64,000 bases of DNA from Candidatus Crickella equi. GTDB lineage: Bacteria; Bacillota; Clostridia; Peptostreptococcales; Anaerovoracaceae. Below, in pieces: positions 1 to 64,000 of this stretch (positions are counted from its first letter, which is position 1; each line of letters begins with the position of its first letter). The notes under the pieces are model-generated. The model saw only the letters and a program-made list of their open reading frames with translations. It was not told the origin of the DNA and ran no database searches. The stretch spans positions 1 to 64,000 of the forward strand of contig JAGHUP010000014.1 in assembly GCA_018064755.1 (NCBI GenBank), given 5' to 3'. The position numbers and the translations under genes were made by a program.

Positions 1-91
1 CGCCTTTAATTGTGTTTTTTCGGTGATTTTTCTGGCCTTAAAATTGGGCATTTTTATCGTGGGGTTGCTTATTTCACCACCTACAAAATAT

Positions 92-158
92 GGGGAACCC
101 CTCCGCCCGTCCCTACCGGTTACAAACACTGTACCGGTTAGGATCGGGCTGAGGGGTA
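92..158. repeat. Large GC-rich imperfect hairpin beside parS
   Basis: The arms 97-109 and 145-157 pair at 12 of 13 positions. Inside them the two TACCGGTTA copies (114-122 and 132-140) continue the stem with single-base bulges and leave a short loop around AAACACT. No open frame here looks real. It is much more GC-rich than typical intergenic DNA in this window and ends 8 bp from the first parS site. It may be a structured element or a decayed repeat; no function is assigned. Confidence 0.6.
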
Positions 159-165
159 CATTGGA

Positions 166-181
166 TGTTTCACGTGAAACA
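166..181. other. parS: parS centromere site 1
   Basis: The sequence TGTTTCACGTGAAACA is a perfect 16-bp palindrome and matches the ParB (Spo0J) binding consensus known from Firmicutes. ParB loads at such sites and spreads to organise and segregate the origin region. A second identical copy lies about 220 bp away. The parA/parB genes usually sit just beyond rsmG, so they are expected left of the window. Confidence 0.93.
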
Positions 182-203
182 TTTTGTAATATGCAAGTTG
201 TTC

Positions 204-356
204 TGCCGGTAGCGAGGACATTGGATGGTGGAGGGCTTGCGGCCGTCGGCACTTAGCGATTGACGAGCTTTGCGAAGGCAGAGCTTAGTGTCCGCTACGA
301 TCAGTCCGCAACCAGGCGAGAGCCGTACTCCACCATCAATGTGCCTCGTAGCGGCA
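204..356. repeat. Long inverted repeat between the parS sites
   Basis: About 30 bp at 204-233 and about 29 bp at 328-356 are near-perfect reverse complements (both arms share the TGCCG...GGTGGAG frame with a few mismatches and one shifted base). The roughly 95-nt centre holds weaker GC-rich complementarity. If transcribed it would fold into one long structured RNA. It could also be a decayed mobile repeat. No protein-coding gene is supported here. Confidence 0.6.
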
Positions 357-383
357 ATAAAAAACGCGCCATATAGGCGCGCA
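357..383 (-). terminator. Rho-independent terminator of the mnmE-mnmG-rsmG operon
   Basis: Read on the minus strand, CGCGCC (381-376) pairs with GGCGCG (370-365) across a 5-nt loop and is followed by a run of six T. It lies about 20 nt past the rsmG stop codon. The second parS site lies between the stop codon and this hairpin. Confidence 0.85.
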
Positions 384-384
384 A

Positions 385-400
385 TGTTTCACGTGAAACA
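385..400. other. parS: parS centromere site 2
   Basis: A second perfect TGTTTCACGTGAAACA palindrome, identical to the site at 166-181. It lies 3 bp from the rsmG stop codon and inside the transcribed rsmG 3' region. Confidence 0.93.
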
Positions 401-403
401 TTT

Positions 404-1069
404 CTATTTAATCTTTTCTATTACCAGCAGTACGTGTCCGGAGATTTCCTCTGCTGCATTTTCAACCTGCACTACTCTCTTGAGTTGTCCTCCGAACTTC
501 TTTAAAGCTTTAGCAGCTTCATCGAGTTCTTCCTGATAGTTCTCCCCTTTGTAGGAAATGAAGTATCCTCCCTTCTTTACAAACGGCAGACACCATCCCG
601 ATAAAGTTGATAGATTAGCCACCGCCCTAGATACACAAATATCTGACTGAGCAGCATACTCTGGCTTTCTAGCAATTTCCTCGGCCCTTGCATGTAGAGT
701 TGAAAGATTTGAAATCCCTAGAGTTTCTGCAAATTCATCTATTACCTTAAGCCGCTTCAAAGTCGCATCCATTAGAATGAATTTCTTCTCTGGACTTACA
801 ATTGCAAGGAGTGCTCCAGGAAATCCTGCGCCTGTTCCAACATCCATTACAGACTCAGCATCCTTATATTCAGGAAGACTACAGATAGCAAGCGAATCTG
901 CTATATGCTTTTGTACTGCCTCATCTCTATCATTAACTGCAGTGAGATTAATATGTTGATTACGGTCAAGTACCATATCAAGATAAGCGATTAGTTTATC
1001 TGTCTTCTCTTCTCCATAATCGAACATTAGTTCTTTTATGTACTTGTCTGTTGTTTCCTTAGTTGCCAT
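404..1069 (-). CDS. rsmG: 16S rRNA (guanine-N7) methyltransferase RsmG
   Basis: This 221-aa protein is a class I SAM-dependent methyltransferase of the GidB family, which in known members methylates G527 (E. coli numbering) of 16S rRNA. The SAM-binding motif VGTGAGFPG is visible, as are the family segments NLTAV and SRAVANL. The start at 1069 was chosen because AAGGA lies 8 nt upstream and the protein then begins MATKETTDKY at normal family length; a longer reading frame extends back into mnmG but has no homologous sequence. The gene overlaps the mnmG 3' end by 11 nt and is last in the mnmE-mnmG-rsmG operon. Loss of this enzyme is known to give low-level streptomycin resistance. Confidence 0.95.
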   Translation of the reverse strand: MATKETTDKYIKELMFDYGEEKTDKLIAYLDMVLDRNQHINLTAVNDRDEAVQKHIADSLAICSLPEYKDAESVMDVGTGAGFPGALLAIVSPEKKFILMDATLKRLKVIDEFAETLGISNLSTLHARAEEIARKPEYAAQSDICVSRAVANLSTLSGWCLPFVKKGGYFISYKGENYQEELDEAAKALKKFGGQLKRVVQVENAAEEISGHVLLVIEKIK

Positions 1070-2939
1070 TTCTGTATTCCTTCTCAAGCCATACGAGCAA
1101 GACATTAATGTCTGCTGGAGATACTCCAGAGATACGGCTCGCCTGTCCAACTGTAATTGGTCTAATCTTGGAGAGCTTCTGCTGGGCCTCAATTCTTAGT
1201 CCATTTATCTTAAAATAGTCGAGATCATCGCGCAGTTTCTTGGTCTCAAGTTTGCGCATTTTTTCAACCTCATGTATCTGTTTTCTGATGTATCCGGCAT
1301 ACTTGATTTCAACCTCAACCTCAGTCTTTTCAATGGCTGTAAGCTCTGGTCTGTCTGGATCAAGGTCCGCGATACCGTCATATGTATTCTCCGGTCTACC
1401 GAGCAAATCATATAGCGACACACCCTGCTTTCTTACAGTCTTAAGTCTCTCAAGCTCATTGTCAACGTGCTGCTTTTTGATCAAATATTTCTGATATCTT
1501 TCCTCAGAAACGGAACCATATTCATAGCCAATTTCAGTGAGTCTTCTATCTGCATTATCCTGTCTGAGCAGCAATCTATACTCTGCTCTTGAGGTCATAA
1601 TTCTATATGGTTCATTGGTTCCCTTGGTTACGAGATCATCAATCAACACTCCAATATATGCTTGATCTCTACCGAGAACCAGAGCTTCTTTTCCTTGAAT
1701 TAATCTAACCGCATTTATTCCTGCAATTAAGCCCTGCGATGCTGCTTCCTCATATCCGGAGCTACCATTGAATTGTCCCGCGCAGAACAGTCCACCAATG
1801 ATCTTACTCTCAAGAGATGGTCTCATAGACAGCGGATCAATGCAGTCATATTCGATGGCATAAGCAGGCTTAACAATTGTTGCGTGTTCAAGTCCTGGAA
1901 TAGTTGCATAGAATGCATGCTGGACGTCTTCAGGCAGACTTGAGGACATGCCCTGAATATACATCCAATCGGTCTCAAGTCCTTCTGGCTCAACGAATAG
2001 CTGATGCCTCTCCCTATCCTGGAACCTCGCAATTTTATCTTCAATTGATGGGCAGTATCTTGGTCCAACACCTACGATATTGCCTGAATACATTGCTGAT
2101 TTCTCGATATTATCAAGGATAATTTTGTGAGTCTCTTTATTGGTATACGACAGCCAACAAGAAATCTGGTCGATATCATATTCCTTTCCTTCGTTCATGA
2201 AGCTGAATGGAACGACAACATCATCACCCTTCTGTTCCTTCATCTTGGAATAATCGATGGTATCACGGAGCATACGAGCAGGAGTTCCTGTCTTGAATCT
2301 TCTCATAGGGAATCCATCTATATATAGATTCTCCGCAAGTTTGCAAGAAGGTCTTAATCCTGCAGGTCCCGATACGGTTACATCATCTCCGATGAAGATT
2401 TTGCCGCCGAGGAACGTGCCTGTGCAGATAATGACACAGCTTGCAGGGTAAACATTTCCCTCACCAATTACTCCAACGATGGACTGCTTGCCATCATCTT
2501 TATCCTCAATAATAAGCTCTGTTATCTCTTCAACCTTAAGGTCAAGATTTGCCTGATTTTCAATGGTTTCAAGCATTACATCATGGTAGCGATGCTTGTC
2601 GGCTTGTGCTCTTAATGAGTGAACGGCAGGGCCCTTGGAAGTATTCAACATTTTGGTCTGAATGAAGGTCTTATCAGTTGCAAGACCCATCTCTCCACCA
2701 AGAGCGTCAATCTCGCGAACGAGGTGTCCTTTGCCGGTTCCTCCAATGGAAGGGTTGCAAGGCATCATGGCAACAGATTCAATATCTGTACAAAACATTG
2801 CTGTCTTCTGACCCATTCTGGCCGCAATAAGTCCGGCCTCGCATCCCGCGTGACCGGCACCAATGACAACTACGTCATACTTCGCAGATTCAGGAACCTG
2901 CGCCGGATATTCACTTATCTGATCAGACTTTAAATGCAT
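1059..2939 (-). CDS. mnmG: tRNA uridine-5-carboxymethylaminomethyl modification enzyme MnmG (GidA)
   Basis: This 626-aa FAD protein works with MnmE to install the cmnm5 group on wobble U34 of tRNAs. The FAD-binding GAGHAG motif is at residues 27-32, followed by the family signature CNPSIGGTGKGHLVREID, and the length is normal. The N-terminus is about 15 residues longer than many homologues, and I see no alternative start closer to the FAD motif. The ATG follows the mnmE stop codon with no spacer, so translation is probably coupled; the upstream ribosome site (GGGTAAG) is weak. The C-terminal helical domain, thought to contact MnmE and tRNA, is complete. Confidence 0.96.
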   Translation of the reverse strand: MHLKSDQISEYPAQVPESAKYDVVVIGAGHAGCEAGLIAARMGQKTAMFCTDIESVAMMPCNPSIGGTGKGHLVREIDALGGEMGLATDKTFIQTKMLNTSKGPAVHSLRAQADKHRYHDVMLETIENQANLDLKVEEITELIIEDKDDGKQSIVGVIGEGNVYPASCVIICTGTFLGGKIFIGDDVTVSGPAGLRPSCKLAENLYIDGFPMRRFKTGTPARMLRDTIDYSKMKEQKGDDVVVPFSFMNEGKEYDIDQISCWLSYTNKETHKIILDNIEKSAMYSGNIVGVGPRYCPSIEDKIARFQDRERHQLFVEPEGLETDWMYIQGMSSSLPEDVQHAFYATIPGLEHATIVKPAYAIEYDCIDPLSMRPSLESKIIGGLFCAGQFNGSSGYEEAASQGLIAGINAVRLIQGKEALVLGRDQAYIGVLIDDLVTKGTNEPYRIMTSRAEYRLLLRQDNADRRLTEIGYEYGSVSEERYQKYLIKKQHVDNELERLKTVRKQGVSLYDLLGRPENTYDGIADLDPDRPELTAIEKTEVEVEIKYAGYIRKQIHEVEKMRKLETKKLRDDLDYFKINGLRIEAQQKLSKIRPITVGQASRISGVSPADINVLLVWLEKEYRNGN

Positions 2940-4331
2940 TTACTTACCCAAACAGAACTTGGAGAATACTGCGTCAATTACGTCATCTCCAACTTCTTCT
3001 CCAATAATATATCCGAGTTCATTGAACGCGTAATGCGTTGATAATTCAACGACTTCAAACGGTTCGCCGTTCTCGAGAAGGGAAATTGCTTCGCCAATAT
3101 TGTGACTTGCTGACTTCAGCAATTTCACGTGTCTTTCATTAGTAATGATGTTAGATTCTCTTGTGCTGATGCTACCGAGTTCAAACATCTCAGTGATGGT
3201 ATCTGTTACAGCCTTGGCTGCATCAATTGCATTCTTGCCAAGTAGAGAAGTGGTAACAACGCTGCAACCATCAATTAGATTGCGTACGTCGGACTCACTT
3301 ACGACTTCACCAAGGTCTGTTTTGTTGATGACAACGAGAATTCGTTCGCCATTCATCTCTGTGATGAATTTCAATATCTCATCATCGGAAGGGTCGAGGT
3401 CCTTGCTACCATCGATAACGAGCATGACCATATCAGCAGCTGCAATAGCGCGCTCGGTTCTCTCGATACCAATCTTCTCAACTTGATCTGTTGTCTCTCT
3501 GAGTCCAGCGGTGTCGACCAAAACAATTGGAATTCCACCGAGTGTAGCGCTTTCCTCGACAGTGTCTCTGGTAGTTCCAGGAATGTCGGTTACGATAACT
3601 CTTCCTTCGCCAAGGAGGGCATTCATAAGTGAACTCTTACCTACGTTAGGTTTACCAACGATGGCAATATGAATTCCTTCGCGAGCAATGCGTCCTATTG
3701 ATGCTGTATCAAGAAGATCATCAACATCATTCAGGACATATCTCAATTCATTCGCAACTTCACTGTTTTCTGTATCCTCAATATCCTCATCAGGATAATC
3801 AATATCTACTGCCATATGCGCAAGGATATCCAGCAGGTTCTGTCTGATATCTTCGATTGCTGCACTAAGACGTCCATCGCGCTGTCTCTCAGCAATCTCA
3901 AGGGACATATCACTCTTAGCCTTGATAATATCTATAACAGCTTCGGCCTGAGAGAGATCCATCTTGCCGTTAAGAAAGGCGAGTTTGGTGAATTCGCCAG
4001 GCTCAGCCATACGCATTCCATCATATCCGCCATTCAGCACAGATCTCAGTATTTCCTTGAGCGAAACATTACTGCCATGAGCCTGAATCTCCAGCATATC
4101 TTCGCCAGTATAGGAATTAGGACCCTGCATGTACAGGAAGAGACCCTCGTCGATGATTTCACCGTCGAGTCCAGTTATCTTGCCAAAATAAGCGTGGCGT
4201 GCCTCGGGAGTTTCCGGACAACCATGCATCATTTTGTGCATGACGTCCAGAGAAGCTGGGCCGCTTACTCTGACAATTCCTATTCCACCTTCGCCTGGTG
4301 CTGTTGATATTGCTGCAATAGTCTCTGCCAT
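2940..4331 (-). CDS. mnmE: tRNA modification GTPase MnmE (TrmE)
   Basis: This 463-aa protein is the GTPase partner of MnmG in U34 modification. It has the N-terminal formyl-THF-binding domain (EGGIGIVRVSG near residue 15), a helical domain and an inserted G domain with the P-loop GKPNVGKS at 226-233, DTAG at 273-276 and NKTD. The C-terminus is FCLGK, the conserved C-x-GK tail of the family. It is the first gene of the leftward operon with mnmG and rsmG. In most Firmicutes jag lies immediately upstream of mnmE; here that place is taken by deoC-udp and then dnaN. Confidence 0.96.
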   Translation of the reverse strand: MAETIAAISTAPGEGGIGIVRVSGPASLDVMHKMMHGCPETPEARHAYFGKITGLDGEIIDEGLFLYMQGPNSYTGEDMLEIQAHGSNVSLKEILRSVLNGGYDGMRMAEPGEFTKLAFLNGKMDLSQAEAVIDIIKAKSDMSLEIAERQRDGRLSAAIEDIRQNLLDILAHMAVDIDYPDEDIEDTENSEVANELRYVLNDVDDLLDTASIGRIAREGIHIAIVGKPNVGKSSLMNALLGEGRVIVTDIPGTTRDTVEESATLGGIPIVLVDTAGLRETTDQVEKIGIERTERAIAAADMVMLVIDGSKDLDPSDDEILKFITEMNGERILVVINKTDLGEVVSESDVRNLIDGCSVVTTSLLGKNAIDAAKAVTDTITEMFELGSISTRESNIITNERHVKLLKSASHNIGEAISLLENGEPFEVVELSTHYAFNELGYIIGEEVGDDVIDAVFSKFCLGK

Positions 4332-4363
4332 AATTTACCTCATAAACGCATAAATCTGAAAAT

Positions 4364-4372
4364 ATAATACCA
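4364..4372 (-). promoter_or_regulatory. Extended -10 promoter of mnmE
   Basis: On the minus strand TGgTATTAT forms an extended -10 element about 35 nt upstream of the mnmE start codon. The -35 region is weak, which fits an extended -10 promoter. It is back to back with the deoC promoter. Confidence 0.55.
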
Positions 4373-4392
4373 CATTTTAGTTCTTCAATAAA

Positions 4393-4421
4393 TTGTATTG
4401 TTCATTACATTGTGATATTGT
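4393..4421 (+). promoter_or_regulatory. deoC-udp promoter
   Basis: TTGTAT (4393-4398), a 17-nt spacer and TATTGT (4416-4421) preceded by TGa, giving an extended -10. The predicted start near 4428 leaves a short leader with AAGAGGT before the deoC ATG. The 11-mer TGTGATATTGT recurs exactly at the recF promoter. Confidence 0.65.
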
Positions 4422-4443
4422 GGAATCAAGAAAAGAGGTAATT

Positions 4444-5106
4444 ATGGATAATAAAGAATTATTAAAACACGTAGATCACACACTGCTCAGTCAGACAGCA
4501 ACTTGGAAGGAAATTCAAGCTATCTGCGATGACGGAATGAAATATGAAACAGCTTCTGTATGTATTCCACCTTCATACGTTGAAGAGGCTAAGAAATATG
4601 TCGGCGACAAACTAAAGATATGTACAGTTATAGGATTTCCTAATGGCTATATGACTTCAGAAACCAAAGCTTTCGAAGCAGCTGATGCAATAATGAAGGG
4701 TGCCGACGAAATTGATATGGTTATTAATCTTGGTTGGGTTAAGGATCAGAAGTGGCAGGAAGTTCTTCGCGAACTCGAAACTATGAGAAATGTCTGCAAG
4801 GATGTTGTTCTCAAAGTAATAATTGAAACTTGCTACCTTACAGATATTGAGAAGGAGAATCTCTGTAAACTTGTTACTGAATCCGGTGCAGATTATATTA
4901 AGACTAGCACTGGTTTTGGAACTGGTGGAGCTACAATTGCTGACGTTAAACTTTTTGCTAATAATATTGGACCGGAACTTAAGATTAAGGCGGCCGGTGG
5001 TATTACCGGACTAGAAGATGCTGAAAAATTTCTTGCAGCTGGAGCTGATAGACTTGGAACCAGCCGTATAGTTAAAGCTGTTAAAGCAGCAGAAAAGGAT
5101 AAATAA
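4444..5106 (+). CDS. deoC: Deoxyribose-phosphate aldolase DeoC
   Basis: This 220-aa class I aldolase splits 2-deoxyribose-5-phosphate into glyceraldehyde-3-phosphate and acetaldehyde in deoxynucleoside breakdown. Catalytic residues are visible: D91 in EIDMVINLG, the Schiff-base lysine K153 in YIKTSTGFG, and K182 in KAAGG. The start at 4444 follows AAGAGGT by a few nt; an in-frame start 51 nt earlier would add residues unlike the family and precede the predicted transcription start. It is followed after 1 nt by udp, and the two form a nucleoside-salvage operon. Its strand is opposite to mnmE, dnaN and dnaA, so it faces the leftward replication fork. Confidence 0.95.
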
Positions 5107-5107
5107 A

Positions 5108-5884
5108 ATGATTGATTACACTGAAGGACTTGGAATCCAATATCATATTGGACTGAAAGAAGGGGATGTTGGTAAATATGTCATTTTACCAGGTGACCCA
5201 AAACGTTGTGCCAAGATTGCAGAATATTTTGATGATCAGGTTCTCGTAGCAGATAATCGAGAGTTTGTAACTTATACCGGTTACATTGACGGAACTAAAG
5301 TTAGTGTATGTAGTACTGGTATTGGTGGACCTTCCGCATCAATTGCTCTTGAAGAGCTCGCCAATGTTGGAGCTGATACTTTCATTAGAGTAGGTACTTG
5401 CGGCGGAATGCAGATGGACGTATGTGGTGGCGATATTGTTATTGCTACTGGAGCAATCCGTATGGAAGGAACTTCCAAAGAATACGCACCAATCGAATTT
5501 CCGGCAGTTCCCGACTTAACAGTAACTAATACTTTGGTAGAAACAGCTCGAGAAATGCAGGTTCGTTATCATGCCGGAATAGTTGAATGTAAAGATTCAT
5601 TCTATGGACAACATCAACCGGAAAAACATCCTAATGGCGCAGAGCTGATGTTTAAATGGGACGCATGGCTTAAACTTGGATGTATTGCTAGCGAAATGGA
5701 ATCTGCAGCATTATTCGTAGTTGGTGCATATAGAAATGTGAGAGTAGGATCATGTTTCTTATGTGTAGCTAACCAGGAACGTGCCAAAGCAGGAAAACAT
5801 AATGCGCAAGTTCACGATACTGACTTAACTATTAGAGTTGCAATAGAAACTATTAAAAATTTAGTAAAAATTGATAATAAATAA
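5108..5884 (+). CDS. udp: Uridine phosphorylase
   Basis: This 258-aa member of the nucleoside phosphorylase family I cleaves a nucleoside with phosphate to the free base and (deoxy)ribose-1-phosphate. The sequence matches uridine phosphorylase more closely than DeoD-type purine enzymes: PGDPKR for phosphate, [17 protein letters not shown] and EMESAAL for the ribose. Coupling with deoC fits use of deoxyribose phosphate as a carbon source after phosphopentomutase, which is not in the window. Substrate preference (uridine, thymidine or both) cannot be read from sequence. Confidence 0.88.
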
Positions 5885-5897
5885 TTAAAAATAATAG

Positions 5898-5934
5898 AAA
5901 AACGGTCATTTATTATAAAAATGACCGTTTTTTT
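5898..5934. terminator. Bidirectional terminator between udp and dnaN
   Basis: The stem AAACGGTCATTT / AAATGACCGTTT is followed by a T run on the plus strand and preceded by an A-rich run on the left. It can therefore end udp transcription from the left and dnaN transcription from the right. Confidence 0.85.
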
Positions 5935-5965
5935 AATGAAAATTTTTATATTATTTTAAATTTTA

Positions 5966-7069
5966 TTAATTAATTCTAATAGGTAATACTAAATATGCAT
6001 ATTTTTCACCCTTAAGTGGCTTAATAATGCATGGACTAATTGAATCTTTAAGATTCATAATTACTTCTTCATCCTCAATTACACTAAATACATCTTTAAG
6101 ATATTTAGCATTAAGTCCAATCTGAAGATCATTACCATCCTTGATAATTTCAATCTTTTCTTCAATATTTCCTTCTTCACTAAGAGAATTAATTGTAATA
6201 ATATCTCCTTCAATATTAAATTTAATAAGATTATTATTCTGAACTGATGCAAGAAGAGAAGCTCTATCAATACTCTTTAAGAGATCATCTCTCTTAACTC
6301 TTACATTAATATCTCCCTGCTTATTAAGAATTCTTTCATAATCAATATATTTTCCAGAGAAAGTATTAATAATTACCTTATAATTATCAAACTTCATTAC
6401 TACTTTCTTATCAATTATTTCAAGAGACATCTTATCTTCACCATCATCTGAAATAATCTTAGCTACTTCATTTACTAATTTTGCAGGAATAACTACATTT
6501 ACATCTGCATCATTATTAACTTCAACATTATAAGTAGCAATTCTAAATGGATCTACACCAACCATCTTGATGTTTCCATTCTTAATCTCAAGTAATACTC
6601 CAGTAAGAATTCCATTAAACTCATCAGTTGAAGCACTGAATGCTGTTTTTCTAATAATCTTCTTAATATCTTCCTTACTAAGTAAGATTACATTTTCACC
6701 TTCATTAAGTTTAATCTTAGGAAATTCTTCTGACTTGAAACAAACTAACTCAGAATTAGAACCTGCACACTTAATATTAATCTTAACTTTGGCAGGATCA
6801 TAATCAATCATTACCTCATCTTCAGGAAGCTTATTAACAATGCTACCAAAAAGTTTTGCTGGTACTACGAAAGCTCCTGATTCTTCACACTGTACATTAA
6901 TTACACTTTCAATTGTAATTGTTGTATCAGTAGCAGTCATTTTCATCATACCATTTTCAATTTCTACAAGAATTCCTTCTAGTATATTTGAAGTAGTTCT
7001 TGTTGGAACTGCATGAGATAAATTATTAATTGCTTTGTTGAGTTCTGATTTATTTACGTAAATCTTCAT
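5966..7069 (-). CDS. dnaN: DNA polymerase III beta sliding clamp DnaN
   Basis: This 367-aa protein is the ring-shaped processivity clamp that tethers the replicative polymerase. Length, the N-terminal MKIYVNKSELNKAI and the C-terminal YLVLPIRIN are typical. The start has AGGAG 7 nt upstream. It lies downstream of dnaA on the same strand, separated by 152 bp that hold the likely origin unwinding element. The gene is strikingly AT-rich: bases 6181-6240 contain only 9 G or C of 60, against 30 of 60 at 14221-14280 in gyrB. recF, normally downstream of dnaN, is instead on the other side of the origin. Confidence 0.96.
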   Translation of the reverse strand: MKIYVNKSELNKAINNLSHAVPTRTTSNILEGILVEIENGMMKMTATDTTITIESVINVQCEESGAFVVPAKLFGSIVNKLPEDEVMIDYDPAKVKINIKCAGSNSELVCFKSEEFPKIKLNEGENVILLSKEDIKKIIRKTAFSASTDEFNGILTGVLLEIKNGNIKMVGVDPFRIATYNVEVNNDADVNVVIPAKLVNEVAKIISDDGEDKMSLEIIDKKVVMKFDNYKVIINTFSGKYIDYERILNKQGDINVRVKRDDLLKSIDRASLLASVQNNNLIKFNIEGDIITINSLSEEGNIEEKIEIIKDGNDLQIGLNAKYLKDVFSVIEDEEVIMNLKDSISPCIIKPLKGEKYAYLVLPIRIN

Positions 7070-7080
7070 ATGAAACTCCT

Positions 7081-7140
7081 ATTTTTATATAAATATATTT
7101 AGTAGTAATAGTAGGTGTTGTTGATAATGTGGATAACTCT
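7081..7140 (-). other. Probable origin unwinding element: DnaA boxes, DnaA-trio run and AT-rich DUE
   Basis: Read from dnaA towards dnaN (minus strand): a perfect DnaA box TTATCCACA (7136-7128), a one-mismatch box TTATCAACA (7127-7119), then CCTACTATTACTACTA (down to about 7101), then a nearly pure A/T stretch (7100-7081). The B. subtilis unwinding region has the same order of DnaA box, CTA/TTA trinucleotide run (DnaA-trio) and AT-rich DNA in its dnaA-dnaN gap. This is inferred from sequence similarity only. Confidence 0.75.
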
Positions 7141-7178
7141 TATAATACTTGAAATATTAAGAGTTATAAGTTATCAAC
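7120..7178. repeat. Nested inverted repeat in the dnaA-dnaN gap
   Basis: An inner perfect 10-bp pair (ATAACTCTTA 7133-7142 and TAAGAGTTAT 7158-7167) is flanked by an outer 8-bp pair (GTTGATAA 7120-7127 and TTATCAAC 7171-7178). The left arms overlap both DnaA boxes. There is no T run, so it is not a standard terminator; it may be an mRNA structure or a DNA element of the origin. Confidence 0.7.
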
Positions 7179-7221
7179 TATGATGATAAATACTACATAA
7201 AACTATGAATAATTATGTGTA

Positions 7222-8562
7222 TTATTTTCTAGTCTGAAGTTTAGCTTTAATTAATTCAATATTAGTCTTTAATTCATTATCATATTTTAAATCATTTTCA
7301 ATTTTTTCAATTGCATGAATAACTGTTGAATAATGACGATTTCCAAATAATTTACCAATCTTAGGGAAAGATAAATCAGTTGTTTCTCTACATAAATACA
7401 TTGCAACTTGTCTCGGCAATGTAATTTCAGCATTTCTCTTAGGTGAATCCATATCAGCAATCTTAATTTTATAATGATTAGCTACAATACTACGGATTCT
7501 TTCTGGAGCAACAGCTTGTTCATTATCCTTAATAATATCTTTAAGAATATTTTTGGCATGATCTACAGTTATTTTTTCACCTAATAATCTAGATAAACCA
7601 ACAACTCTATTATAAGCACCTTCAAGTTCTCTGATATTATCCTTAACCTGATCTGCAATGAGACATAAAACATCATATAAATCTGCATCCATCTCAATAT
7701 CAGACTTTTCCACAAGATTCATAAGAATTGCAACTCTTGTTTCATAATCAGGTTCTTGAATATCAGCAATCATATTCCAACTAAATCTAGTTCTAAGTCT
7801 TTCATCAAGACCTTTAAGATTAACAGGTGGACAATCACTTGTAATTACTATCTGTTTGTTAGCTTGATATAATGCTTCGAATGTATGGAAGAACTCTTCT
7901 TGAGTAGCTTCTTTACCTTCAAGAAATTGAATATCGTCAATTAATAATACATCAACTTTACGATATTTATTTCTAAATGATCTAGTCTTATTATCATTGA
8001 TTGCAGCAATCAGTTCATTAGCAAACATCTCAGTTGAAACATATAAAACTTTAGTTTCTGGATTATTTCTAATGATATGAACACCAATCGCCTGCATCAG
8101 GTGAGTTTTACCAAGTCCAGAGCCACCATATATAAATAATGGGTTATATACATCGCCAGGAGCCTCAGCAACCGCAACGGATACAGCGTGTGCATATTTA
8201 TTACTGTTACCAACAACAAAGTTTTCAAAATTAAATCTAGGATTAAATAATTTCTCCTGATTACTAACATTAGTCATATGAGTTGTATCAATTTTGGAAA
8301 CCTCAAATGACTTCTCATGTTTAATTACAACACGATATGGTTTATCCATACTCTTATTGATTTCATTTTCAATAAGAGGTTGGTAATGATCATTGACATG
8401 CTTAAGCAGCTTGGAATCATTCTTCCAAGCAAGATAAATAATACCTGTATCCTCCTCGATATGATGGATATCTAGAGGAGCTATCCAGGTATTATAACTT
8501 AATGGAGTTGTGTTAGCTTCTAGGGCCCTTAAAGTGGTACCCCATATCTTGTTCTTATCCAA
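7222..8562 (-). CDS. dnaA: Chromosomal replication initiator DnaA
   Basis: This 446-aa AAA+ protein binds DnaA boxes and opens the origin. Visible parts are the N-terminal domain I, a short linker, the AAA+ domain with Walker A GGSGLGKT (146-153) and Walker B LLIDDIQF (about 206-213), and the C-terminal DNA-binding domain with RHYSTVIHAI. The start codon is TTG, chosen because AAGGAG lies 7 nt upstream and the protein starts in register with the family. The promoter and DnaA boxes upstream suggest autoregulation. Like dnaN it is far more AT-rich than gyrB and gyrA. Confidence 0.96.
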   Translation of the reverse strand: MDKNKIWGTTLRALEANTTPLSYNTWIAPLDIHHIEEDTGIIYLAWKNDSKLLKHVNDHYQPLIENEINKSMDKPYRVVIKHEKSFEVSKIDTTHMTNVSNQEKLFNPRFNFENFVVGNSNKYAHAVSVAVAEAPGDVYNPLFIYGGSGLGKTHLMQAIGVHIIRNNPETKVLYVSTEMFANELIAAINDNKTRSFRNKYRKVDVLLIDDIQFLEGKEATQEEFFHTFEALYQANKQIVITSDCPPVNLKGLDERLRTRFSWNMIADIQEPDYETRVAILMNLVEKSDIEMDADLYDVLCLIADQVKDNIRELEGAYNRVVGLSRLLGEKITVDHAKNILKDIIKDNEQAVAPERIRSIVANHYKIKIADMDSPKRNAEITLPRQVAMYLCRETTDLSFPKIGKLFGNRHYSTVIHAIEKIENDLKYDNELKTNIELIKAKLQTRK

Positions 8563-8580
8563 TAGCTATCTCCTTCGATT

Positions 8581-8750
8581 TGTGAACATATTTTACATAA
8601 AGTTATCCACAGTTGCAAAGCCTAAATTTGCATATATTAAGTACATAAAAGGCAGTCAAAAAATAAGTTATCCACATGTTGTTGATAAAGTTGTGAATAA
8701 GTAAAAGGCATACACCATATATTGTGTATAACTTCATTTTTGTGGATATT
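8581..8750. other. oriC: oriC DnaA-box cluster upstream of dnaA
   Basis: Two perfect TTATCCACA boxes (8603-8611, 8668-8676) and four one-mismatch boxes on the other strand (8680-8688, 8692-8700, 8723-8731, 8741-8749) lie in 150 bp, with a weaker match at 8581. They occupy the divergent gap between dnaA and rpmH. With the cluster between dnaA and dnaN this makes a bipartite origin like that of B. subtilis. Genes to the right run rightward and most genes to the left run leftward, consistent with fork direction. Confidence 0.9.
8631..8659 (-). promoter_or_regulatory. dnaA promoter
   Basis: On the minus strand TTGACT (8659-8654), a 17-nt spacer and TATATG (8636-8631). One perfect DnaA box lies just downstream of the predicted start (8603-8611) and another just upstream of the -35 (8668-8676), a layout that suggests DnaA controls its own gene. 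Confidence 0.75.
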
Positions 8751-8798
8751 GTACTAAATTAAGTAACAATACGCTCAGGAACGCATCGGTCGCTAACC

Positions 8799-8827
8799 TT
8801 GACATCTCAAAAGCCTTAAATTATAAT
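8799..8827 (+). promoter_or_regulatory. rpmH-rnpA operon promoter
   Basis: A consensus housekeeping promoter: TTGACA (8799-8804), exactly 17 nt, TATAAT (8822-8827). It leaves a leader of about 75 nt before rpmH. A strong promoter suits a ribosomal protein gene. Confidence 0.92.
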
Positions 8828-8910
8828 GATTTGGCGTATGTGCCCATGGAATTTAGAGGGCACGCAATTATCAAGTTATTACAATATATATTTACAAAGG
8901 AGTTACTGAA

Positions 8911-9045
8911 ATGAAAAGAACATATCAGCCTAAGAAGAGACAGAGACTGAAGGAACACGGATTCCGTAAGAGAATGGCTACTGCTAACGGTAGAAAAGTA
9001 CTTAAGAGAAGAAGAGCAAGAGGAAGAAAGTCCCTCACAGCTTAA
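8911..9045 (+). CDS. rpmH: 50S ribosomal protein L34
   Basis: This gene encodes a 44-aa, very basic protein beginning [20 protein letters not shown] and ending GRKSLTA, the standard L34 length and sequence. AAAGGAG lies 7 nt upstream of the ATG. It is the first gene of the rightward rpmH-rnpA-yidD-yidC-jag operon and divergent from dnaA across oriC, its usual position in bacteria. Confidence 0.98.
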
Positions 9046-9061
9046 TTAAAGGTACTGCTTA

Positions 9062-9403
9062 ATGAGAGATCACAGCGAGCTCACTTTAAGAGAACAAAAC
9101 GATTTTAATAGGGTATACAATCGCGGCAATTCCAAGGGTAGCAAGTATGTAGTTGTTCTATACAATAAGAACAAACTTGGATATTCAAGAGTTGCATTCG
9201 TTGCCAGCAAGAAGGTTGGTAATAGCGTTATGCGTAATAGGTCCAGAAGATTAATGCGAGAAGCATATAGATCTTTCAAGGATAAGATTGTACCAGGATA
9301 CGACATTATATTTGTAGCAAGAAATACTATCGGCGATTGCAAATACGATGAAGTTTCGCGTGCAATGTTCGGAGCAACAAGGGCAGCTGGACTGTTCAAT
9401 TAA
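9062..9403 (+). CDS. rnpA: Ribonuclease P protein component
   Basis: This 113-aa basic protein assists the RNase P RNA in trimming tRNA 5' ends. The family signature is visible as [17 protein letters not shown], containing the RNR motif. It starts 16 nt after rpmH, the usual pairing, with AAAGG upstream. The RNase P RNA gene is not in the window. Confidence 0.96.
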
Positions 9404-9407
9404 GCAA

Positions 9408-9638
9408 ATGAATTTAATAAGTAGATTTTTCAAGAAAATTTTAATCATTATGGTAAGGGGATATCAGATATTCATCTCCCCGCTGCTAGGACCACATTGT
9501 AGGTTTACACCTACTTGCAGTGCGTATTTCATACAGGCAGTAGAGAAGTACGGACCGCTGAAAGGTTCATGGCTGGGAATCAAGAGAATTCTGAGATGTC
9601 ATCCGGGTAATCCCGGTGGATATGATCCAGTACCATAG
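9408..9638 (+). CDS. yidD: Membrane protein insertion efficiency factor YidD
   Basis: This 76-aa protein carries the complete family core: [18 protein letters not shown], then [20 protein letters not shown] with its conserved cysteines and PGGYDP. A short amphipathic or hydrophobic N-terminus precedes it. YidD family members aid insertion of membrane proteins by YidC, and the gene lies between rnpA and yidC as usual. The start at 9408, 4 nt after the rnpA stop, gives the normal length; its ribosome site is weak, so translation may be coupled to rnpA. A longer in-frame extension into rnpA is unlike the family. Confidence 0.93.
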
Positions 9639-9652
9639 AATGGAGAAAACTA

Positions 9653-10411
9653 ATGGGAATTATCGCAAAACCTATCGGACTTCTTCTTAAGTGGATTTAC
9701 ACATTAGTAGGAAGCTACGGCATTGCACTGATTATTCTTACTATTCTGGTAAAGTTAGTACTCTATCCTCTGTATGCAAAGCAGATTAAGACTACTTCAA
9801 GCATGCAGGATATCTCCGAGAAGACTCAGGAGATTCAGAAAAAGTACGCTAACGATCAGGAGAGAATGAATCAGGAAATTCAGAAGATGTACAAGGAGAC
9901 AGGTTTCAACCCTGCATCCGGTTGTCTTCCTATGCTGATTCAGTTCCCAATTATCATGGGACTTTTCGCATTACTGAGAAATCCGATGAAGTACATGCCA
10001 GCTGGCAGTACTATGATTTTCGCTAACCATGAATCCTTCCTCTGGATTAAGGATCTGGCACAGCCAGATATGTGGATTTTGCCTATCCTTGCAGGAGTTG
10101 CAACATACTTCTCATTCAGCCAGAACTCAGCAATGACTGGTCAGGTTGGACCAACTGCAGGACAGACTAAAGCGATGAACGCAATGATGAAGTATATCTT
10201 CCCACTGAGTATCCTCTGGCTCGCAAGATCATATCCTGCAGGCCTTGCAATTTACTGGGCAGGCGGACAGATTATGCAGATCTTCTTCAACTTCAGAATC
10301 AATAAGATGAGAGCAAAGATGAATGAAGAGAGAGAAGAGAAGAAGCGTATTGAAAGAGCAGAAAAGGATCTCTTAAGGAAGAGAAGAGCTAGAATGAAAG
10401 GAAATATTTAA
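9653..10411 (+). CDS. yidC: Membrane protein insertase YidC (Oxa1 family)
   Basis: This 252-aa multi-span membrane protein inserts proteins into the cytoplasmic membrane with or without SecYEG. The first hydrophobic segment is followed by GIALIILTILVKLVLYPLY and a charged cytoplasmic hairpin rich in K and Q (about 40-85), then LPMLIQFPIIMGLFALL and further membrane segments, ending in a strongly basic tail as in Gram-positive YidC. No lipobox is seen, unlike SpoIIIJ of Bacillus. GGAG lies 6-8 nt upstream of the ATG. It follows yidD by 14 nt. Confidence 0.95.
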   Translation: MGIIAKPIGLLLKWIYTLVGSYGIALIILTILVKLVLYPLYAKQIKTTSSMQDISEKTQEIQKKYANDQERMNQEIQKMYKETGFNPASGCLPMLIQFPIIMGLFALLRNPMKYMPAGSTMIFANHESFLWIKDLAQPDMWILPILAGVATYFSFSQNSAMTGQVGPTAGQTKAMNAMMKYIFPLSILWLARSYPAGLAIYWAGGQIMQIFFNFRINKMRAKMNEEREEKKRIERAEKDLLRKRRARMKGNI

Positions 10412-10415
10412 TATA

Positions 10416-11285
10416 ATGAGATCTTCAGAGAAATGGGGAGTCGATGTAGACACTGCCGTTGAACTTGCCTTGAAAGAACTCAAGCTCACTAGAGATGAGG
10501 TTGAAGTCGAGGTTCTGGAGGAGTCAAGTAATGGTTTCCTGGGAATTGGATCAAAGCTTGCCAAAGTAAGAGTTACTGCTCTGAATGACACAGGTAGCAA
10601 TTCTAAGGAAAAGGCTACATTTGATGATATCGACGCAATTCTCGCAAGTCTTCCTGAGAATGCAACTAAGGCGTTGCCTGAAGAAGTTCGTGCTGATTAT
10701 GAAAAGTTCGAACAGGAAGAGAATGAGGATGCACGTGCTAGAGAGAAGGCTGCTGCTAAGGAGAGACGCTCTCGCAGCAAGAAGAAGTACGAGCTTTCCA
10801 TGGAAGATACAATGCTCTATGATGTTAAGAAACTCGACGCAGTTAAGGGACATCCAATTGAGAAGTTCTTAAGAGACATCGCTGAGCAGATGGGCATCAA
10901 CCTTGATTTCGAAGTCAAGGCTAGTGACGAGCTCGTGTTCGTAGATATCACCGGCAAGGACACTGGAACAATTATCGGCAAAAGAGGAGCAACTCTCGAT
11001 GCAGTTCAGTGCCTGGCAAGCTACGTAGTCAACAAGGATGAAAACAAGTACGTAAGAGTTATCCTGGACGCTGAGAACTACAGATCCAAGAGAGAGAAGA
11101 CTCTGGTTAGCCTGGCTAACAGACTTGCAGACAAGGTAGAGAAGACAAGACGTAGTGTTACACTCGAACCAATGAACCCTTATGAAAGAAAGGTTATCCA
11201 CTGCACACTTCAGAATCACCCAAGGGTTAAGACAAGAAGTGAGGGCAAGGATCCATACCGTAAGGTAGTAATCGAAACAAAATAA
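10416..11285 (+). CDS. jag: RNA-binding protein Jag (KhpB/EloR)
   Basis: This 289-aa protein has an N-terminal Jag domain (about 1-50, EEVEVLEE and GFLGIGSKLAKVRV type), a charged linker, a KH domain with the GKRGATLDA loop and a C-terminal R3H domain (RKVIHCTLQNHPRVKTRS). Homologues bind RNA, pair with KhpA and influence cell elongation. It starts 4 nt after yidC and ends the operon at a clear terminator. In most relatives mnmE follows; here the operon ends and the next gene is on the other strand. Confidence 0.94.
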   Translation: MRSSEKWGVDVDTAVELALKELKLTRDEVEVEVLEESSNGFLGIGSKLAKVRVTALNDTGSNSKEKATFDDIDAILASLPENATKALPEEVRADYEKFEQEENEDARAREKAAAKERRSRSKKKYELSMEDTMLYDVKKLDAVKGHPIEKFLRDIAEQMGINLDFEVKASDELVFVDITGKDTGTIIGKRGATLDAVQCLASYVVNKDENKYVRVILDAENYRSKREKTLVSLANRLADKVEKTRRSVTLEPMNPYERKVIHCTLQNHPRVKTRSEGKDPYRKVVIETK

Positions 11286-11288
11286 TTT

Positions 11289-11320
11289 AAAACCCGCAGT
11301 TATCTGCGGGTTTTGTTTTT
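11289..11320 (+). terminator. Terminator of the rpmH-jag operon
   Basis: Stem AAAACCCGCAG / CTGCGGGTTTT with a 4-nt loop followed by GTTTTT. It also lies at the 3' end of the leftward gene at 11319, and the A-rich left side could let it work on both strands. Confidence 0.9.
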
Positions 11321-11756
11321 ATTCATTTTCTTTACTAGGGAATATGAAGTCATAATTGCCGCTAGGGTTCTCATCGTAACCAGTCGCATTACTGTTATCA
11401 GTAGTATTGTTATTATTATATTGATAGTTGTTCTGCTGTTCTTCGGATTTCTTCTCAGCAGCAGTCTTAACCTTGTTGACGTCTTTCTTGAAGTCAATCA
11501 GTATTTCATAGACAGCCTTACGAGTCTTAACTGTTGCAAGCTTGTTCTCCGCTTCTGTAATGAGCTTGTCAATTTCTTCAGCTTCTGCAGCGTCATAATC
11601 GTCAGTGTCTACCATGTTTATTTCTTTAACGGCATCTTTGGATGCGAACTTACCATCAATAATGCTGTATGCCCAACCTCCAGCAACGGCCGAAGCCAGC
11701 ATCAGCACTAAGATTAAGATCAATTTGGCACCCAGGCCACCTCTCTTATTGTTCAT
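11319..11756 (-). CDS. Small membrane-anchored protein with Asn/Gln-rich tail, unknown function
   Basis: This 145-aa protein is not recognised. It has a basic N-terminus (MNNKRGGLGAK), one hydrophobic segment (about 10-30, rich in L, I, V and A), a charged helical middle (about 45-105) and a low-complexity tail rich in N, Q and T. The predicted topology is a single N-terminal anchor with the rest outside. The start at 11756 has AAGGAG at ideal spacing; a longer upstream frame overlaps recF and is not credible. It lies alone on the minus strand at the joint between jag and recF, which are not neighbours in typical Firmicutes, and it opposes the direction of the fork. Confidence 0.75.
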   Translation of the reverse strand: MNNKRGGLGAKLILILVLMLASAVAGGWAYSIIDGKFASKDAVKEINMVDTDDYDAAEAEEIDKLITEAENKLATVKTRKAVYEILIDFKKDVNKVKTAAEKKSEEQQNNYQYNNNNTTDNSNATGYDENPSGNYDFIFPSKENE

Positions 11757-11810
11757 TTTGGTCTCCTTATCTCTCGATGTGAGAACATTGTACCATATTA
11801 TGGAAAAATG

Positions 11811-11819
11811 TGATATTGT
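11811..11819 (+). promoter_or_regulatory. recF extended -10 promoter, near-leaderless
   Basis: TGaTATTGT forms an extended -10 whose last base is 10 nt before the recF ATG. A start 7 nt after the -10 would give a leader of only about 3 nt, and no ribosome-binding sequence is seen. The 11-mer TGTGATATTGT (11809-11819) is identical to the deoC promoter. Confidence 0.55.
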
Positions 11820-11828
11820 AATTGTGTT

Positions 11829-12953
11829 ATGAGAATCAATAATATTCTTCTCCAGAATTTCAGAAATTATTCTAATCTCGAGCTCACATTCAACGAGCAT
11901 CGCAATATTATTGTGGGCGAAAACGCTCAGGGGAAGACTAATTTAATTGAGGCGATATACCTTTCTGCTTTTTCCAAATCGTTCCGTACGAATAATGCCG
12001 GTGATATGGTGAAGTTCGGCGAAGAGCGTGGCCGCGTCAATGTTGATATTAACAGCGAGGACATGGATAAGAATATTGATATCTCAATTCTGACTAATGG
12101 ACGTAAGATGATTAAGAAGGATGGCAAGGCGGTTCGTAGAACTGCAGACCTCCTTAATAATATAGTAGTAATTATCTTCTCGCCGGATGATCTTAGAATT
12201 ATTAAGGATAGTCCAGAGAGAAGACGTGCATATATTAATAGAGAACTTTCGCAAATCAGACCTAAGTACTATGATGTGCTAAAAAATTATTCTGATGTGC
12301 TCAAGCAGAAGAACTCTCTTATCAAGGGGCTGTCCAATTCGCAGTATAGCCGCACCTATAATACAGATATGATGGATGTCTATGATAGACAGCTTGCTGA
12401 CTATGGATATGAGCTCATTAGATATAGGAAAGAATTCGTAGATATGCTTTCCGAGGAGGCTGGCGAGATAATGTCAGCAATCTCAGGCGGCAAGGAAGAT
12501 CTTAAGATAGAGTACAAGACAAGTTGCGATTATATCTCAGCACCTGAAGGCAGAGAGATTATGTTCAAGCAACTGTATCATAATAGACAGAAGGATATAT
12601 ATGCGGGATTTGCAACCCTCGGTCCACACAGGGATGACCTCGAGTTCTATATAAATGGAACAGATGCTAAGAAATATGGATCACAGGGTCAGCAGAGAAC
12701 TATCGCATTGTCGCTCAAGCTCGCAGAGATAAGAATTGCGAAGCAGATTTTGGACGAGTATCCGGTGCTGTTATTAGACGACGTGCTCTCGGAGCTTGAT
12801 CTCGACAGACAGAGGTTCCTGGTCAATCAGATTGATGACGTTCAGCTATTCATAACATCTGCAGAGCTGAATGATGAAGTAATAGAAACGTTACAGGGTG
12901 GCACACTCTTTAGAGTTGAAGAAGGCACAATCACTAAAGTGGATAAATATTAG
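11829..12953 (+). CDS. recF: DNA replication and repair protein RecF
   Basis: This 374-aa SMC-like ATPase helps load RecA at gaps. The Walker A motif GENAQGKT is at residues 30-37, followed by NLIEAIYLSAFSKSFR. The signature YGSQGQQRT and the Walker B region LLLDDVLSELD are near the C-terminus. The ATG at 11829 matches the family N-terminus (MRINNILLQNFRNY), so the lack of a ribosome site is probably real rather than a mis-chosen start. It is separated from dnaN by the origin block, unlike the normal dnaA-dnaN-recF order, and it ends at its own terminator. Confidence 0.95.
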   Translation: MRINNILLQNFRNYSNLELTFNEHRNIIVGENAQGKTNLIEAIYLSAFSKSFRTNNAGDMVKFGEERGRVNVDINSEDMDKNIDISILTNGRKMIKKDGKAVRRTADLLNNIVVIIFSPDDLRIIKDSPERRRAYINRELSQIRPKYYDVLKNYSDVLKQKNSLIKGLSNSQYSRTYNTDMMDVYDRQLADYGYELIRYRKEFVDMLSEEAGEIMSAISGGKEDLKIEYKTSCDYISAPEGREIMFKQLYHNRQKDIYAGFATLGPHRDDLEFYINGTDAKKYGSQGQQRTIALSLKLAEIRIAKQILDEYPVLLLDDVLSELDLDRQRFLVNQIDDVQLFITSAELNDEVIETLQGGTLFRVEEGTITKVDKY

Positions 12954-12973
12954 GTAAATGTTATCAACAATGA

Positions 12974-12997
12974 AAGAGGCTGAGAAGCCTCTTTTTT
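12974..12997 (+). terminator. recF terminator
   Basis: Stem AAGAGGCT / AGCCTCTT with a short loop and a run of T. It lies about 20 nt after the recF stop codon and separates recF from gyrB. Confidence 0.88.
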
Positions 12998-13026
12998 GTG
13001 CATTTAGGCAGGTGAAGAAATGACCG

Positions 13027-13054
13027 TTTCGCAGAAATGTGGCGAAAATTTTCG
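13027..13054. repeat. Palindromes upstream of the gyrB promoter
   Basis: TTTCGC (13027-13032) and GCGAAA (13042-13047) form an inverted pair, and CGAAAATTTTCG (13043-13054) is a perfect 12-bp palindrome overlapping it. They lie 44 bp upstream of the -35 and may be an operator or a curved or supercoil-sensitive element. No known regulator is assigned. Confidence 0.45.
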
Positions 13055-13097
13055 ATTTAAGACAATTTTAATAAAACACAAGATGTTGTGCAAAAGA

Positions 13098-13126
13098 TTG
13101 CAAAAAAGTCGCTTATATGGTAAAAT
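13098..13126 (+). promoter_or_regulatory. gyrB-gyrA promoter
   Basis: TTGCAA (13098-13103), a 17-nt spacer ending TGG, then TAAAAT (13121-13126), giving an extended -10. It leaves a leader of about 95 nt before gyrB with no clear attenuator. From recF to gyrB (12954-13229) only the recF terminator, the palindromes and this promoter are seen. Confidence 0.75.
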
Positions 13127-13226
13127 TTGAGTGAATTATATACGGGCGAAAAGGCGAATTTTTAGAAAAAGCCAGTAATTGCAAGCCCTACAACGTTAAT
13201 AATTAATTCTATATAAAATGAGGTAA

Positions 13227-15158
<1,932 letters not shown>

Positions 15159-15168
15159 GGAAGATATT

Positions 15169-17679
15169 ATGAGTGACATTTTAGACAATTCAAGAATCAT
15201 CGAACATGAAATATACGATGAGATGAAGAACTCGTACATCGACTATGCGATGAGCGTAATCGTTGGACGTGCGCTTCCTGATGTTCGAGATGGATTAAAG
15301 CCTGTTCACCGTAGAATTCTTTACGGAATGCAACAGCTGGGAACAACACCGGATAAGCCTCACAAGAAATCGGCGAGAATCGTCGGTGAGGTAATGGGTA
15401 AATATCACCCACACGGTGACTCCTCCATCTACGATGCAATGGTTAAGCTCGCACAGGATTTCAGTACGAGATACCCACTGGTAGACGGTCACGGTAACTT
15501 TGGTTCCGTGGACGGAGATGGCGCAGCCGCATCGAGATATACAGAGGCAAGAATGTCTCCGTTCTCGCTGCAGATGATAAGAGATATTGAGAAGGACACT
15601 GTTGATTTCGTCGACAACTACGATGGCGAGGAGCAGGAGCCTGTAGTACTTCCATCAAGAGTACCTAACCTCCTGATCAATGGTTCTAATGGTATTGCGG
15701 TTGGTATGGCAACATCCATTCCACCACACAACCTGGGCGAGACTATTGATGCAACTTGCAAGTTAATCGACGAGCCGGATTGCTCAGTAGATGATCTTAT
15801 TAAGATTATTAAGGCACCGGACTTCCCAACAGGAGCAACTATCCTGGGAAGACACGCAGCTGACGAAGCATACAGAACAGGACAGGGTAAGATCAACGTT
15901 CGTTCCGTATGTGAAATCGAAGAAACCAAGCGCGGCAAACTGCAGATTATTGTAAGCGAGATTCCTTATCAGGTTAACAAGGCAAGACTTATCGAGTCTA
16001 TGGCCGAGCTGGTTAAGGATAAGAAGATTGAAGGCATTTCGGATATCCGTGATGAGTCCAATCGTGAAGGAACAAGAATCGTAATTGAGCTGAAGAAAGA
16101 CGTTAATCCTAGCGTTATTCTTAACAGACTTTACAAACATACAGCACTCCAGACATCTATCAGCATGATTATGCTGGCTCTGGTAGATGGAGAGCCTAAG
16201 GTGCTTAACCTCAAGGAGATCCTTGAAGAGTACATCAAGCATCAGAAGATTGTTATTACAAGAAGAACTAAATTCGACCTCGCCAAGGCAGAAGCAAGAG
16301 CTCACATCGTTGAAGGTCTGCTGATTGCCCTTGATAACATTGACGAGGTAATCAAGACTATCAGATCTTCGTACAATGATGCGAAGGAAAAACTGATGGT
16401 GAGATTTGGTCTTAGTGAGATTCAGGCACAGGCTATCCTCGATATGAGACTTGCCAAGCTGCAGGGCCTCGAGAGAGAGAAGCTCGAGAATGAGTACGAA
16501 GAGCTCAAGAAGAAGATTGCTTACTACAAGAGCATTCTTGCTGATGAGCATCTGCTCATGGGAGTTATCAAGGACGAGCTCATCGAGATTAAGGATAAGT
16601 GGGCAGATCCAAGAAGAACTAAGATCGTAGCTGATGATGGCGAGCTGGATGAAGAGGCTCTGATTGATGAAGAGGATGTAGCAATCACACTGACTCACCT
16701 CGGATATGTCAAGAGAGTTCCTATCGACACATACAAAGCACAGCGTCGTGGCGGCAAGGGCATCCAGGGTCTGACAACTAGAGAAAATGACTTTGTTCGT
16801 GACCTCATCATTACAAGCACTCACGATTATCTGATGTTCTTCACAGATATGGGTCGTGTATACAAGATTAAGGCATATGAGATTCCTGAGGCATCAAGAA
16901 CCGCTAAGGGAATTCCAGTAATTAACTTCTTGAATTTGAACAGCACAGAGAGAGTAACTGCAGTAATTCCTATTAAGGAATTCGCAGAGAACCAGTGCCT
17001 CGTAATGGTAACTAAGAACGGTACTATTAAGAAGACACCTCTGAGCGAGTTCGATACTAACCGTAAGACTGGACTCATTGCTATTACTCTGAAGGATGGC
17101 GATAAGCTCATTGCGGTTGCACAGGCAACAGGCAAGGAAAACATCTATGTTGTAACTAGAGATGGTAAGGCTATTGCATTCAGTGAAGACGACGTTCGTC
17201 CAATGGGACGTAATGCCGGCGGAGTAAGAGCTATCCTGCTCGAGGGCGAAGACGAAGTTGTTTCGATGGAACTCGACATTGAGCAGAAGAGAAAGATGCT
17301 CGTTATCACTGAGAATGGATTCGGTAAGAGAACAGCACTTGATGAGTATAGACTCCAGGCTAGAGGCGGTAAGGGTGTAGCAACTTACGACAAGACTAAG
17401 TTCGATAAGACTGGCCGTCTTGTTGGCGCAACTCTAGTTAACGATGAAGACGAAGTTATGGTAATTAATTCCAACGGAATTATTATCAGAATTAGAGCTG
17501 AGGAGGTAAGCAAATCTGGACGTACAACTCAGGGCGTTAAGATTATGAAGGTCGAGAAGGGTAACCGCATCGTTTCATTCGCCAAGGTTGTCGACGAAGA
17601 TGATGCAGTTAAGCCTCAGGTTGCAGAAAAGAACCCTAACATCGGAGAAGACGGAAACGAACAGATGACTCTGGTATAA
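15169..17679 (+). CDS. gyrA: DNA gyrase subunit A
   Basis: This 836-aa subunit breaks and rejoins DNA. The catalytic tyrosine is Y124 in [10 protein letters not shown]. The GyrA box QRRGGKG is present in the C-terminal wrapping domain, which supports gyrase rather than topoisomerase IV. The quinolone-determining positions equivalent to E. coli S83 and D87 are S85 and D89, so no classical quinolone-resistance substitution is seen. A response-regulator gene starts 15 nt after the stop codon with no terminator between, so the downstream two-component system is probably co-transcribed at least in part. Confidence 0.98.
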
Positions 17680-17694
17680 GAAAGGAGACATCCT

Positions 17695-18360
17695 ATGAGA
17701 CTTCTGGTAGTTGAAGATCAGAAAGATCTTAGCGAAATTATCGTTAGAAAACTGAAGAGCGAAGGCTATGCTGTTGATGCCTGCTATGATGGCAATGATG
17801 CACTTAGTTATATTGCAGCAACAGACTATGATGGACTGCTGCTCGATATCATGTTGCCTGGAATTACAGGAATTGGAGTGCTCAAGAAGATGAGATCTGA
17901 GGGCAACAATACACCGGTATTGTTGCTCACAGCTCTTGGTAGTGTAGATGATCGAGTAGCCGGATTGGATGCCGGGGCCGATGACTATCTCACCAAGCCA
18001 TTTGATTTTGACGAATTACTCGCAAGAATTAGAGCTATGCTAAGACGTCGCAGTGAGCACACTAGTCCGGTTCTAGAGCACAAGGGCGTTTCCCTTAACA
18101 CAGCAAGCCACGAAGTATTCAGAGATGGCAAGGAAATCGAACTTACTGCCAAGGAATACAATATTCTGGAGTATATGCTGCAGAATATCGGCTGCGTAAT
18201 TTCAAGAGATAAGCTGTCAACACATGTATGGAATTATGATTATGATGGTGGATCCAATGTAATCGATGTATACATGCATCATCTGCGCAAGAAGATTGAC
18301 GCAGATTTCGAAGACAAGTTGATTAGTACAGTTAAGGGCGTAGGCTATATCATCAAATAG
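17695..18360 (+). CDS. OmpR/PhoB-family response regulator
   Basis: This 221-aa regulator has a receiver domain with the phosphorylated aspartate D51 (LLLDIMLPG) and the conserved TALG and TKPFDFDEL segments. A C-terminal winged-helix DNA-binding domain follows (about 125-221, LTAKEYNILEYM and VIDVYMHHLRKKID). It pairs with the histidine kinase 3 nt downstream. The three TTAATC repeats at 11-bp spacing upstream of the secreted PepSY-like gene at 20162 are the sort of site such regulators bind, so that gene is a likely target. AAAGGAG precedes the start. Confidence 0.93.
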   Translation: MRLLVVEDQKDLSEIIVRKLKSEGYAVDACYDGNDALSYIAATDYDGLLLDIMLPGITGIGVLKKMRSEGNNTPVLLLTALGSVDDRVAGLDAGADDYLTKPFDFDELLARIRAMLRRRSEHTSPVLEHKGVSLNTASHEVFRDGKEIELTAKEYNILEYMLQNIGCVISRDKLSTHVWNYDYDGGSNVIDVYMHHLRKKIDADFEDKLISTVKGVGYIIK

Positions 18361-18363
18361 TAA

Positions 18364-19719
18364 ATGGGCAAGCAGAAAATCACAGTAAGAATCACAGCTT
18401 GGTACGCAGTGTTCCTGATTGCTATCTCTGTTATATTGATGCTCGCGTTGGTATATATGAACTCCAACAGCGTTAAGTACAATGCACAGAGTAAGCTAAT
18501 TGAGGAAACCGTCAATTTGCGTGACCAAATTGAGATAGATGGCAAAGATTTTCTGCTAGACTCTGAGCTCGTGTACAAAGCTGATGATGTGTATATCAGT
18601 ATATATAACGAAGATGGCGACTTCATATTGGGAGAACGTCCACTTAAGATAAAGAATTATCCTGAACTTAAAGATAGGACTTGCCAAGAGGTTGAGGATT
18701 ATCAGGCTGCAAGATGGTTCGTTTACGATAGCCAGTTTGAGATTGCAAAGAAAACATATTGGCTCCGAGGAATAATGCCGGACAATACAGATGTTGTGGC
18801 GAACATTTCCCTATATAGATACTTCTTATTGTTGTTACCGGCAATTGTAATTCTGGCGGTAATTGGAGGTTGGATTATTACCAAGAGAGCGTTCCAGCCT
18901 ATTAGAGAGATTACAAGAATTAGTGAAGAGATTCAGAACGATGCGGATCTGTCACGTAGAATTCCTATGGGTGATACACAGGATGAGATATATGAACTCT
19001 CAGAGTCAATCAATGATATGTTTGACAAGATTGAAGGCGATATGGAGCGCGAGAAACAATTCTCTTCAGATGTCTCACATGAGCTCAGAACGCCTATCGC
19101 AATCATTCAGGCACAGAGTGAATATGCGATGGACAATCCGGCCGAAGCACAGGCCGCTGCAGCTACTATTAATAAGCAAGCTAAGAGGATGAGCTCTCTT
19201 GTTAGCAAACTGTTGATGCTGTCGAGGAGCGATTCTGGTAGGCTCAAGCTGGATATGGAGAAAGTGGACTTCAGTGAGGTTTGCATTGATATCGCAGAAC
19301 AACAGCAAATGATTGTTGAGGACTACGATATCGTAATTCAGCAGGACATCGAAGACAATGTTCATGTTGTCGCTGATGAAGGAATGTTGATTAGAATTAT
19401 ACTTAACCTCATTGATAATGCAGTTAAATATGGCAAGAATCCTGGCGGAATCATCAAACTGACCCTTAAAAAAGAAGCGAATTATGCAATTTGCAGAGTA
19501 ACAGATGATGGTCCAGGCATATCCAAGGATGATCAAGACAAGATATTCCAAAGATTCTATCAGGTTGATGGAGCAAGAGAGGATGGTGCATCTTCTGGCC
19601 TCGGATTGTCGATGGTTGCATCGTTAACCAAGGCGATGGGAGGCTCCGTCAAGCTGTATAGTAAACTAGGAGAAGGCTCAACTTTCGAGCTGAAATTCAA
19701 GGTGGTGGAGCATGAGTAG
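18364..19719 (+). CDS. Membrane sensor histidine kinase
   Basis: This 451-aa kinase has a first membrane segment (about 12-31), an extracytoplasmic sensor region (about 32-152), a second membrane segment (about 153-174) and a HAMP domain. The HisKA domain has phospho-accepting H239 in SSDVSHELRTP. The HATPase domain shows NLIDNAVKYGKN, DDGPGIS and GLGLSM. It is a classical two-span sensor kinase and the partner of the regulator just upstream. Its stop codon overlaps the start of the small PepSY-like gene, so the three are translationally coupled. The signal sensed is unknown. Confidence 0.93.
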   Translation: MGKQKITVRITAWYAVFLIAISVILMLALVYMNSNSVKYNAQSKLIEETVNLRDQIEIDGKDFLLDSELVYKADDVYISIYNEDGDFILGERPLKIKNYPELKDRTCQEVEDYQAARWFVYDSQFEIAKKTYWLRGIMPDNTDVVANISLYRYFLLLLPAIVILAVIGGWIITKRAFQPIREITRISEEIQNDADLSRRIPMGDTQDEIYELSESINDMFDKIEGDMEREKQFSSDVSHELRTPIAIIQAQSEYAMDNPAEAQAAAATINKQAKRMSSLVSKLLMLSRSDSGRLKLDMEKVDFSEVCIDIAEQQQMIVEDYDIVIQQDIEDNVHVVADEGMLIRIILNLIDNAVKYGKNPGGIIKLTLKKEANYAICRVTDDGPGISKDDQDKIFQRFYQVDGAREDGASSGLGLSMVASLTKAMGGSVKLYSKLGEGSTFELKFKVVEHE

Positions 19720-20074
19720 GATTGGTGCAAGAATAATACTATGTGTCCTCTGTCTTGCAATATGCGTACCGCTGGTGATGTATTTTGTAGGAGATAATCG
19801 TGTAGTTGGTACAGGTGGACAAGCGCAGTTCAGTGAGCTAACTGTTCCTGATGAAGATCCTATAATTAACAATCTAGATGCAGTTAAGGTCGTAACCTCC
19901 AACCTTCCAGGTTCAGATATTGGTGATGTTATGGAGTGTACTCAAACATATGAAGAAGGTGGATGGGTATACGAAGGCAAGATAAGAGGTAGCCAGGCTG
20001 AGTATGCCTTTAGAGTTGATGGTGATTATGGAACACTCTTGAAGTGGGAAGTTGTTGAAAAAATCAAACATTAA
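19712..20074 (+). CDS. Membrane-anchored PepSY-like protein
   Basis: This 120-aa protein has one N-terminal hydrophobic segment (about 6-27) and an outside domain. Residues about 50-115 (LDAVKVVTSNLPG, then GWVYEGKIRG, YAFRVDGDYGTLLKWEV) resemble a PepSY domain, a fold often found in regulators or inhibitors of extracellular proteases and beside two-component systems. The assignment rests on pattern only. It overlaps the kinase gene by 8 nt. Its stop codon lies within the first of three TTAATC repeats. A role as accessory sensor or feedback protein for the kinase is inferred. Confidence 0.7.
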   Translation: MSRIGARIILCVLCLAICVPLVMYFVGDNRVVGTGGQAQFSELTVPDEDPIINNLDAVKVVTSNLPGSDIGDVMECTQTYEEGGWVYEGKIRGSQAEYAFRVDGDYGTLLKWEVVEKIKH

Positions 20075-20098
20075 TCATCATTTAATCTAAAATTAATC
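20071..20098 (+). promoter_or_regulatory. Triple TTAATC repeat, probable response-regulator operator
   Basis: TTAATC occurs at 20071-20076, 20082-20087 and 20093-20098, each start exactly 11 bp after the last. Direct repeats one helical turn apart are typical of OmpR/PhoB-family sites, for example the PhoP box of B. subtilis. A possible -10 (TATCAT, 20111-20116) would put the last two repeats over the -35 position, fitting an activator that replaces a poor -35. Confidence 0.7.
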
Positions 20099-20161
20099 TC
20101 CAGATGATACTATCATTATGTAAAAGTGTATTTAATGGGGTAGTGTCAGAAAGGAGAGGCA

Positions 20162-20701
20162 ATGAAAAGAGGATTCTTTAGAACATTATTAGTTCTAATG
20201 ATGACCACAGCTTTGGTTGTGGGTACAGCTTCTATTTCGTTTGCCGCAACTTCTCCTAAGAGCATTAAATACCAAGGAAGTGGAAAAGTTACTGTAGCTT
20301 TTAAGACTAAAGTGACTTACAAAGACGTTTCCGTAACGGTCAAGGATAGTGGTGGTAAGTCATATAAAACCTCAATCAAGTCGAAGGGTAACACTTCCAT
20401 AACTTTCTTAATAAAGAGTTATAAGGCAGGAAAAACGTACAAAGTTACGGTGGGTGGCCTTAATAGTGCATCGGTAAAGGGCTCTTTTAAAATATATTCT
20501 AAAACCAAAGCCGCATCAGTTGCTAAGTCTAAAGCAAAAACTGAATGGAAAGCAAGCGGATTTAAGAATGTAAAAGTGTCGAGCGGTAGCTGCAAATCAG
20601 TTTCGGCATGGAGAGTAACCTTTGAGGATAGTGAAGGTAGAAGTTATCTCTACTTTATTGGCCAGCAAACGGGAAAATTTTTAAGCGGTGGACTAGTATA
20701 A
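20162..20701 (+). CDS. Secreted PepSY-like protein
   Basis: This 179-aa protein has a signal peptide (MKRGFF, a hydrophobic core, then SFAA at about 26-29). A lysine- and serine-rich beta-strand-like domain follows (about 30-115). The C-terminal segment (about 118-179: SKAKTEWKASGFKNVKV, SAWRVTFEDSEGRSYLYFI, TGKFLSG) resembles a degenerate PepSY domain. AAAGGAGAGG precedes the start. Its promoter carries the TTAATC repeats, so it is probably the output of the adjacent two-component system. Wall association through the basic domain is possible but not shown. Confidence 0.68.
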   Translation: MKRGFFRTLLVLMMTTALVVGTASISFAATSPKSIKYQGSGKVTVAFKTKVTYKDVSVTVKDSGGKSYKTSIKSKGNTSITFLIKSYKAGKTYKVTVGGLNSASVKGSFKIYSKTKAASVAKSKAKTEWKASGFKNVKVSSGSCKSVSAWRVTFEDSEGRSYLYFIGQQTGKFLSGGLV

Positions 20702-20712
20702 TAGTAAATAAT

Positions 20713-20743
20713 AAAACCCGGACTAATAACCGTCCGGGTTTTT
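20713..20743. terminator. Bidirectional terminator overlapping the galE stop codon
   Basis: Stem AAAACCCGGAC / GTCCGGGTTTT with T on the right and A on the left. The galE stop codon (20723-20725) lies at the edge of the loop, so the last galE codons encode one arm. Confidence 0.88.
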
Positions 20744-21733
20744 CATTTGCCAATTCCAGGAATCCAAGCACATCTGGTCGATGTTTCGTTCAGCTTTCCA
20801 ACTGAGAACCTTTGCGGCCTTGGTCGCGTCAGCCCAGCTGTCCTGAACATCACCAGCTCTTCTGGAACCTATTTCATATTTGATAGGATGACCGCAAGCG
20901 GCTTCGAATGAATTCACCATATCTAGAACTGAATATGGATTGCCAGTGCCGAGATTGAATATCTCAGTGCCTTTATTATTAAGCGAGTACTCGGCAGCCT
21001 TAACGTGTCCCTCAGCAAGATCCATTACGTGGATATAGTCTCTGCGGCAAGTGCCGTCTGGTGTATCGTAATCATTACCGAATACTGTGAGTTTGTCTCT
21101 GCGACCGACAGCTACTTGGCTGATGAAAGGCATCAAGTTATTAGGAACTCCCTTAGGGTCTTCGCCAATCATGCCTGACTCATGTGCGCCAACAGGGTTG
21201 AAATATCTTAGCAGGACAACAGATAATTCTGGGTCCGCAACATTTGCATCTGCGAGAATCTGTTCCTGCATCCATTTAGTCCAGCCGTAAGGATTGGTAC
21301 ACATTCCCTTAGCCATATCCTCTGTAAATGGTGGCTGATTGTTATCTCCATATACGGTAGCTGAACTAGAGAAGACGATACGCTTAACGCCGTTATCCTT
21401 CATGGATTCAAGCAGAGTAAGAGTCGTATCAATATTGTTTCTATAATATTCTACAGGCTTACTAACGGATTCGCCTACAGCTTTGAGTCCGGCAAAATGA
21501 ATAACGACGTCTGGCGCTACTTCTCCGAGAATGCGGTCCATTGCCGCCTTGTCGCTAACGTCCGCCTCATAGAGTTTAACTGTTCTAGAGGTGATTTGTT
21601 CGACGCGTTTGATTGATTCTGCGCTGCTATTAGCGAAATTGTCCACAACAAATACTTCGTGGCCGGCATCAAGCATAGCCACGGCGGTGTGTGATCCGAT
21701 ATATCCAGCTCCGCCTGTTAGTAAAGCTCTCAT
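20723..21733 (-). CDS. galE: UDP-glucose 4-epimerase
   Basis: This 336-aa short-chain dehydrogenase interconverts UDP-glucose and UDP-galactose, and perhaps the N-acetyl forms. The NAD motif TGGAGYIGS is at the N-terminus. Catalytic residues are S124 region (FSSSATVYG), Y149 and K153 (YGWTK). The length is typical. It sits 2 nt downstream of dtd and shares that gene's promoter. UDP-galactose or UDP-GalNAc made here could feed the wall-glycan enzymes further right, including the UDP-HexNAc dehydrogenase at 26917. Confidence 0.95.
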   Translation of the reverse strand: MRALLTGGAGYIGSHTAVAMLDAGHEVFVVDNFANSSAESIKRVEQITSRTVKLYEADVSDKAAMDRILGEVAPDVVIHFAGLKAVGESVSKPVEYYRNNIDTTLTLLESMKDNGVKRIVFSSSATVYGDNNQPPFTEDMAKGMCTNPYGWTKWMQEQILADANVADPELSVVLLRYFNPVGAHESGMIGEDPKGVPNNLMPFISQVAVGRRDKLTVFGNDYDTPDGTCRRDYIHVMDLAEGHVKAAEYSLNNKGTEIFNLGTGNPYSVLDMVNSFEAACGHPIKYEIGSRRAGDVQDSWADATKAAKVLSWKAERNIDQMCLDSWNWQMKNPDGY

Positions 21734-21735
21734 AA

Positions 21736-22188
21736 TTACATTCCTAACTGCTCACTATCGAGCACGATTGTGAATGGCCCATCGTTAAGAAGTTCAACTT
21801 TCATATCTGCTCCGAAAGAGCCCTTTTCAACAATTGGGACCTGTTGCTTGCATCGTTCTACAATATATTCATAGAGTTCATTGGCTCTATCCGGTGCGCC
21901 TGCATATACGAATGATGGACGGTTGCCTTTCTTGCAGTCGGCATAGAGCGTGAACTGAGACACCATCAAGAGTGCGCCGTCAACATCCGCAAGAGAGAGG
22001 TTAGTTTTGCCCTCGGAATCCTCGTTGATGCGAAGCTTGATCATCTTATCGATCATCTTATCTGCTATAGCCTCGTTATCATCATGACCAATGCCAACAA
22101 GAACCATGTATCCACGGCCAATCTTACCGATTATTTCGTTGTCAACAGTTACACTTGCGTGCTGAACTCTCTGAATTACAAATCTCAT
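21736..22188 (-). CDS. dtd: D-aminoacyl-tRNA deacylase
   Basis: This 150-aa enzyme removes D-amino acids and glycine wrongly attached to tRNA. The two active-site signatures are visible: SQFTLYAD and NRPSF. GAGGT precedes the start by about 6 nt. It is first in a two-gene operon with galE. A likely minus-strand promoter (TAGACA, 17 nt, TATCAT) overlaps that of the divergent CHAP gene. Confidence 0.95.
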
Positions 22189-22217
22189 AATAATACCTCG
22201 AAGATATGATATAACAT

Positions 22218-22246
22218 TTGTCCGAACTTGTCTAATGATGTATATT
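22218..22246 (+). promoter_or_regulatory. Promoter giving a leaderless mRNA for the CHAP gene
   Basis: TTGTCC (22218-22223), a 17-nt spacer and TATATT (22241-22246). A start 7 nt after the -10 falls on the A of the ATG at 22253. No ribosome-binding sequence is seen upstream. Confidence 0.55.
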
Positions 22247-22252
22247 TAGAGT

Positions 22253-22852
22253 ATGGAAAACTATATGTCAGATGAACAAATCAGGAGAAAAATATTAGCT
22301 GAGAAGCAGCGCAAGAGGGCCAGAAGAAGGGTCCTCATTATTGTGATTGCTCTGATTCTCGCTGTAGTTGACGGATTGTTCATCGGCAAATTGATAGGCA
22401 ACAAGCGTTACGAAGCACAGTCAGAGAATCTCATTTCAGTTACGGAGGATATGCCTCTGATCAATACTGCCAAGGAGCAGATTGGTAACCTGGGAGGTCA
22501 GAAATTCTGGTCTTGGTATGGATATGATTCACATGTTTCATGGTGCGGTTGTTTCGTTTCATACTGTGAGAACAAGAGCGGAGTAGGCGGACCTAAATTC
22601 GCATATGTTCCAGACGGAGTTGACGCTTTTAAATCCAAGGGCAGATGGCTCGAGGCTGGCGAGAAGCCTGAACCGGGCGACATCATCTTCTTCGATTGGG
22701 AGCAGGATGGTGGCCGAGATCACACTGGCATTGTATCTGCGGTTGTTGATGACAAGGTATATACTATCGAAGGCAACTCCAGTGATAGATGTAGAATCAA
22801 AAGATATTATCTAGACGACAAGGTTATCTACGGATACGGACAGCAGAAGTAA
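22253..22852 (+). CDS. Membrane-anchored CHAP-domain cysteine amidase/peptidase
   Basis: This 199-aa protein has a very basic N-terminus, one membrane segment (about 27-47) and an outside CHAP domain, so it is probably a membrane-tethered peptidoglycan hydrolase. Likely catalytic residues are C98 (WCGCFVSYC), H157 (RDHTGIV) and E173 or N175 (IEGNS). The extra cysteines C100, C105 and C180 are unusual. The stop codon overlaps the start of the next gene (TAATG), so the two are coupled and probably work together. A second in-frame ATG at 22265 is possible but also lacks a ribosome site. Confidence 0.85.
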   Translation: MENYMSDEQIRRKILAEKQRKRARRRVLIIVIALILAVVDGLFIGKLIGNKRYEAQSENLISVTEDMPLINTAKEQIGNLGGQKFWSWYGYDSHVSWCGCFVSYCENKSGVGGPKFAYVPDGVDAFKSKGRWLEAGEKPEPGDIIFFDWEQDGGRDHTGIVSAVVDDKVYTIEGNSSDRCRIKRYYLDDKVIYGYGQQK

Positions 22853-23415
22853 TGAAGAAAGCAGTTGGTGGAATTAAGATAATAGTTTTCGTGGCACTGG
22901 TATTAGTGCTCTTCGTTGGCGTGACCGTTAAGACTGCCAACAAGACTTATAATGAGCGAGTTGCAGCTGAATCATTCGATACGTTGGACAGTTACAAAAT
23001 GCAAGAATATTGCCACGAGAATGCCGAGGCTGTGATGGATGCGTTGAAATCAGGCAAAGCAGACAAACTCGAGGCGTTGATGGTGAAGGCTACAGGCGTG
23101 GACTCAGTAATAGACTTTGCTAACTGGAAGGATGCTGATTTCAAGAATGCAGTATCAATGGGTTCCGGAAGCCTTACAGTGAATCCAGATAAGAAGGGAA
23201 GAATGGATGTCAGCGAGCGATTCTTCGTTGATGTCGGTAGTAAGAAATACATGCTCTTCATCGAAACCCAGACCTCAAGATGGGGCAGAACCAACGATGG
23301 AGTCAGCGCGGTAGGAGTTACGACATTTGCTCACTTCGATGCAACAGACTATGCATGGAATGGTGAAGATGATGGCGAAAGCGCCTTAGCTGGAAAACTA
23401 CTATGGAAGAGATAA
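22852..23415 (+). CDS. Membrane-anchored extracellular protein, unknown function
   Basis: This 187-aa protein is not recognised. It has one N-terminal membrane segment (about 8-27) and a soluble outside domain with no motif I can name. The region from about 46 to 80 looks helical and 100-185 looks beta-rich. It is coupled to the CHAP gene upstream, which suggests a substrate-binding, regulatory or inhibitory partner for that enzyme. A terminator follows directly. Confidence 0.7.
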   Translation: MKKAVGGIKIIVFVALVLVLFVGVTVKTANKTYNERVAAESFDTLDSYKMQEYCHENAEAVMDALKSGKADKLEALMVKATGVDSVIDFANWKDADFKNAVSMGSGSLTVNPDKKGRMDVSERFFVDVGSKKYMLFIETQTSRWGRTNDGVSAVGVTTFAHFDATDYAWNGEDDGESALAGKLLWKR

Positions 23416-23420
23416 AAAGA

Positions 23421-23453
23421 GCTCACAGGTCAACGCCTGTGAGCATTATTTTA
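23421..23453. terminator. Terminator shared by the CHAP operon and plsC
   Basis: Stem GCTCACAGG / CCTGTGAGC with a 6-nt loop, followed by ATTATTTTA on the right and preceded by an A-rich run on the left. It lies between two convergent genes. Confidence 0.78.
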
Positions 23454-24179
23454 TTTGATAGTTGATGTAATCGTCTCAACGATATTGTTATAAGCCTGTT
23501 TGCGTTCAGGCTTTTCCAATTCTTCAATATGGACAAGTGGATGGACTGTAATTTTCACCGTTTCATCCGGGTGGTAGTTATTGTCAATTTCAAATACCTT
23601 ATAGCTACCATCGATTGTTAGGGGTAGAATTGGAACTCCCGCCTTTTCAGCGAATTTGAACGCTGCCAACTTAAATTCTCCAGGAGCGTTACCCCTTGCC
23701 CTGGTTCCTTCCGGGAAGATAGCTAGGGAGAATCCTTGTGCAAGCAATTCGCCGGCTTCACCAATTGCCTTGATGGCAGCACGGCTATTCTCTCTCTCGA
23801 GGAATATAGATCTAGTATATTCGATAGCATTAGAAAGAACTGGCATTTTGCGCCATTCTTCCTTGCTAATAAATCCAATCTGGAAGTGATTTCTGAACAG
23901 ATAATATACTGCGAGAATATCTGCAAGACCTTGGTGGTTGGCGTATACCATTAGAGGGCCGGATTCTGGAATGTTCTCTTCGCCTTCAATTTCAAAATTG
24001 ATGCGCAAAGCTTTAGCTGTGTTTTCCGCCCAAATCCCAGATTCGCGCCAAATCAAATCCTTCTCTGCTTCGATATCTCCCGACTCACGGAGCTTCTGAA
24101 AATTTGGCACGTTGCTATTATATTTTCCACATGTGCCCCACAACTTAAGCAGTGGAGGAGCAGCTTTAATCAAGTTCAT
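23451..24179 (-). CDS. plsC: 1-acyl-sn-glycerol-3-phosphate acyltransferase (PlsC-like)
   Basis: This 242-aa membrane-associated enzyme adds the second acyl chain in phosphatidic acid synthesis. Motif I NHQGLAD gives H82 and D87, motif III is FPEGTR (about 155-160) and motif IV is the PILPLTIDGS stretch. The start at 24179 was chosen because AAGGTG lies 6 nt upstream; an in-frame GTG three codons earlier would place the ribosome site inside the gene. A TATAAT (minus strand, 24222-24217) gives a likely promoter. It is a lone gene between the CHAP operon and the wall-polymer run. Confidence 0.9.
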   Translation of the reverse strand: MNLIKAAPPLLKLWGTCGKYNSNVPNFQKLRESGDIEAEKDLIWRESGIWAENTAKALRINFEIEGEENIPESGPLMVYANHQGLADILAVYYLFRNHFQIGFISKEEWRKMPVLSNAIEYTRSIFLERENSRAAIKAIGEAGELLAQGFSLAIFPEGTRARGNAPGEFKLAAFKFAEKAGVPILPLTIDGSYKVFEIDNNYHPDETVKITVHPLVHIEELEKPERKQAYNNIVETITSTIK

Positions 24180-24253
24180 TGTATGCACCTTAAATCATTT
24201 GAAAATACTAGAGTTTATTATAGCTTATTATTGTAGAAAATAGAAGATATGAA

Positions 24254-24282
24254 TGGAAAGAAAGGTGTTTTGGGTATATAAT
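24254..24282 (+). promoter_or_regulatory. Promoter of the first wall-polymer run
   Basis: TGGAAA (24254-24259), 17 nt, TATAAT (24277-24282). It lies 50 nt before the first gene of the rightward run. The -10 is consensus and the -35 is modest. Confidence 0.6.
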
Positions 24283-24331
24283 ATAGTAGTAATATTATGG
24301 ACAATTATGAACTTGGAACGGGAGGCGTTTG

Positions 24332-26905
24332 ATGAGTCAAACAGCATACACGTTAACTATAATAATGAGCTTTACTGAGGCCAAGAAAGACCTCAAGAAA
24401 GTTTTTGATGCTTTAAAGAAACAGAAAATTACATCTGCTAAGGAATTGCAGATAATCTTCTTCGATGAGACTGGAAATGAAAAACTAAAGAACAAGGGTT
24501 TGAAATACGGAGAGGGTTTTGATATTGAGATTTGCGATTCAGCTGAAGCAACTATGAAGGCGATTAAAGGCGAGTACGTAAATTTCTGCAACGGCAAGGA
24601 TAGATGGACCGAGGGATCCTTAGATAAGATTTGCAATCTTCTAAAGAGCCATCATGATATTGGATGTGCGGTTTCATCATACATCACTATCAAGGGCGAG
24701 GAGAAGCACGTTACTCCCGCACCGGATATCATTTTCGATATTGCAGAAGAACCATTTCATGTTAAAGAAGATTTGAAGAGATTCGTCTTCAGAAGAGAGT
24801 ATCTTGATAACATTCCGCATCTTGATTTCGAACAGAGCGAAGAAGCTTTGCTGCTTGGACTTAGAGCGATAATTAAATCTGGCAAGATTGCTATGATGCC
24901 AACGGCTCTTCTTAGAGTTGCTGATGAGGCTTCAACTAAAATCAAGGACCTAGAAGGGCTCATGAACAAATGCAGAGAGGAATCTATCAAGGCTTGCGGA
25001 TCTGTCGTTCCTTATGCAGAACACCAGATGTTCTCCATTGTATACCAATACATCACTAATAACAGAGACAAAGAACTGGTATACAGATGCCTTCAGAGCG
25101 TTTCGGATAAAACGATTGCAAATTCTTTCCCTATTAACGGAAAGGGAAGACTTTTCGAGGAAAGAGTATATGCATATCTGCTAAAACATCGCAATGAAAA
25201 ACCAGAATTAATTCTTAACGAATGCGGACAGCTAATTGTAGACAACGAAGTGCTACTTGATGTAAGCGAACACGGAGTATACAACGTTGCCATAATGACC
25301 GTTGATAGCGAGAAGAAAACTATCATTCTGGAAGGTAATGTAAGAACTACATATGTTGATAGCGAAGCAGAACATTTCATTAGAGACGAAAAGGGTGAGT
25401 TGTATCCTTTCGAAGCCCTTCCGTTCAAACACGATGACCTCTTGGGCTGCGACGGAGAGCTGGTTAACGCCGGACAGAGATTCTGCGTTGAGATCCCACT
25501 TCACTTTGGCATGAAGCTAGAGTTTGTTATGAAGTACTCTCGCACAGGTCAGATGTTTGCTTGCAAATTCAGCAAGGGCAATTTCGTAAAACTGCATCCA
25601 AATTATGAGCATTCGTATTATGTTAAGAAGCCTTACATGATTCAGATGGAAGGCAATGCGCTGACCGTTGAGAAGAACACAGCACTGAAACACATCGGTA
25701 AAGAACTTACATATATGAGGGAACTGATGAAGAATTATCAGGGCGCCAAGGTGTGTTTCAGAATAGCATACTGGTTGTGCAAGGCGTTTGGTTCAAGAAA
25801 GCCGATATGGATTATTAACGATAGACCACATAATGCGGGAGACAATGGAGAGGCGCTGTTCAAGTATCTGATGAATTCGCCGCTCAAGAAGACTCACAGA
25901 ATTTATTTCATGCTGAGCAAGAAGAGTCCGGATTATGAGCGCCTGAGCAAGATTGGTCCTGTGCTTGATTACTATTCATACAAGCACAAACTCAACTTCC
26001 TGATGTCAGACAAGATTATTTCATCCATCGGAAATGAGCTGCCAACCAATCCGTTCGGCAAGAGCAGAAAGCTCTACTATGATCTGTACAAAGCGGACTT
26101 TGTCTATCTGAGACACGGCGTATCGCACAACGATCAGAGTGGATGGCTCAATAAATTCAAGAGAAATTATGCGATGATTAATTCCAGCGCAAGGCCGGAA
26201 TACGAATCGCTGATGACAGGCAATTATCTCTATTCAGATAAGCAGGCTGTTCTGTGCGGCCTTCCAAGATTCGATAATCTGAAGAGTGAGAACAAGAACA
26301 AAATCGCGTTCCTGCCAACCTGGAGAAGAAGCCTACAGGGACAGAAACTTGAGAATTCCGAGAAACGTCTCTACAGTGATGACTTTACAGAATCTGAATT
26401 CTACAAGTTCTATAACACACTGATTAACGATGAAAGACTCCACGAAGCAATGGAGAAAAACAATTTCACCGGGGACTTTTATCTACACCCTGTTATGAGT
26501 GCGCAGACAGACGACTTTGTTGAGAACAAGTATATTAAGGTGCACTCGGAAATTGCAGATTATCAGAAAGTGTTTAGAGAGAGCAACATTATGATAACCG
26601 ACTATTCAAGCGTTGCGTTTGACTTTGCTTATCTGAAGAAACCGGTTATTTACGCCCAGTTTGACTTCGATAAATTCTACGAAGAGCATAGCTGGGATAA
26701 GGGATATTTCTCATATGATAAGGATGCGCTCGGATTAGTTACACGCGACTATGAAACAACGCTGAATGCAATCATTAATTACATCGAAAACGGATGTAAG
26801 ATGGAGCAAGAGTATATAGACAAAGTTGAAAAATTCTTTGCATACACAGACAGAAACAACTGTGAAAGAATAGTAAATGCTATTCTTGAACTGGACAAAA
26901 AGTAG
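24332..26905 (+). CDS. Two-domain teichoic-acid enzyme: GT2-like N-terminus plus CDP-glycerol phosphotransferase
   Basis: This 857-aa protein has a C-terminal CDP-glycerol glycerophosphotransferase (TagB/TagF) domain, about 470-857. Its motifs include RHGVSHND, LPTWRRS, YLHPVMS and ITDYSSVAFDFAY. The N-terminal 210 residues resemble a GT-A (GT2) glycosyltransferase, but the usual DSDD metal site appears as CNGKDRW (86-92), so this domain may be inactive. The middle (about 210-450) is not recognised. The enzyme probably adds polyol phosphates to a lipid-linked glycan at the inner membrane face. GGAGG lies 6 nt before the chosen ATG; a TTG one codon earlier is less likely. It is first in a run of wall-polymer genes. 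Confidence 0.85.
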   Translation: MSQTAYTLTIIMSFTEAKKDLKKVFDALKKQKITSAKELQIIFFDETGNEKLKNKGLKYGEGFDIEICDSAEATMKAIKGEYVNFCNGKDRWTEGSLDKICNLLKSHHDIGCAVSSYITIKGEEKHVTPAPDIIFDIAEEPFHVKEDLKRFVFRREYLDNIPHLDFEQSEEALLLGLRAIIKSGKIAMMPTALLRVADEASTKIKDLEGLMNKCREESIKACGSVVPYAEHQMFSIVYQYITNNRDKELVYRCLQSVSDKTIANSFPINGKGRLFEERVYAYLLKHRNEKPELILNECGQLIVDNEVLLDVSEHGVYNVAIMTVDSEKKTIILEGNVRTTYVDSEAEHFIRDEKGELYPFEALPFKHDDLLGCDGELVNAGQRFCVEIPLHFGMKLEFVMKYSRTGQMFACKFSKGNFVKLHPNYEHSYYVKKPYMIQMEGNALTVEKNTALKHIGKELTYMRELMKNYQGAKVCFRIAYWLCKAFGSRKPIWIINDRPHNAGDNGEALFKYLMNSPLKKTHRIYFMLSKKSPDYERLSKIGPVLDYYSYKHKLNFLMSDKIISSIGNELPTNPFGKSRKLYYDLYKADFVYLRHGVSHNDQSGWLNKFKRNYAMINSSARPEYESLMTGNYLYSDKQAVLCGLPRFDNLKSENKNKIAFLPTWRRSLQGQKLENSEKRLYSDDFTESEFYKFYNTLINDERLHEAMEKNNFTGDFYLHPVMSAQTDDFVENKYIKVHSEIADYQKVFRESNIMITDYSSVAFDFAYLKKPVIYAQFDFDKFYEEHSWDKGYFSYDKDALGLVTRDYETTLNAIINYIENGCKMEQEYIDKVEKFFAYTDRNNCERIVNAILELDKK

Positions 26906-26916
26906 GAGTACACGCT

Positions 26917-28245
26917 ATGAGTTACGACACAATTTATTCTAATCTTATTGCTGGAAAGGCAAAGCTCGCATTAGTAGGACTTGGTTATGTTGGAATGCCA
27001 ATTGCTGTTGAATTTGCGAAGCATGTTAATGTTATTGGATTTGACCTCAATGAGAAGAAAATCCAGGAGTACAAGAACGGAGTAGATGCAACTAACGAAG
27101 TTGGAGATGCAATCAAGGATACAACTGCTGAATTCACATCCGATCCAGCCAAGTTGGGAGAAGCCGAGTTCATCATCGTTGCAGTTCCTACTCCAGTTAA
27201 GGATGATAATAGCCCTGACCTAGGACCTGTTATGGGCGCTTCCAAGACAATTGGTCAGAACATGAAGCCAGGTACAATTGTTGTGTTCGAATCAACAGTT
27301 TATCCGGGAGTAACAGAAGACATCTGTGTTCCAATTATTGAGAAGGAATCCGGACTTAAGTGCGGTGTTGATTGGAAGGTAGGTTATTCTCCAGAGAGAA
27401 TCAATCCTGGCGACAAGGTTCACAGATTAACTAACATCAAGAAGGTTGTATCTGGAATGGACGAAGAATCTGCAGCCATTATCAAGAAAGTTTACGACAT
27501 TGTAATTGAGGCAGGCACATTCCCGGTATCATCAATCAAGACGGCTGAAGCGGTTAAGGTTGTTGAAAATAGCCAGAGAGATATCAACATTGCGTTTGTA
27601 AATGAAATTGCGATGATCTGTGACAGAATGGGCATCGATACCGATGAAGTAATTGCAGGAATGAACACCAAGTGGAATGCACTTGGATTCAAACCGGGAC
27701 TGGTTGGCGGTCACTGCATTGGCGTTGATCCTTACTATCTGACTAATGCTGCCGAAAAACTCGGATATCATAGCCAGATTATCTTGAATGGCCGTCAGCT
27801 TAACGACAGCATGGGTGCGTTTGTTGCTGATGCTGCTATCAAGCAGATGATCGAGGCAGGTCTTGCACCTAAGAAAGCAACAGTTGTCGTTCTCGGTCTT
27901 ACATTCAAAGAAAACTGTCCAGATACAAGAAATAGCAAGGTTGTCGATATAGTAAATAGACTTAAAGAGTTTGATATTAACCCTATTGTTACTGACATAT
28001 GGGCAGATAAGGATGTTGCAAAGAGAGAATACGACATCGATCTCGTCCCTGCTGAAGAAGTACCTAAGGCAGATTGCATCATCGTTGCAGTAGGACATAG
28101 TGAATATAGATCAATGTCTATGATGAAGCTCAAGAGCATGTTCAAGGATGACAAGGCTGACGAGGAGAAGGTTCTGGTTGACGTTAAGAGCTTGTACAGA
28201 ATGGATGAGCTTAAGGCTTCCGGAATGAGATTCTGGAGACTCTAA
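26917..28245 (+). CDS. UDP-N-acetyl-hexosamine 6-dehydrogenase (WbpA/TviB-like)
   Basis: This 442-aa enzyme of the UDP-glucose/GDP-mannose dehydrogenase family oxidises C6 of a UDP-sugar to the uronic acid using NAD twice. The NAD motif GLGYVGMP is at the N-terminus, and the catalytic cysteine lies in VGGHCIGVDPYYL. The latter form is typical of the UDP-GlcNAc, UDP-GalNAc and UDP-ManNAc dehydrogenases (WbpA, TviB, WecC) rather than UDP-glucose dehydrogenase. The exact substrate is inferred only as UDP-HexNAc. It implies an N-acetylated uronic acid in the polymer. It starts 11 nt after the gene upstream with GGAG at good spacing. Confidence 0.88.
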   Translation: MSYDTIYSNLIAGKAKLALVGLGYVGMPIAVEFAKHVNVIGFDLNEKKIQEYKNGVDATNEVGDAIKDTTAEFTSDPAKLGEAEFIIVAVPTPVKDDNSPDLGPVMGASKTIGQNMKPGTIVVFESTVYPGVTEDICVPIIEKESGLKCGVDWKVGYSPERINPGDKVHRLTNIKKVVSGMDEESAAIIKKVYDIVIEAGTFPVSSIKTAEAVKVVENSQRDINIAFVNEIAMICDRMGIDTDEVIAGMNTKWNALGFKPGLVGGHCIGVDPYYLTNAAEKLGYHSQIILNGRQLNDSMGAFVADAAIKQMIEAGLAPKKATVVVLGLTFKENCPDTRNSKVVDIVNRLKEFDINPIVTDIWADKDVAKREYDIDLVPAEEVPKADCIIVAVGHSEYRSMSMMKLKSMFKDDKADEEKVLVDVKSLYRMDELKASGMRFWRL

Positions 28246-28246
28246 T

Positions 28247-29869
28247 ATGGAATTAGCTAAATGCGATATCACAAATAAAGGAAAAAATGAGCAGCTACTC
28301 AGCTTTGAGATTGCAGGAACCACGATGAAGGTGACTGCACTCTGCAAAGAAACTGGAAGAAATTATGTTGGCATAGTTCTGGCTTTCAAACACAAAGCAG
28401 AAGTGGATAAGCAGGCATATAGTATTCCAACTGAGGTTAGGAAAACAGGCAAAGATATTAGATTGCTGGCAGAAGTTGATCTTAGCAAGCTGGCTTTTAG
28501 AATGACCAACTGGCAGATTCTTGCAGCTTATGAAGAGGACGGCAAGTTGTATGGAGTTGGTCTCAAGGCACCTAACAGTAGCAAGGATATCTATCAGAGA
28601 TTCGTTGATAATTATTCTTGTGACCTTGGTGATTACATTCTTTTCCCTTACTATACTCGCAAAGGCACTATCAATTTTAGATATAGACCTCGCAATGAGT
28701 ATGATGGAAATGAAATCCATGAGAGAGAAAAAATAGCGGATAAGAATTCCAAGAAATTGTTTGGAAACAAGCTGGCCAAACAGGATATCGCACTTATCTA
28801 TGAGAAGAAGTGCACATCTGCCCAAGACAATGGATACTATTTATTCAAATACTGTATGGAGGCAGGTGTTAATGAGACTGGCAAGAGAAAAGTATACTAT
28901 GTAGTAGACAAGAGAACCCCGGCTTATCAGAAAATAAAAGAGTACGATAAGTATGTTCTCGACTTTATGAGTCTCGAGCATATGGAGCATCTAAAAGCTG
29001 CCAAAGTACTGATTAGTTCTGAGTCCAGACTTCACGCATATGCGTGGCATAGTAAGAATAGCATCATAGCACCTTGCGTTCAGGACAAGAAGCATGTATT
29101 CCTCGGACATGGAATTTTGGCCCTCAAGAAATTGAACAACACCTTCACCGCCGAGTCGATGGCATCAAGCCTTGTTACAGTTAGCTCGGAGAGAGAGGCT
29201 GATGTATTCAAGGAATATCTTAATTATGATGACAAGGCCTTGAGCATTACAGGATATGCTAGATTCGATGCACTTGAAGACAAGTCCTCAGAATACAATG
29301 AAATTCTGGTAATGCCTACACATAGAGAGCGTTTATTCGGAGTTGAACGCGAGGTGTTCGTAGCAAGTGAATACTATAAGCGTTATATGGACTTGCTTAA
29401 TTCAGAAAGACTTCACTCAATTCTCGAGAAGAATGACATGAAGCTAAAGTTTTATCTGCACCCATCCATAAGGGAACAGATAGATGCATATTCATCAAAC
29501 AGCGATAGAGTTGAGATTATCAAATATGGTGAAATGCCATTAGATGAATTGATGATGAGATGCAAATTGCTCATCACAGACTATTCAAGTATTCTGTGGG
29601 ATGTTCTATATATGAAGAAGCCGGCAATTTTCTATCAGTACGATAGGGATGAATATGAGCAAAGCTGGGGAAGCTATATTGATTTGGATAAGGATTTGCC
29701 TGGCGATAATGCGGTAGATCTCGATAGTCTGCTCGACAATCTCGAGAAGTCGGTAGCAAACAATTTTGTTTTGGAAGAAAAGTACAACGGCATGTTGGAC
29801 AATTTCTATAAATATACAGATAGAGACAACTGCAAGAGAATTTGGGAAGAAATTTGTAAATTATATTAA
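28247..29869 (+). CDS. CDP-glycerol/CDP-ribitol phosphotransferase family protein
   Basis: This 540-aa protein has a C-terminal TagB/TagF-type domain (about 165-540) with GHGILALKK, MPTHRERLFG, FYLHPSIR and ITDYSSILWDV. The N-terminal 140 residues look beta-rich and resemble the N-terminal accessory part of some TarL/TagF proteins. It is predicted to transfer a polyol phosphate from a CDP-polyol to a lipid-linked acceptor. Its start lies 1 nt after the dehydrogenase stop. Whether it uses glycerol or ribitol cannot be told; both activated precursors are encoded in the window. Confidence 0.87.
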   Translation: MELAKCDITNKGKNEQLLSFEIAGTTMKVTALCKETGRNYVGIVLAFKHKAEVDKQAYSIPTEVRKTGKDIRLLAEVDLSKLAFRMTNWQILAAYEEDGKLYGVGLKAPNSSKDIYQRFVDNYSCDLGDYILFPYYTRKGTINFRYRPRNEYDGNEIHEREKIADKNSKKLFGNKLAKQDIALIYEKKCTSAQDNGYYLFKYCMEAGVNETGKRKVYYVVDKRTPAYQKIKEYDKYVLDFMSLEHMEHLKAAKVLISSESRLHAYAWHSKNSIIAPCVQDKKHVFLGHGILALKKLNNTFTAESMASSLVTVSSEREADVFKEYLNYDDKALSITGYARFDALEDKSSEYNEILVMPTHRERLFGVEREVFVASEYYKRYMDLLNSERLHSILEKNDMKLKFYLHPSIREQIDAYSSNSDRVEIIKYGEMPLDELMMRCKLLITDYSSILWDVLYMKKPAIFYQYDRDEYEQSWGSYIDLDKDLPGDNAVDLDSLLDNLEKSVANNFVLEEKYNGMLDNFYKYTDRDNCKRIWEEICKLY

Positions 29870-29872
29870 AGG

Positions 29873-31276
29873 ATGTTATTTTCAAGCACTATATTCATTT
29901 TCATATTTTTACCGACAGTATTATTGGTAAACTTTGCATTGAGGGGACATCGTGACGCACAGAATGTATTTCTGTGTTTTGCCAGCTTGTTCTTTTATGC
30001 TTGGGGCGAACCAAAATTCGTTTTGGTTATGATGCTGTCGATATTGGTGAATTGGGGATTTGGATACATTATTGATAAGCATAGAGAAGAACGTACAGCC
30101 AAGCTTCTGCTGGTGCTGGACATCGTATTCAACCTGTCAATAATATTTGTTTTCAAATATCTTATGTTCACACTTGAGAATATCAAGATGCTTGGAGCTA
30201 AGAATCTGGTAATTCCAGAGATAGCCCTGCCAATTGGAATATCATTCTTCACATTCCAAGCACTTTCGTATGTTATAGATGTATATAGAGGCGATGCCGG
30301 TGTTCAGAAGAGCCTAATAAATGTTGCGTTATACATCTCGCTATTCCCACAACTGATTGCAGGACCAATCGTAAGGTATACAACTGTTGCAGATCAGATT
30401 AAGAACAGAGTTGAAACTTTCGATGACTTCTCGCAGGGTGTTGTTAGATTCATATTTGGACTTGGCAAGAAGATTATCATTGCCAACAACATGGCGCTTT
30501 TGGCCGACTATGCCTTTAGTACAGTTGGGGATAATTCGCTGTTGCTAGCATGGCTTGGCGCACTGGCATATACCTTCCAAATCTATTTCGACTTTAGCGG
30601 TTATTCAGATATGGCGATAGGATTGGGATTAATGTTTGGATTCCACTTCCTTGAGAACTTTAACTATCCATATATCTCAACATCTATTACTGAGTTTTGG
30701 AGAAGATGGCATATCTCTATGGGAACATGGTTCAGAGATTATGTTTATATTCCGCTCGGAGGAAATAGAACCAAGACTAAGGGAAGACATGTCTTCAATA
30801 TGTTTGTGGTATGGCTGTGCACGGGAATTTGGCATGGCGCAAACTGGACATTTGTTTTGTGGGGACTTATGTATTTTGTTCTCCTCGTCTTCGAAAAGTA
30901 TTCCGGAATCAATTTCAAGAAAGACGGAAAGTGCAAGAGCATAAAGTATGTATATACTATGTTCTTCGTAATATGTGGTTGGGTAGTGTTTAGAGCCACT
31001 AGCTTGAGCGAAGCAGTAGTGTATTTTGGTGATATGTTCAGCTGTAAAAATGGACTGATTTCTGATGGATTCCTTGAGTACGGAAGACAGTTCATAACAT
31101 ATTTTGCTGTAGCGATAGTGTGCAGTACTCCGATATTACCAAAACTTAAGGAACGCTATAAAGACAACGTGTTATGTAGCGGGCTTATGGTTGTTGTTCT
31201 CGTAGCGATAGCAATTTTCTCAATTTCATGCATCGTTAAGAGCTCATACAATCCGTTTATTTATTTCAATTTCTAG
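29873..31276 (+). CDS. MBOAT-family membrane O-acyltransferase (AlgI/DltB-like)
   Basis: This 467-aa multi-span protein moves acyl groups across or at the membrane onto a cell-surface glycan. The family core is clear: FFYAWGEPKF near residue 40, FQIYFDFSGYSDMAIG (about 235-250), WRRWH with H280, and the active-site H321 in GIWHGANWTFVLWG. It resembles AlgI-type O-acetyltransferases more than D-alanyl DltB, and no dltA/C genes are near. The gene immediately downstream is a DHHW protein, the usual partner. AAAGG lies directly against the ATG, closer than ideal, so translation may be coupled to the upstream gene. Confidence 0.9.
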   Translation: MLFSSTIFIFIFLPTVLLVNFALRGHRDAQNVFLCFASLFFYAWGEPKFVLVMMLSILVNWGFGYIIDKHREERTAKLLLVLDIVFNLSIIFVFKYLMFTLENIKMLGAKNLVIPEIALPIGISFFTFQALSYVIDVYRGDAGVQKSLINVALYISLFPQLIAGPIVRYTTVADQIKNRVETFDDFSQGVVRFIFGLGKKIIIANNMALLADYAFSTVGDNSLLLAWLGALAYTFQIYFDFSGYSDMAIGLGLMFGFHFLENFNYPYISTSITEFWRRWHISMGTWFRDYVYIPLGGNRTKTKGRHVFNMFVVWLCTGIWHGANWTFVLWGLMYFVLLVFEKYSGINFKKDGKCKSIKYVYTMFFVICGWVVFRATSLSEAVVYFGDMFSCKNGLISDGFLEYGRQFITYFAVAIVCSTPILPKLKERYKDNVLCSGLMVVVLVAIAIFSISCIVKSSYNPFIYFNF

Positions 31277-31295
31277 TCGTATTGAGGTCGCGCTA

Positions 31296-32465
31296 ATGAC
31301 AGTTAAGAGCAAGAGAATCCTGGCAATAATATTTGTAGCGATGATCTTCATTGTAGGTATTACCACAGTATGGAATTGTCGCCATACTATAAGTGGTATC
31401 GTTAAAGAATCAAGTTACCTACATTGTAAGAGCGAACTTGAGGACTCAATAGATAAGAATATATTCCAGAAAAACCAGTGGATTAATGTTAATGGATTGC
31501 TGCACAGGATAATGTGCGAAACCATTGTAAGGGGTTCTGGGAGCGAATACGATGTGTACAAACTCTCTAACGGACAGATTATGTACAATCTGGATGAAAG
31601 AGATATGAGGGACTACGCAGGTCAGTTAGTAAAATTAGATAACGAGTTAAATAAACTTGGTATAGGATTAACATATGTACAGCTTCCTAACAAGATTAAA
31701 GACGATAGTTATATGCCACCTGGAACGAAGACTTATGGCAACATAAACGCGGACAATCTAGTAGCCCTGCTTAGAGAAGAATCTGTCGATACAATCGATA
31801 TAAGAGAAGAGATAGAAAAAGCGGGTCTTGATTGGTCATCACTATTCTTCAAGACAGATCATCATTGGTTACCTACAACCGGACTTTGGGCTTCTGGAAT
31901 TATCATGGAACATCTAGGTGATAGATATAATTATCCTATCAATAAGAGCTACTATGATTACGAAAACTACGATTCAGAAGTGCATGAGAATTGGATGCTT
32001 GGAGCGGTAGGTCGCCGCGTTGGCGTCTTATATGATGGTCTCGACGACATTGAAATTCTCAATCCTAAGTTCCAAACAGACTTTGATTTGGTGGGAATTA
32101 GTGATGCAGGCACAGATCATAGAGCAGGCTCGTTCTATGACAGTATGTATCTCTGGGACAATCTGAAGAATAGGGCAGATTTTGTTAACAATTCTTACTC
32201 TACGTACATTGGAAAAGAGTATTCAATTGCTACAGTTGAAAACAAGCTTAATAAGAATGGCATGAAGATTCTGCTAATTAGGGATTCTTTCTCTTGTGCA
32301 ATAACACCATTCATAAGTCTTAATGCGAGTAGCACTAAGAACATCGATCTAAGAAGATACAAGAAAAATATTTTGAAACTGTGCAAGGAATATCAGCCAG
32401 ATGCTGTAGTTGTGGCATACAATCCTAGCGCATTCTCTAAGAAGCAATTTGATTTCTTTAAATAG
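31296..32465 (+). CDS. DHHW-family SGNH-like acyl transfer protein
   Basis: This 389-aa protein has one N-terminal membrane segment (about 8-27) and an extracytoplasmic SGNH-like domain related to AlgJ/AlgX. The family-naming D188-H-H-W191 motif is present in FKTDHHWLP, and the likely serine nucleophile is S331 in LLIRDSFS. It is predicted to take an acyl group passed by the MBOAT protein encoded just upstream and place it on the exported polymer. GAGGT precedes the ATG. The acyl group (probably acetyl) and acceptor are inferred. Confidence 0.87.
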   Translation: MTVKSKRILAIIFVAMIFIVGITTVWNCRHTISGIVKESSYLHCKSELEDSIDKNIFQKNQWINVNGLLHRIMCETIVRGSGSEYDVYKLSNGQIMYNLDERDMRDYAGQLVKLDNELNKLGIGLTYVQLPNKIKDDSYMPPGTKTYGNINADNLVALLREESVDTIDIREEIEKAGLDWSSLFFKTDHHWLPTTGLWASGIIMEHLGDRYNYPINKSYYDYENYDSEVHENWMLGAVGRRVGVLYDGLDDIEILNPKFQTDFDLVGISDAGTDHRAGSFYDSMYLWDNLKNRADFVNNSYSTYIGKEYSIATVENKLNKNGMKILLIRDSFSCAITPFISLNASSTKNIDLRRYKKNILKLCKEYQPDAVVVAYNPSAFSKKQFDFFK

Positions 32466-32501
32466 TTATTAGGTAATATTGGAAAGAAAGAAACAAGGAA
32501 A

Positions 32502-33311
32502 ATGATTGAAGCAGTAAGGACAATAGTACAAGAACACAAATCGTACAAAAAACAAATATTCAAACTTGCAAAATCAGACCTAATTAAAACGTATAATGGT
32601 GCGGCGCTTGGTTGGGCGTGGGCTGTAGTTAAGCCCATGGTTACACTATTTGTTTTCTGGTTTGGATTTACAGTTGGATTAAGAGCGGGCAAGCCCGTAA
32701 ACGGATATCCATATTTTCTGTGGTTGGTAGGCGGATTCCTGCCTTGGTTCTTCATGCAAGATGTTATTACTGGAGGATCATCGTGCATCAGAAAGTATAA
32801 ACATCTTGTTACCAAGATGAAGTTTCCTATTTCGGTAATTCCGACTTACTACAACATTTCGCATATTTATGTCCATTTCGTTCTGCTTGCAATATCGATT
32901 GCCCTATTTGCAACATTTGGATATATGCCAGATATTTATCTGCTCCAGATTCCTGTTTATATGCTAATGATGTTCGCCTTCTTCGTAGTATGGTCATTAT
33001 TTGCAGGAATGCTTAGTTGTGTCAGCAAGGATTTCCATAACTTGGTTGTATCTCTTTCAAGAGCAATCTTCTGGTTATCGGGAATTATTTATAATGTTAA
33101 CTCAATTGATAATTATTGGGTGAGACTGATTCTGAAATTTAACCCTGTTACAGTAATAGCAACAGGCTATAGAAATGCATTTATCTACAAGGTTTGGTTC
33201 TTCGAAGAGCCACTTGATATGTGTTGCTATCTTATCACATTGATAGTTTTCACAATACTTGCCATTAGAACGTTTAAGAGACTTAGGAAAGAAATTCCAG
33301 ATATTTTATAG
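32502..33311 (+). CDS. tagG: ABC-2 polysaccharide/teichoic acid exporter permease (TagG-like)
   Basis: This 269-aa protein has about six membrane spans. Family features include LIKTYNGAALGWAWAVVKPM near the N-terminus, the GGFLPWFF segment, and a later SRAIFWLSGIIYNVNSI segment. With the ATPase encoded 8 nt downstream it forms an exporter that flips a completed lipid-linked polymer to the outside. AAGGA lies just before the start. It is called TagG-like because of the surrounding teichoic-acid genes; Wzm-type capsule exporters belong to the same family. Confidence 0.88.
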   Translation: MIEAVRTIVQEHKSYKKQIFKLAKSDLIKTYNGAALGWAWAVVKPMVTLFVFWFGFTVGLRAGKPVNGYPYFLWLVGGFLPWFFMQDVITGGSSCIRKYKHLVTKMKFPISVIPTYYNISHIYVHFVLLAISIALFATFGYMPDIYLLQIPVYMLMMFAFFVVWSLFAGMLSCVSKDFHNLVVSLSRAIFWLSGIIYNVNSIDNYWVRLILKFNPVTVIATGYRNAFIYKVWFFEEPLDMCCYLITLIVFTILAIRTFKRLRKEIPDIL

Positions 33312-33319
33312 GTGTGTAA

Positions 33320-34051
33320 ATGGGAAAAGAAGTAGTAATAGAATTCACTAATGTAACTAAGGAGTACAAGCTTTATAAAAGTGATAAGGCAAGATTTAAG
33401 GCGCTGTTTTCCAAGAAGGTTCCGTTTAAGGTTAATAAAGCTGTTAACAATCTTTCTTTTAAAGTTGAAAGGGGAGAATCCCTTGCGTTCTTCGGAAAGA
33501 ATGGTGCTGGAAAATCAACCATCCTTAAAATGATTACCGGAGTAGCTTTCCCAACATCCGGTGAAATTATGGTAAATGGAAAAGTCTGTGCGCTGCTTGA
33601 GTTAGGCGCAGGATTTGATTTGGAATCTTCAGGAAGAGATAATATTTACCTCAAGTGCAGTTTGATGGGTATGAGTGACGAGGAGATTGCTGCAGTTGAA
33701 CCTGAGATAATTGAATTTGCAGATCTTGGAGATTATATTGATCAGCCGCTTAGATCTTACTCAAGCGGAATGAAAGCCAGACTAGGATTTGCTATCAGTG
33801 TTAATTCACAGCCAGACATCTTAATATGCGATGAAGCGCTGAGTGTTGGAGATAAAGAATTTAGAAAAAAGTGTAGAAAAAAAGTTGCTGAAATCATGGC
33901 AGATAAAAGTGTTACTCTGCTATTTGTAACACATTCAACAACAACTGCTAGGGAATTCTGTGAAAAGGGCATCGTTCTCAAAAAGGGCAAAAAACTCTTC
34001 GAGGGAGATATTGATGAAGCGATTACCTTCTATGAGCAGGAAGAGATCTAG
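33320..34051 (+). CDS. tagH: ABC exporter ATP-binding protein (TagH-like)
   Basis: This 243-aa ATPase has Walker A GKNGAGKS at 59-66, the signature YSSGMKARLGFAI and Walker B ILICDEALSVGD. These are features of the TagH/Wzt subfamily of polysaccharide exporters. It lacks the long C-terminal extension of B. subtilis TagH and the carbohydrate-binding tail of Wzt. AGGTG precedes the ATG. It partners the permease just upstream. Confidence 0.88.
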   Translation: MGKEVVIEFTNVTKEYKLYKSDKARFKALFSKKVPFKVNKAVNNLSFKVERGESLAFFGKNGAGKSTILKMITGVAFPTSGEIMVNGKVCALLELGAGFDLESSGRDNIYLKCSLMGMSDEEIAAVEPEIIEFADLGDYIDQPLRSYSSGMKARLGFAISVNSQPDILICDEALSVGDKEFRKKCRKKVAEIMADKSVTLLFVTHSTTTAREFCEKGIVLKKGKKLFEGDIDEAITFYEQEEI

Positions 34052-34085
34052 TAGATTAAAAGCAACTTAAAAAGGTAAAGTAAAC

Positions 34086-34114
34086 TTGACATCTTTTGCT
34101 TCTTAGAATAGAAT
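34086..34114 (+). promoter_or_regulatory. Strong internal promoter before the SH3b-NlpC/P60 gene
   Basis: TTGACA (34086-34091), 17 nt, TAGAAT (34109-34114). A start 7 nt after the -10 lies about 3 nt before the ATG at 34124, so the mRNA would be nearly leaderless. It allows the hydrolase, lipoprotein and tagD genes to be expressed independently of the exporter genes. Confidence 0.8.
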
Positions 34115-34123
34115 TACGATATC

Positions 34124-35593
34124 ATGAAAAATCATTTAAACATTAGCAATTTCAGGCAAATTATGACTTTAACAATACTGCTGATTGCGGCGATTATCGC
34201 ATTCGGAGCAGTATCTGTTAATGCTGCCTCGCTGACGGCAACAGCGAAGATCAATTCTTCAGATGGCGTTGTATTAAGAAAGAGTGCGACAACATCTTCA
34301 GCGAGCATTAAGGTACTTGCCGACAACACCAAAATTACCATTACTAAAGAAATCTTCAAGACTAAGAATTCAACTGCTAAAGAAGACAAATGGTACTATG
34401 TAACAGTCGGGAAGAAAAAAGGTTATGTTCGCAGTGATTTGGTAGATACAGTTAAATACTCAACATCTTCCAAAACTACGGCAACAGAAGCTCTTAACTA
34501 TAGAAAGGGTGCTGGTGCGAGAATGCCTGTTGTTGATACCTTTAAAAAGGGAGCTAGTATAACTAGAGTGCTTCCAGCTAAGGCAAGCAATGATAGCGCA
34601 ACATGGTATAAGATCAAACTTAAGGTTAACAGCAAGACTAAATACTATTATGTATGTGGAAGCTATTTGAAATCTTCTAGCGCTAGTAATGCTGACACTA
34701 AGACTCTCAACAACACTAAATATAGTCACGCAACAAGTTCAGATTTTACCAAGATGCCGAAAAGTATTATTAAGGGTCAGTCGTGCGCTATAAGAGGAAC
34801 TGTAACATGTTCAAAAAAGATTACGAAGGCTCGTGTTGGAGTTAAGAATTCATCTGGAAATTGGGTTTCGGGCGTTAATACAACTATCGCTGATGTAAAT
34901 AGTAAGACGTTCGATATTCAGAGAGCCGATTCTGCTGTTAAATTCGGCAAACTAAAAGCCGGAAATAATTATAAATTCTGTGTTTATATTTGGGCTAACG
35001 ATTCAGTGCACAGTGTATCATCTCAGAAGTTCAATGTAATTAGTGTTGATGATGCTCAAGGCCCTGAGAAGATTGCCAAGACAGCAATTGCTTTAGCATG
35101 GGATGAAACATATTATAATTCTGGACAGTATGCGTTTAACGGTGGTTGTGCAACACCGGCTTTCGTTGGCGCATTCGGAACAGCATTTCCTAATGCCATC
35201 AATGGAAAATATGCAGGTGTTGGCGCAGACTGTGGTGTCTTTGTAGCAACAGTAGTTAGAACGAGCGGATATGATACGACAATACCATATTCACTGACAA
35301 GTTCGTCAGGAAATATGTTTGATTATCTAGCTGAGAATACTAGCAAATGGATTAAGATAAGTTATTCGGGCCTTGAATCCGAACTACAAAGTGGCGACAT
35401 AGTGATGTATCACAAGAGCGGTGGCGGACAGCACGTTCTAATATACGTGAAGAAGAATGGTGTTGGATACACTTGTGAGGCAGCTAATACAGGTACGGCA
35501 TCAACATGTAAGTTTGGATACACAAATCCTAAATACAGCAAGATATTTAAGCTGACAGATAAAACAATAGAAGTGTACAGAGCAATTAAATAG
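34124..35593 (+). CDS. Secreted SH3b-Ig-like-NlpC/P60-type cell-wall peptidase
   Basis: This 489-aa protein has a signal peptide (hydrophobic 15-33, cleavage near VNAAS), two bacterial SH3 domains (about 38-108 and 118-183), a beta-sandwich domain (about 205-308) and a C-terminal NlpC/P60-like domain (about 312-489). Likely catalytic residues are C370 (GADCGVFV), H437 (GGQHVLIYV) and E452. SH3b domains usually bind wall material, so the enzyme probably cuts peptidoglycan stem peptides. The ATG at 34124 lacks a ribosome site and sits about 3 nt from the predicted transcript start. An in-frame ATG at 34163, with AGG upstream, would still leave a usable signal peptide. Confidence 0.85.
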   Translation: MKNHLNISNFRQIMTLTILLIAAIIAFGAVSVNAASLTATAKINSSDGVVLRKSATTSSASIKVLADNTKITITKEIFKTKNSTAKEDKWYYVTVGKKKGYVRSDLVDTVKYSTSSKTTATEALNYRKGAGARMPVVDTFKKGASITRVLPAKASNDSATWYKIKLKVNSKTKYYYVCGSYLKSSSASNADTKTLNNTKYSHATSSDFTKMPKSIIKGQSCAIRGTVTCSKKITKARVGVKNSSGNWVSGVNTTIADVNSKTFDIQRADSAVKFGKLKAGNNYKFCVYIWANDSVHSVSSQKFNVISVDDAQGPEKIAKTAIALAWDETYYNSGQYAFNGGCATPAFVGAFGTAFPNAINGKYAGVGADCGVFVATVVRTSGYDTTIPYSLTSSSGNMFDYLAENTSKWIKISYSGLESELQSGDIVMYHKSGGGQHVLIYVKKNGVGYTCEAANTGTASTCKFGYTNPKYSKIFKLTDKTIEVYRAIK

Positions 35594-35601
35594 GTGTTTT
35601 T

Positions 35602-36078
35602 ATGAAGAAATATATAGCATTAGTACTGTCAATTCTGATGCTGCTGCTTCCAGCATGTGCTAGCAATAGTGGAAGTGATAACACTGATGCAGACACTAAT
35701 AGCAGTGAGCAGATAACAGAAATAAGCCTCGACAAGCTACTCGATAGTGGATGGACTCAGAACGAGGGCACTTACGAATGGTCGGAAACTAGCGACTACC
35801 GTAAGCTTGATTTGGCAGTATCTGTTGAGCAAAACGATTTAATTATTGTGATTGACAATGATTATGGTGACAATAACAAGAGTATGGAGGCGGCCTATAA
35901 GGAAGACGAAAGCCTTGCGGCTGGTATGGCAGCTCGATGGTTTGCTGATGTCGAGAGTATCACAGAGGAAACTTTCGATAATATGAGGTATACAGTAAAA
36001 GTTGGCGGTAATGTGGTTGCAAGCGGTGGTATGACAGCGGATGCAGCACAAGACAATGCCGCTGAATATGATGATTAA
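35602..36078 (+). CDS. Small lipoprotein of unknown function
   Basis: This 158-aa protein has a lipoprotein signal: MKKY, a hydrophobic run and the lipobox LPAC with C19. An acidic serine- and asparagine-rich linker (about 20-38) leads to a small acidic domain that I do not recognise. AGGTG precedes the start. It lies between the wall peptidase and tagD in the same run. It may be a surface partner of the peptidase or of polymer assembly, but nothing in the sequence shows a function. Confidence 0.8.
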
Positions 36079-36089
36079 GGAGCGATAAC

Positions 36090-36488
36090 ATGAAGAGAGT
36101 AATTACATACGGAACATTTGACCTGCTTCATTATGGTCATGTAAACATCCTGCAGAGAGCCAAGGCTCTTGGCGATTATCTCGTTGTTGCGATTTCCACA
36201 GATGAGTTCAATTGGAATGAGAAACAGAAGAAATGTTATTTCACATATGAAGAAAGGAAAAGACTTGTTGAAGCCGTAAGATATGTAGATCTTGTAATTC
36301 CTGAGGAATCATGGGATCAGAAGAAGAGCGATGTTCACGAGTATCACATCGATACATTCGTAATGGGAGATGACTGGGAAGGAAAGTTTGACTTCCTTAA
36401 GGACGAGGGAGTTGAAGTTGTATATCTCCCAAGAACACCGGAAATTTCAACAACTCAGATTAAGAACGATCTTAAGACTAAGAGATAA
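36090..36488 (+). CDS. tagD: Glycerol-3-phosphate cytidylyltransferase TagD
   Basis: This 132-aa enzyme makes CDP-glycerol from CTP and glycerol-3-phosphate, the donor for poly(glycerol phosphate) teichoic acid. The nucleotidyltransferase motif H14-Y-G-H17 ([10 protein letters not shown]) and the C-terminal [11 protein letters not shown] (family RTEGISTT) are both present, and the length matches B. subtilis TagD. GGAG precedes the start. It supplies the phosphotransferases of the TagB/F family in this window. Confidence 0.96.
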
Positions 36489-36495
36489 TAACTAG

Positions 36496-38517
36496 ATGGC
36501 ATTACCCACTAATTTAAAGAAGAACAAATTATCAATAATGCTAAGAATTGTTGTAAGCACACTCGTACTTATATGTGGTGGTTACTCGATTCTTAGAAGA
36601 GATGATTATTTTGCCGGTGACGGCGGAACACTTCATCTTGGACTCGTAGCATTGCTATACATAGCAATGCTAGTTCTTGTTTGGTGGAAAAATACACTTT
36701 CCGACAAAGCAAACCGTATTTGTTCGGGAGTTGTCTGGTGCTTAACACCGTTTATATGCTATGCGATGGTGGAATGTGCCAACAGCGAGTGGAGTTGTTT
36801 ATTTGTAGATGGCGCAGGCCTTAGCATTAGAATGCACTTCCTGAACGGAATGATTTATGTATTCCTTCTGCTGTTTGTTTTGTGCATTACTGCTAGTTTT
36901 CGCATTTCCGCAATGTTTGGATATCTATTCTTTGGAATCCTTGGCGCAGCACAGTATTATGTTTGCGTTTTCAGGGGACAGGGATTTGTTGCCGGGGATT
37001 TAGCTGGAATTGGCGCGGCCGCTGCTGTTGGAAGTGCTTATGATTTCAATCCTAATTTCTGGATGTATATATCGGTTTCTCTAATGATGTTTGGCATGAT
37101 TCTTGCCAGTAGATTTAGAGGTAATTTGGTAAAGGGCCTTAAGAAAAGAGTGGCTCTTCTCGCAGGGGCAATCATTGTTGCTGGTGCGTTCGTAGGAACA
37201 TATTTCTTCCTGCCATTCACCAAGGACATGAAGGTCAAGCTCTACAAACCACAAGAAACATATTTGAAAAATGGATCTATGTTCGCATTCGTGCGTAGTT
37301 GGAGATATTTATTTATAGATAAGCCGGCAGGCTATTCGATTGATAAGGTTCAGGAAATTGCGGACAGATATAACATAGATGCACAACCTGAGAAAATTAG
37401 CGCTAAAGAGACTCCAAATCTAATTCTAATTATGGTTGAGAGTCTTAGCGATGTTAACGATATCGCAGAAGGCGCAGTCACTACAAATATCGATAACCTT
37501 CCGGTTATTCATAATATGAAGCAGGATGCGGTTAAAGGTACTTTGTACGAAGAGAGACGTGGCGGAGGAACCGCCATTATGGAATGTGAAATGCTAACAG
37601 GCGTCACCAATGCGTTTTTCCCAATTGGTACCATTGTATATCAGACTATGCTGAAGACAGAGACGCCATCTATTGCTTCACAGCTGAAAGATGCCGGATA
37701 TCAGGGAATCATTGCATCGCATCCACATCATCCTACAGGTTACAATAGACAGAACGCATATCCACTTCTGGGATTCCAGGAATTGAAGTTTAGAGATGAT
37801 TTTATTGCGGCTGGAAATGACGGTAGATATGGAAGATATATTTCAGATGCTGCAGCTTATGATGAGTTAATAGATGAGTATGAAGCGGCAACTGCCAAGA
37901 GCGATGATCCATTCTTCGCGTTCCAGGTTACAATGCAAAATCATTCTCCTTATGACAGCGCTGAAACAGATGATGTCAAAATCACCAGCAAGGATACCTA
38001 TGATGAATTCGTAGAACAGTATATGAATTATGCATATACATCAGACAAGGAAATCGGTAACTTAATAAACTATTTTAAGAAGACTGATGATCCTACGCTG
38101 ATTGTAGCATTTGGCGATCATGCACCAAGATTCGATACAGCGTATTACAAGAAGTTGCTTGGCATTGAAACAGATCTGACAGACGAACAAGAAATGACTT
38201 TCCAGAGATCGCCGTTGGTTATGTGGGCAAACTATGACATCGAAGAAGAGGAACTTGGAGATACTTGTGACCCATATATAGCAGCTAAGATCATTCAATT
38301 GCTTGGACTTAAGCAAACCGGGTTCCAGAGATTCATTCAGGATTTCCAGAAGGAGATTCCTGTAATCAATTCGCTGGGATATAGAGATAAGAAAGGCAAT
38401 TATTATCAGATAGAGGACACAGCATCTCCATATTACGAACTTATTAACGAGTATAATATGCTTGTGTACAACAATATGGTAGATACAGAACACAGGATAG
38501 AGGGATTCTTCGATTGA
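36496..38517 (+). CDS. LtaS-like membrane phosphoglycerol transferase
   Basis: This 673-aa protein has several N-terminal membrane spans (to about residue 240) and an extracytoplasmic sulfatase-fold domain. It has NLILIMVESLSD with metal ligand E315, the likely nucleophile T359 in GGGTAIMECEMLTG, HPHHPTGY, and the metal site FGDHAPRFD. This is the layout of lipoteichoic acid synthase, which polymerises glycerol phosphate from phosphatidylglycerol. The family also includes transferases that decorate other glycans, so the product is not certain. It starts 7 nt after tagD, with no strong ribosome site. Its stop codon overlaps the next start (TGATG). Confidence 0.88.
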   Translation: MALPTNLKKNKLSIMLRIVVSTLVLICGGYSILRRDDYFAGDGGTLHLGLVALLYIAMLVLVWWKNTLSDKANRICSGVVWCLTPFICYAMVECANSEWSCLFVDGAGLSIRMHFLNGMIYVFLLLFVLCITASFRISAMFGYLFFGILGAAQYYVCVFRGQGFVAGDLAGIGAAAAVGSAYDFNPNFWMYISVSLMMFGMILASRFRGNLVKGLKKRVALLAGAIIVAGAFVGTYFFLPFTKDMKVKLYKPQETYLKNGSMFAFVRSWRYLFIDKPAGYSIDKVQEIADRYNIDAQPEKISAKETPNLILIMVESLSDVNDIAEGAVTTNIDNLPVIHNMKQDAVKGTLYEERRGGGTAIMECEMLTGVTNAFFPIGTIVYQTMLKTETPSIASQLKDAGYQGIIASHPHHPTGYNRQNAYPLLGFQELKFRDDFIAAGNDGRYGRYISDAAAYDELIDEYEAATAKSDDPFFAFQVTMQNHSPYDSAETDDVKITSKDTYDEFVEQYMNYAYTSDKEIGNLINYFKKTDDPTLIVAFGDHAPRFDTAYYKKLLGIETDLTDEQEMTFQRSPLVMWANYDIEEEELGDTCDPYIAAKIIQLLGLKQTGFQRFIQDFQKEIPVINSLGYRDKKGNYYQIEDTASPYYELINEYNMLVYNNMVDTEHRIEGFFD

Positions 38518-39617
38518 TGGAAGAAAAGATTGTAATATCACATAGACGTAATAATAGAGAGGTTATCTTAAGACCAGAGAAGAAGGGCCTTAAGGCAATC
38601 ATCAAGCGCAGAGGCGGAATGCAGACTGTTGTCGTTAATCGTATAGTAGACAATAGCCGAATCATTATTAAAGTTTCGCTGATTGCGGCAGCGTTGCTGT
38701 GCGTTATTATGCTGATGTTACATACGATGATGAACATTTTCCCATACGCAATAGCATTAGATGGTAATGAAATATGCTATGTAAGAGGAGAATGCGGAGT
38801 TGAACAGACTTATAACAAACTGTTCGAAATGTATACGCCAGAGGATACGGAATTCAAAGCGGTAAACATTGAAGGAAGAATATCTTACGAACGCAAGGAC
38901 ATTACACAGGTTGATAGAACGGAAATTACATCAGCAGGTACAGCAGCGGAAGCATTAAAAGTTGCATTTGAAACTGCGCAAGAGCCCGTTGTTGTAAAAA
39001 TTGCCAGCACTAGAACCAAGCTGGTTAAATATACGCCAGAACCTAAATATGTTAAAGATAAAAAGCTGTTGGCTGGTGAAACCAAAGTAAAGAAAAAAGG
39101 TAGAGCGGGTAAGCAGAAAGTTACAACCACATACCATTCTGTTAATGGAAAGATTAAGAGTCATTCTATTACCGGAAGGCAGATTGTTGATAACGGTAAG
39201 CCTGCGGTAGTCCGCAAAGGTACTCTGGGCTTGCCTGAGGGTGCCGATTGGAAAACATTTGATGGCGATCCTATATTCAAGAATGGTAAGGAACTATCAA
39301 TTACAGCTAAGCAATACCTAGGAGCACCATACAAATATGGTGGATATAGCTTGGCCCACGGTATCGATTGCGTACAATTTGTTAGACAAATGTATGCAAA
39401 ATATGGAATATCACTTCCTAATAGCCATAGAGGATTACAGCATTCTGGAGTAGGTGTTAAATACAAGAATGCAAAGAAGGGCGACATCATATGCTATGGC
39501 AATCATGTTGGAATATATGTTGGAAATGGCAAAATGGTAAACGCGGTTCATAAGGGCGTTAGTATTAGTAGAGTAAAACCGGGCAGAATCAAAGCCGTTA
39601 GAAGAGTTGTAAAATAA
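38517..39617 (+). CDS. Membrane-anchored G5-NlpC/P60 cell-wall hydrolase
   Basis: This 366-aa protein has a basic cytoplasmic N-terminus, one membrane segment (about 50-78), an outside region, a G5-like domain (about 165-236) and a C-terminal NlpC/P60 domain (about 260-366). The catalytic cysteine is C285 (GIDCVQFVRQMY) and the catalytic histidine is in GNHVGIYVGNG. G5 domains bind glycans, and NlpC/P60 enzymes cut gamma-D-Glu bonds in stem peptides. The start overlaps the LtaS-like gene stop codon; an in-frame TTG one codon earlier is less likely. Confidence 0.88.
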   Translation: MEEKIVISHRRNNREVILRPEKKGLKAIIKRRGGMQTVVVNRIVDNSRIIIKVSLIAAALLCVIMLMLHTMMNIFPYAIALDGNEICYVRGECGVEQTYNKLFEMYTPEDTEFKAVNIEGRISYERKDITQVDRTEITSAGTAAEALKVAFETAQEPVVVKIASTRTKLVKYTPEPKYVKDKKLLAGETKVKKKGRAGKQKVTTTYHSVNGKIKSHSITGRQIVDNGKPAVVRKGTLGLPEGADWKTFDGDPIFKNGKELSITAKQYLGAPYKYGGYSLAHGIDCVQFVRQMYAKYGISLPNSHRGLQHSGVGVKYKNAKKGDIICYGNHVGIYVGNGKMVNAVHKGVSISRVKPGRIKAVRRVVK

Positions 39618-39626
39618 GGAGTATAG

Positions 39627-40589
39627 ATGTCAGAGAACAAGATTTATGCAGCAATCGACAATCGAAAGGTTGCGATTATAGGAGCGGGTGCGGTAGGCTC
39701 ATCTATTGCTTACGCACTTACAATCAGAAATTTGGCCAGTGAAATTGTTCTTGTCGATGTTGATAACAAACGTGCTCATGGCGAGGCTCTGGACATTCAG
39801 CATGGCATTTCATATATGGGAATGTCATCTGTTAGAGCAGGTGGATATGAAGATTGCGCGAATTGTGATCTCATCATTATCACCGCAGGTCGAGCAAGAA
39901 GAGTCGGTGAGACAAGACTGGATATGATCTCCGATAATATTGGCATTATGAAGAATGTTACCGACCAGATTAAGAAGCATTATACACATGGCGTTATTAT
40001 GGTTGTGTCTAATCCGGTAGACATCCTGACTCACAAAGTAGCAGAGTGGGTGGATCTACCTAATGGTCGAGTTTTTGGCACAGGATGCATTCTAGATACA
40101 TCAAGATTGATTCGTAGCATTTCCGACTACACCGGAATCAACACTGAAGCAATCAAATGCAATATTGTTGGCGAACATGGGGATACGCAGTTCCCTGTAT
40201 GGAGCAGACTCTCTATCGCAGGTATTTCCATGGAAGAGTATTGTGAGAATGTAGGACTCAAATGGGGAGATGCCCAGAAGAATGAGCTCTACGAGAAAAT
40301 AAAAACAATGGGTGCAGATATTATTGCCTCCAAGGGAAGAACTCATTATGGTATTGCAACATGTGCATGTTCATTGGCTGATGCAGTTCTCAACCAGAGA
40401 CTTACAATTGCACCGGTCTCATCACCACTACAGGGTGAATATGGAATTGAGGGTGTATCAATAAGTGTTCCTTCCATTGTAGGAGTTAATGGTGTAGAGC
40501 ATAGACTCGAGGAACATTGGACTGAGGAGGAACTTTCCAAGTTGCAGACTAGTGCAAGACAAATGAAGGAAACTCTTGCAAAACTGTAA
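39627..40589 (+). CDS. L-lactate/malate dehydrogenase family enzyme (annotatable as Ldh, but R at the specificity position)
   Basis: This 320-aa NAD-dependent 2-hydroxyacid dehydrogenase has the NAD motif GAGAVGSS, substrate arginine R97 (GETR), DTSR (the D168/R171 pair of LDH numbering) and the catalytic histidine in GEHGDTQFP. The overall layout matches L-lactate dehydrogenase. However, the loop that reads AGANQKPGETR in standard LDHs reads AGRARRVGETR here, so the specificity residue Q102 (LDH numbering) is arginine R91. In this family arginine at that place is the hallmark of malate dehydrogenase. The substrate may therefore be oxaloacetate or another acid. GGAG precedes the start and a terminator follows. 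Confidence 0.85.
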   Translation: MSENKIYAAIDNRKVAIIGAGAVGSSIAYALTIRNLASEIVLVDVDNKRAHGEALDIQHGISYMGMSSVRAGGYEDCANCDLIIITAGRARRVGETRLDMISDNIGIMKNVTDQIKKHYTHGVIMVVSNPVDILTHKVAEWVDLPNGRVFGTGCILDTSRLIRSISDYTGINTEAIKCNIVGEHGDTQFPVWSRLSIAGISMEEYCENVGLKWGDAQKNELYEKIKTMGADIIASKGRTHYGIATCACSLADAVLNQRLTIAPVSSPLQGEYGIEGVSISVPSIVGVNGVEHRLEEHWTEEELSKLQTSARQMKETLAKL

Positions 40590-40601
40590 TTGTTAACAAT
40601 A

Positions 40602-40643
40602 AAAAATCGGCCTATGGATATGATCCATAAGCCGATTTTATTA
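40602..40643. terminator. Bidirectional terminator between ldh-like gene and L,D-transpeptidase
   Basis: Long stem AAAATCGGCYTATGGA / TCCATAAGCCGATTTTA with a short loop and T-rich right and A-rich left flanks, between convergent genes. Confidence 0.88.
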
Positions 40644-40651
40644 TGCCGTGA

Positions 40652-42121
40652 TTAATGGATGTATACTCTTGTGCCTGCTGGCAGATTGTAAACATACTTT
40701 GCTGCAGCATCATATAATCTACAGCAACCCTTAGTCGTAGGATGTCTCTTAATAGAGTTTCTTAGGTTGCCAGTATCAACCCATCTGCATCTTGTGTGGA
40801 ATGTTCCGGATCCTTTGAACTTGGTAGAGTATGTAAAGTAGTATAATCTTCCGTTTCTATGCTCTTTAATTTTCTTGAATTCATGACCGGTAATGCTATA
40901 CTTTCCGCCCTTGAGTGGTTGATAGTAGTTTCCTGTATTACAGTCATAAACCTTAATCAGTTTCCACTTGCCACCTTCTTTGTGGAACACGTTAGTTCTC
41001 TGAGCATGGCGGGAAATCCAGATAAGATAATTTGTAGAGCTACCGATATCTTCTGAGTTAATAAAATCTTCCTTTACACTCCAAGCGAAGTCGTTGTAAG
41101 TAATGTGCCAACACATTTTAACCTGCGACCATTTTAGCCATGCTTTGCCACCATTATATTTAACTTGTACCCAGGAAGGCTCCTCCCAGAATCCGAAAGT
41201 TGTTGGAGCAAACTTCCATGTGCATTCCAATGATTTGCCCTTCTTGAGGGTTCCAATCTTCTTGCCGCCAGCTGACTTATAGATTGAAATGTTTTTCTTT
41301 GCTTTCGCTGTCCAGTAGAGATTTTTTGGAATGTCTTCTACACCCTTGCACAGACATTTTGCTTTTATCTCAAGACTCTGTGTTGGCTCAGATTCAAGAA
41401 GAATGCATGGATATAGAGAGCCTTTAGGACAAGCAGAAACTACAAATTGGAACGTACCCTGAGCAGATTGATGCTTGTCGCTGTAGTGAGTCTTGCTGGC
41501 AGATGCTTTTACAGTAGACGCAAGTGTACGGTTACCCGACGCATTTACTCTATAGATTTCAAATCTGTCGTACTGAGAAGAGTCTTCAACATCCCAGCTT
41601 ACAGTTACGGTATTGTCTTGTTGTACAATTTCGCCTAGTTTGCTTGTGTTGTTTGCCTTGGATGGATATGTGATCTTGGCAGTAACGTTAGTTGGTGCTG
41701 CAATACTCATCTCACCTGGCAATGAAATAGTCCTAGTAATAGCTGTGCTCCAATCAGGTGATTCGCCATCCGCATAAGCACACACTTGATATGAATATGG
41801 AAAATCAATATAGTTTAATGATTTTGCAGCTGTATACTTTGTATTAGTAATTCCTGATTTGGAAAAAAACTTCTTTCCGGTACTATATGATGAGCCGTTA
41901 CTCCAACAGTGAATTGCATAGAGAACATCATCTCCTGATTCAAGTGTAACAGTGTTCCACTTGAATGATGGATGCTTTCCTGTTAATGAGTAGTTAGCAG
42001 TATCAATTGTAGTGGATGTTGCTACAGATGTTGTCTCAGCAAATGAAACAACCCCCAAACTTGTTACGCACATTGTTACGACAAGTAGAATTGATAATAA
42101 TTTCTTAGTAATTTTTTTCAT
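40652..42121 (-). CDS. Secreted L,D-transpeptidase (YkuD family) with SH3-like domain
   Basis: This 489-aa protein has a signal peptide (MKKITKKLLS, hydrophobic core, VSFAE), two beta-rich fibronectin- or Ig-like regions (about 35-250), an SH3-like segment (about 270-345) and a C-terminal YkuD domain. The latter normally makes 3-3 peptidoglycan cross-links or anchors proteins. The catalytic motif appears as TKGCCRL with C466; the usual serine or histidine before GC is T-K, and a second cysteine follows. The start at 42121 has GGAG at good spacing; a longer frame adds a non-signal extension. A TATAAT at 42163-42158 (minus) is a likely promoter. Confidence 0.83.
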   Translation of the reverse strand: MKKITKKLLSILLVVTMCVTSLGVVSFAETTSVATSTTIDTANYSLTGKHPSFKWNTVTLESGDDVLYAIHCWSNGSSYSTGKKFFSKSGITNTKYTAAKSLNYIDFPYSYQVCAYADGESPDWSTAITRTISLPGEMSIAAPTNVTAKITYPSKANNTSKLGEIVQQDNTVTVSWDVEDSSQYDRFEIYRVNASGNRTLASTVKASASKTHYSDKHQSAQGTFQFVVSACPKGSLYPCILLESEPTQSLEIKAKCLCKGVEDIPKNLYWTAKAKKNISIYKSAGGKKIGTLKKGKSLECTWKFAPTTFGFWEEPSWVQVKYNGGKAWLKWSQVKMCWHITYNDFAWSVKEDFINSEDIGSSTNYLIWISRHAQRTNVFHKEGGKWKLIKVYDCNTGNYYQPLKGGKYSITGHEFKKIKEHRNGRLYYFTYSTKFKGSGTFHTRCRWVDTGNLRNSIKRHPTTKGCCRLYDAAAKYVYNLPAGTRVYIH

Positions 42122-42273
42122 TTTCTTCTCCAAAGTGTTATTCCTATAGACAGGGTTATTATACAAGATATTTAAAGAAAAAGATAGAAAAGACAGCAAT
42201 TTCAAGGTATTATTAATAAAGATTTAACTTTGGTTGGTCTTAATTGAAACTATTAAGTGGAGTTTAGGTAGTA

Positions 42274-43563
42274 ATGTTCGAAAAAACTCAGAAAAAATTA
42301 ATCAACTTTCTTCTTTTGGTCGATCTGACCAAAATGAAGCATCATATACCTTCCGATTTTTCGGGAGTTGTTCGCGTTCAGAATCGTAGAGTGCACAAGC
42401 TCGCAAAGAAGGCATATAAGATACCGTTTTACAAAGAGCGTTTTGACAAAGCTGGCGTAACACCAGATGATATTCGCTGCGGTGATGATCTGACCAAGTT
42501 GCCACTTCTCACCAAGGAAGAACTCAGAGCTTGGATGAAGGAAGAGGACAAGAATCCTAAGTACAAGGATTGGTATCACGATACAACAAGCGGTTCATCC
42601 GGAGTTCCTCTGATGGTACTGGTTTCACCTCGCGAGAAGGCCTATAATATGGCAAACTGGTTCAGAGTATTGCTGATTGCCGGTTACAATCCATTCTTGG
42701 GCAAGACTATGAGCAGAATGAGCGCCCACAGCGTTACGGGCGAGCATCAAGCATTTTTCCAGAAACTCGGCATCTTAAGAAGAGGCTTCTTGAATCAATA
42801 TGCACCTGAAGAAGATATGGTAAAGCAGGTAAATGACTACCAGCCAGACCTGCTCTACATGAATAAAACTGAGCTAATGAGGCTCGCCCTCTACTGCAAG
42901 CAGAACAAAGTTAAGATTCATAGACCTAAATTCTTCTGCCCAACAGGTGAGAAGATTGACGATGTTGCAAGAACTCTGTTTAAAGAGATATTCGGACCTA
43001 ATATCATAGATTCTTATGGTACTGCAGAGACCGGTGCTTGTATGGTTAAGCTGGGCGAAGCGACTGAATATACAGTTCATAATGATTCATTCGTAGTAAA
43101 TACTTATGATGATAATGATCAGCCTGCGGATGAAGGAAAGATCGTTGTAACGCCTCTGTATAAGACGGACCTGCCACTTATCAACTATGTAGTTGGAGAC
43201 AAGGTTTCATCTGTTGTAAGAAATGGCGTTAGATTCGTATCCGGAGTTCAGGGAAGAATGAATGACGCTTTCAAATATGAAACCGGAGAGGTAACAACGT
43301 TCTTCGAAATTGCTCCAATTATTGCTCACTGCGAAGATGTGTTGCAGATAAGATTCGTACAGGAAGATTACAAAAATATTCTGGTTCAGTGTGTACACAG
43401 TGATGAAGAGGGCGCAAGACCAATCAAGGAAATCGAGAAGGATCTTACCGAGAAGCTTAATGCTAAATTCAAGCACTCGTTTAGTATCAGATATGAGTGG
43501 TCCAATGTGATTCCACCTGATGATAACGGAAAGCTCAGAATGATAGTTTGCAAAGTAAAATAA
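42274..43563 (+). CDS. CapK/phenylacetate-CoA ligase-like adenylate-forming enzyme
   Basis: This 429-aa protein belongs to the ANL superfamily, nearest to CapK and PaaK-like proteins found in capsule and wall-glycan clusters. The phosphate loop TTSGSSGVPLMV is at 104-115, YGTAETG is the adenine-binding motif, and the C-terminal small domain is present. ANL enzymes activate a carboxylate with ATP to the acyl-AMP. Its real substrate is unknown; CapK-type proteins are thought to modify glycans. It faces an ATP-grasp gene across a shared terminator. A weak AGGT ribosome site precedes the ATG. Confidence 0.82.
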   Translation: MFEKTQKKLINFLLLVDLTKMKHHIPSDFSGVVRVQNRRVHKLAKKAYKIPFYKERFDKAGVTPDDIRCGDDLTKLPLLTKEELRAWMKEEDKNPKYKDWYHDTTSGSSGVPLMVLVSPREKAYNMANWFRVLLIAGYNPFLGKTMSRMSAHSVTGEHQAFFQKLGILRRGFLNQYAPEEDMVKQVNDYQPDLLYMNKTELMRLALYCKQNKVKIHRPKFFCPTGEKIDDVARTLFKEIFGPNIIDSYGTAETGACMVKLGEATEYTVHNDSFVVNTYDDNDQPADEGKIVVTPLYKTDLPLINYVVGDKVSSVVRNGVRFVSGVQGRMNDAFKYETGEVTTFFEIAPIIAHCEDVLQIRFVQEDYKNILVQCVHSDEEGARPIKEIEKDLTEKLNAKFKHSFSIRYEWSNVIPPDDNGKLRMIVCKVK

Positions 43564-43590
43564 ATAAGAGGGCTTGGCCCTCTTATTTTA
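43564..43590. terminator. Terminator between CapK-like and ATP-grasp genes
   Basis: Stem AATAAGAGGGC / GCCCTCTTATT with a 3-nt loop followed by TT. It overlaps the stop codon of the convergent ATP-grasp gene and can act on both strands. Confidence 0.85.
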
Positions 43591-44761
43591 TTTCAATTTT
43601 TATTTTGCTTTGTGCTTCTTCCAGCACCTTTACTGCATCATCGAGCGTTGCACCCTTAGTGATTATGTGACCTATACGGTGAGGACCAATTCTAAATTTG
43701 TGAACCTCATCACCAGGCTTATAATCGAACTGAATATCAACAATATCAGGGTGTTCAGCGTTTTCGTTAGTTTGTGAAACGATGACGCCATCTTTGTCTG
43801 CCATCAGCAGGTGGCTTGCGTTAGGGTTAGCTTCGTTAGAACTGAAGTCAGCCTTCTCACCGAGTGCTACCTGAATGATTTTCTCATAATAATCATATCC
43901 ATAATAGATTCCAACGAGCTCTGCCAGGCATGTTGCTCCGGATCTTCCACCAATCTCAAGAACGTAAGTCTTACCATCCTTAAGAATAAAATCAGCATTG
44001 ATTGCACAGTTGTCCAGCTTCATCGCGTGGATTGCTGCGGCTAGAGTTTCCTTGGCATCCTGAATTGTTTCTTCAGGTAGGGCATAAGGTGCAAAATGCC
44101 CAATTGGGACACCTGTATTTCCTGTGTAAACATAGTCGCCATGAGGCAGGATGAACTCAACTTTGCCATCCTGAATGAAGGCCTGAGCGCCGAACTCTTC
44201 GCCCTCGATAAATTCTTCAACGAGATAGTAGTCGGAGCGAGTGTTGTCGAGCACGCATTGTCTTGCAGCTGCGAACTCTTCAGGTGTGTCAACCCTTGTA
44301 ATTCCACGGCTTCCAGAGGAATCGACTGACTTAAAAATCAGTGGAAATGTTAGTCCGTCGAGCTTGCTGGCATAGTCCATATCGTCAGTCTTAATCTCAC
44401 GGAATCTCGCCGTACGAACACCATTCGCCTCGTAAGCTTCTTTCATAAGACGCTTGTTAGCAGAGATCATTGCGGCTTCAGCAGAGAGACCCTTAAGACC
44501 GAGCTTGTCACATACAGCACCTACAGTAGGAATAGCAACGTCCGTTCCTGCTGTAACGACACCATCGATGCCTTCCTCCTCAGCGAGTTTAACGATTGCC
44601 TCTGCGTCGACAGTATTTTCATAATAAACGCTGTCGGCTATGTCAAATCCCGGATAATTACCCGGGATGCTTGTAACAATTGTATGAACGCCCATTCTCT
44701 GAGCGGTTTTAATCAGTGGAACCTGGTAGATTCCGGCTCCAAGTATCAGTAGCTTCTTCAT
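43583..44761 (-). CDS. ATP-grasp domain ligase (carbamoyl-phosphate synthase large-subunit-like)
   Basis: This 392-aa protein has an N-terminal pre-ATP-grasp Rossmann part (LILGAGIYQVPLIKTAQ) and a central ATP-grasp fold with FPLIFKSVDSSGSRG, VEEFIEGEEFGAQ and the metal site FILKDGKTYVLEIGGRSGATC. Such enzymes join a carboxylate to an amine or thiol through an acyl phosphate. Members of this subgroup lie in many surface-polysaccharide loci, perhaps attaching amino acids to sugars, but no substrate is established. It shares a 1-nt overlap (TAATG) with the upstream glycosyltransferase gene, so the pair is an operon. Confidence 0.85.
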   Translation of the reverse strand: MKKLLILGAGIYQVPLIKTAQRMGVHTIVTSIPGNYPGFDIADSVYYENTVDAEAIVKLAEEEGIDGVVTAGTDVAIPTVGAVCDKLGLKGLSAEAAMISANKRLMKEAYEANGVRTARFREIKTDDMDYASKLDGLTFPLIFKSVDSSGSRGITRVDTPEEFAAARQCVLDNTRSDYYLVEEFIEGEEFGAQAFIQDGKVEFILPHGDYVYTGNTGVPIGHFAPYALPEETIQDAKETLAAAIHAMKLDNCAINADFILKDGKTYVLEIGGRSGATCLAELVGIYYGYDYYEKIIQVALGEKADFSSNEANPNASHLLMADKDGVIVSQTNENAEHPDIVDIQFDYKPGDEVHKFRIGPHRIGHIITKGATLDDAVKVLEEAQSKIKIEIK

Positions 44762-45702
44762 TATTTCTTGCCTTTGTAATATACGTCTTTAACCACGAAC
44801 TGTGGTGAATTGCTCATGCTCAGGAATAACCTTCCGATGTATTCTCCGATGATGCCCAGGAAGAAGATAATCATTCCTGAGAAGAAGAACAGGCCGACCA
44901 TGATTGATGACCAACCAACTGCAATTGCTGGGTTGATGAGCTTTCTAATGAACACAACGATTGCACCAATCACGCCAAGTACGGACAAAATAGCACCGAC
45001 TCTCTGTGCGAACTTCAGCGGTACAGTCGAGAATCCCATGATGTTAGACCAGAGTCCAATTAACTTCTTTAGAGTGTAGTTGGATGTACCGTAAGCTCTC
45101 TCGAAATGTTCTACAGGTACTGAAGCAATCTTCTCAGTGCTAACCGTTCTTAAGAACAGACCTTGCAGGTGAGTGAACTGGCTCTTGTACTGAATGATGT
45201 AATCGCGAACATATTTCTTGATCACCCAGAAACTGGAGGTCTTCATATCCTTAGGCTTGCCGATCAGAAGGCGAACTGTCTGGTAATTTACCCAGCTGCC
45301 AAAATTACGGAAACCACTGTGCTTCTTGTCCTCGTAATATCCGAATACAACATCAAATCCTTCGTCGAATTTGGCAAAGAGCTTGTTCAGCTGTGAGCAA
45401 TGGGTCTGACCATCATCATCCATAGAGATGATAACATCTCCTTCGGCATAGTTAAGTCCTGCCATAGTTGCATTGTGCTGACCAGCATTCTTGGCGAGTT
45501 GAATCACCTTAACATAATCATGCTCGTCTGCGAGTTTGCGCAGTTCTTCAAGACAAGCGCCGCCATCCGGGGAGTAGTCATCGGTCAGAACGAACTCGAA
45601 AGGAGTTCTGCCGAGGCGCTCCATTTCAGCGGCCGTTTCTTTAACAACCTGACGAATTGTATGTGCTGAATTATAGCAAGGTATTACGATTGAATACTTC
45701 AT
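44761..45702 (-). CDS. GtrB/DPM1-like polyprenyl-phosphate glycosyltransferase
   Basis: This 313-aa protein has an N-terminal GT2 domain (YSIVIPCYNSAHTI, then the metal site D95-D-D97 in ISMDDDGQTH) and two C-terminal membrane segments (about 228-250 and 262-288). This is the layout of GtrB-type enzymes that load a sugar onto undecaprenyl phosphate for use outside the cell by a GT-C enzyme. The divergent neighbour is such a GT-C protein (YfhO-like), a recurrent pairing in lipoteichoic acid glycosylation. The start at 45702 has GGAGA at good spacing; an earlier in-frame start adds unrelated residues. Confidence 0.9.
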   Translation of the reverse strand: MKYSIVIPCYNSAHTIRQVVKETAAEMERLGRTPFEFVLTDDYSPDGGACLEELRKLADEHDYVKVIQLAKNAGQHNATMAGLNYAEGDVIISMDDDGQTHCSQLNKLFAKFDEGFDVVFGYYEDKKHSGFRNFGSWVNYQTVRLLIGKPKDMKTSSFWVIKKYVRDYIIQYKSQFTHLQGLFLRTVSTEKIASVPVEHFERAYGTSNYTLKKLIGLWSNIMGFSTVPLKFAQRVGAILSVLGVIGAIVVFIRKLINPAIAVGWSSIMVGLFFFSGMIIFFLGIIGEYIGRLFLSMSNSPQFVVKDVYYKGKK

Positions 45703-45740
45703 ATATGTCTCCTCGTGTTTGAACACAAAATTACGAATAT

Positions 45741-45769
45741 ATTGTACCACGCTAAGCTTGAAAATCCAA
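45741..45769 (-). promoter_or_regulatory. Promoter of the GtrB-like/ATP-grasp operon
   Basis: On the minus strand TTGGAT (45769-45764), a 17-nt spacer ending TGG, then TACAAT (45746-45741), giving an extended -10. Confidence 0.75.
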
Positions 45770-45790
45770 CTATTTTAAGCGCTCATAACA

Positions 45791-45820
45791 TTGAAAAATG
45801 ACCCCAAAATGTGCTAAAAT
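45791..45820 (+). promoter_or_regulatory. Promoter of the second wall-polymer run
   Basis: TTGAAA (45791-45796), an 18-nt spacer and TAAAAT (45815-45820) preceded by TGc. It is divergent from the GtrB-like promoter and drives the yfhO-like gene. Confidence 0.7.
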
Positions 45821-45854
45821 TATACCGATTATATAGTAAAAGGGGAAGTGCGAT

Positions 45855-48674
45855 TTGAAGCTAGGTTCCAATCAGAACAACTGGAAGAAAGATGCAGCGA
45901 TTTATAGTGGCTTTTTCGTTGTGATTGCAGTCGTTTGCTATGCATTTTTCCTGCTCACAGGAACCACTTTAATCAAATATTCCACCGGTAACGCAGACGG
46001 TCTTACACAAACATATACAGCTTATGTTTCACTTAAGCATATGATCCAGGACTTCTTTGCTGGTCGGGGCTGGGATGCGTGGAACTGGTCATTAGGCCTT
46101 GGTGGAGATACCTTCGAGTATTACGGATTTAAACTGTTTAATCCGCTTACATATATCATCATTGCTTTTCCAGACAATCTGATTGATGTTGGATATTCCG
46201 TTGCAAACATCTTGAGAGAGTATCTGGCAGGCTTTACATTTATGCTCTGCATGAGAGAGGTAAAGTTGCCTTCAAGAGCCGGAATCGTTGGTGCACTGTC
46301 TTACGCATTTTGCGGATGGATGGTTGAAGTAATCTTTAACCAGGGTAGCTTCGAGAACGCTGCAATTATTCTGCCGCTTCTCATCATGGGAACAGAGAAG
46401 GTGTTCAAGAAGAAGTCGCCATACCTTTTCATCGTCTCGGTTGCGTTCTGTGTAGCATCCGGCGTTGTGTGGACATACATTTCAGGAATTGTAGTAGTTG
46501 TATATTTCCTCGCGAGATATCATGACTATCACAGTAAGGAATCTGTCGCTGAGTTCTGCAAGAACACTGGAGAGTATATCCTCTACGGAATTATCGGAAT
46601 ACTGATCTCTTCACCATTCGTACTGTCGATACTGTGCAGTATGGGTGGAGCGACTACACATACTGGTGCTAGTTATAGAACTTGGGCTTTCGCACTGGAT
46701 AAATATCTTGAGCTTCCGGCTGGACTTTTCAAGTATGCCGAAGTCGGAGCGACATCGTACAGCTACATTTGCGTTTCGGCTGCAGCAATATGTCTGTTAC
46801 CGTTGCTCGTTAGACAGATGAAGCGCAAATCGACTATCGCATGGATTGCGGTTGTGATGACTGCGTTGTCACTGATTCCATTGACAAGTAAGTTCTTCAA
46901 TGCGATGAGCTATCCGGCAGGCAGATGGTATTTTGCTCTAATGTTCTTCGTTATCTGGGCAACGATGGAGTGCCTTAACGAGGAGACTTTGGCCGACAAG
47001 AGAAGTTATAAGACTATGACAATCTGGGTTGGCGCTCTAGCGATATGGAACGCTGCAATGTTCATGCTTGGCATAGAGAGCAAGGGCACAATCATGTTAG
47101 TTGCAATTGGAATTTGTTGCTGCTTTGCATTGCTGGTTGCCTCTTATATCTATTATGTGACAGAGAACAAGCAGAAGTGGGTTGCGGTGCTCGGTGCGCT
47201 TGTCTTAATAGCAAGCATCACTTATCCGGCAATGGGAAGAACTTGTCCTGCGGTTAGCAACTATCTTGGGGAGCATCTCAAAGTTGGTGCATCAGCTGAC
47301 AAGATAGCAACTACACCTGAGAGAGTTGTTCCTGAGATTAAGGATGATGGATTCTATAGATCCGATCAATCCTATAGAACTAATCCTCAGATGAGGACCA
47401 AGTTGAAGACCAATGCGAATGTTGTATATGGCAACAATTCGATTTACACATACTCATCGCTGATTGACAGCAAGTGGAATCTGTTCAACAAAGCCGTTGG
47501 AAACAATGCGGGTTATTATTCGAGAACGAACATCATCTCCAACGACAACAGAGCCAATCTTGATTACCTGTTTGGTGTTAAATACTTCCTTGGCGACAAT
47601 GCTAACGAGAAGAAGGCTTCCAAGTATGCGGGTTATGGCTATAAGAAGAGTGAGACAATCGATGGCGTTGATATCCTGAAGACCGATCATAGCATTGGCC
47701 TCGGAACCGCTTTCAAGCAATACATTACTGAAAGCGAGCTGATGGAATACCCGGAAATGGTAAGAGATCAGGTTCTGCTGCAAACAGCCGTTGTTGCTGA
47801 TGACCAGACTGACAAGCTTGAAGGCATCAAACATGCAAGCAAGGATGATATTACAACATCAATTGATAGCGCAGATATCACAGTAACTTCAAAGAAGAAT
47901 ATTACAATTGATGAAGATAGCAAGACCATCACAGTTAGTGGTGGCAAGGGATATTTCTACGTAGATATTCCTGAGGTAAAGAATTGTCAGCTGGTACTAT
48001 CGTTCGAGGGATTCCAGAGACAAAACCTCTCGTATGACGAGGCGCTTGTGGTAGGTAGCGATGATGTCGAACAGCCTAAGACAGCTTTCGCTAAGTGGGT
48101 TGGCAGACACTCGTTCAGAGACACTGGCGATTTCAAGATTATCACCAAGTTCAATGGCATTAAGAAATACTGCTACTGTGAGAAGGGATCCCCAAGAGGA
48201 TTTAACGATATAGAGAACTACAACATCAATCTTGGATACGGCGACACAATTGGAGGACGTGCGCTGGTTAGACTTGGTACAAGAGGCGTTTATACCTACG
48301 ATGCAATTAAGGTATATGCAATTCCTATGACAGTGCTCGACGAGAATGCTGAAAGCCTCGAGGAGACTAGCTACAAGATTGATAAATATACAGGCGATAG
48401 CGTTAGCGGAACAGTTAACGCTGAAGAGAGCTCGCTGCTCTTCCTTTCAATTCCTTATGACAAGGGCTGGAAGGCCAAACTCGATGGCGAGGCGGTATCC
48501 ACAATGAACAATGTGGACATAGGATTTACAGGAATAGTAATTCCAGCAGGTGAACATCAGCTGGAGCTCACATACTCACATTGGGGTATGAAGGTAGCTC
48601 TGGTTGGAACATTGGTTGGCCTAGTTGGACTGTTAAGTATCATCATCAGGAGAAGAAAGAATGGGCGTAGCTAA
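45855..48674 (+). CDS. YfhO-family GT-C membrane glycosyltransferase
   Basis: This 939-aa protein has a long membrane part with about a dozen spans (to about residue 470 plus a last one near 910-928) and a large outside domain between. N-terminal acidic residues in GNADGLTQTY lie in the first outside loop, where GT-C enzymes keep their catalytic aspartate. YfhO proteins add sugars to lipoteichoic acid outside the membrane from a polyprenyl-phosphate donor, matching the divergent GtrB-like gene. The start codon is TTG, supported by AGGGGA upstream. Its end overlaps the next gene by 14 nt. Confidence 0.87.
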   Translation: MKLGSNQNNWKKDAAIYSGFFVVIAVVCYAFFLLTGTTLIKYSTGNADGLTQTYTAYVSLKHMIQDFFAGRGWDAWNWSLGLGGDTFEYYGFKLFNPLTYIIIAFPDNLIDVGYSVANILREYLAGFTFMLCMREVKLPSRAGIVGALSYAFCGWMVEVIFNQGSFENAAIILPLLIMGTEKVFKKKSPYLFIVSVAFCVASGVVWTYISGIVVVVYFLARYHDYHSKESVAEFCKNTGEYILYGIIGILISSPFVLSILCSMGGATTHTGASYRTWAFALDKYLELPAGLFKYAEVGATSYSYICVSAAAICLLPLLVRQMKRKSTIAWIAVVMTALSLIPLTSKFFNAMSYPAGRWYFALMFFVIWATMECLNEETLADKRSYKTMTIWVGALAIWNAAMFMLGIESKGTIMLVAIGICCCFALLVASYIYYVTENKQKWVAVLGALVLIASITYPAMGRTCPAVSNYLGEHLKVGASADKIATTPERVVPEIKDDGFYRSDQSYRTNPQMRTKLKTNANVVYGNNSIYTYSSLIDSKWNLFNKAVGNNAGYYSRTNIISNDNRANLDYLFGVKYFLGDNANEKKASKYAGYGYKKSETIDGVDILKTDHSIGLGTAFKQYITESELMEYPEMVRDQVLLQTAVVADDQTDKLEGIKHASKDDITTSIDSADITVTSKKNITIDEDSKTITVSGGKGYFYVDIPEVKNCQLVLSFEGFQRQNLSYDEALVVGSDDVEQPKTAFAKWVGRHSFRDTGDFKIITKFNGIKKYCYCEKGSPRGFNDIENYNINLGYGDTIGGRALVRLGTRGVYTYDAIKVYAIPMTVLDENAESLEETSYKIDKYTGDSVSGTVNAEESSLLFLSIPYDKGWKAKLDGEAVSTMNNVDIGFTGIVIPAGEHQLELTYSHWGMKVALVGTLVGLVGLLSIIIRRRKNGRS

Positions 48675-49803
48675 GCTCAAGAAGAAAGCAAATCTCGCTG
48701 CAAGAATGTCAGCGTTCATATTGGAGCAGAAGCGAGTTGGTAGCAAGCTCATGAAGGACAACAATGTTCTGTTCATCTCCGATGTTAGAGATGTGCTCGG
48801 CGGCAACTTCGAGTGGGTTTATAACGCAATCGACAAGAAGGAGTGGAATGTTCAGATCTTTCTTAAGGACAAGCAGCTCCACAAGGAGACGGTATCCGAT
48901 GCAAGACTGATTGCACAGAAACTCAGATCTGCTAAGTATATCTTTGTTGAAGACGTTTATAACTATCTGCAGTTCTATACACTGCTGCCAGGTCAGGAAA
49001 TAATTCAGCTCTGGCATGCGGCTGGCGCATACAAGAAATTCGGATTCAGTCGTAAGAACGAGGATATCAAGATTAGTCCGGGACATCGCAAGTACACCAA
49101 GGCAATTGTAAGTGCGGAGTCAATCGCTCCTTGCTATGCAGAGGCTTACGATATCAGTGAGGATAAGATTATTGCTACAGGAGTTCCAAGAACCGACATC
49201 TTCTTCGACGAGTCGTGGAAGAACGAGGTACGCGAGAAGTTTTGGACGAAGTATCCTGAGACCAAGGGCAAGAAGATTATTCTGCTTGCGCCGACTTATA
49301 GAGGCACCAAAGTTCCGCTAGCGGATTACGATATGTCCAAGGTTCCGATTAAGGAGTTGGCTGAGAGATTTGGCGATGAGTATATCCTGGTAACCAAGCT
49401 TCACCCGGCTGCGTATAACAATATGCTGCTAAAGGGAAAGAAACTTGGAGATGACAGCGGATTCTGGCTGGACGTTTCTGGTATCAGAGATATTAACGAT
49501 ATACTGCCGGTTGCAGACATTCTGATTACCGATTATTCAAGCGTAATCTTCGACTGGTTGCTGCTGGATAGACCTATTATTTACTACGTATACGACAAGG
49601 ATGAGTATGCAGGAGATAGAGGAATGTACTACTCATTCGATGAATATGTTTACGGCGCGGTTGCTGAGACCGGCGAGGAACTTGCCGAGGCGATAGCTGC
49701 TGCGGACATGATGACAGACAAGAGAGAGGCTTTCAGAGAGAGATTCATGGGAGCTTGCGACGGACACGCAACTGAGAGAGTTGTGGGTCTGCTGAGGAGA
49801 TAA
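48661..49803 (+). CDS. TagB/TagF-family CDP-polyol phosphotransferase (1 of 3 in tandem)
   Basis: This 380-aa protein is a single catalytic domain of the CDP-glycerol glycerophosphotransferase family. Visible motifs are LWHAAGAYKKFGF, the GVPRTDIFF segment, LLAPTYRGTK, TKLHPAAY and ITDYSSVIFDW. Its compact length suits a priming enzyme such as TagB or a short elongating enzyme. It overlaps the yfhO-like gene and is followed after 1 nt by the next family member. AGGAG precedes the ATG. The number of units added and the polyol used cannot be told. Confidence 0.88.
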   Translation: MGVAKLKKKANLAARMSAFILEQKRVGSKLMKDNNVLFISDVRDVLGGNFEWVYNAIDKKEWNVQIFLKDKQLHKETVSDARLIAQKLRSAKYIFVEDVYNYLQFYTLLPGQEIIQLWHAAGAYKKFGFSRKNEDIKISPGHRKYTKAIVSAESIAPCYAEAYDISEDKIIATGVPRTDIFFDESWKNEVREKFWTKYPETKGKKIILLAPTYRGTKVPLADYDMSKVPIKELAERFGDEYILVTKLHPAAYNNMLLKGKKLGDDSGFWLDVSGIRDINDILPVADILITDYSSVIFDWLLLDRPIIYYVYDKDEYAGDRGMYYSFDEYVYGAVAETGEELAEAIAAADMMTDKREAFRERFMGACDGHATERVVGLLRR

Positions 49804-49804
49804 G

Positions 49805-51097
49805 ATGGCATACAAGAGAAGTGCTTATAGAAAATTCAAGGATGTAATCAGAAAGGGTTGCTCTGCGCTTGCCAAGAGAAGCACAACATTTAGAACCTTC
49901 TATATGGGAAGCTTGGATAAGAAGCAACATAAGAGATATCTGAAGTATGCGAATCTGCCAATTGATGAGAAGGCTATTGTTTTCGAATCCTTCATGGCAA
50001 GAAGATATGCAGATAGCCCAAGAGCAATCTATGAGTATATGCTGACTGCACCTGAATTCAAGGATTACAAATTCTATTGGTCTTTCAGAGCCACTATCAT
50101 GGATCAGTATATGTGGCTGAACGACAACGACAGAACCAAAGTAATTCAGTATGGTAATGAGGCATATTACAAGAGAATGGCAACAGCTAAGTACTGGGTT
50201 GTTAATTCAAGAGTTGTTGATGCCATTGATGTGAGACCTGAGCAGGTTTATCTGCAGTGCTGGCATGGAACTCCACTTAAGAGACTTGGATTCGATATCG
50301 AGGTTGAAGGAGATAACAGCCTTCATACCAAGGAAGCCCTGTGCAGACACTATGCAATTGATGCCAAGAAATACACCAACATGGTTTCACCATCTGCATT
50401 TTGCACAGAGAAATTCATCTCGGCATTCGGTCTGGATAAGATCGGAAGATCGGACATTATCATTGAGGAGGGATATCCGCGTAATGACTTCCTTGTTAAC
50501 TACACAGAGGCCGATGTTGCCAAAGTCCGCAAGGAGCTCGGCGTTCCGGATGACAAGAAGTTAATCCTATACGCACCAACATGGAGAGACAACCAGCATG
50601 TTGCAGGAACCGGATATGTCTTCGAGAATCCACTTGATTTCGACAAGCTGAAAGAGGCAATTGGCGATGAATACGTTGTGCTCTTTAGACCACATTACTT
50701 CGTTGCTAATGCATTCGACTTCAGTAAATACGAAGGCTGGGTATATGATGTTTCAACTTACCCGGACATCAATGAGCTGTACATCGTATCGGATATCCTG
50801 ATTACAGACTATTCAAGCGTATTCTTCGACTACAGCATTCTGAAGAGACCAATTCTCTTCTACATGTATGACCTGAAATATTATCAGGATACTGTAAGAG
50901 GATTCTATATTAGCCTGGATGAGTTGCCTGGCCCTATTGTTGAGGAACAGGCTGAGCTGATGGACAAGATCAAGACTGTTGATGATTGGTCCAAGGGCAA
51001 GGAATACACAGATAAATATGCAACATTCTCCGGTAGGTTCACTTATCTTGATGATGGACATGCTTCAGAGAGAGTTGCGAAGAAGGTATTTAAGTAA
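49805..51097 (+). CDS. TagB/TagF-family CDP-polyol phosphotransferase (2 of 3 in tandem)
   Basis: This 430-aa paralogue has the same motifs: CWHGTPLKRLGFD, EEGYPRNDFL, LYAPTWRDN, FRPHYF and ITDYSSVFFDY. An N-terminal part (about 1-120) includes YKFYWSFRA-type sequence common in TarL/TagF proteins. The classical HGTPLK and HP pair is closest here to TagF/TarL polymerases: HGTPLK is present, but the second histidine lies in RPHYF rather than in a HP motif. GAGGAG precedes the start. It lies 1 nt after one paralogue and 3 nt before another. Confidence 0.88.
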   Translation: MAYKRSAYRKFKDVIRKGCSALAKRSTTFRTFYMGSLDKKQHKRYLKYANLPIDEKAIVFESFMARRYADSPRAIYEYMLTAPEFKDYKFYWSFRATIMDQYMWLNDNDRTKVIQYGNEAYYKRMATAKYWVVNSRVVDAIDVRPEQVYLQCWHGTPLKRLGFDIEVEGDNSLHTKEALCRHYAIDAKKYTNMVSPSAFCTEKFISAFGLDKIGRSDIIIEEGYPRNDFLVNYTEADVAKVRKELGVPDDKKLILYAPTWRDNQHVAGTGYVFENPLDFDKLKEAIGDEYVVLFRPHYFVANAFDFSKYEGWVYDVSTYPDINELYIVSDILITDYSSVFFDYSILKRPILFYMYDLKYYQDTVRGFYISLDELPGPIVEEQAELMDKIKTVDDWSKGKEYTDKYATFSGRFTYLDDGHASERVAKKVFK

Positions 51098-51100
51098 AGT

Positions 51101-52243
51101 ATGAACACAGTTGTAAAGTCGGTAATTAAATGCGGAATAGGAGTTCTGGGTGGAGCCTTTGCCGTTATGAAACTCGCTCCAATCGAGCGCAGGGTTGTCA
51201 TAATGAGCAGACAGTCTAACAAGCCATCCCAGGATATTGAAATGCTCCGAGACGAGCTCGAAAACCGTAACATCGACACTGTTGTTATGTGTAAGAAGAT
51301 GGGCGATGGCCTGGGCGGTAAGGTAGCGTACCTTGGCGAACTTGGACGTCAGATGAAGTATCTGGCTAGCTCCAAAGTGGTTGTGCTCGACAGCTACAAT
51401 ATTCCGGTCAGTCTCTTCAAGCATCGCGATAAGACCAAAGTTATTCAGATGTGGCATGCGCTCGGTGCGATGAAGAAGTTCAGTCGCAGCATTCTGGACA
51501 TGCCTGAGGGCAAGTCATCGGAGCTTGCCAATCTTATGAAAATGCATGCTGGTTATGATTACATCTTCACTAGCAGTGAAGCGAGCAGACCAGCATTTGC
51601 GGAGGCCTTCGGTTATCCGGAGGACAAGCTGACGATAATGTCGCTACCAAGAGTCGATGCACTATTGGATGAAAAGAGAAATGCTGAACTAGCAGTACAG
51701 ATTAAGACTGAATATCCACAACTCGAAGATAGAGAAACAATTGTCTATGCACCAACTCTAAGAGTTGGCAAAGACATGAGCAAATTTGTTAGCGATTTAA
51801 TCACAGCTGTTAACAACTGCAAGTTCAAGTTTAGTCTGGTTATTAAGATGCATCCTCTGACAGAGATTAGTTTGGATGATAATTTGCCAGAAAACATCAT
51901 CATTGATAACAAATTCCAGACTGCTGAAATGTTCGCAATTGCTGACTATGTCATCACAGACTATTCGGCAATAACATATGAAGTTGCACTCAAGGGTTTG
52001 CCTATTTACTTCTATGCTTTCGACAAGGATGAGTATCTGGATGGCAGAACCTTCTATCTTGACTATGATAAGGACATGCCTGGACCAATTTGTGCAACTG
52101 CGGATGAGGTGATGGCAGAGCTGACATCAGGAACTAAGACAGAAGAATACAGAAAGAAAGCGAAAGCATTCGCTGATAAATATATTGAGAAGCAGTCAGG
52201 TTGTACTGCGGAAATAGCAGATCTAATAGAGGAGTTATTATGA
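51101..52243 (+). CDS. TagB/TagF-family CDP-polyol phosphotransferase (3 of 3 in tandem)
   Basis: This 380-aa paralogue carries MWHALGAMKKFSRS, LPRVDALLD, VYAPTLRVGK, IKMHPLTE and ITDYSAITYEVA. It is distinct from its two neighbours in all motif flanks, so the three probably act on different acceptors or polyols rather than being recent duplicates. Its stop codon overlaps the tarI-like start codon (ATGA), tying it to CDP-ribitol synthesis and making it the best candidate in the window for a ribitol-phosphate transferase; that link is inference. Confidence 0.87.
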   Translation: MNTVVKSVIKCGIGVLGGAFAVMKLAPIERRVVIMSRQSNKPSQDIEMLRDELENRNIDTVVMCKKMGDGLGGKVAYLGELGRQMKYLASSKVVVLDSYNIPVSLFKHRDKTKVIQMWHALGAMKKFSRSILDMPEGKSSELANLMKMHAGYDYIFTSSEASRPAFAEAFGYPEDKLTIMSLPRVDALLDEKRNAELAVQIKTEYPQLEDRETIVYAPTLRVGKDMSKFVSDLITAVNNCKFKFSLVIKMHPLTEISLDDNLPENIIIDNKFQTAEMFAIADYVITDYSAITYEVALKGLPIYFYAFDKDEYLDGRTFYLDYDKDMPGPICATADEVMAELTSGTKTEEYRKKAKAFADKYIEKQSGCTAEIADLIEELL

Positions 52244-52953
52244 ATTACGGAGTAGTAGTAGCAGGCGGAATCGGTAGAAGAATGGGAGCTGAAAAACCAA
52301 AGCAGTTCCTGGCTATCGGCACCAAGCCTATCATCGTACATACAGTTGAGAAGTTCGTTCTCTGTAACGAGCTTGAGAAGATTATCGTACTCACACCGAA
52401 AGATTGGATTGAGTACACTAAAGATCTTCTGGAGAAGAATCTCGGTGACAAGCTGATGAAGAGGGTTGCTGTAATCGAGGGCGGCGAGACACGTAACGAG
52501 ACAATCATGAATTCCATCGCATATATCGAGAAGGAATTTGGTCTCGATGACGATACAGTAATCATCACACATGATGCGGTAAGACCTTTCGTAACACACA
52601 GAATTATCAAGGACAATATCGAAGCTGTTATGAAGTATGGTGCAACCGATACAGTAGTGCCAGCAACTGATACCATTGTTGAGTCCCAAGATAACGATAT
52701 TATCAGTGCAATTCCTGATAGATCCAAGATGTATCAGGGACAGACACCTCAGAGCTTTAAAGCTAAGGAGCTGAGAGATACTTATCAAGCATTGACTCAG
52801 GAGGAGAAAGATATCCTGACAGATGCAACGAAGATCTATGTTCTCAAGGGCAAGCCAGTCAAGCTGGTTAAGGGAGAGAGCTTTAATATCAAGATTACAT
52901 ATCCGTATGATCTTGAAGTGGCAGAGACTCTGCTGAAAGGGGAGAGCAAATAA
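52240..52953 (+). CDS. tarI: Ribitol-5-phosphate cytidylyltransferase (TarI; IspD-like family)
   Basis: This 237-aa nucleotidyltransferase has the N-terminal CTP motif VVAGGIGRRMG followed by KPKQFL and the family segments TKPIIVHTVE, HDAVRPFVT and QTPQSFKA. TarI and IspD are homologues; the gene immediately downstream is tarJ-like, so TarI (CDP-ribitol synthesis) is preferred over IspD. GGAG lies at the start codon of choice, 52240, which overlaps the upstream stop (ATGA). The stop overlaps the tarJ start (TAATG). A dual role as the organism's IspD cannot be excluded. Confidence 0.88.
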   Translation: MNYGVVVAGGIGRRMGAEKPKQFLAIGTKPIIVHTVEKFVLCNELEKIIVLTPKDWIEYTKDLLEKNLGDKLMKRVAVIEGGETRNETIMNSIAYIEKEFGLDDDTVIITHDAVRPFVTHRIIKDNIEAVMKYGATDTVVPATDTIVESQDNDIISAIPDRSKMYQGQTPQSFKAKELRDTYQALTQEEKDILTDATKIYVLKGKPVKLVKGESFNIKITYPYDLEVAETLLKGESK

Positions 52954-53978
52954 TGCTTAATACTATTTACAGACTCGTTGAGCCTAGAAAATTTGAAACA
53001 GAATATAACGACATTGACATGAAGGGAGACAAGGTCATCGTAAGACCTACACACCTTTCAATCTGCAATGCCGATCAGAGATATTTCCAGGGCAAGAGGG
53101 ATCCGGATGTGCTCAAGCGCAAATTGCCAATGGCGCTTATTCACGAGGGTATCGGTACAGTTGTGTACGATCCTGAAGGAAGATGGGCAGAAGACACAGC
53201 TGTTGTAATGGTTCCTAATACCCCTGTTGAAGAGGACGAGATTATTGCAGAGAACTATCTGCGTAGCAGCAAGTTCAGAGCAAGTGGTTTCGATGGATTC
53301 ATGCAGGACTATGTTGCACTGGATGCAGATAGAGTTGTTGAGTTGCCAGAAGGCATTAACAAGGAAGTGGCAGCTTTCACTGAGTTTACTTCTGTGTGCT
53401 ATCACACTATTAATAGATTCCAGAAGATTGCTCATAAGAGAAGAGAAGCAATTGGTATCTGGGGCGATGGCAATCTGGCATACACCGTTGCGCTTTTCTT
53501 GAAGTACAGGGAACCACAGGCCAAACTGTACGTATTCGGCAAGCACAATGACAAGCTAGAGAAGTTCTCATTCGTAGATGGCATCTATCACATCAATGAA
53601 GTGCCTGAAGGAATGACATTTGATCACGCATTCGAGTGCGTTGGTAGCATGGGTTCACCTAAGGCAATTAATCAGATTATTGATTACATTAAGCCTGAGG
53701 GAACTATCGCCATTATGGGCGTTACAGAAGAGCTTGCACCTATCAATACAAGAATGGTACTGGAGAAGGGACTTCGCATTTACGGAAGCTCTCGCAGTGG
53801 CAACAAGGATTTTGCCGATACACTCCAGTTCTATCTGGATAATCCAGACGTTGTAAGATATCTCGAACGCATTGTTGGAGATGTAATCGACGTAAGAGAG
53901 ATTGAAGATTTTACAACTGCTTTCGAGGCAGATATTCGTAAGGCTGATGGCAAGACCGTTATGCTGTGGAATAAGTAG
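52953..53978 (+). CDS. tarJ: Ribulose-5-phosphate reductase TarJ-like alcohol dehydrogenase
   Basis: This 341-aa zinc-dependent medium-chain dehydrogenase makes ribitol-5-phosphate from ribulose-5-phosphate with NADPH. Zinc ligands C38 (LSICNADQRYF) and H64-E65 (IHEGIGTV) are visible. The nucleotide-binding part contains GIWGDGNLAY. TarJ-type features include the early NADQRYFQG segment and RMVLEKGLRIYGSSRS. It is coupled to tarI by a 1-nt overlap, the classical TarIJ pair of ribitol teichoic acid synthesis. A free GGGGAG lies just before the start. Confidence 0.92.
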   Translation: MLNTIYRLVEPRKFETEYNDIDMKGDKVIVRPTHLSICNADQRYFQGKRDPDVLKRKLPMALIHEGIGTVVYDPEGRWAEDTAVVMVPNTPVEEDEIIAENYLRSSKFRASGFDGFMQDYVALDADRVVELPEGINKEVAAFTEFTSVCYHTINRFQKIAHKRREAIGIWGDGNLAYTVALFLKYREPQAKLYVFGKHNDKLEKFSFVDGIYHINEVPEGMTFDHAFECVGSMGSPKAINQIIDYIKPEGTIAIMGVTEELAPINTRMVLEKGLRIYGSSRSGNKDFADTLQFYLDNPDVVRYLERIVGDVIDVREIEDFTTAFEADIRKADGKTVMLWNK

Positions 53979-53987
53979 GAGTAATTA

Positions 53988-56108
53988 ATGCTAACAGAAA
54001 TTCAGCAGAAACTGCTGCAGATGATGAAAGAAATAGATCAGATTTGCCGTGAGAATGATATTCACTATGCTCTGGGTGGCGGCACAGCAATTGGCGCCAT
54101 CAGACATAGGGGCTTCATTCCTTGGGATGATGATATTGATCTGTATATGACTCGAGACAATTGGGAGAAGTTCAAGCTCGCAGAGCGTGAAGGCAAATTC
54201 CCGCCGAATAGAGTTATCGAGTCTGCTGAAACAGATATTGAGTATGCGAATACATTCGGTCGTTATGTGACGACTGATACTTCGTCGATTCATTCCAACC
54301 AGATTATCGCGAACGATGCGGGTGGACATGTCATCGATATTTTCGTATTCGATCCTATTCACATCGATAGTTTCTGGAAGTTCATGGAAGATTATCAGAT
54401 GTATTCTGACCTGATGAATGAGACAATGGGGTTCAGCACCAGATTCGATATGAATATCGATCGCTACATGTCATATTACAAAAGAACTCAGAAAGAAGGA
54501 AAGAAGGTTGTAATCGACGAGCTGATTGAGAGTTTTACACATCAAGATGCACCAGGCTGGAATCACTATGTAATGGAGTGGGGAACAGCACCTTTCCTCT
54601 TCCCTGCTAGTATATATGAGAATGGCTATATGCGTGTGCCTTTCGAGGATACGACTGTTGAAATAATGAAGAACTACAGTGAGTATCTCACTTGGCAGTA
54701 TGGTGACGAGTGGCAGTATATTCCAAAACATGAAGGTCGTGAGGGACATGATGCGATCTTCAGCAATAAGATTCCTTATACAGTGGTTCGCGATGACTAC
54801 AGACCTTTCATCGATGAGAAGAAACTACACAAAGCGTATATCAGACGTAAATACAGATTGATGCTGGCCAATCAGCATAGAAGAAGCGCACAGATTGCTG
54901 GCCTTAAGGAGAATGGCAACAAGTGTATTGCTGAATTAATGGCACAGCTTGCAGCCAAGCATCTTGGGGCCGCTGAATTGAGGGCGATGCTTGCAGCTCA
55001 CAAATACAATGAGTTGTCAGAGTTATTCGCACCATATTATGAGAAACAACTAAGTGCCGATTTCATCGGAAGACATGACAAGCACAGTACTCTTCATAGA
55101 TATTACAATCCTGTCCTGCTGGACATCGATACTGAGATTTTCGAGATTGCGGTTGAGACACTGATGCGTACAGAGCGCATGTCCAAAGCCAAGAGACTTA
55201 TCGAGCTCTATGAGGGTTATAACGGCGAAGCCGAAATGCACGAAGGTATTCGAGATAATGAGAAAATCGAGGCACTGAAGGCAGAAATCCTCGAGGCGAG
55301 GACGATTATCAATGAGTATTCCCTCGCAAGAACGGATGAACTTTACGAGAGGGTGAACGAATATCTCGAGAAGTATCCTAATAATTCACAGATAGCAAGA
55401 CTCAAGATAAGAATGTTGCTTGAGGATCCGTCGCTTGATAATGATAGCTACAACGTAGCCGCTAAGATGATCAACGAATTAATTGATGTTTTGGGCAAGG
55501 AATCCGTTGTATACGGTGAGCTGCTCAAGTACAGAGAAGACATCAAAGCTTGCGGAGCCAAGCTCAGTGCTGGAGAGATTGAGGAGTACAAGAGAATATA
55601 CGAAATCACCAATAACGGATTTATCAAGCTGGAGATTGAGGACAAGCTAGCAGAGTCTGGTTCTCCAATTGAGAAGGATGAAGAGGAAGAACAGCAGAAT
55701 ACTATCGTTGTTCGAAAGGGTGGCGTGTATTCCAAGAAGAATTCATTCTACAGAATTGCGGCGGGGGCTTTTAAGAAGCTCGCATCAAGAGATGACCGTG
55801 TGAAGGAAAGAGCATGGGAAATCGCTTGCAGAACAAGAGACAGAGTAAGTCTGTTAGAGATGTACGAGAATCAGCTTGATGAACTCGAAGCGATGGCTGA
55901 GAAGGGCAAGTGGGATGAGCTGGAAGAACTGATGAAACCTCATGAAGAGGCAGTTCTCAGAAACCTTGAGAGAGGTCTTGGACTCTGTGTTCATCCAACA
56001 CTTAGCACAATTCAGAATGAGATATTTGAAAGACGTGGTGAAGGGGAGACAGTTGCCAAGATTGAAGCGCTGATTCCGGATCAACACAGAAAACCGATAG
56101 GATATTAG
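53988..56108 (+). CDS. LicD-family phosphotransferase with long helical C-terminal extension
   Basis: This 706-aa protein has an N-terminal LicD domain (about 1-280) with GGGTAIGAIRHRGFIPWDDDID (30-51, aspartates D47, D48, D49 and D51), the metal site of the family. LicD proteins transfer phosphocholine or another phospho-group onto teichoic acid or glycans. The remaining 420 residues are mostly charged and helical, with no second catalytic motif, and could be TPR-like repeats. Known LicD proteins are usually about 270 aa, so this extension is unusual. No choline uptake or activation genes (licABC) are seen, so the donor may not be CDP-choline. GGAG precedes the start, 9 nt after tarJ. Confidence 0.85.
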   Translation: MLTEIQQKLLQMMKEIDQICRENDIHYALGGGTAIGAIRHRGFIPWDDDIDLYMTRDNWEKFKLAEREGKFPPNRVIESAETDIEYANTFGRYVTTDTSSIHSNQIIANDAGGHVIDIFVFDPIHIDSFWKFMEDYQMYSDLMNETMGFSTRFDMNIDRYMSYYKRTQKEGKKVVIDELIESFTHQDAPGWNHYVMEWGTAPFLFPASIYENGYMRVPFEDTTVEIMKNYSEYLTWQYGDEWQYIPKHEGREGHDAIFSNKIPYTVVRDDYRPFIDEKKLHKAYIRRKYRLMLANQHRRSAQIAGLKENGNKCIAELMAQLAAKHLGAAELRAMLAAHKYNELSELFAPYYEKQLSADFIGRHDKHSTLHRYYNPVLLDIDTEIFEIAVETLMRTERMSKAKRLIELYEGYNGEAEMHEGIRDNEKIEALKAEILEARTIINEYSLARTDELYERVNEYLEKYPNNSQIARLKIRMLLEDPSLDNDSYNVAAKMINELIDVLGKESVVYGELLKYREDIKACGAKLSAGEIEEYKRIYEITNNGFIKLEIEDKLAESGSPIEKDEEEEQQNTIVVRKGGVYSKKNSFYRIAAGAFKKLASRDDRVKERAWEIACRTRDRVSLLEMYENQLDELEAMAEKGKWDELEELMKPHEEAVLRNLERGLGLCVHPTLSTIQNEIFERRGEGETVAKIEALIPDQHRKPIGY

Positions 56109-56120
56109 TTAGATAGTCAG

Positions 56121-57386
56121 ATGCAGCAAATCAGAAATCTGTTAGAAAAAACGAATAATGTTAACAGGAGCGCATATATTTGGAATGCAATAAATGCGTG
56201 CATGTCTGCTGCAGAATCACCAATCATGCTGATGGTTCTGGCAAGAACCAATGGTTTGAAAGATGGAGGCATATTCTCTATCGCATTTGCTGTTGCAGCA
56301 CTATTGCTATTCTTGGGACAGTACGGATTCAGAAGATTTCAGTCATCTGACGTTCTAGAAAAATATAGTTTTGAAGAATACTACGGTAGCAGATTCTTGA
56401 GTTGTGGCGCAATGCTGATAGCAACTCTTGGATACTGTGTCTATGGAATGATGTTCAGACACTATTCAGCTACCAAGTTTGCTGTAGTGTTCCTGATGTG
56501 TGCACTTAAGGGCATTCAGGCATTCTCCGATGTTCTTCACGGAAGAATGCAGCAGATGGGAAGATTGGATGTTGCAACTAAGGCTTCTTGCATTAGATAC
56601 ATCATGGAGATGTTGAGCTTCTGCGTAGTCAGAATTGTTACTCACGACCTTCTGTTATCTTGCATAGTATGCGTTGCGGTTTCATTCTTTGTGTTCATGT
56701 TGACTTCATACAATGCCGCAAAGGATTTCTGCTCATTAAAGCCAAGCTTCAAGTGGGACAGAATGAAGCTGATGTTCATCGAGGGGTTCCCTCTCTTCGT
56801 CAGCCTCTTCCTGAATATGTATATCAGTAACGCGCCTAAATATGCTATTGATGCATATCTGACTGAAGAAATGCAAGCTCTTTACAATATGGTATTTATG
56901 CCAGCCTTCGTCATTCAGTTAGTTGCACATTTCATATTCAATCCGATTATTACAACATATGCAGAAGTATGGCAGGCACAGGATATCAAGAAATTCAGAA
57001 AGCTTGTTTTCAAGCAGATGGGAATCATTCTTGGACTTGAGATCTTGGCAATCGCTGTTGCACTCACTATAGCAATTCCAATTTTGTCATGGTTCTTCGG
57101 AACAGATTTAGCTGGTTACAAGATGGAACTGCTCGTGGTAGTTGTCGGTGGAGGAATGTTAGCCTATACGGTATTCTTCAATACTGTAATCACAATAATT
57201 AGATTGCACAAAACGTTGTTCTATAGCTACGTTGCAACTGCAATCGCTGCATTGTTGCTCTCCAAATATTTCGTAGTTAACTTCGGAATCATGGGTGCGG
57301 TAGTGCTGTATGGAACACTAATGACAATACTAGCTGCGATTCTCGGAATAATAACATTCTGGGGAATCAAGCACGTGAATAAATAG
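56121..57386 (+). CDS. Wzx-like polysaccharide flippase
   Basis: This 421-aa protein has about 12 membrane spans and the pattern of the MOP/Wzx flippase superfamily, with conserved N-terminal NAINACMSAAESPIMLMVL and later FIEGFPLFVSLFLNMYISNAPKYAID. It would move a lipid-linked repeat unit across the membrane. It precedes the Fuc4N genes, as in many O-unit clusters. The window therefore encodes two export routes, this flippase and TagGH, which suggests two separate glycans. The ribosome site is weak. Confidence 0.85.
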   Translation: MQQIRNLLEKTNNVNRSAYIWNAINACMSAAESPIMLMVLARTNGLKDGGIFSIAFAVAALLLFLGQYGFRRFQSSDVLEKYSFEEYYGSRFLSCGAMLIATLGYCVYGMMFRHYSATKFAVVFLMCALKGIQAFSDVLHGRMQQMGRLDVATKASCIRYIMEMLSFCVVRIVTHDLLLSCIVCVAVSFFVFMLTSYNAAKDFCSLKPSFKWDRMKLMFIEGFPLFVSLFLNMYISNAPKYAIDAYLTEEMQALYNMVFMPAFVIQLVAHFIFNPIITTYAEVWQAQDIKKFRKLVFKQMGIILGLEILAIAVALTIAIPILSWFFGTDLAGYKMELLVVVVGGGMLAYTVFFNTVITIIRLHKTLFYSYVATAIAALLLSKYFVVNFGIMGAVVLYGTLMTILAAILGIITFWGIKHVNK

Positions 57387-57395
57387 GAGAAGACA

Positions 57396-58526
57396 ATGAT
57401 TAAGTTTAATCAAGCTCCAATTGTAGGAACTGAAGAAAAGTACATCGCTGAAGTTCTCGCTAGCAGAAAAGTCTGTGGCGATGGACCGCTCACGAAGAAA
57501 TGTAATGAATGGATTGAGAATCGCACTGGCGTTGCCAAGTCATTGCTGACTACATCATGCTCAACGGCATTGGATATGGCAGCAATTCTGTCAGATATCC
57601 AACCTGGCGATGAGGTAATCCTTCCGTCATTCACATTCGTATCGACCGCTAACGCATTTGTTTTGCGTGGAGCCAACCTGGTATTTGTTGATATCAGACC
57701 GGATACACAGAACATCAACGAGCAGTTAATTGAGGATGCAATTACTGACAAGACCAAAGTCATTGCACCGGTTCATTATGCAGGCGTCGGTTGTGAGATG
57801 GATACTATTATGGATATCGCTAAGAGACACAACCTTACGGTCGTTGAGGATGCGGCTCAGGGCGTAATGTCCACTTACAAGGGAAGAGCTCTTGGCAGTA
57901 TTGGCGATTATGGCTGTTATAGCTTCCATGAAACTAAGAATTACAGCATGGGTGAAGGCGGAGCACTGTTGATTAGAGACGCTTCTAATATCGAGAAGGC
58001 AGAGATCATCCGTGAGAAGGGAACTAACAGAAGCGTGTTCTTAAGAGGCCAGGTTGATAAGTATACATGGGTGGATATGGGTTCATCCTATCTGCCAAGC
58101 GAGATTAACGCAGCTTATCTCTGGGCACAGCTCGAAGTTGCTGAAGAGATTAATAAGAACAGAAGAGCGAGCTGGTACGCATACGAAGAGATGCTGAAAC
58201 CACTTGCCGAGCAGGGCAAGATTGAGCTTCCATATATCCCAGAAGAATGTGAACACAACGCGCATATGTTCTACATCAAGGTAGCAGACATTACTGAAAG
58301 AGATGCATTAATCAAATATCTCAAGGAAAACGGTGCAAGTGCAGTATTCCATTATGTACCACTGCACACAGCTCCTGCGGGAGCCAAGTTCGGTCGCTTT
58401 CATGGAGAGGATAAATATACAACTAACACTTATGAGAGATTATTGAGACTGCCACTGTACTATCAGTTGGAGAGATCAGATCTCGAGAAGGTATGTGAAC
58501 TCATCACAGAGTTCTATAAGAAATAG
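57396..58526 (+). CDS. wecE: dTDP-4-amino-4,6-dideoxygalactose transaminase (WecE/RffA)
   Basis: This 376-aa PLP enzyme of the DegT/DnrJ family converts dTDP-4-keto-6-deoxyglucose to dTDP-4-amino-4,6-dideoxy-D-galactose (dTDP-Fuc4N). The PLP lysine is K181 in SFHETKNYS. Long stretches match enterobacterial RffA, including PSFTFVSTANAFVLRG, VEDAAQGVMSTYKGRALG and REKGTNRS, making the substrate call stronger than usual for this family. The rmlB gene 11 nt downstream makes its substrate. GGAG precedes the start. No WecD-like acetyltransferase is seen. Confidence 0.93.
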   Translation: MIKFNQAPIVGTEEKYIAEVLASRKVCGDGPLTKKCNEWIENRTGVAKSLLTTSCSTALDMAAILSDIQPGDEVILPSFTFVSTANAFVLRGANLVFVDIRPDTQNINEQLIEDAITDKTKVIAPVHYAGVGCEMDTIMDIAKRHNLTVVEDAAQGVMSTYKGRALGSIGDYGCYSFHETKNYSMGEGGALLIRDASNIEKAEIIREKGTNRSVFLRGQVDKYTWVDMGSSYLPSEINAAYLWAQLEVAEEINKNRRASWYAYEEMLKPLAEQGKIELPYIPEECEHNAHMFYIKVADITERDALIKYLKENGASAVFHYVPLHTAPAGAKFGRFHGEDKYTTNTYERLLRLPLYYQLERSDLEKVCELITEFYKK

Positions 58527-58537
58527 AGGATTAGATT

Positions 58538-59557
58538 ATGAAGATATTAGTAACAGGCGGAGCAGGATTCATCGGTAGCAATTTCGTATTTTTCGAACTG
58601 GAGAATCATCCAGATGACGAAATCGTAGTGATTGACGCATTGACATATGCCGGCAATCTTGAAACATTGCAGCCAGTAATGGATAATCCTAAGTTTAAGT
58701 TTTACAAAGCTGACATTGCTGATGCGACAGCTATCGATAAAATCTTCGCTGATGAACAGCCAGATATCGTTGTAAACTTTGCAGCTGAGTCACATGTAGA
58801 TAGATCAATCGAGGATCCGGGCATTTTCCTTAAGACTAACATTCTGGGCACTCAGGTATTAATGGATGCAAGTATCAAATATGGTGTTAAGAGATTCCAT
58901 CAGGTTGGAACTGATGAAGTATACGGCGATCTGCCATTGGACAGACCAGACCTGTTCTTCGTTGAGACAATGCCACTCACAGCATCGAGTCCTTACTCAG
59001 CATCCAAGGCTAGCGCAGACCTGCTCGTGATGGCATACCATAGAACTTTTGGTTTGCCAGTTAGCATCAGCAGATGTTCAAATAACTATGGACCTTATCA
59101 GTTCCCTGAAAAGCTGATTCCGCTGATGATTGCCAATGCAACTGCAGATAAATCATTGCCTGTATATGGCGAAGGTCTGAACGTTAGAGATTGGCTCTAC
59201 GTTGAGGATCATTGCAGAGCAATCGATCTTGTTATGAGAAATGGCAAGGTCGGAGAGGTTTACAATATTGGAGGCCATAATGAGAAGGCCAACATCGATG
59301 TTGTAAAGATTATCCTCAACCAGCTCGGCAAACCGGAGAGTCTGATTACTTATGTAACAGATCGTAAGGGTCACGACCAGAGATACGCAATTGATCCAAC
59401 CAAGATTCATAATGAACTAGGTTGGTTGCCAGAGACTAAGTTTGAGGACGGAATTAAGAAAACTATTCAGTGGTACTTGGATAACGAGGACTGGTGGAAG
59501 AATATCATCAGCGGTGAGTATCAGCAGTACTATGAGAAAATGTACGGCAATAGATAG
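58538..59557 (+). CDS. rmlB: dTDP-glucose 4,6-dehydratase RmlB
   Basis: This 339-aa extended short-chain dehydrogenase makes dTDP-4-keto-6-deoxyglucose. The NAD motif [10 protein letters not shown], the catalytic TDEVYGD and the YSASKAS (YxxxK) motif are visible. The length is typical. It directly follows wecE, giving the two-step route to dTDP-Fuc4N. rmlA, rmlC and rmlD are not in the window, so dTDP-glucose must come from elsewhere and rhamnose is not the evident product here. GAGGA precedes the start. Confidence 0.96.
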
Positions 59558-59567
59558 GAGGTAGTAG

Positions 59568-60803
59568 ATGAACATTAGACTTAACTTGGATAATGTTGGA
59601 GAGATTAAGAATAGTATCAATAAGAACTATGACGAAGCTCTCGCAATTATGGATTACCTCAGACAGGATAAAGAGGATTACACAGGCTGGGTTAACTGGC
59701 CAATGAATATTCCTGCAGAGTTGATCGACAAGATGACTAGTATCGCAGCCGATATTCAGGCCAAATTCGATACTATGGTGGTTGCTGGTATTGGCGGTTC
59801 ATATCTAGGAACTGCAGCGGTTATTGATGCTACCGGCGGAAATCGCAAGGGATATCCTGAGATTGTCTATGCTGGTAACAATATGAGTGGAGCGACTCTT
59901 GCGGGTATCGTAGATATCGTTCGCGAGAAGAATGCATGTCTCTGCGTTGTATCTAAATCAGGCGGTACTATGGAGACTAGAATTGCTTTCAGCGTTATCA
60001 AGGAAGAGCTTCGCAAGAAATATGGCAATGATATCTCTGATAGAATCATTGCAATCACAGACCCAGTCAAGGGCATTCTGAGAGAAGAAGTAAATGCCGA
60101 GGGATACAGATCCTTCGAGATTCCGGGCAACATAGGTGGAAGATACTCTGCTTTTACAGCAGGAATTATGTTCCCGCTTGCTGTTGCAGGAGTAGACATT
60201 AAAGCCTTCGTAGAGGGCGCTAAGGACATTGCTGCCGACAAGGAGTTCTGGAAGAATGAGGGTGTTAAGTATGCACTCACAAGATTCGCACTGAACAATG
60301 CCGGTAAGGATGTTGAAGTATTCGAGTATTACAATCCATCATTCAGATTGATTGGTGAATGGTGCAAGCAATTATTCGGTGAGAGCGAGGGCAAGGAAGG
60401 CAAAGGCCTCTTCCCAGCATCACTTACACTGAGCACAGACCTTCATTCAATGGGTCAGTACCTTCAGGACGGCAAGCACCTCTTGTTCGAGACAATTCTC
60501 AATGTTGAGAATTGGGACAGAGACGTTGTAATCCCTGCAAGCGCAGGAGATACAATGGCAGGAAGATCACTGAACGAAATTAATCATCTGGCTATGGAAG
60601 GCGTTATCGCTGCACATAGACAGGCAGATGTTCCTATTATCAGAATCGACATTAAGGATAACAAGGAATACTCAATTGGACAGCTGCTGTACTTCCTTAT
60701 GATGACAGCAGGAGTAACAGGCAAGCTTATGAAGATTAATCCGTTTACACAGGACGGAGTTGAGCAGTACAAAGCTGAAATCAGACGTTTGCTCGGTAAG
60801 TAG
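59568..60803 (+). CDS. pgi: Glucose-6-phosphate isomerase
   Basis: This 411-aa enzyme interconverts glucose-6-phosphate and fructose-6-phosphate, supplying hexose phosphates for glycolysis and for UDP- and dTDP-sugars. Family segments are GIGGSYLGT, SKSGGTMET for the phosphate, PGNIGGRYSAFT and SLNEINHLAMEG. It is somewhat shorter than the usual 440-450 aa, with a compact N-terminus. AGGAGGT precedes the start. Its place between rmlB and tagO suggests it is co-expressed with wall-glycan synthesis. Confidence 0.94.
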   Translation: MNIRLNLDNVGEIKNSINKNYDEALAIMDYLRQDKEDYTGWVNWPMNIPAELIDKMTSIAADIQAKFDTMVVAGIGGSYLGTAAVIDATGGNRKGYPEIVYAGNNMSGATLAGIVDIVREKNACLCVVSKSGGTMETRIAFSVIKEELRKKYGNDISDRIIAITDPVKGILREEVNAEGYRSFEIPGNIGGRYSAFTAGIMFPLAVAGVDIKAFVEGAKDIAADKEFWKNEGVKYALTRFALNNAGKDVEVFEYYNPSFRLIGEWCKQLFGESEGKEGKGLFPASLTLSTDLHSMGQYLQDGKHLLFETILNVENWDRDVVIPASAGDTMAGRSLNEINHLAMEGVIAAHRQADVPIIRIDIKDNKEYSIGQLLYFLMMTAGVTGKLMKINPFTQDGVEQYKAEIRRLLGK

Positions 60804-60827
60804 CGAGTAACGAGATAAGGAGTTTGG

Positions 60828-61928
60828 ATGAGTTATTATCTGCTTCAAATAATTGAAGTTTTTGCAATCGCTTTCGTGGGTGCGTTGTTAACAACGCCTC
60901 TCAGTATTAAAGTTGCACACAAGCTCGACATAATTGATAGACCAAGGGATGATCGTCGTATTCACGATAGGCCAATCCCAAGATTTGGTGGAATGGCCAT
61001 GGTGATTGGAATTTCTATTGCTATGCTTATTCCGGCACAGAACAATCATCTACTGAAAGCCGCAATTGTAGGCGGGTTGCTGATGTACCTTATTGGTGCA
61101 CTGGATGATAAGTTCGATCTCAAGCCTATTATCAAATTCTTGGGACAGTTTGCGGTTGCATCCATAGTGTACTTTATGGGTATTAAAATATCCGTCGTTG
61201 GAAGCCTGTTCTCTTTCTCATATACTAATGCCAATTTGGTTCTAAATGGTGGCGTAGCATATGTAGTTACTGTCCTGTGGATTGTAGGAGTAACCAATGC
61301 AGTCAATCTAATGGATGGAATGGATGGCCTAGCAGCAGGAACAACGATGATAATGGCGTTGTCTCTTGCGTATGTTGCATATATTCATGGTAATAGACTT
61401 GGATCTATGAGCGTATGTATCGCTCTTATGGCTGTTGCCGGTGGCTGTGCAGGATTCCTGCCATATAATTTTTCGCCGGCGAAGACATTCATGGGAGATG
61501 GCGGTTCGCTTTATTTGGGATATATGATCGCTGTTCTGTCTGTTATTTCACCACTTAAAAGAGCGACTATGGTAGGCGCAATTATTCCTATTCTTGCATT
61601 GGCAGTTCCTATCTTCGATACTGCATTTGCAATTGTTAGAAGACTCTGGAGAGGTCAGTCTATTATGACCGCTGACAAAGAACACCTGCACCATCACCTG
61701 AGATCTGCAGGATATGGACAGAGAAGGTCAGTTCTAATTATTTATGGAATTGTAGGAATAATGGGTATTGTATCGGTTCTAATTAGTAGAGAATTGTACA
61801 AGGACGCATTTTTCCTGGCGATGATTGCGTTTCTGTATCTAATGATTATTATCGTTCCAAAACAACCTGAAAAGAAACTCCCCAAGAGAGGTTCGGCTAA
61901 AATAAAGAAAGAAGAAGATGAGGAGTAG
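60828..61928 (+). CDS. tagO: Undecaprenyl-phosphate GlcNAc-1-phosphate transferase (TagO/WecA)
   Basis: This 366-aa membrane enzyme starts the lipid-linked glycan by moving a sugar-1-phosphate, usually GlcNAc, from a UDP-sugar to undecaprenyl phosphate. About ten membrane spans are predicted. Family motifs are NLMDGMDGLAAG, FMGDGGSLYLG and the KEHLHHHL loop near the C-terminus. The C-terminus ends in a charged tail. AAGGAG precedes the start. It is the first committed enzyme for wall teichoic acid and many other polymers. Its 3' end overlaps the LCP gene by 11 nt. Confidence 0.95.
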   Translation: MSYYLLQIIEVFAIAFVGALLTTPLSIKVAHKLDIIDRPRDDRRIHDRPIPRFGGMAMVIGISIAMLIPAQNNHLLKAAIVGGLLMYLIGALDDKFDLKPIIKFLGQFAVASIVYFMGIKISVVGSLFSFSYTNANLVLNGGVAYVVTVLWIVGVTNAVNLMDGMDGLAAGTTMIMALSLAYVAYIHGNRLGSMSVCIALMAVAGGCAGFLPYNFSPAKTFMGDGGSLYLGYMIAVLSVISPLKRATMVGAIIPILALAVPIFDTAFAIVRRLWRGQSIMTADKEHLHHHLRSAGYGQRRSVLIIYGIVGIMGIVSVLISRELYKDAFFLAMIAFLYLMIIIVPKQPEKKLPKRGSAKIKKEEDEE

Positions 61929-63138
61929 TAGATTTAAAAATAAGCGAATATTGCCAGAAAAACCAGCGTTTCTCCTGCTGCTGATACTTATGATGCTGGT
62001 AGGAGTTGCATTTCTTGTGATGCTTGCCGTTGTTGATGCGTTCCCTAAGAATATGGTATTGGGATTTATCATAGTTCTGTTGGTGATGCTTGTTCTAGCA
62101 GGTTTCCTGTTCGGAAGAGAGAAAAAGGGGTGGAGAATTACGGGCGTTGTTATCGCCGCGCTTTTCATCTTAATATATGGACTTGGCATATATTATTTAG
62201 CTAGTACATATTCAATGTTTGCTAGAATAACAGTCGAAGATAATGCTGCTGCGGCAGAGGCGCAGAGAGTTGATGTTACTGAGGATCCTTTCAATGTGTA
62301 TATTACTGGAATAGACCAGTGGACTGTAGAAAAAGGCATGGATCTTGAACGTTCTGACGTCAACATGATTATGACAATCAATCCTAAGACAAGAAAGATC
62401 GTACTTACATCGATTCCAAGAGATGCATATGTTCCACTTCATAGAACAGGAACTATGGACAAACTGACGCATACTGGAATCTATGGTGTTGACGAGACGC
62501 TTAATACGATTAAAGACTGGACTGGCATAGATATGAACTATTACGTTAAGGTTAACTTTAGTGCTTGTGTTCATATCGTAGATGCAATGGACGGCGTCGA
62601 TGTATATTCTCCAGTTGCATTTGACTCTGCAATTTCCAAGTATAAATATAAGAAGGGAATGAATCATTTGAATGGACATCAGGCTCTCTACTTTGCAAGA
62701 GAGCGAAAGGCATTCAACGCAGAAGACCAGCTAAGAGTTAGAAATCAGCTAAGGCTCATCAAGGCTATGATGAATAAGATTATGTCTTCATCAACATTGC
62801 TGACCAGTTATGGAGATCTTATGACCGCAATTAGCAATGATATGGAAACAAATATGCCACAGGAGGACATTAAATCTTTAGTTAAGATGCAGCTCGGCGA
62901 TTTGTCTAAGTGGGATATCAAGATGCAGAGAATGTCTGGCACATACGATATGGAAGTTGTTGCATCAATGGATGCAAGCAATAAATATCAAGTGCTGAAA
63001 GTAAGCGAGAAAACTTTCCAGAATTGTATGACTGGAATAGACAAGGTAATGAATCCATCTGAAGCAGAGGTTGCTAAGGCAATCGCTGATAGACAGAAAA
63101 ATTCTATTATTAGTTTTGTTAAGGGTTTGAAGAGGTAG
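61918..63138 (+). CDS. LytR-CpsA-Psr (LCP) wall-polymer ligase
   Basis: This 406-aa protein has a basic N-terminus, two or three membrane segments (to about residue 103) and an outside LCP domain. The domain has VYITGIDQW, the acidic-basic sites RSDVNMIMTINP and LTSIPRDAYV, KLTHTGIYG, and ALYFARERKAF with its conserved arginines. LCP enzymes transfer undecaprenyl-linked polymers such as teichoic acid to peptidoglycan. Overlap with tagO couples the first and last steps of the pathway. The start ATG is preceded by a purine-rich stretch within tagO. Confidence 0.93.
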   Translation: MRSSRFKNKRILPEKPAFLLLLILMMLVGVAFLVMLAVVDAFPKNMVLGFIIVLLVMLVLAGFLFGREKKGWRITGVVIAALFILIYGLGIYYLASTYSMFARITVEDNAAAAEAQRVDVTEDPFNVYITGIDQWTVEKGMDLERSDVNMIMTINPKTRKIVLTSIPRDAYVPLHRTGTMDKLTHTGIYGVDETLNTIKDWTGIDMNYYVKVNFSACVHIVDAMDGVDVYSPVAFDSAISKYKYKKGMNHLNGHQALYFARERKAFNAEDQLRVRNQLRLIKAMMNKIMSSSTLLTSYGDLMTAISNDMETNMPQEDIKSLVKMQLGDLSKWDIKMQRMSGTYDMEVVASMDASNKYQVLKVSEKTFQNCMTGIDKVMNPSEAEVAKAIADRQKNSIISFVKGLKR

Positions 63139-63142
63139 AGAG

Positions 63143-64000
63143 TTGAAGGAGAGAATTTACAAGTACGATAATGTCAAAGCACTGCTGATATTTCTAGTAG
63201 TTGTAGGCCATCTAACTACAGACTACGTAACAGGAAACTATTCTGTAAGAGCACTGACTCTGTGGATTTATTCATTCCATATGCCAGCGTTCATTTTCGT
63301 ATCAGGACTGATGCACAAGAGGTATATAACCAACGAACAGGCTACCCTCGGAATGAAGGGCAACACCAAACTCCGTTGGGATAAGGTAATAGGATTCCTT
63401 CTGTGTGCATATGGACTGAAAATTTTCTTGCAGGTGTTCAGAACTGCTATTGGACAGCATCCTAATTTCTATTGGTTCCAGGAGCCAGGAATTCCATGGT
63501 ACCTGTTCGTAATGGCAGAGTATGAAATCATACTATATATAATAAGGAAGTATAATTGGAAAGTAATGCTGATTGGAGCGTTCGCACTTAGTGCAGTTAT
63601 CGGTTACTTCCCACAGGTTGGAGATACGCTTTGTCTCTCTAGATGTATTAACTTCCTACCACTATATCTGATAGGTTACTATCTCGATACAAACAAACTG
63701 ACAGAGTTCTGCGAGAAGAAGTGGGCGAAGGTAACGGCATGGATTGTAATTGCAATCTCACTTGCAGTATGCTTCTACGATCCTTATACACTATACAAAT
63801 TCAGAAAATGGTTCACAGGAAGAAGATCATATGAATTCCTGAGTGATTTCTTCGGAAACATTACTCCATATGCATGGGCAATCCGTCTGGGAATTTGGGC
63901 AATTGCAATTGTGCTGACGCTTGCAATTATTATCGTAATTCCTAACAGGAAGATGGGATACATCTCACAGATTGGTTCCAATACTTTGAACATTTACTTC
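63143..64000 (+). CDS. Acyltransferase 3 family membrane protein (partial, cut by window end)
   Basis: An open frame of 286 codons runs from a TTG at 63143 to the window end without a stop. The N-terminus KERIYKYDNVKALLIFLVVVGHL has the family histidine near residue 22, and WIYSFHMPAFIFVSG follows. This is the pattern of the fucose 4-O-acetylase-like branch of acyltransferase 3 proteins. About eight membrane spans are visible. AGAGGT lies 7 nt before the TTG, and the gene starts 4 nt after the LCP stop. It probably O-acetylates a surface glycan from acetyl-CoA. The C-terminus is outside the window. Confidence 0.85.
   Translation, partial: MKERIYKYDNVKALLIFLVVVGHLTTDYVTGNYSVRALTLWIYSFHMPAFIFVSGLMHKRYITNEQATLGMKGNTKLRWDKVIGFLLCAYGLKIFLQVFRTAIGQHPNFYWFQEPGIPWYLFVMAEYEIILYIIRKYNWKVMLIGAFALSAVIGYFPQVGDTLCLSRCINFLPLYLIGYYLDTNKLTEFCEKKWAKVTAWIVIAISLAVCFYDPYTLYKFRKWFTGRRSYEFLSDFFGNITPYAWAIRLGIWAIAIVLTLAIIIVIPNRKMGYISQIGSNTLNIYF

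Follow-up and report, generated by a model that had tools for sequence, protein, structure and literature searches.

A probable single small inversion around the replication origin in the main Mogibacterium clade

The window analysed here is a stretch of 64,000 nucleotides (contig JAGHUP010000014.1, positions 1 to 64,000), taken from a Mogibacterium-like genome of the Anaerovoracaceae. Its left flank consists of rsmG-mnmG-mnmE (404..4331, minus strand; TIGR00138, TIGR00136 and TIGR00450), followed by the mnmE/dnaN joint (joint 1, 4332..5965), a junction new with the flip proposed below, which carries deoC (4444-5106, plus strand, ATG at 4444; TIGR00126) and udp (5108-5884, plus strand; TIGR01718). 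The inverted block of about 5.3 kb (5966-11285) contains dnaN (5966..7069, minus strand; TIGR00663), dnaA (7222..8562, minus strand; TIGR00362), the oriC region (8563..8910) and rpmH-rnpA-yidD-yidC-jag (8911..11285, plus strand; TIGR01030, TIGR00188, TIGR00278, TIGR03592 and NF041568). The jag/recF joint (joint 2, 11286..11828) holds a terminator-like hairpin (11288-11315) and a gene for a 145-aa protein (11319..11756, minus strand), and the right flank, also outside the block, comprises recF, gyrB and gyrA (11829..17679, plus strand; TIGR00611, TIGR01059 and TIGR01063). Every gene in this order is identified by NCBIfam models except the 145-aa ORF, and the order and coordinates agree with the original prediction, which had been made from the sequence alone and had explained the order by a flip of the jag-to-dnaN block.

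DnaA boxes and base composition place the origin within the reversed segment, in the gap separating dnaA from rpmH. Six DnaA-box matches are located at 8603-8749 (two exact, four with one mismatch), with two further matches in the dnaA-dnaN gap, and the minimum of the cumulative GC skew, scanned over 2500-13500, falls at 8250-8749. A sigma-70-type promoter match (12/12) at 8799-8827 faces rpmH. All core genes in the window are co-directional with the replication forks, in keeping with the prediction that core genes stay aligned with the forks; this does not extend to the head-on deoC-udp (left side, plus strand) and 145-aa gene (right side, minus strand). Among 53 mechanically chosen window ORFs of at least 120 aa, dnaN has the lowest GC3 (0.153) and dnaA the second lowest (0.188). 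The GC3 deficit of these two genes averages -0.24 in the inverted clade (23 genomes), and is -0.07 both in 15 genomes of another rearranged order (the X type, described below) and in 64 others; in the inverted clade, the third codon positions of both genes are unusually rich in A+T.

The gene-order map covers 27 genomes of the genus in which dnaA was located, 59 further genera of the family and 19 outgroups from the order, most of the genomes being fragmented; 13 of 47 genus genomes yielded no DnaA. The ancestral dnaN-recF joint is present in 19/19 outgroups and 57/59 family genera, and in only three of the 27 genus genomes (G005, G031 and G034), being missing in the other 24. The full ancestral order at all three scored joints is found in 40/59 other family genera and 14/19 order outgroups, and G005, of the same genus, retains both ancestral joints and the full ancestral order, so that the comparison with relatives proposed in the prediction bore it out. 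At least one window joint is present on the dnaA contig in 21 of the 24 genus genomes lacking dnaN-recF, and both are present on a single contig in 12; neither joint is complete in the remaining three (G003, G020 and G027). The contig ends at dnaN in G017 and G020, the G032 contig lacks dnaN, and in G007 and G020 neither recF nor the 145-aa gene is found past jag before the contig end (5.8 kb and 3.2 kb, respectively). Two additional genus genomes (G255 and G262) contain both joints, while in two others (G256 and G257) the contigs end short of joint 2, and recF was not found in the 3-4 kb visible beyond dnaN. To the left of dnaN, rsmG-mnmG-mnmE is present in 11/11 extended flanks (rsmG lies beyond reach in G018). 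Among named relatives, a scan of genome contigs with RecF gave one locus, in Mogibacterium sp. RGIG2391.

All inverted genomes group in a single clade in a 109-taxon tree (local support 1.0). The clade is recovered again for 38 taxa, both with DnaA+DnaN and with eight other proteins (node starred in both trees), all tree genes being from the origin region. Since the inverted genomes all fall in this clade, a single reversal suffices, and reversing jag-dnaN alone converts the G005 order into that of the window, save for the genes added at the joints, just as the prediction had it. It is therefore highly probable that one flip of the jag-to-dnaN block took place on the stem of the inverted clade, and is clade-wide rather than peculiar to the window genome.

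A history of several events, in which a larger jag-to-recF flip was followed by separate movement of recF to the gyrB side, is improbable. It is suggested by the left side of G034, whose order is mnmE-recF-dnaN-dnaA|rpmH..jag (far joint not found) and in which the jag/mnmE joint is also broken, mnmE being next to recF, and by later re-orientation of recF within the clade, where it is reversed, and no longer co-directional with the forks, in eight inverted genomes (G002, G008, G011, G017, G023, G028, G030 and G262). This history involves an extra transposition, whereas one reversal leads from G005 to the window order, and it requires G034 to be sister to the inverted clade, a grouping moderately rejected by the eight-protein data (AU p 0.016). 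The placement of G034 versus G005+G031 at the base of the genus has a support of 0.72 in the 109-taxon tree and below 80 in both 38-taxon trees. A relative with an intermediate order had been named in advance as evidence against the prediction; G034 is disfavoured in that role, not grouping with the inverted clade.

Less probable still is that the dnaN-dnaA-oriC piece was not inverted in place but replaced through horizontal transfer, in reversed orientation, by that of an AT-rich donor. The low GC3 of dnaN and dnaA, with a strong deficit across the inverted clade, would fit such an event, but replacement of dnaA-dnaN is rejected on the DnaA+DnaN protein tree, where the inverted clade is placed next to G005, G031 and G034, and rpmH-jag travelled with dnaA-dnaN, as expected of an inversion. 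An assembly or binning artefact, conceivable for a window genome of 25 contigs and 82% completeness, has a negligible chance of being the explanation, since the identical joints, with conserved genes on either side, recur in many other genomes, confirming that the window gene order is genuine and removing the assembly error that the prediction had named as its other possible undoing.

Both joints of the single jag-to-dnaN flip hold added genes. The order mnmE-(deoC/udp)-dnaN occurs in 11/11 extended left flanks, and also in G030 and G262, while G255 contains only udp between mnmE and dnaN, mnmE adjoins dnaN without deoC/udp in G008, and at least eight clade members carry extra genes besides deoC-udp at this site. 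Among the mapped genes, either the 145-aa gene or recF comes after jag in 23/23 inverted genomes whose contig reaches either. The 145-aa gene is present in 34 of 47 genus genomes, with no match in G005, G031 (65% complete) or G034 (80% complete). The protein has no NCBIfam match, and for the window member no Pfam match above cut-off; it has a single hydrophobic segment close to the N-terminus, is conserved across the inverted clade in an alignment, and is probably a small membrane-anchored protein. The prediction was thus right that the joints hold added genes, and wrong in calling this one an orphan.

The S4-domain gene yaaA/rlbA is absent as predicted, and its absence is not tied to the joints. 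TIGR02988 gives strong matches (E 5e-20 or better, below the curated cut-off) in 6/6 order outgroups and no strong match in 30 family genomes. Weak matches occur in nine of these 30, the best (E 3.9e-4, in G070) lying on the dnaA contig but about 1.2 Mb away from that gene, and the others on different contigs. Strong matches in outgroups and none family-wide indicate that the loss is older than the flip, ruling out loss as part of it.

With the direction of change read from the outgroups, the jag-to-dnaN segment, with oriC within it, would have inverted once in the ancestor shared by the main Mogibacterium clade, with the ends of the inversion falling in the jag/mnmE and dnaN/recF gaps. In G005 coordinates these breakpoints lie about 2.6 kb and 2.8 kb from oriC, respectively, and are roughly equidistant. 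Because the origin is inside the segment and the arms swap sides, the core genes keep their fork direction and nearly keep their distance from oriC, which suggests that the change would have been near-neutral and could be fixed. The joints may afterwards have gained their cargo, deoC-udp and more genes at mnmE/dnaN and the 145-aa gene beside recF at jag/recF. No repeats joining both breakpoints were seen among the 25 longest of 55 inverted repeats, the event being old. Fork-symmetric recombination as the cause of the flip has no advantage over selection, since other flip types in the family are asymmetric (breakpoints about 0.15/4.05 kb from oriC for the X type and 6.0/2.8 kb for G082, on the G005 map), though that of Mogibacterium is symmetric.

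The X type, with the order rpmH-recF-dnaN-dnaA|oriC|gyrB, is found in 15 of the 59 other family genera. Like the window flip it spans the origin, and the core genes shown stay co-directional; unlike it, its breakpoints are rpmH/oriC and recF/gyrB. A single clade is rejected for all 15 genomes (AU p 2e-60), though not for the 14 without G137 (p 0.18), and the X type most simply arose at least twice, a single gain with later reversals being less simple. Related lineages appear to have flipped similar origin blocks independently, with at least four origin-spanning reversals (the Mogibacterium stem, the X type, most simply at least twice, and G082) and probably G034 as a fifth. The dnaA-dnaN pair is kept together in every flip mapped. 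We would put at somewhat less than even the chance that the oriC-dnaA-dnaN block is a recurrently flipped unit in Anaerovoracaceae, with the breakpoints jag/mnmE, dnaN/recF and recF/gyrB reused.

Symmetric (origin-centred) chromosomal inversions were reportedly described by Eisen et al. in 2000, and resemble the window flip in that the origin is spanned, the arms are swapped, and fork strand and distance from the origin are kept. Origin-centred inversions are a known kind of event, of which the window flip is a small-scale variant. According to one study, the inversion landscapes of the Bacillus-Clostridium group consist mostly of symmetric inversions, scanned at 10 kb resolution (PMC5850607, Mol Biol Evol 2017); the window flip spans about 5 kb, within the conserved oriC gene cluster. 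D'Iorio and Dewar 2022 require inversions of at least 50 kb, and orient every genome by dnaA (PMC9584773); the window block, at about 5.3 kb, falls short of this length for their RASR. The window shares with the conserved oriC cluster its full set of genes and their closeness to oriC, but jag-dnaN is reversed relative to the flanks, so that recF-gyrB-gyrA follow jag, not dnaN. The flip is not described in the titles or abstract openings among the matches listed, which cover few subscription journals.

Origin finding and the setting of polarity in genome maps both make use of the strongly conserved gene order around oriC; in the present case a small flip has become fixed across a whole clade, and the family has others. 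Since the flip is clade-wide, orientation by dnaA, as practised by D'Iorio and Dewar 2022 (PMC9584773), should make the rest of the Mogibacterium chromosome look reversed relative to its relatives. With their visible breakpoints, the repeated small flips also offer natural material for asking whether origin-centred inversions owe their frequency to an easy origin or to being the only ones tolerated. If the reading of recurrent flips is true, mutational bias and selection for co-directionality could be told apart by setting these small flips against those in the same 17 kb that do not span the origin.

The window covers bases 1-64000 of a contig measuring 74 kb, within an assembly of 1.39 Mb in 25 contigs (82% complete). 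Its genus group includes Mogibacterium sp. RGIG2391, which places it in the family Anaerovoracaceae. NCBIfam models confirmed all of its named genes, in the order given by the original prediction: rsmG, mnmG and mnmE (minus strand) in the left flank, deoC and udp (plus), dnaN and dnaA (minus), oriC, rpmH, rnpA, yidD, yidC and jag (plus), a 145-aa gene (minus), and recF, gyrB and gyrA (plus) in the right flank. The position of oriC is the dnaA/rpmH gap, where six DnaA-box matches (8603-8749) coincide with the cumulative skew minimum; two further matches lie in the dnaA/dnaN gap. Two palindromic parS-like 16-mers (166-181 and 385-400), with one mismatch to the typed consensus and a chance expectation of 0.07 matches, lie just past the rsmG 3' end.

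Stretches around dnaA or recF were compared across same-genus, same-family and same-order genomes (G, genome; C, contig; L, fetched locus), with core genes mapped using HMMs. Left out before counting were L082, a second copy in G029, and L063 and L073, which carry extra dnaA without dnaN; these second full-length dnaA genes (L063:2939-4285, G003:C31; L073:922-2268, G015:C22) possibly belong to mobile elements with their own DnaA. Extra gyrB/gyrA-like copies adjoin gyrBA in L090 (G010:C46) and L094 (G007:C145). recF follows dnaN in 19/19 order outgroups and in 57 of the 59 genomes from other family genera, the exceptions being G075 (contig stops in dnaN) and G082 (rearranged). Among the 27 genus genomes with dnaA, the dnaN-recF adjacency is absent from 24 (the contigs of G017 and G020 end at dnaN, and that of G032 does not include it) and is kept in three: G005, which also keeps jag-mnmE; G031, where the genes past rnpA are masked by a stretch of N before mnmE-mnmG; and G034.

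At the mnmE/dnaN junction (joint 1), dnaN has minus-strand mnmG-mnmE to its left in 11/11 extended left flanks, and rsmG as well in 10; in G008, mnmE directly adjoins dnaN. At the jag/recF junction (joint 2), the next mapped gene after jag is either recF or the 145-aa gene in 21 genomes, including G019 and G028, which have no dnaA and fall outside the 27. At least one joint of the window is present on the dnaA contig in 21 of the 24, and both in 12; G003, G020 and G027 have neither joint complete, and each carries the 145-aa gene beside recF on a different contig. Neither recF nor the 145-aa gene was found between jag and the contig end in G007 (5.8 kb) or G020 (3.2 kb). Among four additional genus genomes, G255 and G262 have both joints, while G256 and G257 have dnaN without adjoining recF on contigs stopping 0.1 and 1.8 kb past jag. 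By match coordinates, mnmE and dnaA share a contig in G258, G259 and G261, as does the 145-aa gene in G258 and G259, in the order that the inversion predicts. G004, G013, G021, G025 and G026 have no full dnaA, no recF above the cut-off and no clear 145-aa gene match, as if the origin region had been dropped from their assemblies.

All inverted genomes form one clade (local support 1.0) in a tree built from nine proteins of the origin region (109 taxa, after removal of one of 110 for too few genes), and again in two 38-taxon trees, of DnaA+DnaN and of eight other proteins, which include 15 of the 24. In the alignment behind the eight-protein tree, seven rows cover less than half of the columns (G031, 16%). 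One jag-dnaN reversal on the stem of the inverted clade explains the clade; the single inversion originally proposed is supported by the three trees and the ancestral joints of G005. For G034 (rsmG-mnmG-mnmE-recF-dnaN-dnaA/rpmH..jag) to be an intermediate, it would have to be sister to the inverted clade, a placement moderately rejected in the eight-protein tree at a cost of 17.9 log-likelihood units (AU p 0.016). Apart from that test, support is weak for how G034, G005+G031 and the inverted clade branch from one another. The next 20-kb stretch past jag in G034 contains no mapped gene and did not reveal its far joint.

Both joints carry additional genes. The deoC-udp pair lies between mnmE and dnaN in all 11 extended flanks and in G030, and probably reached joint 1 at or after the flip, since in G005 udp, the gene of the pair that was searched, and oriC lie on different contigs. 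The window, G016 and G018 have the pair head-on; it is co-directional in the nine other extended flanks, G030 and G262, while G027 and G255 have udp only, co-directional. Eight genomes (G022, G023, G024, G029, G035, G015, G016 and G018) carry about 6-10 kb of conserved extra ORFs between the pair and dnaN, which by eye look like nucleoside transporter, thymidine kinase and pseudouridine genes (uptake/salvage). recF was re-oriented in eight genomes after its separation from dnaN. The 145-aa gene, taken at first for an orphan, is matched in 34 of 47 genus genomes (G011 with a second, weak match), and no match was found in G005 (99% complete), G031 (65%) or G034 (80%); it is therefore conserved in the inverted clade and, judging from sequence matches, most likely arrived at or after the flip. 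Fifteen other members align at 39-51% identity, sharing a basic N-terminus and one hydrophobic segment (judged by eye). At E 1e-5 it is matched in 11/197 family genomes, namely four genus members and seven weak matches elsewhere, of which the best (G063, E 1.8e-14) lies on a contig different from that of dnaA; distant relatives may exist outside the clade. The absence of yaaA/rlbA from the joints stands, but not its relevance: strong matches occur in 6/6 order outgroups, while eight genus and 22 other family genomes have weak matches only, in nine, and none beside dnaN or recF. The loss predates the flip and has no bearing on the joints.

Other origin-spanning flips occur in the family. In the X-type order (rpmH-recF-dnaN-dnaA, oriC, gyrB), present in 15/59 genomes of other genera (gyrB side off contig in G121), oriC-dnaA-dnaN-recF is reversed alone; DnaA-box matches lie upstream of dnaA in 14/15 (none in G069, 120 bases scanned), whereas the rpmH-recF gap holds such matches in 1/15. 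A single clade of all 15 is rejected (AU p 2e-60), and one without G137 is not (p 0.18). Two or more gains is the simplest reading, one gain followed by reversals being less simple. G082 (rsmG-dnaN-dnaA/rpmH..jag-mnmE-mnmG-recF-gyrB) is a mnmG-dnaN reversal. If the X-type arose at least twice, the family has at least four origin-spanning events including the Mogibacterium flip, or five counting G034.

Of the 53 ORFs in the window, the two with the lowest GC3 are dnaN and dnaA, in an AT-rich valley at 5966-8562 (GC3 0.15-0.19 vs an ORF mean of 0.41). Their deficit is -0.24 (sd 0.09) in inverted genomes (n=23) compared with -0.07 in X-type (n=15) and -0.07 in other genomes (n=64, ancestral order except G034 and G082). 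No value was obtained for G032, whose contig lacks dnaN, or for two loci containing long stretches of N. The deficit is -0.03 and -0.04 in the sisters G005 and G034. Most of the inverted clade has a strong valley and most relatives a weak one, with exceptions in ancestral-order G076 and G077 (about -0.25) and some inverted genomes (G007, -0.06). Because the flip occurred once, this association is no evidence of cause. The DnaA+DnaN protein tree argues against replacement of dnaA-dnaN from outside.

Origin-centred inversions are well known, and any origin-spanning flip necessarily keeps genes co-directional; the core genes seen do so in these flips, but not in recF flips within an arm. Surveys at the 50-kb (PMC9584773) and 10-kb (PMC5850607) scales are unlikely to detect the Mogibacterium flip. 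No description of it was found in one open-access library, judged on titles and abstract starts. Exchange between young sister forks would fit its near-equal arms (2.6 and 2.8 kb by the G005 coordinates), but the arms of the other family flips are uneven, so a filter by selection is preferred; no repeat scar was seen at the breakpoints among the 25 longest of 55 inverted repeats. Beyond the observed gene order, distribution and single clade, selection would act as follows: with oriC inside the segment, strand and distance to oriC would barely be altered, and such flips would therefore not be removed.
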